Source: a virus
Direction: 5' to 3' (one strand)
DNA: 27,149 nt
Virus record (IMG/VR): IMGVR_UViG_3300045051_001501
Coordinates: 1-27,149 of that record
Below the pieces are notes generated by a model. That model was not told where the DNA came from, searched no databases, and worked only from the letters and a program-made list of their open reading frames with translations. Position 1 is the stretch's first letter. The number at the start of each line of letters is the position of its first letter. Shown one piece after another: positions 1-27,149 of this stretch. The position numbers and the translations under genes are program-made.

Positions 1-222
1 TCCAAAGCCAGCGGCAAAGTCCCTCATAATCTGGCCAGCAGCCCGCAACTGCAAAAAATCCAGGCGTTGCTGACCACACAGGGCAAGCCGTTTGAATACG
101 CACTGGGGATTGCCAGACAGATGTACAAAAAACAGGCTCTTGAGTTTTGCACGCCGCAAGAGTTAAGAGGTGTGATTGCGGCGTTGGTTAAGCATGGAGC
201 TAAAAATGAAACGCCAGCTTAA
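1..222 (+). CDS. gemA: GemA-like (Mu gp16, DUF1018) regulatory protein, C-terminal part
   Basis: An open frame enters from the left edge and stops at 220-222, giving 73 visible residues. The visible part carries the family pattern: a basic stretch, then SSPQLQKIQALL, then FEYALGIARQMY, then TPQELRGVIAAL. This is the conserved C-terminal domain of Mu GemA/gp16 (DUF1018), an early host-modulating protein in Mu. The end of the frame overlaps the start of the next gene. The N-terminus is outside the window, so total length cannot be judged. The family call is from recognition of this pattern. Confidence 0.75.
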   Translation, partial: SKASGKVPHNLASSPQLQKIQALLTTQGKPFEYALGIARQMYKKQALEFCTPQELRGVIAALVKHGAKNETPA

Positions 223-502
223 TGAGCAAGATAAAAGGATGTTAGCAGAAAATAAACGGGCGGCTAAAACCAAAGAAGCCGAGAAAGTTTATTTTGAGCA
301 AGGCTATCAAGCGGGTTTTGTACCCAACGGCATTAACCTGAAGCCGAACCGCGCCAAGCATAATAATGAGGCGGCATGGTTGAGAGGCTATAACCAAGGA
401 AAACGCGAGTGTGAAGAATGGGAGTTGAAAAAGCGGGTTCAGCCAAGTCGATCGGGCTTTAAACAGATGAAAGATATTCTCACGGAGGTTTTAAAGCAAT
501 GA
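206..502 (+). CDS. Small basic RMF-like (ribosome modulation factor family) phage protein
   Basis: 98 residues from ATG 206, chosen because GGAG lies about 7 bases upstream. In-frame ATGs at 176 and 194 lack a good ribosome-binding site. The gene overlaps the gemA end by 17 bases and the mor start by 4. The central part reads EQGYQAGF, a proline-containing stretch, then EAAWLRGYNQGKRE. This parallels the core of E. coli RMF (RGYQAGI ... QWLGGWREA), which dimerises 70S ribosomes during stationary phase; the CrpP family shares the fold. The protein is longer than RMF (55 aa), with a charged N-terminal extension and a basic C-terminal tail. RMF-like ribosome binding is an inference from this short motif; it could instead be an unrelated small phage protein. 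Confidence 0.6.
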   Translation: MKRQLNEQDKRMLAENKRAAKTKEAEKVYFEQGYQAGFVPNGINLKPNRAKHNNEAAWLRGYNQGKRECEEWELKKRVQPSRSGFKQMKDILTEVLKQ

Positions 503-867
503 GCCATGAAAATTATCCTGAAATCTTAACCGCATTGGAAGTCTTGTGCGTTAAAGTGCTTGAGAATCACCGCATTGATAAAGCACAGACACAACAGATT
601 GCGCATGAAATTGCCGAGTCCGTGCGGATGGAATGGGGTGGAACGCCGATTTATATCTGCAAGGGGCAGGAATATGAGCTAACTGAACGGGATAAGGAGA
701 TTTATGCGAAGTGGAACGGCAGAAACCGTCACGAAATCTGCAGGGAATACAACATCAGCTATCCCTGGCTGTGCAAAATAATCAAGCACCAGCGCAAGGT
801 GATGATTAAAAAGAGCCAGGTGGATATTTTTCCGGTGCCGGATGTGCCGGCAAGAAGAAAAGCGTAG
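499..867 (+). CDS. mor: Mor/C-family late transcription activator
   Basis: 122 residues, starting in an ATGA overlap with the previous gene. The second half carries the Mor/C signature: a YICKG turn, an arginine/aspartate-rich helix, WNGRNRHEICREYNIS, then PWLCKIIKH. This is the dimerisation beta-strand region followed by a helix-turn-helix at about residues 70-110. In Mu, Mor activates the middle promoter and its paralogue C activates the late promoters. Only one family member is visible here, immediately before the late region, so it may do the job of C. Its TAG stop (865-867) lies inside a GTAGGGTGGGCA repeat whose hairpin acts as the terminator. Confidence 0.88.
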   Translation: MSHENYPEILTALEVLCVKVLENHRIDKAQTQQIAHEIAESVRMEWGGTPIYICKGQEYELTERDKEIYAKWNGRNRHEICREYNISYPWLCKIIKHQRKVMIKKSQVDIFPVPDVPARRKA

Positions 868-896
868 GGTGGGCACGCACTTTTGCCCACCTTTTT
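864..896 (+). terminator. REP-like hairpin terminator after mor
   Basis: An 8-bp perfect stem GGTGGGCA (868-875) / TGCCCACC (884-891) with an 8-base loop is followed by five T residues, the form of a rho-independent terminator. It starts with GTAGGGTGGGCA, a repeat-like sequence that also supplies the mor stop codon. It should isolate the next gene from mor transcription. Confidence 0.7.
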
Positions 897-904
897 GAAC
901 GGGT

Positions 905-913
905 TGCTATACT
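905..913 (+). promoter_or_regulatory. Extended -10 promoter for the 954 gene
   Basis: TGCTATACT is an extended -10 box (TG-N-TATACT) with no clear -35. It sits just downstream of the mor terminator and about 40 bases before the ATG at 954. The expected start near 919 would open the mRNA inside the inverted repeat at 912-946. Confidence 0.45.
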
Positions 914-946
914 CCCAATGCTTAATTTAAACAATAGCAATGGGAG
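912..946 (+). promoter_or_regulatory. Inverted repeat covering transcription start and ribosome-binding site
   Basis: The arms CTCCCAATGC (912-921) and GCAATGGGAG (937-946) match at 9 of 10 positions as an inverted repeat, with a 15-base AT-rich spacer. The right arm contains the GGGAG that should be the ribosome-binding site of the gene at 954. It could be an operator for a dimeric repressor or an mRNA hairpin hiding the ribosome-binding site. Confidence 0.4.
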
Positions 947-953
947 AAAAGCA

Positions 954-1760
954 ATGATTGATTCATTAAAAAAGTTATTTGGCAATAAATCTGAATCGGA
1001 AGTTACTTATATACCTATCGGTGAAAAACAAATAATAGGTAATGGAAGGATACAGATAGAGGTGCAACATGTAATTGGGCAAAAAACGCCTGCTGAACAA
1101 AAAATATGGGAGCTTAACCATAAAGCCTCTCAATTAAAGGACTCTGATATAAATGCGGCGATTGCTTGTTTAGCTGAAGCGCAAGTTATAAGGCCAACCG
1201 TTTCATGCCAATACCCTATATTAGAATACTTAAGATTGCCTGTTTTTTTGCAACAGGCAGGCAGAATGGCAGAAGCTGAAGAGGAGTTTAAAAAGCTGCT
1301 TAACCTGTTCAATTGCGGACATGAACACGCCAAAATTTACGACAAGATGCGTCTGACGTACCAAAGGGAAAAATGGTTTGACGAGGCTATAAAGTTTGGA
1401 GTGATGTCATTAGCTTGTACTTTTATAGGGATAAAAAACAGTAAAAACTTTGCAGAAAAGCACATCAACAATTTGAGTAATGAACAAAAGAACGCGGAAG
1501 AATGGCGAAAAGATTTTCTTCAGGGGCTGATTGATTCTTACCAAGAAATGGCGGACAGCACAGAAATTAGCTTGCAAAAAGCAATTAAAGAGATGCGTGA
1601 AAGATTGCCGGTTGATATTACGAAATTACTGAAAAAAGCCAAAAAAGAGGCTCTTTTACAGGGTGTTATTGATGATTTTGATGTGTTTATGGATGACATG
1701 ACGATGACGGCTTGCATCGCTTTAGGGGAAAAAGTAGCCCAACGAATTAATAATTTTTGA
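954..1760 (+). CDS. Hypothetical AT-rich cargo protein with TPR-like helices
   Basis: 268 residues from ATG 954, preceded by GGGAG at 942-946; an in-frame ATG at 918 has no ribosome-binding site. I do not recognise the family. The N-terminal 40 residues look strand-forming. The middle contains an alanine/glutamate-rich helical stretch (QQAGRMAEAEEEFKKLL) and another (KWFDEAIKFGVMSLA) that resemble tetratricopeptide repeats. The C-terminal third is charged and helical. No signal peptide or membrane segment is evident. The gene is more AT-rich than its neighbours, sits between its own promoter and the next promoter, and interrupts the usual Mu middle-late order. Those are signs of an acquired cargo (moron) gene. 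Its function is unknown. Confidence 0.7.
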   Translation: MIDSLKKLFGNKSESEVTYIPIGEKQIIGNGRIQIEVQHVIGQKTPAEQKIWELNHKASQLKDSDINAAIACLAEAQVIRPTVSCQYPILEYLRLPVFLQQAGRMAEAEEEFKKLLNLFNCGHEHAKIYDKMRLTYQREKWFDEAIKFGVMSLACTFIGIKNSKNFAEKHINNLSNEQKNAEEWRKDFLQGLIDSYQEMADSTEISLQKAIKEMRERLPVDITKLLKKAKKEALLQGVIDDFDVFMDDMTMTACIALGEKVAQRINNF

Positions 1761-1786
1761 CAACAAGCGCATCATCAGCTTATGAT
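1757..1786 (+). promoter_or_regulatory. Sigma70-type promoter of the c4-ant locus
   Basis: A consensus TTGACA at 1757-1762, an 18-base spacer and TATGAT at 1781-1786. The -35 box overlaps the stop codon of the preceding gene. Transcription would begin near 1793, directly upstream of the c4-like RNA, so the small RNA and the antirepressor would share this promoter as in P1, P7 and P4. Confidence 0.75.
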
Positions 1787-1792
1787 TTTACT

Positions 1793-1871
1793 GCACTTGC
1801 AAAAAACAAGTGTCGGGAATACCACCCCGCTGATGATAAATACCGCCAAGCGCGGAATGCGCTATTTTTTT
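1793..1871 (+). ncRNA. c4: C4-type antisense RNA regulating the downstream antirepressor
   Basis: A short transcript is predicted from the promoter at 1757 to a terminator with stem AGCGC (1849-1853) / GCGCT (1859-1863), followed by a run of seven T residues. Its body contains 1819-1844, which is complementary to the leader at 1927-1949. Two blocks (GGTATTT and TCAGCGG) match in order, a four-base bulge lies between them, and TGGTAT ends the match. A second block, ACCGCCA (1842-1848), pairs with TGGCGGT at 1981-1987. A promoter-proximal antisense RNA cut from the same transcript as its target is the hallmark of the C4 family. The start position is an estimate. Confidence 0.75.
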
Positions 1872-1900
1872 GCCTGTCGTTTTTGTAATGATGGGTTGGC

Positions 1901-2011
1901 ATGAGCCGCGTTATGCGGGTCGCTTTGGTATTTTCAGCGGCAGTGGTATCTCATGTCAACTCGTCACCCAATACCACAGGTGGCGGTTTTTACATCAATA
2001 GGAAAAATACC
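1901..2011 (+). promoter_or_regulatory. Antirepressor leader: C4 target and possible orfX/icd-like leader peptide
   Basis: The leader holds the two C4-complementary segments (1927-1949 and 1981-1987). It also has a self-complementary pair, GTGGTAT (1943-1949) and ATACCAC (1971-1977), so C4 pairing would compete with a leader hairpin. An ATG at 1901 opens a frame that runs in phase into the antirepressor gene and encodes an N-terminal extension of 37 residues. In P1, translation of such a leader frame is coupled to ant, and C4 blocks it. Whether 1901 or 1913 is really used as a start cannot be decided here. Confidence 0.6.
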
Positions 2012-2638
2012 ATGAATACAAATCAATTAACCGTTTGCAACACTTCTATTCGTCAAGATGCTGATGGTCGCTATTTTTTGAACGACTTACACAAAGCATC
2101 GGGTGGTCATCAAAAAGACAAGCCAGTCCACTTTCTAAAACTAGAAAGCACTCAAGCATTGATTTCTGAGCTTGAAAAAAATCCTACCTCCGAGAAAATC
2201 AATAACTTAGAGCCTGTTAAAACGGTAAATAGCTTTAGCCTTGAGCAAGGGACTTACGTTGTTAAACCATTGGTTTATGCCTATGCGATGTGGATTAGCG
2301 CAAAATTTCAACTGCAAGTCATCCGCGCTTACGATGCGCTGGTCACAACCAACGTTTTAACCATCCCAAACGCTTTAACCCTGGCAGAGTTTGAACAAGC
2401 CCAAGACCAACTGGCCAGAGCGCAAGAAGCCTTAAACCGCGCCACCCTGCAATTAAGCGTTGGCGAATACGAAGCCCTGCTCGACCAAAGAACCGTGTAT
2501 CATGTGCCTGGCAAAGCCTTAGCCCTGATGGAAAAACACGGCATCCCGCGCGATGAAATCTGCAAAGCCGCAGGGATTAACCGCAACAACTTACGCCAGC
2601 ACCTGCACCACGTTGCAAAACAAGGCGGTGCAGCATGA
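2012..2638 (+). CDS. KilA-N domain antirepressor-like protein
   Basis: 208 residues from ATG 2012, with a purine-rich AGGAAAAA before it; a longer in-phase start exists at 1901. The N-terminal half has the KilA-N pattern: a modified residue-rich strand (TSIRQDADGRYFLNDLHKAS), then KPVHFLKLEST, then GTYVVKPLVYAYAMWIS, then FQLQVIRAYDAL. A helical linker (LARAQEALNRATLQL) follows, and a C-terminal helix-turn-helix-like segment ends with HGIPRDEICKAAGINRNNLR. KilA-N proteins bind DNA and many phage members antagonise repressors. The C4-like RNA upstream strongly supports an antirepressor role. The gene stop overlaps the next start (ATGA). Confidence 0.8.
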   Translation: MNTNQLTVCNTSIRQDADGRYFLNDLHKASGGHQKDKPVHFLKLESTQALISELEKNPTSEKINNLEPVKTVNSFSLEQGTYVVKPLVYAYAMWISAKFQLQVIRAYDALVTTNVLTIPNALTLAEFEQAQDQLARAQEALNRATLQLSVGEYEALLDQRTVYHVPGKALALMEKHGIPRDEICKAAGINRNNLRQHLHHVAKQGGAA

Positions 2639-2811
2639 ACCCAGTCACCAACGCGATTTACGAAGAACTCTACAACAACAATAAGGCACTAGAGGCAATT
2701 CAAGACCTGCTCGCCTCAGCGGATGCCGTCAGCACTGAACGGCTGTATTATCTGATTAGCCTTATCACTAAAAGCAATAACAGCGTGATTGAAAAGCTGG
2801 CGGCCTGCTAA
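2635..2811 (+). CDS. Small hypothetical protein translationally coupled to the antirepressor
   Basis: 58 residues starting in an ATGA overlap with the KilA-N gene and ending at TAA 2809-2811. The sequence is almost wholly helical (EELYNNNKALEAIQDLL ... TERLYYLISLITKSN), acidic at the start, with no membrane segment or zinc site. I do not recognise the family. The start/stop overlap and shared transcript suggest a partner of the antirepressor or another product of the c4-controlled operon. The overlapping start, not homology, is the support for its being a real gene. Confidence 0.6.
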   Translation: MNPVTNAIYEELYNNNKALEAIQDLLASADAVSTERLYYLISLITKSNNSVIEKLAAC

Positions 2812-2819
2812 ACGCTTTC

Positions 2820-2847
2820 GGAGTTCAAACCCTAGGGTTTGGATTCC
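2820..2847 (+). promoter_or_regulatory. 28-bp dyad with a perfect 16-bp palindromic core
   Basis: The core CAAACCCTAGGGTTTG (2826-2841) is a perfect palindrome. It extends to 2820-2847 with only two G-T mismatches. It lies five bases upstream of the late-promoter element at 2852. It could be an operator for a regulator acting on the first late promoter, or an RNA hairpin at the end of the antirepressor transcript; no T-tract follows it. Confidence 0.5.
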
Positions 2848-2851
2848 AATT

Positions 2852-2869
2852 ATAAACCGCTTTACTATC
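2852..2869 (+). promoter_or_regulatory. Late-promoter element, copy 1 (Plys position)
   Basis: First of three identical copies of ATAAACCGCTTTACTATC. It contains a TAAA-N4-TTTA dyad and ends in TACTAT, a plausible -10. In Mu the first late promoter (Plys) lies at this position, after the middle genes and before the lysis and packaging genes. A Mor/C-type dimer binding the dyad is the inferred role. Confidence 0.65.
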
Positions 2870-2894
2870 TAAAAAATCATACTCTCTTCATTAT

Positions 2895-2919
2895 AAAGCC
2901 CTGTAATAAGGGCTTTTTT
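2895..2919 (+). terminator. Intrinsic terminator between late element 1 and first late gene
   Basis: AAAGCCC (2895-2901) and GGGCTTT (2910-2916) form a 7-bp stem with an 8-base loop, followed by a continuous run of T up to 2919. It would end transcripts arriving from the antirepressor operon. Because it lies downstream of the late element, late transcription would have to read through it or start at or beyond it. Confidence 0.65.
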
Positions 2920-2952
2920 ATGCCCGAAATTTTTTAATCAAACGGGCAACAC

Positions 2953-3327
2953 ATGAACATCACCGTTGAACTCTGGCAGCTTATCACCCTTTTTATCGGG
3001 CTTTCCATCACGGGCTTAGGCTTTTTATTCGGCCTGGCACGCTTCATTCTTTCCCAAATCGACAACCGCTTCAACGAACAACAAGAACTCAGACAACAGC
3101 ATACCGCTCACTGGGACAGTCGTTTTAGCAAAATCGAAGAAAAAACCGCAGAAAGCCTCAACCGAACCATAGAACTGGAACGCGACTTTTTAAAAGCCCG
3201 TGCCGATATGCCGCTGCAATACGTTCGCCATGAAGATTTTGTTCGCAACCAGTCTATTATCGAAACCAAACTTGATTCTCTGGCATTGCGATTAGATCGG
3301 ATAAAACAAACAGGAGGGACAAACTAA
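2953..3327 (+). CDS. Small membrane-anchored coiled-coil protein (Mu gp25 / DUF2730-like position)
   Basis: 124 residues. One hydrophobic segment at about residues 7-33 (LITLFIGLSITGLGFLFGLA) is followed by a long charged helix rich in glutamine and glutamate, probably a coiled coil. The C-terminal motif includes MPLQYVRHEDFVRN, and phage proteins of this type often carry a similar 'LP.eYVRreD' motif. Length and position just before a gp26-like gene fit Mu gp25. A single membrane anchor with a periplasmic or cytoplasmic coiled coil could also suit a spanin or holin accessory, but nothing proves this. It is the first gene after late element 1. Confidence 0.65.
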   Translation: MNITVELWQLITLFIGLSITGLGFLFGLARFILSQIDNRFNEQQELRQQHTAHWDSRFSKIEEKTAESLNRTIELERDFLKARADMPLQYVRHEDFVRNQSIIETKLDSLALRLDRIKQTGGTN

Positions 3328-3632
3328 TGGTTGATGAAGCCAAAATCCGCAGAGAGTCTATCCGCTGGTACATTCTCTTAACACTCAATAATGCCAGCCC
3401 CTACGGCTCTTTTTATGAAGCATTGCTGGCTGTTATCCAAGCTATGTACGGCGATGCGACTCAAAAAGAACTGTATAAAGAAATGGACTATCTGGCAACC
3501 CGCGACTTAATCACGCTGGACAAAAAACCTGACGGTCGCTGGCATGGCAAACTAACGCGCTACGGCACCGACATTGCGGAATACACCATTGATTGTGAGG
3601 CTGGCATTGCCCGGCCTGAAAAGTATTGGTAA
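3327..3632 (+). CDS. Mu gp26-like small protein with winged-helix-like pattern
   Basis: 101 residues. A strong ribosome-binding site (AGGAGG at 3311-3316) precedes the start, and TAATG overlaps the previous stop. The sequence runs through helices (RRESIRWYILLTLNNASPYGS; EALLAVIQAMYGDATQKELYKEM), then LATRDLITLDKKPDGRWHGKL. That is the order helix, recognition helix, then a beta-hairpin wing. Proteins of this length and pattern sit between gp25 and gp27 in Mu relatives. Its function is unknown; DNA binding linked to packaging is only a possibility. Confidence 0.7.
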   Translation: MVDEAKIRRESIRWYILLTLNNASPYGSFYEALLAVIQAMYGDATQKELYKEMDYLATRDLITLDKKPDGRWHGKLTRYGTDIAEYTIDCEAGIARPEKYW

Positions 3633-3636
3633 GCCG

Positions 3637-4176
3637 ATGCCGCAACCTTCTGCATTTGACAGCTTAAGCCCTGAGCAACGCGCGGCGATAGAGACGCAAA
3701 TCGTTAAAAACAACTTTGCAAACCTAGATGGCTTGGTAGCCTGGCTGGGCGAGCAAGGCTTGGAAATATCACGATCGGCAGTCGGGCGGTTAAATCAAAA
3801 GCTGAAAAAACGCCTGCAGCAGGTCAAAGATGCCACCGATGCCTGCAAGCTGATTGTTGAGGCTTCGCCCGATGATGCCAACAGCCGCAACGCTGCCGTT
3901 ATATCGCTGGTGCAAACTGAAATGTTTAACACCATGCTGGCCTTGCAAGAAATCAGCGAAGATACCAAGCCGGCTGAGCGTGTGCATTTGTTAAAAGAAG
4001 CGTCGCACAGTATTTTAAATATTTCTAAATCGGCCATTGCGCAAAAGAACTGGGAAGCGGAGTTTAGAAAGAAAGTGCGGGAGGAGGCGGCAGAGGAACT
4101 CACACAAGAACTTAAAAACGACGGCATTAGTGAAGAGGTGGAAGCCTCTATTCGACGTATTTTGATTGGGCGGTAA
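3637..4176 (+). CDS. DUF3486 family protein, Mu gp27-like putative small terminase
   Basis: 179 residues from ATG 3637, five bases after the previous stop. An in-frame ATG at 3574 would overlap the preceding gene by 59 bases and add residues not typical of the family. The N-terminal part (SAFDSLSPEQRAAIETQIV ... FANLDGLVAWLGEQGLEIS, RSAVGRLNQKL) is a helix-turn-helix-like region typical of DUF3486. A long helical middle and an acidic C-terminus follow. In Mu, gp27 precedes the large terminase and is thought to be the DNA-recognition subunit. The gene is directly upstream of a small membrane-protein frame and the terminase. Confidence 0.8.
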   Translation: MPQPSAFDSLSPEQRAAIETQIVKNNFANLDGLVAWLGEQGLEISRSAVGRLNQKLKKRLQQVKDATDACKLIVEASPDDANSRNAAVISLVQTEMFNTMLALQEISEDTKPAERVHLLKEASHSILNISKSAIAQKNWEAEFRKKVREEAAEELTQELKNDGISEEVEASIRRILIGR

Positions 4177-4178
4177 AT

Positions 4179-4295
4179 ATGAAGCTATTAAGAAACATCC
4201 TGATTTTGCAACGCGCGGTTATTGTCGCTCTGGGAATTGCGGCAATCGGATTTATGCAAATGAGTTTACAAGCACTTTCAAATGGAAGACGTTAA
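4179..4295 (+). CDS. Very small putative membrane protein
   Basis: 38 residues from ATG 4179, two bases after the gp27-like stop, ending at TAA 4293-4295 inside the terminase gene. Basic residues at the start (MKLLRN) are followed by a hydrophobic segment at about residues 7-27 (AVIVALGIAAIGFM), and the protein ends in NGRR. The layout of one transmembrane helix with a positive cytoplasmic end is real in the sequence, and there is room for it between two coupled genes. No recognisable family; it could be a small holin-like or regulatory peptide, or simply a chance frame that gives coupling to the terminase start at 4282. Confidence 0.4.
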   Translation: MKLLRNILILQRAVIVALGIAAIGFMQMSLQALSNGRR

Positions 4296-5841
4296 AGAAC
4301 TGCAAACCGCCGACTATTTCCCTGTCAATGAAGCTGTTTTGCTTCCCTATCAGGCAAGATGGGTCGAAGACACGGCAGAAGTAAAAATAGGCGAAAAATC
4401 ACGCCGTACCGGTTTAACCTGGGCGGAGGCTTCGGATAACGTCATCACGGCGGCAAAACCTAAAAAAAGAGGGGGACGCAATGTTTTTTACGTGGGTTCG
4501 CGCCAAGAAATGGCTCTCGAATATATTTCAGCCTGCGCCCTGTTTGCCAAAGCCTTTAACCAACTGGCCGGTCAAGTTTCTGAATCTTTATTCCAAGATG
4601 AAGACGGGCAAAAGGAAATTCTCACTTACACCATCCGCTTTCCTAACAGCGGTTTCAAAATATCCGCCCTTTCCTCGCGCCCCTCCAACCTGCGTGGGAT
4701 GCAGGGCGACGTAGTGATTGACGAGGCTGCGTTCCATGATTCCTTGCACGAGCTGCTAAAGGCGGCAATGGCGTTGACCATGTGGGGCGCACGGGTGCGG
4801 ATTATCAGCACCCATAACGGCGTAGACAATGAATATAACCACTATCTGGAAGATGCCAGAGCCGGGCGTAAGCCGTACAGCGTTCACCGTATTACTTTAG
4901 ATGACGCGCTGGCCGATGGTTTATTCAAGCGCATTTGCTTTGTGAACGGTAAGGAATGGACACCGGAAGCAGAGGCAGCATGGCGAACCAAGACCATAGC
5001 CAACGCGCCCAGCAAAGAAGCGGCGGATGAAGAATATTTTTGCATCCCGTCCCAATCCGGCGGCGCGTATCTGTCAAGGCTGATTATTGAAAACGCGATG
5101 TTCGACGCCCCCGTGATTCGCTACACCGGCACGGCAGAATTTAACGCCCTGCCTGAACATATCAGAATTGCAGAATTGAACGACTGGCTTGAGGAGGAAG
5201 TAAAGCCGCTATTAGCCAAACTAAATACAGAATTACAGCATTGCCTGGGCGAAGACTTTGCCCGTAGCGGCGACTTGACTGTGATGCTGCCGATGGCGGT
5301 TGAACAGAATTTAGACCGCACCGTGCCGTTTATTGTCGAGCTGAAGAACCTGCCGTTCAAGAACCAAGAGCAAATTCTTTTCTACATCATAGACCGTCTG
5401 CCGCGCTTTACCGCTGCGGCGTTAGACGCGCGTGGCAACGGCCAGTATTTGGCTGAACAGGCGGGCTATAAATACGGTTCCTGCATCAGCCAGGTGATGC
5501 TGACACAGAGTTTTTATTTAGAAAACTTCCCAAAATTAAAAGCCGCGTTTGAAGATGAAACGTTAAAAATACCCAAAGATGCGGATGTGTTAAACGATTT
5601 ACGCGCTGTGCAATCAGTGGGTGGCATTCCAAAAGTACCCGACGTTAAAACCGGCGAACAGAAAGACCGGCATGGTGACGTAGCGATTGCGCTGTTAATG
5701 GCCTGGTTTGCCTCCCTAATGGACTTTATCGAATACCGTTATATTCCGGTAAAAACCCCGCTCAAGCCTGATGCTGACCGCCCGCAACGCAGCGTGAGAA
5801 GCAACAACGGCGGCTTTGCAAATTCTAAAGGACAGTGGTAA
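4282..5841 (+). CDS. Terminase large subunit (Mu gp28-like)
   Basis: 519 residues, the usual length for the family. The ATPase half has an adenine/Walker-type motif KSRRTGLTW at residues 39-47, a coupling region, and a Walker B with catalytic acid VVIDEAAF at about 143-150. The C-terminal nuclease domain shows the expected acidic residues in order: D325 (GEDFARSGD), D382 (LDARGNG) and D466 (DRHGD). It packages DNA into the prohead through the portal encoded next. In Mu-type phages it cuts host DNA flanking the integrated genome, giving headful packaging. The stop overlaps the portal ATG (TAATG). Confidence 0.93.
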   Translation: MEDVKELQTADYFPVNEAVLLPYQARWVEDTAEVKIGEKSRRTGLTWAEASDNVITAAKPKKRGGRNVFYVGSRQEMALEYISACALFAKAFNQLAGQVSESLFQDEDGQKEILTYTIRFPNSGFKISALSSRPSNLRGMQGDVVIDEAAFHDSLHELLKAAMALTMWGARVRIISTHNGVDNEYNHYLEDARAGRKPYSVHRITLDDALADGLFKRICFVNGKEWTPEAEAAWRTKTIANAPSKEAADEEYFCIPSQSGGAYLSRLIIENAMFDAPVIRYTGTAEFNALPEHIRIAELNDWLEEEVKPLLAKLNTELQHCLGEDFARSGDLTVMLPMAVEQNLDRTVPFIVELKNLPFKNQEQILFYIIDRLPRFTAAALDARGNGQYLAEQAGYKYGSCISQVMLTQSFYLENFPKLKAAFEDETLKIPKDADVLNDLRAVQSVGGIPKVPDVKTGEQKDRHGDVAIALLMAWFASLMDFIEYRYIPVKTPLKPDADRPQRSVRSNNGGFANSKGQW

Positions 5842-7379
5842 TGGCCATCATAGACACCAACGGCAACCCGATTAAAACTAAAACCAAAGAGCTAACCCAA
5901 GAGTTGGCGCGTCCCAGTTTGATGGGGGTACGCAACGCCTGGGGACACGGCACGGTCAGCAACGGCTTAACGCCTGAACGCCTAGCACAGATTTTACGCG
6001 CAGCAGACAGCGGCGACCATCATGCCTATCTGACATTAGCTGAAGAAATGGAAGAACGCGATGCGCACTACGGCTCTGTGTTGCGTACCCGTAAGCTGGC
6101 GGTGTCCGGCTTGCAAATCATCGTTGAGGCAGCCAGTGATGACGAGCACGATATTGCCCTGGCCGATGCGCTGCGTGAGCAGATTGAAAAGCCGGAATTT
6201 AGCAATGCGGTGGATGATTTGTTGGATGGTTTAGCCAAGGGTTATTCGGTGGTCGAAATAGTATGGCAGCGCGGGCAGTTTTGGCAGCCACAGTTCGCCT
6301 GGCGCGACCCGCGTTTCTTTCAGTTTGATAAAGAAACCGGCTCAGAACTGCGTTTGATTGACGAGGTGGATATGGTAAACGGGTTGCCGTTGCCAAAATA
6401 CCGCTTTATGACGCATATCCCGAAAATGAAATCCGGCCTCACCGTGCGCTCCGGCTTGGCACGGATGGCAGCGATTGCCTATCTGTGCAAATGCTGGACG
6501 CTGAAAGACTGGATGAGCTTTGTGGACTTATACGGTTTACCGTTACGGGTTGGTAAGTTTGGGCGTGGCGCAACGGAGCAGGAAATTGACACGCTGATTA
6601 CCGCGATTAGCAATATCGCCTCAGACGCGGGGGCGGTGATTCCTGAGTCCATGCAGCTTGAGTTTGTCGAGGCCGCAAAAGCCTCCGGCGGCGGCACAGG
6701 CGTGTTTTTAGAGATTGCCAGTTATTTGGATGCACAACTCTCTAAAGCGGTGCTGGGACAAACCATGACTACGGATAATGGCAGTTCGCAGTCTCAGGCC
6801 AATGTTCATAATGAAGTGCGGCTGGATATTTTAAAAGCCGATGCCGTGCAGTTAGGCAACACGCTGCAGCGCGATTTTGCCATTCCCTTTATTGATATTA
6901 ATCACGGGGTGCAGCCGCGTTATCCACGCATTGTGGTTTATGTGCCCGACAATGAAGATTTAGCGTTATTGATTACCGCGTTAGAGAAGTTAGTGCCGTT
7001 AGGTTTGGAGGTTGAACAGTCTGTGATTCGGGACAAGTTTGGTTTGCCAGACCCTGTTAAAAACGGCGGTAAACTGCTGAGGGTGCAAGCTGCACCGGTC
7101 GCTGCTGTCAATCATGCCGTTGCGTTAAATGCCGTTGGACAGATTGCAGCGGATAACGATGAGATAGATGAATTAGTCGATGAATCGTTAAAGGATTGGG
7201 AAAAGCTAATGTCTCCAGTCATTAATCCGATTGAAGAACTGGCGGCCAATTCCAGCGACTATGAAAGCTTTTTAATCGGCTTAGTCGAGTTGACCAAAAC
7301 CACAGACCCGACTGCATTAGTTGAATCGTTAGCATTGGCGACGTTTAAAGCGCGGGGGATGGGGGATGCCGGTTTGTAG
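5841..7379 (+). CDS. Portal protein, DUF935 family (Mu gp29-like)
   Basis: 512 residues from ATG 5841, with AAAGGA nine bases upstream. The family's features are present: an early LARPSLMGVRNAWGHGTV, the EEMEERDAHYGSVLRTRK segment that follows LTLAEE, WRDPRFFQFD, LYGLPLRVGKFG, and LGQTMTTDNGSSQSQA. The portal forms the dodecameric ring at the head vertex and works with the terminase. The C-terminus is unusual: the final codons run into a 137-bp repeat, and the stop TAG (7377-7379) is part of its GTAGG end. The original C-terminal residues may therefore have been changed or lost. Confidence 0.92.
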   Translation: MAIIDTNGNPIKTKTKELTQELARPSLMGVRNAWGHGTVSNGLTPERLAQILRAADSGDHHAYLTLAEEMEERDAHYGSVLRTRKLAVSGLQIIVEAASDDEHDIALADALREQIEKPEFSNAVDDLLDGLAKGYSVVEIVWQRGQFWQPQFAWRDPRFFQFDKETGSELRLIDEVDMVNGLPLPKYRFMTHIPKMKSGLTVRSGLARMAAIAYLCKCWTLKDWMSFVDLYGLPLRVGKFGRGATEQEIDTLITAISNIASDAGAVIPESMQLEFVEAAKASGGGTGVFLEIASYLDAQLSKAVLGQTMTTDNGSSQSQANVHNEVRLDILKADAVQLGNTLQRDFAIPFIDINHGVQPRYPRIVVYVPDNEDLALLITALEKLVPLGLEVEQSVIRDKFGLPDPVKNGGKLLRVQAAPVAAVNHAVALNAVGQIAADNDEIDELVDESLKDWEKLMSPVINPIEELAANSSDYESFLIGLVELTKTTDPTALVESLALATFKARGMGDAGL

Positions 7380-7507
7380 GTTGGGTTAGCTTATGTAGCG
7401 CAAGCGGAATAAGCGTAACCCAACATGAGCAGCAATATATAACCGTTAGCGTTGGGTTACGCCCGTCTCGCTCCCGTTCGACAGGCTAACCCAACCTACA
7501 GAATCAA
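7371..7507. repeat. REP-like compound inverted repeat, copy A
   Basis: Perfect 15-bp outer arms, GTAGGTTGGGTTAGC (from 7376) and GCTAACCCAACCTAC (to about 7500), enclose inner arms GCGTAACCCAAC and GTTGGGTTACGC. The element therefore folds as two hairpins or one nested cruciform. Copy B at 7833-7970 is nearly identical outside the first loop (five differences in about 96 bases). Copy A supplies the portal stop codon. It resembles small non-autonomous REP/BIME-type elements. Confidence 0.85.
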
Positions 7508-7526
7508 AGATTAACAGGATTGACTT

Positions 7527-7832
7527 ATGAAAAAAACACTCATTACCGCATTGTTATATTTAATTTCCGGCTGTGCTGAACTGCCCAAAGACCTGCCACA
7601 GCCAGCGGTTAATCTGCAAGAATCTATGCAGAACTGTGTAGCAGGCAGCTTTTTAACGCAAACGCTCAATAGCAGCTTTATTTTGACGAAGCCAGATTTA
7701 CAGGCGGTTAAAAACCAAGCGGCTACGGCATTGGCAGATTGTGCTAACGCTGAGCTGAACAAAGCCGTTACCAAGGCTTTAACAAAGCTGACTGCGGGGC
7801 AGGTTTGCATTCCGCCTGAAGCAAAAAAATAA
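7527..7832 (+). CDS. Small putative lipoprotein (cargo gene between repeats)
   Basis: 101 residues. The N-terminus MKKTLITALLYLISGC is a lipoprotein signal peptide with a lipobox-like ISGC, so the mature protein would begin at Cys16. The mature part is helical, with two further cysteines flanking the middle (QNCVAGSF and LADCAN) and a third near the end (QVCIPPE). No catalytic motif is seen. It has no counterpart in the Mu head operon at this place (portal to MuF) and is bracketed by two copies of a REP-like repeat, so it is likely an acquired gene. Possible roles are surface alteration or an Rz1-like lysis component, neither shown. AGGA in a short CAGGATT motif supplies the ribosome-binding site. 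Confidence 0.7.
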   Translation: MKKTLITALLYLISGCAELPKDLPQPAVNLQESMQNCVAGSFLTQTLNSSFILTKPDLQAVKNQAATALADCANAELNKAVTKALTKLTAGQVCIPPEAKK

Positions 7833-7970
7833 GGTTTGTAGGTTGGGTTAGCATTTTTTGCGATTTAGCAAAAAAGCGTAACCCAACATGAGCGGCAATA
7901 GATAACCGTTGGCGTTGGGTTACGCCCGTCTCACTCCTGTTCGACAGGCTAACCCAACCTACAGAATCAA
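7833..7970. repeat. REP-like compound inverted repeat, copy B
   Basis: 138-bp direct copy of the element at 7371-7507, beginning one base after the lipoprotein stop. The outer 15-bp and inner 12-bp arms are conserved exactly. The first loop differs completely and has become a separate small hairpin (TTTTTTGC ... GCAAAAAA). Conserved arms with a divergent loop suggest selection on the folded structure or independent insertion of related elements. Confidence 0.85.
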
Positions 7971-7989
7971 GTTTTTTGGAAATAAAACC

Positions 7990-8133
7990 ATGCAAAAAAA
8001 ATCTCCCTGCTGCCCTGGTTATCTATTATTTATGTTTATCAGTTTGGGCTGCTTTGAATGCGAACGCTGTCATAGGACTTATCCTATCAATGATATTTTA
8101 GACGATGAGCAATTAAACACGGAGGATGACTGA
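7990..8133 (+). CDS. Small cysteine-rich hypothetical protein
   Basis: 47 residues from ATG 7990, with TTGGA nine bases upstream. The stop overlaps the MuF start (TGATGG), indicating translational coupling. The N-terminus has CCPG and a short hydrophobic stretch (YLLFMFISLG), then CFECERCH, then an acidic tail. The clustered cysteines and histidine could bind one metal ion; the hydrophobic stretch is short for a membrane helix. I do not recognise the family. It lies just after repeat copy B, so it may be original phage sequence or part of the insertion. Confidence 0.5.
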   Translation: MQKKSPCCPGYLLFMFISLGCFECERCHRTYPINDILDDEQLNTEDD

Positions 8134-9011
8134 TGGCCGCCCCCGTGCCACAAGACGCGCTGGATTATTTCAATGCCAAGCAGCTTAAACCTAGTTTTGA
8201 TTACCGCGATGTGTGGCGTGAAGAACATGCCCTTAACTTCACGGTGGCCAAAGCTATGCAATTGGATATTTTGCAGGATATTCAACAAGCTGTTGCCAGT
8301 GCAATTGCTGAAGGAAAAACCTTTGCGAAATTTCAAAGTGAGCTTAGCGACATTTTGGTTGATAAAGGCTGGTGGGGTAAACATAAGATAACAGACCCGC
8401 TGACCGGCAAAACTAAATTGGTGGAATTAGGCAGCCCCCGCCGCTTAAAAATTATCTACGACAGCAATCTGCGCACCGCCAGAGCCGCGCAAAAATGGCA
8501 GCTAATCCAGCGCACCAAGCAGACGATGCCCTACTTGCTGTATCAGTTAGGGCCGTCAGCTAAACACCGCGATGCACACGTTGCCATTAATAACACGCTG
8601 TTGCCAGTTGATGATCCATTCTGGGGGATTTATTACCCACCCAACGGTTATGGCTGCAAATGCTGGGTGCGGCAAATCGGCAATCATGAGTATGAATCGC
8701 TGGCAGGAAACGGCGATTACAACACCGAATCGCCGCCGATTGAGTATGAGGATTGGCTGAACAAGCGCACAGGGGAAATTGAAAAAGTACCCAAAGGCGT
8801 ACAACCAGGCTGGGACACGAATCCCGGCATAGCAAGAAAGGCCACACTAGATAAACTGCTGGCGGAAAAAACTAAGACCTCAACTCGAATGACCGATAAA
8901 TTAATGCAGTCTCTGACCGCGCTCAGGGACAATATTAAACAGACGGTTAAAGCTGGTTTAAAACAAGCGTTGAGAGATTTAGCCAAGGTTATTAATCCTT
9001 TATCGAAATAA
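8133..9011 (+). CDS. Phage head morphogenesis protein, MuF (SPP1 gp7 / Mu gp30-like)
   Basis: 292 residues. The MuF domain is recognised by the conserved block from about residue 113 to 180: NLRTARAAQKWQ, PYLLYQLGPSAKHRDAH (H145, H149), DPFWGIYYPPNG, and YGCKCWVRQI. It is followed by a conserved GDYNTESPP / WLNKRTGEIEKVPKGVQPGW region and a basic helical C-terminus. MuF proteins are minor head components associated with the portal vertex. The protein is shorter than Mu gp30, consistent with the core domain alone. It is the last gene before the second late element. Confidence 0.9.
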   Translation: MAAPVPQDALDYFNAKQLKPSFDYRDVWREEHALNFTVAKAMQLDILQDIQQAVASAIAEGKTFAKFQSELSDILVDKGWWGKHKITDPLTGKTKLVELGSPRRLKIIYDSNLRTARAAQKWQLIQRTKQTMPYLLYQLGPSAKHRDAHVAINNTLLPVDDPFWGIYYPPNGYGCKCWVRQIGNHEYESLAGNGDYNTESPPIEYEDWLNKRTGEIEKVPKGVQPGWDTNPGIARKATLDKLLAEKTKTSTRMTDKLMQSLTALRDNIKQTVKAGLKQALRDLAKVINPLSK

Positions 9012-9203
9012 CAGCCGTTTTAAGGCGCATTTGTCAATTTTGGCTATCAAGGTATTAAAACACAAAAACCGCAGCTTCTACCTCCGTTAAACCCCCGTTA
9101 AATTTGATGTTTTAAAACGATTTTGAACACGATGACACGGATTATTAGACTAACAGGATTAAATCCTGACAATCCTGGAGTCTAAGAGAATCATGTTCAA
9201 ATA
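9012..9203. other. Intergenic region with CAGGATT-type palindrome
   Basis: No gene is evident in the gap before the protease operon. It holds a 15-bp palindrome CAGGATTAAATCCTG at about 9154-9168 and a partial repeat (CAATCCTGGA), members of the same short repeat type as at 11582-11662 and 7512. No convincing T-tract terminator was found for the MuF transcript. Confidence 0.4.
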
Positions 9204-9221
9204 ATAAACCGCTTTACTATC
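9204..9221 (+). promoter_or_regulatory. Late-promoter element, copy 2 (PI position)
   Basis: Second exact copy of ATAAACCGCTTTACTATC, extended upstream by AAATA that is shared with copy 3. It ends 31 bases before the protease/scaffold ATG, the location of the PI late promoter in Mu. Confidence 0.7.
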
Positions 9222-9252
9222 TCCTCAACTGCTATGGCGTTACGCTGTAGCC

Positions 9253-10242
9253 ATGAAAACACCACTTCTCACTGCATTATGTCTTGCGCTTCCCGCTGTT
9301 GCGGACGGTAACGTCCCTGAGTGGGTTGAACTTATTCCCGCCGGAATCCAGGTTAAAGGACTAGACGGGCGCGAATGGATAAACGATAAGCCGCAAGACA
9401 TCCTGAACCATTTTAACGCGCTTAAACAGTCAGGGCGTGAGCTGGTCTTTGATTTTGAACATAGTACAGAACTGAAAGCTCCAAAAGGCGACAAAGCCCC
9501 AGCTTCCGGCTGGGGCGTGGAAATGCAGCAGCGCGAAGACGGCTCAATTTGGGCAAAAGTGAACTGGAATGAGGAAGGTAGCAAAGCAATTGCCGCGAAA
9601 GAGTACCGGTATCTGTCGCCGGTTTTAATCTATGAAAAAAACACTCGCCGCATTGTCGGCATTCAATCGGTCGCGCTGACCAACAAAGCTAATTTGTTAG
9701 TGACCGCGCTTAACAGTCAAGATTTTTCACCCCCGGAGACTCCAACAATGGACATAAAACAACTCCTTGCTTTGCTGGGCTTGCCAGAAACGGCGACGCT
9801 GGATGAAGCACTGGCCGCTATCAAGGCTTTGCAAAGCGAAAAAGAAGCGGCTATGAATCACGCCAGTCACCCGCCGCTGGATAAGTTTGTGCCGCGTGCC
9901 GATTATGACACCGCCTTAAACCAGGCGCAGGCGGCGACGGCAAAGCTGGCAGAAATTCAAAAACAAAGCCGCGATGCGGAAATTGAAACCGCGATTAATC
10001 AGGCGTTGGCAGCGGGCAAGATTACCCCTGCCACCAAAGATTACCACGTCGCCAACTGTCAACAAGACGGCGGCTTAGCGCGGTTTAAGGCTTTTGTCGC
10101 CACCGCACCAGAGATTGCCGCGCCTAGTGGTTTGGACGGCAGGAAGCCAGCGGAGCAGCAAACCGCGCTAAACCACGAAACTCAAACGATTGCCAACTTG
10201 TTCGGCAATTCAGTCGAAGACCTTAAAAAATATGGTGGTTAA
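9253..10242 (+). CDS. Head maturation protease / scaffold fusion (Mu gpI, gp32-like)
   Basis: 329 residues. The N-terminal 165 residues are the Mu I-type protease domain, with GIQVKGLDGREW, LVFDFEHSTE, APASGWGVEM, EYRYLSPVL and VGIQSVALTNKANL. The C-terminal half is a helical, alanine/glutamine-rich scaffold. A strong internal start (GGAG then ATG at 9748) probably yields the scaffold alone, as in Mu where I and Z overlap. The protein helps assemble and then process the prohead. The first residues resemble a signal peptide, but this N-terminus is usual for the family. A short inverted repeat, ATGGC ... GCCAT, overlaps the start codon. Confidence 0.9.
   Translation: MKTPLLTALCLALPAVADGNVPEWVELIPAGIQVKGLDGREWINDKPQDILNHFNALKQSGRELVFDFEHSTELKAPKGDKAPASGWGVEMQQREDGSIWAKVNWNEEGSKAIAAKEYRYLSPVLIYEKNTRRIVGIQSVALTNKANLLVTALNSQDFSPPETPTMDIKQLLALLGLPETATLDEALAAIKALQSEKEAAMNHASHPPLDKFVPRADYDTALNQAQAATAKLAEIQKQSRDAEIETAINQALAAGKITPATKDYHVANCQQDGGLARFKAFVATAPEIAAPSGLDGRKPAEQQTALNHETQTIANLFGNSVEDLKKYGG
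9748..10242 (+). CDS. Internal-start scaffold protein (Mu Z-like)
   Basis: An in-frame ATG at 9748, with GGAG at 9735-9738, begins MDIKQLLALLGLPETATLDE, a natural protein start, right after a proline-rich linker (PPETPT). The product of 164 residues would be the assembly scaffold, made separately from the protease fusion. It is helical, with a charged middle. The C-terminal FGNSVEDLKKYG is probably the head-protein binding segment. This arrangement is established for Mu; here it is inferred from the start signal. Confidence 0.7.
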   Translation: MDIKQLLALLGLPETATLDEALAAIKALQSEKEAAMNHASHPPLDKFVPRADYDTALNQAQAATAKLAEIQKQSRDAEIETAINQALAAGKITPATKDYHVANCQQDGGLARFKAFVATAPEIAAPSGLDGRKPAEQQTALNHETQTIANLFGNSVEDLKKYGG

Positions 10243-10244
10243 CA

Positions 10245-10643
10245 ATGGCTTTAGCAGCAGATAGAAACACCCCGCTTCAGGATGCCGAAGTTATCAGCGT
10301 TCCTGTTGCAACTGGAGTCACTTGTTACGCGGGCGGCATGGCTTGCGCCAATGCGTCAGGGTTTGCAACGCCTGGTGCGACCGCCACCACGTTGACGTAT
10401 TTAGGCCGCTTTGAAGAAACGGTCGCCAATGCAGGTGCAAACGGTGCAGCCTCTGTGATAGTGCGGCGCAAAAAAGCCTTTAAATGGAAAAACTCCGGTT
10501 CAGACGCGGTCACGCAGGCCAGCTTAGGCAAGGTTTGCTACATCGTCGATGATGAAACCGTAGCCGCCACCAACGGCACTAACACCCGCTCAGCGGCTGG
10601 TATTGTGGTTGGAGTGGAATCCGACGGCGTTTGGGTTGAATAA
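10245..10643 (+). CDS. Putative head decoration protein (DUF2190-like)
   Basis: 132 residues starting three bases after the protease stop. The sequence is glycine/alanine-rich and strand-rich (PVATGVTCYAGGMACANASG, YLGRFEETVANAGANGAASV, VCYIVDDETVA, AAGIVVGVESDGVWVE). This is typical of small beta-barrel decoration proteins encoded between scaffold and major head protein. It probably binds the outside of the expanded capsid and stabilises it. There is no signal peptide. The assignment rests on pattern and position; it corresponds to the place of Mu gp33. Confidence 0.75.
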   Translation: MALAADRNTPLQDAEVISVPVATGVTCYAGGMACANASGFATPGATATTLTYLGRFEETVANAGANGAASVIVRRKKAFKWKNSGSDAVTQASLGKVCYIVDDETVAATNGTNTRSAAGIVVGVESDGVWVE

Positions 10644-10666
10644 CCTTTTTTTGGAGCAATAAAACT

Positions 10667-11575
10667 ATGGTAGTAAATAAAGCCGTGTTGACAGGGCTGT
10701 TTGTCAACCTGTTAACCACGTTTAACAAGGCGTTCGACAGTGCGCCGACGATGTGGGAAAAAATCGCCATGCGGGTGCCGTCCACCAGTGCCTATAACGA
10801 TTACAAATGGCTGTCAAATTTCCCCAAAATGCGGCGCTGGATTGGCGCAAAGCACGTTAAGGCACTGGAAGCCTATCGCTACATCATCACCAACGAGGAT
10901 TTTGAAGCGACGGTGGAAGTTGACCGCAACGACATTGAAGATGACCAGTTAGGCATTTATGAACCGCAGGCCAAAAGCGCGGGTTTTTCTGCCAAGCAGC
11001 TACCGGATGAGCTGATATGCGGTGAAGCGGCTAACGGGGTGTTCACGCTGACCTGTTTTGACGGTCAGTATATGTGCGATACCGATCATCCCGTAGGCGA
11101 TAGTACAGTATCTAATAAAGGTACGGCGGCGTTGTCAGTTGCTACATTGGCATTAGCACAAGCCAGTTTAGGTGCCGGTATTACCGCAATGAACAACTTT
11201 AAAGATGACGAAGGCCGCCCTCTGAACAGTAATCCTAATATTCTGATGGTGCCGCCAGCTCTGCGGGAAACCGCCAATACCTTGATGACCACAGACAGGC
11301 TGGAAGATGGCAAGCCCAATCCGTACAAGGGCACAATGGAAGTGGTGGTCAATCTGTGGCTGACCTCTGCGACTGCCTGGTATCTACTTGATACAACCAA
11401 ACCGGTGAAACCGTTTATTTTCCAAGACCGTAAAGCTCCGGTATTTGTGTCACAAACTGACATGAATGCTGATGATGTGTTCAGCCGCAAGAAGTTTAAG
11501 TTTGGCGCAGAAGCGCGGGCGGCGGCGGGGTATGGTTTTTGGCAGTTGATTTATGGCTCAACCGGCGCGGGTTAA
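10667..11575 (+). CDS. Major head protein (Mu gpT family)
   Basis: 302 residues, close to Mu gpT (about 305). TTTGGAGCAA precedes the ATG. Family features include LTGLFVNLLTTFNKAFDSAP near the N-terminus, KWLSNFPKMRRWIG, FEATVEVDRNDIEDDQ, an internal DGQYMCDTDHP, LNSNPNILMVPPALRETA, and the C-terminal VFSRKKFKFGAEARAAAGYG. It forms the HK97-fold capsid shell, with the preceding scaffold and decoration proteins acting on it. The downstream gap contains a long inverted repeat at 11582-11662. Confidence 0.93.
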   Translation: MVVNKAVLTGLFVNLLTTFNKAFDSAPTMWEKIAMRVPSTSAYNDYKWLSNFPKMRRWIGAKHVKALEAYRYIITNEDFEATVEVDRNDIEDDQLGIYEPQAKSAGFSAKQLPDELICGEAANGVFTLTCFDGQYMCDTDHPVGDSTVSNKGTAALSVATLALAQASLGAGITAMNNFKDDEGRPLNSNPNILMVPPALRETANTLMTTDRLEDGKPNPYKGTMEVVVNLWLTSATAWYLLDTTKPVKPFIFQDRKAPVFVSQTDMNADDVFSRKKFKFGAEARAAAGYGFWQLIYGSTGAG

Positions 11576-11581
11576 TTCATA

Positions 11582-11662
11582 TCTGAATCAGGATTGACAG
11601 GATTTTGGGATTTAACAGGATTCATCCTGCCAATCTTTAAATCTTGAAAATCCTGATTCAGA
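11582..11662. repeat. REP-like inverted repeat after the major head gene
   Basis: Perfect 14-bp outer arms TCTGAATCAGGATT (11582-11595) and AATCCTGATTCAGA (11649-11662). Inner arms GATTGACAGGA (11592-11602) and TCCTGCCAATC (11625-11635) match at 10 of 11 positions, and a central palindrome CAGGATTCATCCTG lies at 11616-11629. It should form a long hairpin in mRNA just after the most highly expressed head gene. Related CAGGATT fragments occur at 7512 and 9154. Confidence 0.8.
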
Positions 11663-11681
11663 CAAACAATAGAGAAACATC

Positions 11682-11903
11682 ATGGCAGAAAAAACTAAAC
11701 CAACACCTCCTGAAGAACAAACGCGGCCAGCAGAGGCGAAACCGGTTTTAAAACCCGTCTCCATCCGCACCACCGGCGCAATGCGGTTTTTCCGTGCAGG
11801 GCAGCAATTTGGTCGTTTGGCCAGAACAGTGGATGACTATACACCGGAACAACTGACAGCTTGGCAGGAAGAACCGTTTTTAATCGTTGAACTGGCAGAC
11901 TAA
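11682..11903 (+). CDS. Mu gp35-like (HI1506-type) small head protein
   Basis: 73 residues. A charged proline/lysine-rich N-terminus (EKTKPTPPEEQTRPAEAKP) precedes the conserved core ISRT-like VSIRTTGAMRFFRAGQQFGRL, then DDYTPEQLTAWQEEPFLIVE. This core is the small FluMu gp35 / HI1506 N-terminal domain found after the major head protein in Mu relatives. The precise role is unknown. The stop is two bases before the gp36 start. It reads as a complete gene of normal length. Confidence 0.75.
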   Translation: MAEKTKPTPPEEQTRPAEAKPVLKPVSIRTTGAMRFFRAGQQFGRLARTVDDYTPEQLTAWQEEPFLIVELAD

Positions 11904-11905
11904 CC

Positions 11906-12349
11906 ATGTACGCCACTGCCCAGGACATTATTGACCGCTATACGCTGGACGAGCTGATTATCGCCGCTGATTTTGATGGCGACGGTGAATATGACACGGT
12001 GCCAGTCAATAAAGCGTTGAGTGATGCGTCAGAAGAAATTGATAGCTGGTTGCAGCATTGCTACGAAACACCGGTTGCGACTCCGTTAACAGGAAAATTC
12101 AGCCAGTTGACGGCTATTTGTGTGGACATTGCCTGTTACCGTTTAGGGTTTAACCTGCAAAAATACACTGAGGAAAAGGACAGCCGCTATAAAAACGCCC
12201 TGAACCGGTTGGGGCTACTGTGCCCGAAAGCCAAGCAGATTATGAGCGGCAAGGTGGAGAATTTAGAAAATCAAGCCACTGCAGGAAAAGCAACGTTAAT
12301 AGGCGGCGGGCGGGTGTTTAGTCGCAACAGTCAAAAAGGCTTGCTGTAA
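11906..12349 (+). CDS. DUF1320 protein (Mu gp36-like), head-tail connector
   Basis: 147 residues. The start MYATAQDIIDRYTLDELIIAAD and the following acidic stretch, then NKALSDASEEIDSWLQ, YETPV, LTAICVDIACYRLG and LCPKAKQIMSGK are the DUF1320 pattern. It is a largely helical gp6-type connector that extends the portal at the head-tail joint. The stop overlaps the next ATG (TAATG). Length agrees with the family. Confidence 0.87.
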   Translation: MYATAQDIIDRYTLDELIIAADFDGDGEYDTVPVNKALSDASEEIDSWLQHCYETPVATPLTGKFSQLTAICVDIACYRLGFNLQKYTEEKDSRYKNALNRLGLLCPKAKQIMSGKVENLENQATAGKATLIGGGRVFSRNSQKGLL

Positions 12350-12795
12350 TGAGTGACGGGGCTTTTGTTCGGGTCAACCTGAAAACGCGCGGCTTAGAGG
12401 CGTTAAAAAACCGCCTGAACCGCTTTTTGCGCAGCCCGTTAAACGGCGTGGAAGTGGATGTCGGGGCAGAAGTTTTGTCTCAGGTGCAGCGCAGGATTCA
12501 AAGCGAAAAAACCTCTCCTGACGGCAAAGCATGGGCAGATTGGTCGCCTGATTATGCCAAAACCAGACACTCTGGGCAGTCCTTGCTACAAGGCGAAGGT
12601 AACTTACTGGATAGCCTTTCTATCACGCAGCAGGGCGGTGATACCTTAGTCGGCTCTAATCTGGTTTATGCCGCCACCCATCAATATGGGGATGCCTCGC
12701 GTAATATCAAGGATAGGAAATATCTTGGGGTCAATGAAGGGAAAATGGACTCACTGCTTAGGATTGTGGATGACTGGGTGGATGCGCATTTATGA
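12349..12795 (+). CDS. Phage virion morphogenesis / tail completion protein (P2 gpS / Mu gpG type)
   Basis: 148 residues. The conserved elements are a basic N-terminal half with LEALKNRLNRFLRSPL, EVLSQVQRRIQSEKTSPDGKAW, then LLQGEGNLLDSL, LVGSNLVYAATHQYGDASR and RKYLGVNE near the end. This is the virion morphogenesis family (P2 gpS, Mu gpG). In Mu, gpG lies before the protease; here it follows gp36, which is common in chimeric Mu-like phages. It acts in tail completion or head-tail joining. The end overlaps the next start by four bases (ATGA). Confidence 0.87.
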   Translation: MSDGAFVRVNLKTRGLEALKNRLNRFLRSPLNGVEVDVGAEVLSQVQRRIQSEKTSPDGKAWADWSPDYAKTRHSGQSLLQGEGNLLDSLSITQQGGDTLVGSNLVYAATHQYGDASRNIKDRKYLGVNEGKMDSLLRIVDDWVDAHL

Positions 12796-13295
12796 ACATT
12801 CTTGACGTGTTAAACGCGGTTAAATCCGCTGTGCATACTGCCTTGCCTGAGCTAAGACGCTGTGAAGTGCACGGTGGCCGCTTTGATATTGCTGAATTAA
12901 AGCGGATTGCCACCCAAACTCCGGCAGTGTTCGTGGCACTGCTTGGAACGCCAGAAGTCAAAGCTCCTGGCACGGATGAAACCGATATTGAACTGACGAT
13001 TGCGTTATATGTGGTCACGTCTGACAAGGTGAGTCTGCCGCGTGTAGAGTCAGTGATTAACATTACCCAGGCATTATTGCAGTTAGTGATATTGAATGAT
13101 TGGGGCTTAGCGAAAGTCGGGGAGCCGACAAATGTAACCTCGCAAAATCTTTACTCTGGTGATGTGGACAAACACGGTATTGCGCTGTGGGCAGTGAGCT
13201 TTAAACAGCGGATACGGGTAGGAACCAGCATTTATCTGGAAGATGGCGTGTTACCGTCGCAGTTATACATTAACGGTGAGATGGTGTCAGTATGA
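12792..13295 (+). CDS. DUF1834 protein (Mu gp37-like)
   Basis: 167 residues, starting in an ATGA overlap. Family features are the helical start MNILDVLNAVKSAVHTALPEL, the strand pair AVFVALLGTPEVKAPG, TDETDIELTIALYVV, the mid-helix RVESVINITQALLQLVILNDWGL split by short loops, and the late ALWAVSFKQRIRVG. DUF1834/gp37 proteins are tail terminator or joining proteins between head and sheath/tube. The gene links the Mu-type head block to the P2-type baseplate block. Its stop again overlaps the next start by four bases. Confidence 0.82.
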   Translation: MNILDVLNAVKSAVHTALPELRRCEVHGGRFDIAELKRIATQTPAVFVALLGTPEVKAPGTDETDIELTIALYVVTSDKVSLPRVESVINITQALLQLVILNDWGLAKVGEPTNVTSQNLYSGDVDKHGIALWAVSFKQRIRVGTSIYLEDGVLPSQLYINGEMVSV

Positions 13296-13729
13296 GAGAG
13301 GGCTTTAAGACTGCCGAACTCGACCGGATGACGGCTAATTTAATCCGCTTTGGTGCAGTCAAAGAAGTGGATTATGCAGCCGCTAAAGTGCGGGTCGAGA
13401 TAGGCGAACTGCTTACTGCCTGGCTACCTTGGCTGACTCACCGCGCAGGCGGCAATATTTCCTGGCACGCGCCGGAAATAGGTGAGCAGGTGATTGTATT
13501 AAGCCCGTCAGGTGACATGACCCAGGGCGTGGTGTTAATGGCTGTTTATCAAACAGCATACCCAGCTAATGCCAGTAGCGCAGATATACACCGCATGGAT
13601 TATGGCAACGGGGATTTTTTTGAATATAACCGCGCTGGCGGGCATTTGCATATTCAAATTACCGGCAATTTAACCATCAATGCAGGTGGTATTGTCACTA
13701 TAACCGGCTCAACCATTAACCTGAACTGA
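13292..13729 (+). CDS. V: Baseplate assembly protein V (P2 gpV-like spike)
   Basis: 145 residues. After a short helix, the OB-fold region reads NLIRFGAVKEVDYAAAKVRVEIGELLTAWLPWL, HRAGGNISWHAPEIGEQVIVLSPSGD, then GVVLMAVY. This is the P2 gpV core. The C-terminal HLHIQITGNLTINAGG and VTITGSTINLN form the short triple-stranded beta-helix that ends the spike. It is the central membrane-piercing spike of the contractile tail. The PAAR tip follows directly with an overlapping start (TGATG). Confidence 0.9.
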   Translation: MREGFKTAELDRMTANLIRFGAVKEVDYAAAKVRVEIGELLTAWLPWLTHRAGGNISWHAPEIGEQVIVLSPSGDMTQGVVLMAVYQTAYPANASSADIHRMDYGNGDFFEYNRAGGHLHIQITGNLTINAGGIVTITGSTINLN

Positions 13730-13992
13730 TGAACGGCATAGTCAGAAACAACATAGATAGCGCGGGCGGTCTATTAATTGGCACGGGCAATGGCTCGGTT
13801 TATGTCAACGGTAAGACAGCCACGGTATTAAACGATGCAGTCACTAATCACGGCTCAGCTCCACATGCCAGTCCAACTATGACCCAGGCCAGTAGCAGCG
13901 TGTTTTTTAGTGGCAAAGCGGTTTGTCGGGCAGGCGATCAAGCTAGTTGTGGGCATACGGCTACAGGGTCAAGTAATGTCAATGCAGGTTAA
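13729..13992 (+). CDS. PAAR-like spike tip protein
   Basis: 87 residues. Short glycine-rich beta repeats contain the metal-binding histidines and cysteine of the PAAR fold: VTNHGSAPHASPTM, then CRAGDQASCGHTATG. The protein caps the gpV spike with a pointed tip. It contains no extra effector domain, so it is a plain tip. Position right after gpV and the size are typical of contractile phage tails. Confidence 0.85.
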   Translation: MNGIVRNNIDSAGGLLIGTGNGSVYVNGKTATVLNDAVTNHGSAPHASPTMTQASSSVFFSGKAVCRAGDQASCGHTATGSSNVNAG

Positions 13993-13995
13993 ATT

Positions 13996-14334
13996 ATGAA
14001 CGGCGTTAGTAAACTCACAGGCAAAGCGTTAGATGGTATTGACCATTTGCGTCAGTCTATTATTGATATTTTGACCACGCCGCTCGGTACGCGGGTCATG
14101 CGGCGGCAATATGGTTCTAAAGTATTTGACTACATTGACGCGCCTTTGAATAGCGAAACTTTGTTATTCCTCTTTGCCGCGATTGCCGAAGCCCTGGACA
14201 AATGGGAGCCGCGTTTGCGATTGCAGCGCGTACAGGCGACCAATATTAGCGATACTGGCAGGGTTAATTTGCTGCTTACCGCGCTTTATCTGCCGGACGG
14301 CAAAAGCGTACAGATTGATGGGATTGTGATATGA
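13996..14334 (+). CDS. W: Baseplate protein W (P2 gpW / T4 gp25-like)
   Basis: 112 residues. LTGKALDGIDHLRQSIIDILTTPLGTRVMRRQYGSKVFDYIDAP is the core of the gp25/W family, including the conserved 'TP.GtR..r..yGs' motif. A helix with EALDKWEPRLRLQRV and a strand-rich end follow. It is a baseplate wedge and sheath-initiator protein. The stop overlaps gene J (ATGA). Confidence 0.92.
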   Translation: MNGVSKLTGKALDGIDHLRQSIIDILTTPLGTRVMRRQYGSKVFDYIDAPLNSETLLFLFAAIAEALDKWEPRLRLQRVQATNISDTGRVNLLLTALYLPDGKSVQIDGIVI

Positions 14335-15284
14335 GTGCTTTTAGCGCGATAGACCTGTCACAAATTCCCGCGCCGGATATTATTGAAACGCTGAGTTATG
14401 AGGCGATTCTTGCCGCGATGCTGGCCGACTTGCAGGCGCGGGATGCCACGTTTACTGCACTGGTGGAATCAGACCCTGCTTATAAAGTCCTTGAAGTAGC
14501 AGCTTACCGGGAGCTTATTTTAAGACAGCGGATTAATGACGCGGCCAAGGCTTGCATGTTGGCTTACGCGACCGGTACGGATTTAGACAATTTAGGTGCG
14601 CTGTTCAATGTGCAAAGGCTAGTGATAACGCCTGCCAATCCTGATGCGATACCGCCAGTTGAAGCGGTGATGGAGTCGGACAGCGCGTTTAGAAAGAGGA
14701 TTCAACTGGCCTTTGAAGGTTTAAGCACGGCGGGTTCTGAGGGAAGTTACATTTATCACGCACTCTCGGCAGACGGCAAGGTGAAGGACGTAGGTATTGA
14801 TAGCGTGACGTTCCATGTCGATGGCGGCGGGATTGTGATAGACCACGACGCCCATTTGTTAACCCCAGAGCCTGGCATGGTTGCTGTTACGGTGTTGTCC
14901 AATGTTGGCAATGGCGCGGCAGATGGCATTTTGCTATCGGCGGTTTCAGCCGCGTTAAATGCTGAGAACGTGCGCCCGTTGACTGATAGGGTATTGGTAC
15001 GCTCTGCTGAAATCGTGGAATACGTGCTGGAAGCCGACATTACCTTCTTGCCGGGGCCGTCTCATGCGACGGTGCTAGCGTTGATTGCCGAAAAGTGGGC
15101 GGAGTTTGCGGCCAAATCCCATGCTGTTGGCGTGAGTTTGGAAAAATCGGCGATACATGCCGTGCTGCATCAGGCGGGGGTTTATAAGGTTGAGATTGTG
15201 TCGCCTGTTTTGCCGCTTATCGTTGAAAACTGGCAGGCGGCGTATTGCAGCAGCGTGACATTAAATAACGTAGGGACTATTTAA
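14331..15284 (+). CDS. J: Baseplate wedge protein J (P2 gpJ / Mu gp47-like)
   Basis: 317 residues, normal for P2 gpJ (about 302). Family motifs include the start IDLSQIPAPDIIETLSYEAIL, VLEVAAYRELILRQRINDAA, ATGTDLDNLGALFNVQR, DSAFRKRIQLAFEGLSTAGSEGSY and HALSADGKVKDVGID. The C-terminal half has the repeated alpha/beta pattern with a VRPLTDRVLVRSAEI motif. It forms the baseplate wedge with W and I. The start overlaps W by four bases. Gene I does not follow directly; two fibre-like genes intervene. Confidence 0.93.
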   Translation: MSAFSAIDLSQIPAPDIIETLSYEAILAAMLADLQARDATFTALVESDPAYKVLEVAAYRELILRQRINDAAKACMLAYATGTDLDNLGALFNVQRLVITPANPDAIPPVEAVMESDSAFRKRIQLAFEGLSTAGSEGSYIYHALSADGKVKDVGIDSVTFHVDGGGIVIDHDAHLLTPEPGMVAVTVLSNVGNGAADGILLSAVSAALNAENVRPLTDRVLVRSAEIVEYVLEADITFLPGPSHATVLALIAEKWAEFAAKSHAVGVSLEKSAIHAVLHQAGVYKVEIVSPVLPLIVENWQAAYCSSVTLNNVGTI

Positions 15285-15286
15285 AA

Positions 15287-16057
15287 ATGCCTATTGAAAA
15301 AATCTATGTTGGTTCAGCGGCTAACGATGGGTCTGGCGACTCGTTACGCACGGCATGGGGAAAAGTTAACAGCAATTTTGACTGGTTGCTTGCTGCGCTT
15401 GGCAATTATGTTACCTCCGCAACACTGGCGGGCTATAACTATGTCTCCAGCAGCAGTTTGGCCACGACACTGGCAGATTATGTCACCGCTACAACACTGG
15501 CGGGCTATAACTATGTCTCCAGCAGTAGTTTAGCCACGACGCTGGCGGATTATGTGACGTCTGCAACACTGGCAGGCTATAACTATGTCACCAGCAGTAG
15601 TTTGGCCACGACGCTGGCAGATTATGTTACCTCCGCAACACTGGCAGGCTATAACTATGTCACCAGCAGTAGTTTGGCTACGACGCTGGCAGGTTATGCA
15701 AAACTGGCAGTTGCACAGAGTTTCACTAAAGCGCAGCGTGTGACGCCTGTTTCACTAACCTCAAGCGCGGGGTCTATTGCCGTTGACTTTGCGCTATCCA
15801 ATAATTTTTCTCACACACTGACCGAAAACACCACATTAGCCAATCCCAGCAACATTGTCGCAGGGCAGTCTGGGCAAATTACGATTACGCAACATGCCAG
15901 TGCTGCAAAAACATTAGGTTTTGGCAGTTATTGGAAATCAACCGACGGCTCAACCCCTGCTGTTTCAACGACCGTGAGCTCGGTGAATCTAATCACTTAT
16001 TATGTAAACAATTCGACGCACATTACGTTCTCATTGATAAAACACGGAGCTGCATAG
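15287..16057 (+). CDS. Fibre-like protein with four 24-residue repeats
   Basis: 256 residues. The N-terminus (KIYVGSAANDGSGDSLRTAW, then KVNSNFDWLL) is a module common at the start of phage fibre-type proteins. Four tandem 24-residue repeats follow at about residues 46-141, of the form TLAGYNYVSSSSLATTLADY. The fourth is altered at its end. The C-terminal domain (TLTENTTLANPSN, GQSGQITITQHASAAKTLGFG, ITYYVNNSTHITFSL) is a beta-rich receptor-binding-type module. It sits between J and I, where P2 has no gene. It may be an extra tail fibre or baseplate-attached adhesin. The next start overlaps its stop (TAGTG). Confidence 0.8.
   Translation: MPIEKIYVGSAANDGSGDSLRTAWGKVNSNFDWLLAALGNYVTSATLAGYNYVSSSSLATTLADYVTATTLAGYNYVSSSSLATTLADYVTSATLAGYNYVTSSSLATTLADYVTSATLAGYNYVTSSSLATTLAGYAKLAVAQSFTKAQRVTPVSLTSSAGSIAVDFALSNNFSHTLTENTTLANPSNIVAGQSGQITITQHASAAKTLGFGSYWKSTDGSTPAVSTTVSSVNLITYYVNNSTHITFSLIKHGAA
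15422..15709 (+). repeat. Four tandem 72-bp in-frame repeats in the fibre gene
   Basis: Units begin at 15422, 15494, 15566 and 15638, each 72 bp and in frame. Copies 1 and 2 share the VSSSS variant, while copies 3 and 4 share VTSSS and are almost the same at DNA level. Each unit is itself built from two related halves (TLAGYNYV and TLADYV). Such near-identical tandem repeats can expand or contract by slippage or recombination, changing fibre length. Confidence 0.9.
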
Positions 16058-16701
16058 TGTTTGGCGCAATGTTATTGGGCGGTTTGTTATTGCCAAGCTA
16101 TATAGCTCACACAACCGGAGGCAATGCGACAAGTGTTGTGTTAACCAAGCCGTCTGGCACACAAAACGACGATTTGATGCTGACGTTTATTTCATCCATG
16201 CAGGCTAACTTAACAGTCACGCCGCCTGCTGGCTGGACACTTGTGAGTAGCTACACTGCTGCCACGCCTGTTATGTTTGTTTACAAAAAGGTGGCCGCTA
16301 GTGAAGGTGCAAGTTATACATGGGGGCTTTCGAGAGACTGGAACTCATGTGCCGTTTTAACGTTTAGAAATGTGCTAAATGCGGTCACGGTGGGCGGGTA
16401 TACCAACGCGGCCAGCGGTAACGCGGTAGCATCAAGCATTACTCCAACCAATGGCGGCGGGGTGTTATTGATGTTTGCAGCGACTGATACATCGGTTAGT
16501 CAATCATGGACACCGGATGCCAGCATGACTGAGCTAGTGGATTACCAGTCTAATTCTAGCAACAATTCTGGCCGATCATGTTTGCAGATTTCGGAAAAAA
16601 ATCCGCAGGATGCAGCCGCGACAGGTTCTAAAACAGCAACGCCCGCCATTTCTACGGCTGCGGTGACCAGTGTTTTGCTTTATCTTGAAGCGGCTAGTTA
16701 A
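16057..16701 (+). CDS. Putative receptor-binding / minor tail protein (beta-sandwich)
   Basis: 214 residues from GTG 16057, chosen because GGAG lies about eight bases upstream and the start overlaps the preceding stop. A longer in-frame ATG at 15931 would overlap the fibre gene deeply. The first residues are hydrophobic (FGAMLLGGLLLPSYIA). The body is strand-rich with TKPSGTQNDDLMLTFI, VTPPAGWTLVSS, FVYKKVAASEGASYTWGL and VLTFRNV, a domain often found in phage tail adhesins. Together with the preceding gene it forms an insert between J and I, so the two probably make one adhesion unit. Not assigned to a named family. Confidence 0.7.
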   Translation: MFGAMLLGGLLLPSYIAHTTGGNATSVVLTKPSGTQNDDLMLTFISSMQANLTVTPPAGWTLVSSYTAATPVMFVYKKVAASEGASYTWGLSRDWNSCAVLTFRNVLNAVTVGGYTNAASGNAVASSITPTNGGGVLLMFAATDTSVSQSWTPDASMTELVDYQSNSSNNSGRSCLQISEKNPQDAAATGSKTATPAISTAAVTSVLLYLEAAS

Positions 16702-16722
16702 TAATTTATTATGTTTTAGCGT

Positions 16723-17385
16723 ATGACTGATTTCAAAAGCCTTTTGCCGCCTAATAGAACTGCTGCGGAAGAGCAGCTGGAGCAGGCACATTTTCAAATG
16801 TTTCAGCGGCTGATAGCACTGACAGCAGACAGTGATGTTATCGGTGCGGACAATGACGTTATCACAGCCGATGCCCTGTTTTTTGAGACAGGCATTAACC
16901 CAGACATACTCCGCACGCTATATGACACAACACAATGCCCTGTCGCCTTGCTGCCCTGGCTGGCATGGACGCTGTCAGCGGATGAATGGGATGATACTTG
17001 GAGTGTATCTGTCAAGCGGCAATACATTGCAGACTCGTTTGCGATTCACAAGCACAAGGGCACACCGTTTGCGATTAAAAAAGCCTTGCAGGCGATTGGC
17101 TACGACAATGTGATTATCCGTGAGAGCAGTTTTAACTACTATAACGGCGTTTTTTTATACGACAGCAGCATTGATCATGGCTCAGGAGGCGGCTGGCCAC
17201 TCTTTGATGTGATTTTAAACATCGGCTATGCACCGGACGCTGACAAGATAGCCGAAATCAAGACGCGGATAAACCGCTATAAAAACAAACGCTCTGTACT
17301 GCGTAACCTCTATTTTATGACTCTTTTATATAACAACACGATAACGTATGACGGCACCTATCAACATGGCGGAGGCTATTTGTAA
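16723..17385 (+). CDS. I: Baseplate / tail protein I (P2 gpI-like)
   Basis: 220 residues. The start MTDFKSLLPPNRTAAEEQLEQA is typical of gpI. Other family features are PVALLPWLAWTLSADEWD, the following RQYIADSFAIHKHKGTPFAIKKAL, and GYDNVIIRES; a strand-rich end and INRYKNKRSVLRNL follow. It is the baseplate wedge tip where fibres attach. The stop overlaps the H-like fibre gene (TAATG). No good ribosome-binding site precedes its start, possibly because the insertion upstream separated it from J. Confidence 0.9.
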   Translation: MTDFKSLLPPNRTAAEEQLEQAHFQMFQRLIALTADSDVIGADNDVITADALFFETGINPDILRTLYDTTQCPVALLPWLAWTLSADEWDDTWSVSVKRQYIADSFAIHKHKGTPFAIKKALQAIGYDNVIIRESSFNYYNGVFLYDSSIDHGSGGGWPLFDVILNIGYAPDADKIAEIKTRINRYKNKRSVLRNLYFMTLLYNNTITYDGTYQHGGGYL

Positions 17386-18056
17386 TGGCAAATTTAATTG
17401 AAGCTGAAACTTTTGACGCTGGGGTCTATCAGATAGAAACCACAGACGCTGTAGTGGGTGGTGCTGATGGGACATCTAACAAAGCAGCAAAAAATCTGGC
17501 CAACCGCACAAAATGGCTGAAAGCGCGGGTTGATGAGATGGCTGCTGTGGTTACGGGATTTTTAACAGCGGCTGATTTAACAGGGTTTTGGGGCGATTTT
17601 AATGCAGACCTGCTGGATGGGTATCATGCGTCAGAAATTATGACGCTTCCTGGAACAATTATTTTTCACGCAAAAAACACACCTCCAGCAGGGTATCTTA
17701 AAGCCAATGGCGCAGCCGTCAGCAGAGCCACTTATGCAGATTTGTTTGCAGAAATCGGTACAACATTTGGCAGCGGCGATGGGGTAAACACGTTTAATCT
17801 GCCGGATTTGCGCGGCGTGTTTGTGAGAGGCTGGGATGATGGTCGCGGTTATGATTCGGGACGGGCGTTTGGTAGTTATCAGGCGGATGAGTTTAAATCG
17901 CACACGCATTTATCGTATAGCTCTCCAGGCACAGGGCAAGGCTACACGGGAGTTAATTCCGTCCAACAAAGCGCAGGTTCTGAGGCTACAAGCACGACCG
18001 GAGGTTCAGAAACCCGCCCCAAAAACGTTGCTTTATTAGCCTGCATTAAATACTGA
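17385..18056 (+). CDS. Short tail fibre with tail-collar domain (H-like)
   Basis: 223 residues, much shorter than P2 gpH (about 669). The N-terminus ([20 protein letters not shown], then [20 protein letters not shown]) is a fibre attachment module. It includes the [10 protein letters not shown] motif often found before fibre tips. The C-terminal collar domain runs from [20 protein letters not shown] through [34 protein letters not shown] and FKSHTH to [15 protein letters not shown]. It is the host-binding fibre in the P2 gpH place. With the two genes before I, the phage has two distinct fibre sets. Confidence 0.88.
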
Positions 18057-18063
18057 GGTTGCC

Positions 18064-18564
18064 ATGAAAATATATTGTTATCATCCTGAAACAGGCGTTT
18101 TACTCGGAGAGTCAGCCGCTGATGAGTCGCCGCTGGAGCCTGGAGAATTTTTGATCCCCGCTTTTGCAACTGAGATTGCGCCGCCTGAGTTTAATGCTGA
18201 GACACAGTTTGTCACGTTTAACAGTGCGTTAAAAAGCTGGGAAATTCAAACAATCCCAATGCAAGCACCTGAACCTGAGCCAATGCCGCCCACGCCTGAT
18301 CAGCAGATTAAATCATTAACAAATGCGGTGCAGCGTCACATGGACGCTGAAGCACAAAAACTTGGCTATGACTCGCTGTTAAGCGCAGTTTCGTATCTGT
18401 ACAGTTCAAATGCCAGGTTCCAGGCAGAAGCGCAAGCATTCAGTGCATGGCGTGATGCGGTGTGGACGCATTGCAGCGAATTATTGGCGGCGGGTGGCGA
18501 AATACCCACCGAAACAGATTTAACTGCTGGTTTGCCGGTATTGACTATTGCATATCCAGGCTGA
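18064..18564 (+). CDS. Tail fibre assembly-type protein (P2 gpG place)
   Basis: 166 residues, with GAGG about six bases before the ATG. The N-terminal part ([36 protein letters not shown]) resembles the N-terminal module of tail-fibre assembly chaperones. The C-terminal half ([46 protein letters not shown]) is a helical segment of the DUF4376/chaperone type. It probably helps the preceding fibre to fold or trimerise. It is the last gene before late element 3, and the following 110 bases hold no gene. Confidence 0.75.
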
Positions 18565-18598
18565 TTGAATAGCGTGTGAATTGTAACGTGGTTAAATA

Positions 18599-18616
18599 AT
18601 AAACCGCTTTACTATC
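18599..18616 (+). promoter_or_regulatory. Late-promoter element, copy 3 (PP position)
   Basis: Third exact copy of ATAAACCGCTTTACTATC, again with AAATA before it as in copy 2. It lies 58 bases before the sheath ATG. It would drive a separate transcript for sheath, tube, chaperone, tape measure and the rest of the tail. Confidence 0.7.
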
Positions 18617-18642
18617 AAATATTTTAAATAACCGTAAACTCA

Positions 18643-18674
18643 GGGCTAATCCATTTTGTTTAAGAGATTAGCTC
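18643..18674 (+). promoter_or_regulatory. Hairpin directly before the sheath start codon
   Basis: GGGCTAATC (18643-18651) and GATTAGCTC (18666-18674) pair over nine positions with one G-U. The right arm ends at the base before ATG 18675 and overlaps the purine-rich region needed by the ribosome. It could limit sheath translation or protect the mRNA end. Confidence 0.4.
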
Positions 18675-20192
18675 ATGCCTGAACAATTCCTGCACGGTGT
18701 CGAAGTCGTAGAGATAGACGACGGCACCCGCCCGATTAGTACCGTTAAATCCAGCGTTATCGGTTTAATCGGTACCGCTCCCAATTCAGCCCCTGCCGCT
18801 ACCGCCGGTTTAAACACCGGCGTGGTAGGCTCAAATAACGCCATTACCTGGACGGCCATCACAGCCGGACGTGCGGGCAATAATATTACTGTGCAACTGA
18901 AAGACCCCAAAGCTAATTCTCAAGCGTTAAGCGTGGCGGTCTCAGGCACAGTGATAACGGTCAATTTAGCGACCGACGGCAGTGGAGCCATTACCAGCAC
19001 CGCCGCGTTAGTGATTGCGGCGATAACAGCCAGTGCGGCGGCCTCTGCGTTAATAACCGCCGCCAATACCGGAGCTTCAACAGGGGCGGGCGTGGTTGCA
19101 GCAATGGTCAAAGCCAAGCCGCTGGCAGGCGGTGCAGATGAGGCATTCCCGCTTAATACGCCTGTGTTAGTGACAGGCAGCCGCGTGGAAGGCGCAAAAC
19201 TGGACACGGTGGGTGATAAACAAGGCACATTGCCGGATGCCATCGATGCGATTTTTGACCAGACCGGCGCAATGGTGGTGGTGATTCGGGTGACTGAGGG
19301 CGTGGATGCCGCTGCAACGTTGTCTAACGTCATCGGCGGCGTGGATGTAGGCGGCAACCGTACCGGCATTCAGGCGTTTTTAGATGCTGAGTCGGTGGTT
19401 AAAGTGGTGCCGCGTATTTTATGCGCACCAGGGTTTAGCCATGAGCAAGCCTTGATTGCCGATTTATTAGGGATTGCTGATAGTTTAAGGGCGGTGATTA
19501 TTGCCGACGGCCCTAACACCACTGATGCAGACGCGATTACTTACCGTGAGAACTTTGGCTCCAAGCGTGTTTATATCGTAGACCCGAATGTCAAAGTGTG
19601 GGACACGGTTTCAAATTCTGAAATCAACCAGCCGGCATCAGCGCGAGTGGCAGGCATGATAGCCAAGTCCGACAATGAGCGCGGTTTTTGGTGGTCGCCT
19701 TCCAACCGCGAAATGTACGGCATTTTAGGCACGGCCAGAAAGATTGATTTTGCATTGGGCGATGTCAATTCACGCGCTAACTACTTAAACGAAAGCGAAG
19801 TTGCCACGATTATTCAAAAAGACGGCTACCGTTTGTGGGGCAACCGCACTTGTTCAGCTGACCCGAAATGGGCGTTTCTGTCAGTGGTTAGAACGGCGGA
19901 TATTATTCACGATTCATTGCTGCGGGCGCATTTATGGGCGGTGGATAGAAACATCACTAAGACTTATATCGAAGACGTAGTGGAGGGTGTGAATGATTAT
20001 TTGCGCCATCTCACTTTGATTGGTGCGATTTTAGGCGGGCGGTGCTGGGCAGACCCAGGGTTAAATTCCCCTGACCAGATTGCTCAAGGCAAGGTGTATT
20101 TTGACTTTGACTTTACCCCGCCTTATCCGGCTGAGCACATTACGTTTAGGTCACACCTGGTCAATGATTACATCAAAGACCTGTTTAAATAA
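18675..20192 (+). CDS. FI: Tail sheath protein (P2 FI-like)
   Basis: 505 residues, longer than P2 FI (396) because of an inserted domain. The start FLHGVEVVEIDDGTRPISTV, VIGLIGTAP, PVLVTGSRVEG, AILDQTGA-like DAIFDQTGAMVVVIRV, and the C-terminal NRTCSADPKWAFLSVVRTAD and YIEDVVEGVNDYLRHL are typical of the sheath family. The insert at about residues 40-155 reads AITWTAITAGRAGNNITVQL, then STAALVIAAITASAAASALI, then GAGVVAAMVKAKPLAGGADE. It is a surface beta-domain also seen in other phage tail proteins. The protein forms the contractile tail outer layer. Confidence 0.93.
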   Translation: MPEQFLHGVEVVEIDDGTRPISTVKSSVIGLIGTAPNSAPAATAGLNTGVVGSNNAITWTAITAGRAGNNITVQLKDPKANSQALSVAVSGTVITVNLATDGSGAITSTAALVIAAITASAAASALITAANTGASTGAGVVAAMVKAKPLAGGADEAFPLNTPVLVTGSRVEGAKLDTVGDKQGTLPDAIDAIFDQTGAMVVVIRVTEGVDAAATLSNVIGGVDVGGNRTGIQAFLDAESVVKVVPRILCAPGFSHEQALIADLLGIADSLRAVIIADGPNTTDADAITYRENFGSKRVYIVDPNVKVWDTVSNSEINQPASARVAGMIAKSDNERGFWWSPSNREMYGILGTARKIDFALGDVNSRANYLNESEVATIIQKDGYRLWGNRTCSADPKWAFLSVVRTADIIHDSLLRAHLWAVDRNITKTYIEDVVEGVNDYLRHLTLIGAILGGRCWADPGLNSPDQIAQGKVYFDFDFTPPYPAEHITFRSHLVNDYIKDLFK

Positions 20193-20199
20193 TCAAACA

Positions 20200-20253
20200 G
20201 GAGTCCAATAGCTTTAGCTATTGACTAAAAAACAGCTAAAGCTGTTTTGCTCC
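20200..20253 (+). promoter_or_regulatory. Two-hairpin structure between sheath and tube genes
   Basis: GGAG (20200-20203) and CTCC (20250-20253) enclose two hairpins. The first is CAATAGCT / AGCTATTG (20206-20213, 20216-20223). The second is AAAACAGCT / AGCTGTTTT (20229-20237, 20240-20248). The second ends in four T residues and might act as a weak terminator. A folded spacer between sheath and tube could set mRNA ends or the relative yield of the two proteins. Confidence 0.5.
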
Positions 20254-20279
20254 CGAATTTATAACATGCAGAGGCTGTT

Positions 20280-20783
20280 ATGTTAGAAGACATTTTGAAA
20301 AACATGAACCTCTTTGTTGACGGGCGCGGGCAGGCGGGGAATATTGAAGAAATTACCCTGCCTAAACTGACCTCCAAAACAGAAGAGTTTAGGAACGGCG
20401 GCATGGATGCGCCGGTCGAAGTGGAAATGGGCATGGAAAAACTGGAGATGGATTTTACTTTGACCCGTTTTGACAAAGAGGTGTTAAAGCTGTTCGGGTT
20501 AGCACCAGGCAACACGAAAGCTTTGACTGTTCGCGGGGTGCTGGTGTCTGAGGACGGCACTAAAACGCCGGCCATTATTAACTGTCAAGGCATGTTAAAA
20601 GAGGCGGATGCAGGCAGTTGGAAGCCAGGCGACAAGACCGCGTTAAAACTGGCGGTGGCATTGCGTTATTACAAGCTGACCATTAACGGGGAGGTGGTGC
20701 ATGAGATTGATGTGCCAAACATGATCCGCATTATCGGCGGTGTTGACCAACTGGCCGCAGACCGTGCGATTTTAGGACTTTAA
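20280..20783 (+). CDS. FII: Tail tube protein (P2 FII-like)
   Basis: 167 residues, close to P2 FII (172). Family features are the start LEDILKNMNLFVDGRGQAGN, IEEITLPKLTSKTEEFRNGGMDAPVEVEMGMEKLE in short blocks, LTRFDKEVLKLFGL, and YYKLTINGEVVHEIDVPNMI near the end. It makes the inner tube on which the sheath assembles, with length set by the tape measure. The purine-rich AGAGG before the ATG is a good ribosome-binding site. The small gene after it begins three bases after the stop. Confidence 0.93.
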   Translation: MLEDILKNMNLFVDGRGQAGNIEEITLPKLTSKTEEFRNGGMDAPVEVEMGMEKLEMDFTLTRFDKEVLKLFGLAPGNTKALTVRGVLVSEDGTKTPAIINCQGMLKEADAGSWKPGDKTALKLAVALRYYKLTINGEVVHEIDVPNMIRIIGGVDQLAADRAILGL

Positions 20784-20786
20784 GCT

Positions 20787-20939
20787 ATGAATGGCTATCT
20801 GGTTTTAAAAGCGTTTGACGCTTACAAGCCTGGCGATACCGTGTCACTAAACGCGCGGCAAGCCAAATATTTATTGCTGAATGGCTTAATTAAAGTAAAG
20901 CCAACCGCAAAACCTAAACCCCAACCACAGGAAAAATAA
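20787..20939 (+). CDS. Small tail-cluster hypothetical protein
   Basis: 50 residues from ATG 20787, three bases after the tube stop. It reads MNGYLVLKAFDAYKPGDTVS, a short helix with ARQAKYLLLNGLI, then a lysine/proline-rich tail (KPTAKPKPQPQEK). The N-terminal 35 residues resemble small proteins with a KGD/PGD strand-turn pattern placed near head or tail genes in other phages. The function is unknown. Close spacing on both sides (three bases each) supports a real gene. Confidence 0.6.
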   Translation: MNGYLVLKAFDAYKPGDTVSLNARQAKYLLLNGLIKVKPTAKPKPQPQEK

Positions 20940-20942
20940 CCA

Positions 20943-21194
20943 ATGGCAGTAGTAACAGATAACGGCTCGGTAGAAGTTGTATTGAAACACCCTTTGGAAT
21001 CCCTTGATAAGCTGGTGATGCGGCGCGTCAAGGTGCGCGACACGTTGGCAGCGCAGCGGGCAAAAGGCAACGATGCAGAAAAAGAAATTTATCTCTTCGC
21101 GAACCTTTGTGAAGTGACGACCGAACAAATCGAAGCTTTGGACATGGCTGATTATCAGCAGTTGCAAGAGGCTTACACTGGTTTTTTAGCCTAG
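20943..21194 (+). CDS. E: Tail assembly chaperone E (P2 gpE-like), unshifted product
   Basis: 83 residues. An acidic/hydrophobic N-terminus (VVTDNGSVEVVLKHPLESLD) precedes KLVMRRVKVRDTLAAQR, then EKEIYLFANLCEVTTEQIEALDMADYQQL, the gpE tail-chaperone pattern. The frame ends at TAG 21192-21194, directly after a slippery heptamer at 21182-21188. In P2 most ribosomes stop here and a fraction shift to make E+E'. The product helps load tube or tape-measure proteins and is not in the mature tail. Confidence 0.9.
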   Translation: MAVVTDNGSVEVVLKHPLESLDKLVMRRVKVRDTLAAQRAKGNDAEKEIYLFANLCEVTTEQIEALDMADYQQLQEAYTGFLA

Positions 21195-21331
21195 ACCCGA
21201 AAACAGCGCGGCAAGTCTGCGCCCTTGTAGCCGCCAAGACGGGCTGGGGTTTAAGTGAGCTTTTAGACCTGTCTTGTGAAGAACTGCTGGAGTGGCTGGA
21301 GGCAATAAAAGCAGTGCAACCTAAAGCCTGA
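20943..21331 (+). CDS. E': Tail assembly chaperone E+E' made by -1 frameshift
   Basis: A -1 slip on T TTT TTA would join residue 82 of E to a second frame, 47 codons long, ending at TGA 21329-21331, for about 129 residues. The second frame (SLDPKTARQVCALVAAKTGW, GLSELLDLSCEELLEWLEA, IKAVQPKA) has no good start of its own and matches the E' type. P2 uses T TTT TTG for the same purpose; such a -1 shift between two chaperone frames before the tape measure is widely conserved. The complete signal and open second frame are seen here, though slip efficiency is not. Confidence 0.85.
21182..21188 (+). other. Programmed -1 frameshift site T TTT TTA
   Basis: The zero-frame codons TTT and TTA, preceded by T, make a perfect X XXY YYZ heptamer. 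The zero-frame stop TAG follows four bases later, as expected for a slip just before termination. Both tRNAs can re-pair in the -1 frame as TTT TTT. Confidence 0.85.
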
Positions 21332-21356
21332 CGGGAAACCGAAGGGCTTTTTTTTT
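21323..21356 (+). terminator. Hairpin with long T-tract between E' and tape measure
   Basis: AAAGCC (21323-21328) and GGCTTT (21345-21350) pair around an inner CGG-GAAA-CCG hairpin, followed by nine T residues in total. The structure overlaps the end of E' and lies 17 bases before the tape-measure ATG. It may be a partial terminator that lowers tape-measure expression, since only a few copies are needed per tail. Confidence 0.55.
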
Positions 21357-21372
21357 GACGTTGAATTAGGTT

Positions 21373-23952
21373 ATGGCCAGCAATATTTCATTAGGAATCA
21401 TCATTGGTGCATCGTTAAACGGCAGTGTGGGCAGCGCGTTTAACAGTGTATCAAGACAAGCCCAGCAACTGGGGCAAAACCTGGAGCGGGTACGTCTGGC
21501 GCGAAATGCCGGGCGTAGCGTGTTGGATTTGCGTGACCAGTTGCGCTCCCTTATGGCGCAGCAGCAGGCCGCCGGTGGCAGCAATACGGCACTGGCGGCG
21601 GATATTGAGCGCGTTAAGAATGAACTGAAAGCCGCCCGCCGTGCTGCCCGTGAACAGGGCTTAGAGCTGCATAATCTTGAAGAGGAAACCCGCCGCCTGG
21701 AGCAGACCGAGGCACGGCTGAACCGTCAGTTGCAGCGTCAGCAAACGTTAGATAACAACCGCAATCGCCGCGCTGAACTGCAAGGGCAGATTATGGGCGT
21801 GGTGGCGTTGGGTGCAGCGTTGGCTATGCCGGTTAAAACCGCGATGGAGCTTGAGCATAGAATGGCTGAATTGGGTTCTGTGACCCACGAGTCTACCGCT
21901 GCACTGGAAAAACAGGCCAGACAATTGGGCAGGGATACTTCATTTGATGCGCTGGGTGCGGCGGATGCACAGATTGCGTTAGCCAAGGCAGGGATGGATA
22001 GCCAAAAAGTTTTAGCTGCAACCCCTGTTGTTCTGGGTATTGCCGCCGCTTCGCAAATGCAGTTGGGAGAAACCGCCGAATTGACCGCTGAAATCATGGG
22101 CGGCTACAACATTAAGATGGAGCGGATGGGAGAGGTCGCGGACATTCTGGTCAAAACCGCGAACCTGAGCACCACGTCAGTCAGGGACATAGGCGAGTCG
22201 CTGAAATATGTTGGCGGGGTGGCCTCAGCGGTGAATGTATCGTTTGAGCAAACCAATGGTATGTTGGCCGCTTTATCGAATAATGCCATTAAAGGTTCGC
22301 AAGCGGGTACTGCGTTGCGGATGGGGTTTTTAAGGCTTGCGCAAGCCCCCAAAAAAGCCCAGGAAGCGATGGAGAGGCTGGGCATTTCCATAAAAGACGC
22401 CAAAGGCAATTTTCGTGACATCCCGACCATATTGAAAGAGCTGGATAGAGCGACCTTGAAGATGGGGAGTGCCGACCGGCTGGCAACCTACGGCAACATT
22501 TTTGGTGCCGAATCTTCTACTGCATTTTTGCAACTGGGGAAATCAGCCACATCTGGTGAGCTGGATAAAATGATTGCTAAGGTCAAAGACTCAAAAGGTT
22601 TTGCCAAAGCAACAGCCGATGAAATGCAGAATTCCACTAAAGGCGCGTTGGAGCGACTGGGCGGGTCTTTTTCAGAGCTGGGGATTGTGATTGGTAACGT
22701 GTTATTGCCACACATTAGAAAAGCAGCGGATTACATTGGCGGTTTAGCGGATATTGTCAGTGTGGCCGGAGAAAAATACCCTAAATACACCAATGCGATT
22801 GTTGGCACTGTCGCAGCGTTGCTGGTTTTTAAAGTCGTAAGTTTGGCTGCTGCGTTTGGTATGACGCTACTCAGCGATGCGGTGGTGTTCGGCAAAGCGG
22901 TGTTTGATTTTTTCAGGCTTTCCACCATGCAGGCCAACATTGCGCTGGTTAAGCACAAAGTCACTACTTTCGCGCTGGCGGTGCAGCAAAAAGCTTTGGC
23001 TGCCAGCACCGCTGTAGTCACTGCGGCGCAATGGCTGTGGAATGCCGCGATTACCGCCAACCCGCTGGGCTTGCTGGTAATTGGCATTGCTGCAGTGGCG
23101 GTAGCCGTCATTAAATATTGGCAGCCGATTAAAGCCTTCGCGCTGGGAATGTGGGAAGGCTTAAAAATTGGGCTTGCTCCCGTGCTGGAAGCCCTTGCCC
23201 CGCTGCAACCGATTTTCAGCATGATAGGTGCGGCCATTGGTGGTCTGGTCAGTTGGCTGGGGCAGTTATTCACGCCATTAAACGCCAGCAAAGCAGAGCT
23301 GGCCGCCGCCTCGGAAGCCGGGAAAAACTTTGGCATAGTGGTTGGCACGGCAATCACCAGCCTGATTTATATCGTCGGGCAATTTGGGCAGGCGGTGATT
23401 AATATCGGCACGGCCATTGGACAGGCGGTCGCGGTAGGCGTGAGCTATTTTAGCCAGCTATACAACGCAGCGGTTGGGCTGGTGTCGGGGTTTTTCAGTA
23501 TCGGAGCGCAAATCATGGACGGCTTGTTGGGCGGATTGTCCGCAGGTTTTGCTCGCGTTAAAGCGCAAGTGTTGGGCATGGCAAGCAGTATCGCTTCAAG
23601 CTTTAAAGGCGTGTTGGGGATTCACTCCCCCAGCCGTGTGTTTGCTGAGTTAGGCGGCTATATCAATGAAGGTTTGCAAGTCGGTTTGGTCGAATCCAAA
23701 AACAAGCCCATTGGCGAAAGTTTGAAAATTGCCGAACTGATGGCGCAAGGCTTTAAGGTGGACACCTCCGGCGTGAGCGTTGGCGTTCCAGCATCGCAAG
23801 GCAGAGCGGCAGCCACAGCGGGGTCACCGATATTCAACATCACCATCAATCAACAGCCAGGCGAAAACGCAAACGACCTGGTAGAGCGCGTGATGGCGAA
23901 AATTCAACAAATGACGCAATTGCAGCAGCGCGGGGCTTTGTATGATTTCTAG
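21373..23952 (+). CDS. T: Tail tape measure protein (P2 gpT-like)
   Basis: 859 residues, near P2 gpT (815). The N-terminus is the family's SLGIIIGASLNGSVGSAFNS, then a long coiled coil at about residues 20-130 rich in Q, R and E. A conserved region includes MAELGSVTHE, LGRDTSFDALGAADAQIALA, AEIMGGYN and GTALRMGFLRLAQAPKKAQE. Hydrophobic segments lie at about 470-500, 560-582, 605-630 and 653-690. The C-terminus has IHSPSRVFAELGGYINEGLQ. It sets tail length and is ejected with DNA. Its stop overlaps gene U by eleven bases. Confidence 0.93.
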   Translation: MASNISLGIIIGASLNGSVGSAFNSVSRQAQQLGQNLERVRLARNAGRSVLDLRDQLRSLMAQQQAAGGSNTALAADIERVKNELKAARRAAREQGLELHNLEEETRRLEQTEARLNRQLQRQQTLDNNRNRRAELQGQIMGVVALGAALAMPVKTAMELEHRMAELGSVTHESTAALEKQARQLGRDTSFDALGAADAQIALAKAGMDSQKVLAATPVVLGIAAASQMQLGETAELTAEIMGGYNIKMERMGEVADILVKTANLSTTSVRDIGESLKYVGGVASAVNVSFEQTNGMLAALSNNAIKGSQAGTALRMGFLRLAQAPKKAQEAMERLGISIKDAKGNFRDIPTILKELDRATLKMGSADRLATYGNIFGAESSTAFLQLGKSATSGELDKMIAKVKDSKGFAKATADEMQNSTKGALERLGGSFSELGIVIGNVLLPHIRKAADYIGGLADIVSVAGEKYPKYTNAIVGTVAALLVFKVVSLAAAFGMTLLSDAVVFGKAVFDFFRLSTMQANIALVKHKVTTFALAVQQKALAASTAVVTAAQWLWNAAITANPLGLLVIGIAAVAVAVIKYWQPIKAFALGMWEGLKIGLAPVLEALAPLQPIFSMIGAAIGGLVSWLGQLFTPLNASKAELAAASEAGKNFGIVVGTAITSLIYIVGQFGQAVINIGTAIGQAVAVGVSYFSQLYNAAVGLVSGFFSIGAQIMDGLLGGLSAGFARVKAQVLGMASSIASSFKGVLGIHSPSRVFAELGGYINEGLQVGLVESKNKPIGESLKIAELMAQGFKVDTSGVSVGVPASQGRAAATAGSPIFNITINQQPGENANDLVERVMAKIQQMTQLQQRGALYDF

Positions 23953-24376
23953 GGTCATGATGATATTGGGCTATTACCCATTTTCTATTAACACCGCCGC
24001 GTATGAGCAGTTGCAGCGCACCAATGAATATATTTGGCAATCGCAACAACGGTTAGGCAAACGCCCCGCGCAGCAGTTTTTAGGACTGGGAGAAGAAACA
24101 ATTACTTTAAGCGGTGTGATGCTGCCCGATTTTCATGGCAGTCAGTTTCAAATCACAGCTATGCGCTTGTCAGCCGAAAAAGGTGAGCCGCTGATTTTGA
24201 TTAGCGGCATGGGCTTTGTAATGGGCAAGTGGTGCATCACTAAAATAACCGAAACCGACAGCGTGTTCTGGTCGAACGGAATGCCACGCAAGATAGAGTT
24301 TTCAATGGAGTTGACTGCTTACGGAGAGGATGAGGATAGTAACGACAAAGGCAAGAGCAGCAATGGCAATATATAG
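23942..24376 (+). CDS. U: Tail protein U (P2 gpU-like)
   Basis: 144 residues starting at ATG 23942 inside the end of T; an alternative in-frame ATG is at 23957. The family features are RVMMILGYYPFSINTAAYEQ, QRTNEYIWQSQQRLGKRPAQQFLG, GLGEETITLSGVMLPDF, then GEPLILISGMGFVMGKWCI and KIEFSMELTAYG. It is a baseplate hub component of P2-type tails. The serine/asparagine/lysine-rich end (DKGKSSNGN) is a variable tail. Gene X starts within its last bases. Confidence 0.92.
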   Translation: MISRVMMILGYYPFSINTAAYEQLQRTNEYIWQSQQRLGKRPAQQFLGLGEETITLSGVMLPDFHGSQFQITAMRLSAEKGEPLILISGMGFVMGKWCITKITETDSVFWSNGMPRKIEFSMELTAYGEDEDSNDKGKSSNGNI

Positions 24377-24572
24377 AACTAAAGAAGACGATATGCTGGA
24401 CGCGATTTGCTACCGCTATTATGGCGAACAGGTGGGGGCGGTGGAATTGGTTTTAGAGGCCAATCAAAACCTGTCCAGGCAGCCTGAGCTTTTACCCGCT
24501 GGGCTTTTGATTACCTTGCCCGACTTGCCCAAAGCCACCAAAGACATCACCCCGATAAGGCTTTGGCAATGA
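24363..24572 (+). CDS. X: Tail protein X (P2 gpX-like, LysM-type)
   Basis: 69 residues from ATG 24363, which agrees with P2 gpX (67 aa); a frame extending upstream to 24330 would overlap U further. The sequence MAIYRTKEDDMLDAICYRYY, then GEQVGAVELVLEANQNLS and LLPAGLLITLPDLP is the LysM-like gpX pattern. It is a small hub protein that binds U and D. Its TGA overlaps the D ATG. Confidence 0.92.
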   Translation: MAIYRTKEDDMLDAICYRYYGEQVGAVELVLEANQNLSRQPELLPAGLLITLPDLPKATKDITPIRLWQ

Positions 24573-25597
24573 CACCTATATATAAGGTAGTGGTGGAAGG
24601 CACAAACATCACCGAACTGATTAAAACTCGACTGCTGTCTATTCAGGTCACAGATGCGTCAGGCTTTGATTCTGACACGGTAGAGATTGAATTGGATGAT
24701 AGAGACGCGCGGCTGGAGATTCCTAAAATCGGCGTGGCAATGGAGGTGTGGCTAGGCTATGAAAAAACCGGTCTGGTCAAGATGGGCAGTTATGTGATTG
24801 ATGAGGTGGTGTTGTCCGGTGCGCCGGAGGCCATGACGCTACGCGGCAAGGCCGCCAGCATGACCGGCGCAGATTCGGTGAAGGTGCAGAAAACAAGGCA
24901 CTGGAAGGATTTAACCATTAATACGCTAGTGAGTAAAATCGCCAAGGAGCACGGTTTAAAGCCGATTATCAGCACGGACTTACAATCTATTTATATTGAC
25001 GATCTGTCGCAAACTGATGAGTCCAACATCCATTTGTTGACCCGAATTTCAGGCGATTATGATGCAGTGGTTAAGGTGACAAGCCAGTACCTGATTTTTG
25101 CCGAAAAAGGCCAAAGCCGTGCCGCCAGTGGCGACCCTGTGCCGCCTGTGACCGTTAAACGTTCTCAATGCAAACCTGGTTATAACGTGACGATAGCTGA
25201 ACGCGACTCTTTTGCCTCTGTAAGAGCCAAGTATCATAACAAATCAACCGCAAAGATTGAGTATGTTGACAAAATTGGCCGCAAGCGTAAACGCGACCCC
25301 AAAAAAGAACTGGACGCGCAAACCAGCGGCAAACAACCGCAAAAAACCTTGAGACATACCTATGCGACCCAAGAGCAGGCGGCAAGAGCGGCGCAAGCGG
25401 AAATGGACAGATTGACGCGCGGGACTGCAAAGCTAAGCCTGCCGTTGAGTATCGGAATGCCTGCAATCGCGGCGGAAGGTTATGTCACTTTAACAGGGTT
25501 TAGGGACGGGATTAACGGCGACTGGAATGTCACAAAGGTGACGCACACTTGGAGCAACAGCGGCGCGGTATCTAGCTTAACTGCTGAGAGCGTTTAA
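24569..25597 (+). CDS. D: Baseplate hub protein D (P2 gpD-like)
   Basis: 342 residues from ATG 24569 (ATGA overlap with X); AAGG lies eight bases before. A TTG six bases earlier is less likely. The family features are the start TPIYKVVVEGTNITELIKTR, LLSIQVTDASGFDSDTVEIEL, GYEKTGLVKMGSYVIDEVVL, KVQKTRHWKDLTINTLVSKI, AKEHGLKPI and SNIHLLTRISGDYDA. The C-terminal domain carries GDWNVTKVTHTW. It is the central hub under the tape measure that holds the gpV spike. It is the last tail gene. Confidence 0.93.
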   Translation: MTPIYKVVVEGTNITELIKTRLLSIQVTDASGFDSDTVEIELDDRDARLEIPKIGVAMEVWLGYEKTGLVKMGSYVIDEVVLSGAPEAMTLRGKAASMTGADSVKVQKTRHWKDLTINTLVSKIAKEHGLKPIISTDLQSIYIDDLSQTDESNIHLLTRISGDYDAVVKVTSQYLIFAEKGQSRAASGDPVPPVTVKRSQCKPGYNVTIAERDSFASVRAKYHNKSTAKIEYVDKIGRKRKRDPKKELDAQTSGKQPQKTLRHTYATQEQAARAAQAEMDRLTRGTAKLSLPLSIGMPAIAAEGYVTLTGFRDGINGDWNVTKVTHTWSNSGAVSSLTAESV

Positions 25598-25751
25598 AAA
25601 ATTTGTATGAAAGATAGCGACATGACAATGCGGACAACATTGCCATGCCCTCAATCCACAGTTTCTACCACTGTGAAACCAAGCAAGGCTACCCCGTCAC
25701 GCGCGTGACAGTAAAAGCCTAGTTTATTTTTTAAAAAATGAAAGGTAGAAC
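25598..25751. other. Structured intergenic region before the methylase, two overlapping tiny frames
   Basis: No established gene. The region holds a perfect 14-bp palindrome GTCACGCGCGTGAC at 25696-25709, and small inverted repeats CAATG/CATTG and CACAG/CTGTG upstream. Two short frames overlap in different phases: ATG 25622 (28 codons, ending ATPSRA) and ATG 25644 (25 codons, MPSIHSFYHCETKQG...). Neither has a good ribosome-binding site. Mu has the com gene here, but no CxxC pair of a Com-type zinc finger is encoded. Confidence 0.4.
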
Positions 25752-26531
25752 ATGATAAAAAGTCCATTATCCGGCTGGCTTGGAGGAAAATTCCAACTCT
25801 CAAAACGTATTGTCTCAATGATTCCAGAGCATCAATGCTACATTGAGCCATTTACCGGCGCAGCATGGGTGTACTTTAGAAAAGAGAAATCAGAGGTTGA
25901 GGTTTTAAATGACATCAATTTGGAGATAGTCACGCTTTACAGGGTTATTCAGCATCATTTAGAAGAGTTTTTAAGGTATTTTAAATGGTGTCTAGTGAGC
26001 CGTGATGAGTTCGAGCGGTTGTTAAAAGTGGATGCCTCAACATTGACTGATATCCAGCGTTCAGCGCGGTTTTTTTATTTGCAAAAATCCGCTTTTGCAG
26101 GGAGAGTAGACCATCCCTCCTTTGGTTATGCGACAACAAGACCGCCGCGCTTGAATTTGCTGCGGCTGGAAGAGGATTTATCGCAAGCGCATTTGCGGCT
26201 GCATAATGTCTATATCGAAAACTTAAACTACTCAGACCTGATTAGACGTTACGACCGACCGCATTCATTCTTTTATATAGACCCGCCGTACTTTGGCTGC
26301 GAAGATGATTATGGCAAAAACATCTTTGCGCGGAGTGACTTTGAGGTGTTGGCTGCTCAGTTGAAAGGTATTGAGGGTAAGTTTTTACTAAGCTTGAACG
26401 ACGTGCCGGAAATCCGCGATATTTTTGCAGATTTTATTATTGAGACAGCGACTGTCACTTATACCTGTAGCAAAAAACACGTTAAGGCTGGTGAGCTGCT
26501 GATTAGAAATTATGAACTAGAGGGGAAATAA
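25752..26531 (+). CDS. dam: Orphan DNA adenine methylase, D12 class
   Basis: 259 residues with AAAGGT before the ATG. D12 features in order: the N-terminal PLSGWLGGKFQLSKRIVSMI (WLGGK at residues 9-13), the AdoMet-binding YIEPFTGAAWVYF (31-43), and the catalytic IDPPYFG with DPPY at 177-180. A conserved LSLNDVPEIRDIF follows, and the end resembles family ends (KAGELLIRNYE). The AdoMet motif is FTGAAW rather than the common FxGxG form, a variation rather than an evident defect. It methylates adenine N6, probably at GATC or a similar site. No restriction partner is adjacent, so it is likely a protective or regulatory phage methylase replacing Mu Mom. Confidence 0.92.
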   Translation: MIKSPLSGWLGGKFQLSKRIVSMIPEHQCYIEPFTGAAWVYFRKEKSEVEVLNDINLEIVTLYRVIQHHLEEFLRYFKWCLVSRDEFERLLKVDASTLTDIQRSARFFYLQKSAFAGRVDHPSFGYATTRPPRLNLLRLEEDLSQAHLRLHNVYIENLNYSDLIRRYDRPHSFFYIDPPYFGCEDDYGKNIFARSDFEVLAAQLKGIEGKFLLSLNDVPEIRDIFADFIIETATVTYTCSKKHVKAGELLIRNYELEGK

Positions 26532-26586
26532 AAACATATCGCTGGAGCTTCTGAAAGAAACCTTCCCCGCGCGAATGCAAGACTAA

Positions 26587-26641
26587 AAAAAGTGTGCCAA
26601 ATATTTTTTAAAAAGTGTGCCAAATATCGCGCGAATTTACA
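26587..26641 (+). repeat. Candidate right end: tandem 18-bp transposase-site-like repeats
   Basis: Two perfect copies of AAAAAGTGTGCCAAATAT lie at 26587-26604 and 26610-26627, 23 bp apart. In addition CGCGCGAAT occurs at 26569-26577 before them and at 26627-26635 after them. Mu has 22-bp transposase binding sites repeated near each end, and ends in CA. Here a CA at 26640-26641 follows the outer copy. The boundary is an inference; other CA dinucleotides lie slightly further right. Confidence 0.5.
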
Positions 26642-26715
26642 GCAGTTGAAAAACTTTGTAATAATGAGGCACGCAAAATTTGTGTAATTTCGATGATTGG
26701 TTAAATTTTTGGCAT

Positions 26716-26744
26716 AAAAAAAGCCTGAATAAATTCAGGCTTTT
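26716..26744 (-). terminator. Terminator for the tRNA-Lys transcript
   Basis: On the minus strand GCCTGAA-TTTA-TTCAGGC (26723-26740) forms a 7-bp stem with a tetraloop followed by seven T residues. It sits 17 bases after the tRNA 3' end. A shorter T-run on the + strand side could give some bidirectional activity. Confidence 0.8.
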
Positions 26745-26756
26745 CAAGAAATTAGG

Positions 26757-26832
26757 TGGTGGGTCATCCGCGATTCGAACGCGGGACCATCGCATTAAAA
26801 GTGCGGTGCTCTACCGACTGAGCTAATGACCC
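26757..26832 (-). tRNA. tRNA-Lys(TTT)
   Basis: A 76-base tRNA including encoded CCA. The minus-strand acceptor arm GGGTCAT pairs with ATGACCC, followed by A and CCA. The D-arm, AGCTCAGTCGGTAGAGC, and the T-arm with GTTCGAATC are standard. The anticodon stem CCGCA/TGCGA-type arm encloses CTTTTAA, giving anticodon TTT. Host gene: it lies outside the proposed phage end and is transcribed towards it. Confidence 0.95.
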
Positions 26833-26847
26833 CCGAAAAGAAATGTC

Positions 26848-26875
26848 ATTATAACATTATTTTTTCGTTATGCAA
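26848..26875 (-). promoter_or_regulatory. Likely promoter of tRNA-Lys
   Basis: On the minus strand a perfect -10 TATAAT at 26848-26853 lies 16 bases after a weak -35, TTGCAT (26870-26875). It would start transcription about 8 bases before the tRNA 5' end. Confidence 0.6.
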
Positions 26876-26912
26876 TATTTTTTTTATAAAATTTGTAAGT
26901 TTTGGGTGAGCT

Positions 26913-27149
26913 ATGGGTGTTGGACTGACAGAAATCAAAATAAATTCGTTGGTAAAGTTGTTCAATCAACAAACAGGTAATCAATTGCAATTGCTTTTAA
27001 CGCCTAATAAAGAAAACAATACCCTTCGTGGTTATGCTTTCAATTTTAAGACATCAGAAGAAGTGAGTCATTTTGTCACTTTATTGACAATAAAAGGTAT
27101 TAAAGCCCGATACCTTGAGCCGGATGGTTTTATTGTTACGACTAAATAA
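26913..27149 (+). CDS. Small hypothetical host protein
   Basis: 78 residues from ATG 26913 to TAA at the last base of the window. It reads helix (LTEIKINSLVKLFNQQTGNQ), strand (LQLLLTP), strand (LRGYAFNFKT), helix (EEVSHFVTLLTIKGI), strand (KARYLEPDGFIVTTK). That is an alpha/beta small domain without membrane segment or cysteines. I do not recognise the family. Its lower GC content and place beyond the tRNA and proposed prophage end suggest host sequence. GTGAG lies seven bases before the start. Confidence 0.65.
   Translation: MGVGLTEIKINSLVKLFNQQTGNQLQLLLTPNKENNTLRGYAFNFKTSEEVSHFVTLLTIKGIKARYLEPDGFIVTTK

Follow-up and report, generated by a model that had tools for sequence, protein, structure and literature searches.

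In phage P1, the antisense RNA C4 blocks translation of ant. In the c4-icd-ant arrangement of P1 and P7, the two C4 loops, a' and b', pair at the start of the antirepressor operon. The satellite phage P4 carries seqA-CI-seqC, where target-like segments stand upstream and downstream of a C4-family RNA, and it is described as terminating transcription of the replication genes. The Salmonella prophage Gifsy-1 has the order isrK - STnc1160/orf45 - anrP (PMC4825925), that is, a promoter, IsrK with its terminator, a C4-type RNA, a small ORF running through C4, and an antirepressor gene. Providing IsrK in trans increases the translation of anrP by more than 100-fold, and the authors prefer that IsrK refolds its own mRNA over titration of the C4-like RNA (PMC4825925). 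The c4-a1b1 motif (RF03163) comes from Weinberg 2010 (PMC2864571), and a 2023 paper found relatives of CI and seqA with the C4 and isrK models (PMC10111431). These two papers already point to one IsrK-C4 system; a 2025 review of phage RNAs still lists the two, IsrK and c4, separately (PMC12197685).

Scoring the known systems with the C4 (RF01695) and isrK (RF01394) models, we found both in P1 (68.8 and 35.1 bits, the isrK-like segment lying upstream of C4), in P4 (74.9 and 60.8 bits) and in Gifsy-1 (69.0 and 79.3 bits). Since the same two models match all three phages, IsrK, P4 seqA and the P1 c4 leader are the same element. Here we describe a locus of this type in a viral DNA stretch of 27,149 nt, which we call the window. 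Its module is a new example of a widespread, known phage module and not a new kind. With it, the IsrK-C4-antirepressor switch known from P1, P4 and Gifsy-1 is seen in a Mu-like phage, where it forms a movable cassette.

Gene order and RNA family matches

The window is a Mu-like phage fragment. It carries the end of gemA, a Mor-type activator (PF08765), a 268-aa ORF, the RNA module, lysis genes, small and large terminases and then a Mu-type portal (PF06074). This gemA-mor-lysis-terminase order and the synteny with three related viral contigs (L166, L167 and L170) support the assignment. The cassette sits after Mor and before the lysis genes, which agrees with its earlier placement between a Mor-type activator and the late genes. 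The 268-aa ORF (954-1760) between Mor and the RNA module gave only a weak match, to phrog_38637; it is absent from the same site in L166, L167 and L170. All features of the cassette lie on the plus strand.

A sigma-70-type promoter, TTGACA-18-TATGAT, with 11 of 12 consensus matches, occupies 1757-1786, just upstream of the isrK match. Likewise, the promoter directly 5' of isrK drives the operon in Gifsy-1 (PMC4825925). The 77 bases from 1793 match the isrK model end to end at a permissive threshold (47.7 bits, E 2.3e-9). As this is 2.3 bits short of the gathering cut-off of 50 bits, we call the RNA at 1793-1871 IsrK-like. It has three hairpins and a terminal U-run, possesses its own promoter and is complementary to the RNA directly downstream. 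Its intrinsic terminator (1849-1871) consists of a hairpin at 1849-1863 plus a T-run, and readthrough of it is needed for C4 and KilA-N. The sequence-only reading had recognized the consensus promoter and the short RNA with its own terminator, and both are confirmed. Promoter-like and terminator-like sites are no commoner in the window than in shuffled sequence, so these two elements alone prove little.

Scanning the whole window with Rfam at curated cut-offs, we found a C4 RNA at 1884-1971 as the sole RNA besides one tRNA. It scores 49.5 bits against a cut-off of 45 (E 7.1e-7) and has stems P1, P2 and P3 and a predicted fold with z -4.2. The alignment to the C4 model places the b' loop UGGUAUUUU at 1926-1934 and the a' segment GUGGUAU at 1943-1949. 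The GGW motif at the expected RNase P site reads GAU, with an A for the second G of the GGU in P1 and P7. The c4-a1b1 model RF03163 gave no match at E 10. A uORF of 37 codons (1888-2001) runs through C4 and ends with UAG at the Shine-Dalgarno (SD) sequence of the next gene. Its geometry is that of Gifsy-1 orf45, except that the uORF ends 10 nt short of the AUG whereas orf45 overlaps it. Because a stop of this type near the start codon occurs in only 26 of 96 relatives, a conserved uORF is not a general feature.

The gene that follows (2012-2638) encodes a 208-aa protein with the KilA-N domain of phage antirepressors (PF04383, E 1.5e-18), as had been read from the sequence. The protein also matches phrog_129 (transcriptional regulator) and phrog_2127 (anti-repressor), and it is a probable antirepressor. 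Its ATG at 2012 is preceded by AGGA and gives the normal N-terminus of the family. The in-frame ATG at 1901 is an unlikely start, lying inside C4 with no clear SD. A 58-aa ORF (2635-2811) overlaps the KilA-N stop codon as ATGA and is probably cotranslated with it; domain and phrog searches gave it no family match. Downstream of the cassette, a terminator-like hairpin AAAGCCCU...AGGGCUUU (2895-2916) has z -3.7. Unlike Gifsy-1, the module lies in a Mu-like phage, adjoins Mor and has a KilA-N effector, and no antQ is seen in the window. Unlike P4, an antirepressor-type gene follows the RNAs.

Two sets of targets for the C4 loops

The a' segment of C4 is complementary to AUACCAC at two places, namely a1 (1819-1825), in the loop of the second IsrK-like hairpin, and a2 (1971-1977), directly after C4. 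Similarly, the b' loop is complementary to b1 (AAAUACC, 1838-1844) in the IsrK-like RNA and to b2 (AAAAUACCA, 2004-2012), which extends from the SD (AGGA, 2000-2003) into the KilA-N AUG. The two partners of each loop are mutually exclusive, and CCGCUGA at 1827-1833 extends the IsrK:C4 duplex. Both loops of a C4 RNA are typically complementary to a target where ribosomes bind the next gene, and so they are here, but b' covers the SD-to-AUG space (GGUAUUUU) and is not the usual anti-SD of P1 and P7.

We compared these pairings with non-cognate sequences. The duplex between 1819-1844 and 1926-1949, already noticed in the sequence-only reading, reaches -34.1 kcal/mol, beyond all 76 non-cognate upstream regions (mean -21.4, best -30.1), in a calculation that ignores the internal folding of each RNA. 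None of the 77 non-cognate start regions has a run as long as the 9 nt at b2, and the run at a2 likewise surpasses every control. As single exact runs, a1 was equalled or exceeded by 3.9% of the controls and b1 by 11.7%. Simple cofolding of IsrK with C4 gained only 3.8 kcal/mol, no better than some non-cognate pairs; as kissing loops cannot be represented in it, such cofolding is uninformative for both IsrK:C4 and C4 with the ribosome-binding site.

For a coevolution analysis, we drew 56 non-overlapping pairs from 112 dereplicated loci, each pair joining similar loci that differ in the tested arm. We scored whether an arm fits its own partner or the neighbour's partner better (own:swapped). 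Using disjoint neighbours in this way largely controls for shared ancestry. C4 against IsrK gave 44:1 for a':a1 and 51:1 for b':b1, and C4 against the downstream targets gave 40:5 for a':a2 and 52:1 for b':b2. The C4 stem P1 scored 38:0, and the P2-arm control gave 22:14, which is not significant. As all four C4-target pairings coevolve across these loci (40:5 to 52:1), the module is genuine. IsrK-type RNAs and the antirepressor start region thus compete for the same C4 loops. The sequence-only reading was right that this Mu-like phage has a complete antisense module of the C4 type, and right to place it among phage immunity-type RNA modules. A second pairing site proposed there, ACCGCCA/TGGCGGT, is present when the window is folded in cis by prediction, but it is not conserved; the equivalent pairing in relatives, between the IsrK tail and the segment after C4, shows no significant coevolution at 17:20.

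The roles given to the two RNAs in the sequence-only reading have to be exchanged. There the short RNA (1793-1871) was taken as the C4-type antisense repressor and the KilA-N leader (1901-2011) as its target, an idea suggested by their complementarity. However, RF01695 matches the leader and not the short RNA, and a scan of 1760-1890 returned isrK only, with no C4. The isrK family, to which the short RNA is matched, is an activator in Gifsy-1, and the start-codon pairing is made by the leader RNA. We consider the original assignment very improbable. With C4 placed inside the leader that had been taken for the target, repression of KilA-N would be expected to come from C4, by way of b2 in the start-codon region, a pairing that the earlier reading lacked.

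We give a probability of roughly 70% to the reading that the cassette is a self-contained antirepressor unit controlled by a C4-type RNA, in which the IsrK-like RNA relieves a C4 block of KilA-N translation. The promoter at 1757-1786, the only one of the module, would yield mostly the short, terminated IsrK-like RNA. Readthrough would produce a longer transcript, at once the source of processed C4 and the KilA-N message. C4 would then pair through a' with a2 and through b' with b2. As b':b2 covers the SD-to-AUG space, KilA-N should stay untranslated while C4 is present. The IsrK-like RNA, whose a1 and b1 imitate a2 and b2, would occupy the same C4 loops, so its accumulation should relieve repression. 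KilA-N would then probably inactivate a phage repressor and promote induction. No repressor gene lies in the window, and the candidate target of KilA-N thus lies outside the fragment; the action on immunity suggested earlier, on the phage's own repressor or on other prophages, would be of this candidate kind. By analogy with Gifsy-1 and P1, repression of KilA-N translation by C4 and titration of C4 by an IsrK-type target mimic form the most likely course; we infer processing, repression, titration and the KilA-N target from the arrangement of the locus.

The main rival follows P4. C4 would pair with the nascent IsrK segment, the equivalent of seqA, and/or with the downstream target, and would stop transcription before KilA-N, with a block of translation being secondary. 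The match of P4 seqA and CI to the same two models, and the intrinsic terminator directly after a1b1, speak for this possibility, which was also raised for STnc1160 in Gifsy-1 (PMC4825925). On the other hand, constitutive STnc1160 failed to counter IsrK there (PMC4825925), and the complementarity of b' to the start-codon region itself fits a translation block. We regard termination, which the sequence allows, as unlikely, though it deserves more weight than the exchanged roles, and keep translational control by C4 as our preferred reading.

Could the module be a decayed, functionless remnant? With 49.5 bits, its C4 scores towards the low end of a range that reaches 86, but all pairings, the promoter, the terminator, the SD and the KilA-N frame are intact. 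Decay looks different in the nearest relative of the module (L014, G001:C89:2406-2495; 80% alike), with its early stop and partial b pairing. That locus keeps a2, but a stop at codon 4 interrupts the gene behind it and the b pairing is weaker, features suggesting decay there. For the window, we find a remnant hardly credible.

A putative covarying helix beyond the C4 closing stem

Examining the sequence after C4, we noticed a further complementarity, which we call helix H (1962-1985). It joins 1962-1968 (CGUCACC) in the 3' strand of the C4 stem P1 to 1979-1985 (GGUGGCG), with a2 in the loop. The partner segment lies 10-20 bases beyond the outer 3' strand of P1. Helix H competes with the outer base pairs of P1 and excludes them, and it is absent from the Rfam C4 model. 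Its own:swapped ratio is 44:3 (38:5 by exact runs), and its mean score is 6.39, compared with 5.66 (s.d. 0.07) in 300 random re-pairings. The inner part of the same C4 strand gave only 14:15, so the segment does not simply repeat the whole stem. By eye, helix H is also present in P1, P4 (GCUAUCGCC/GGCGAUAGC) and Gifsy-1 (UCACCACC/GGUGGUGA).

In the predicted ensembles of the precursor, P1 usually wins: its outer pairs have a mean probability of 0.82, and helix H reaches 0.45 under a loose definition. As H is not favoured in most of these ensembles, it would be an alternative and not the default. Tentatively, and at a little short of even odds, we propose that in C4 modules generally, including P1, P4 and Gifsy-1, a downstream segment pairs with the 3' strand of the C4 closing stem. 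This would loop out a2 and open the foot of the stem, where RNase P is expected to cut, so that the nascent leader could choose between release of C4 and a translatable antirepressor message. If real in the RNA, helix H would help to explain how one transcript gives both an antisense RNA and a message. It is the one part of the module that may be new. The open papers searched, which do not include the P1 and P4 originals of the 1990s, contain no account of it, so it may already be known.

Relatives and mobility of the cassette

A blastn search of the module against phage records gave no match, and searches for KilA-N homologues yielded no more than 2 viral and 8 genome loci, of which 6 were just short, distant matches. 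C4 RNAs are very frequent in the order to which the nearest relative (G001, a Methylococcaceae MAG) belongs, exceeding the cut-off in 126 of 301 genomes, and isrK matches occur in 25 of 369 genomes drawn from the class. Where loci were chosen by isrK alone, C4 lay directly downstream on the same strand in 19 out of 20. The C4 RNAs of the 301 genomes number up to 12 per genome and stand before several types of antirepressor-like genes. The Methylococcaceae MAG also has tandem isrK-C4-antirepressor units, two per contig (L136, G001:C89, 1516-2495; L137, G001:C133), which differ in their loop sequences.

The related Mu-like phages bear on how the cassette came to its site. In L170, whose terminase is 75% identical, a terminator and then the lysis operon come straight after Mor. 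L166 (68%) carries an RNA module at the same place, about three quarters identical to the window when aligned over IsrK-C4, followed by AntA/AntB antirepressors (PF08346) and not by KilA-N. Searching 17 related Mu-like records found by their terminase, many of them fragments, we detected C4 only in that of L166. As L170 lacks the cassette and L166 has the same RNA with another antirepressor, the module with its effector behaves like a moron that some Mu-like phages have taken up as a cassette, and its RNA part and effector can be recombined. The suggestion that the module was imported gains support from the same two phages.

Three near-identical copies of AT(T/A)ATAAACCGCTTTACTATC occur in the window, upstream of the lysis genes (2849-2869), the protease/capsid genes (9201-9221) and the tail sheath gene (18596-18616). 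The motif is also present before the L170 lysis operon and, in a diverged version, in L167. These copies are probably the late promoters of this Mu-like phage. Just upstream of the first one lies a palindrome, CAAACCCTAGGGTTTG, perhaps a Mor/C site. At the right end, after a Dam-type methyltransferase, a tRNA-Lys (TTT) is found on the minus strand, opposite to the phage genes (26757-26832); it may be host flank or phage cargo.
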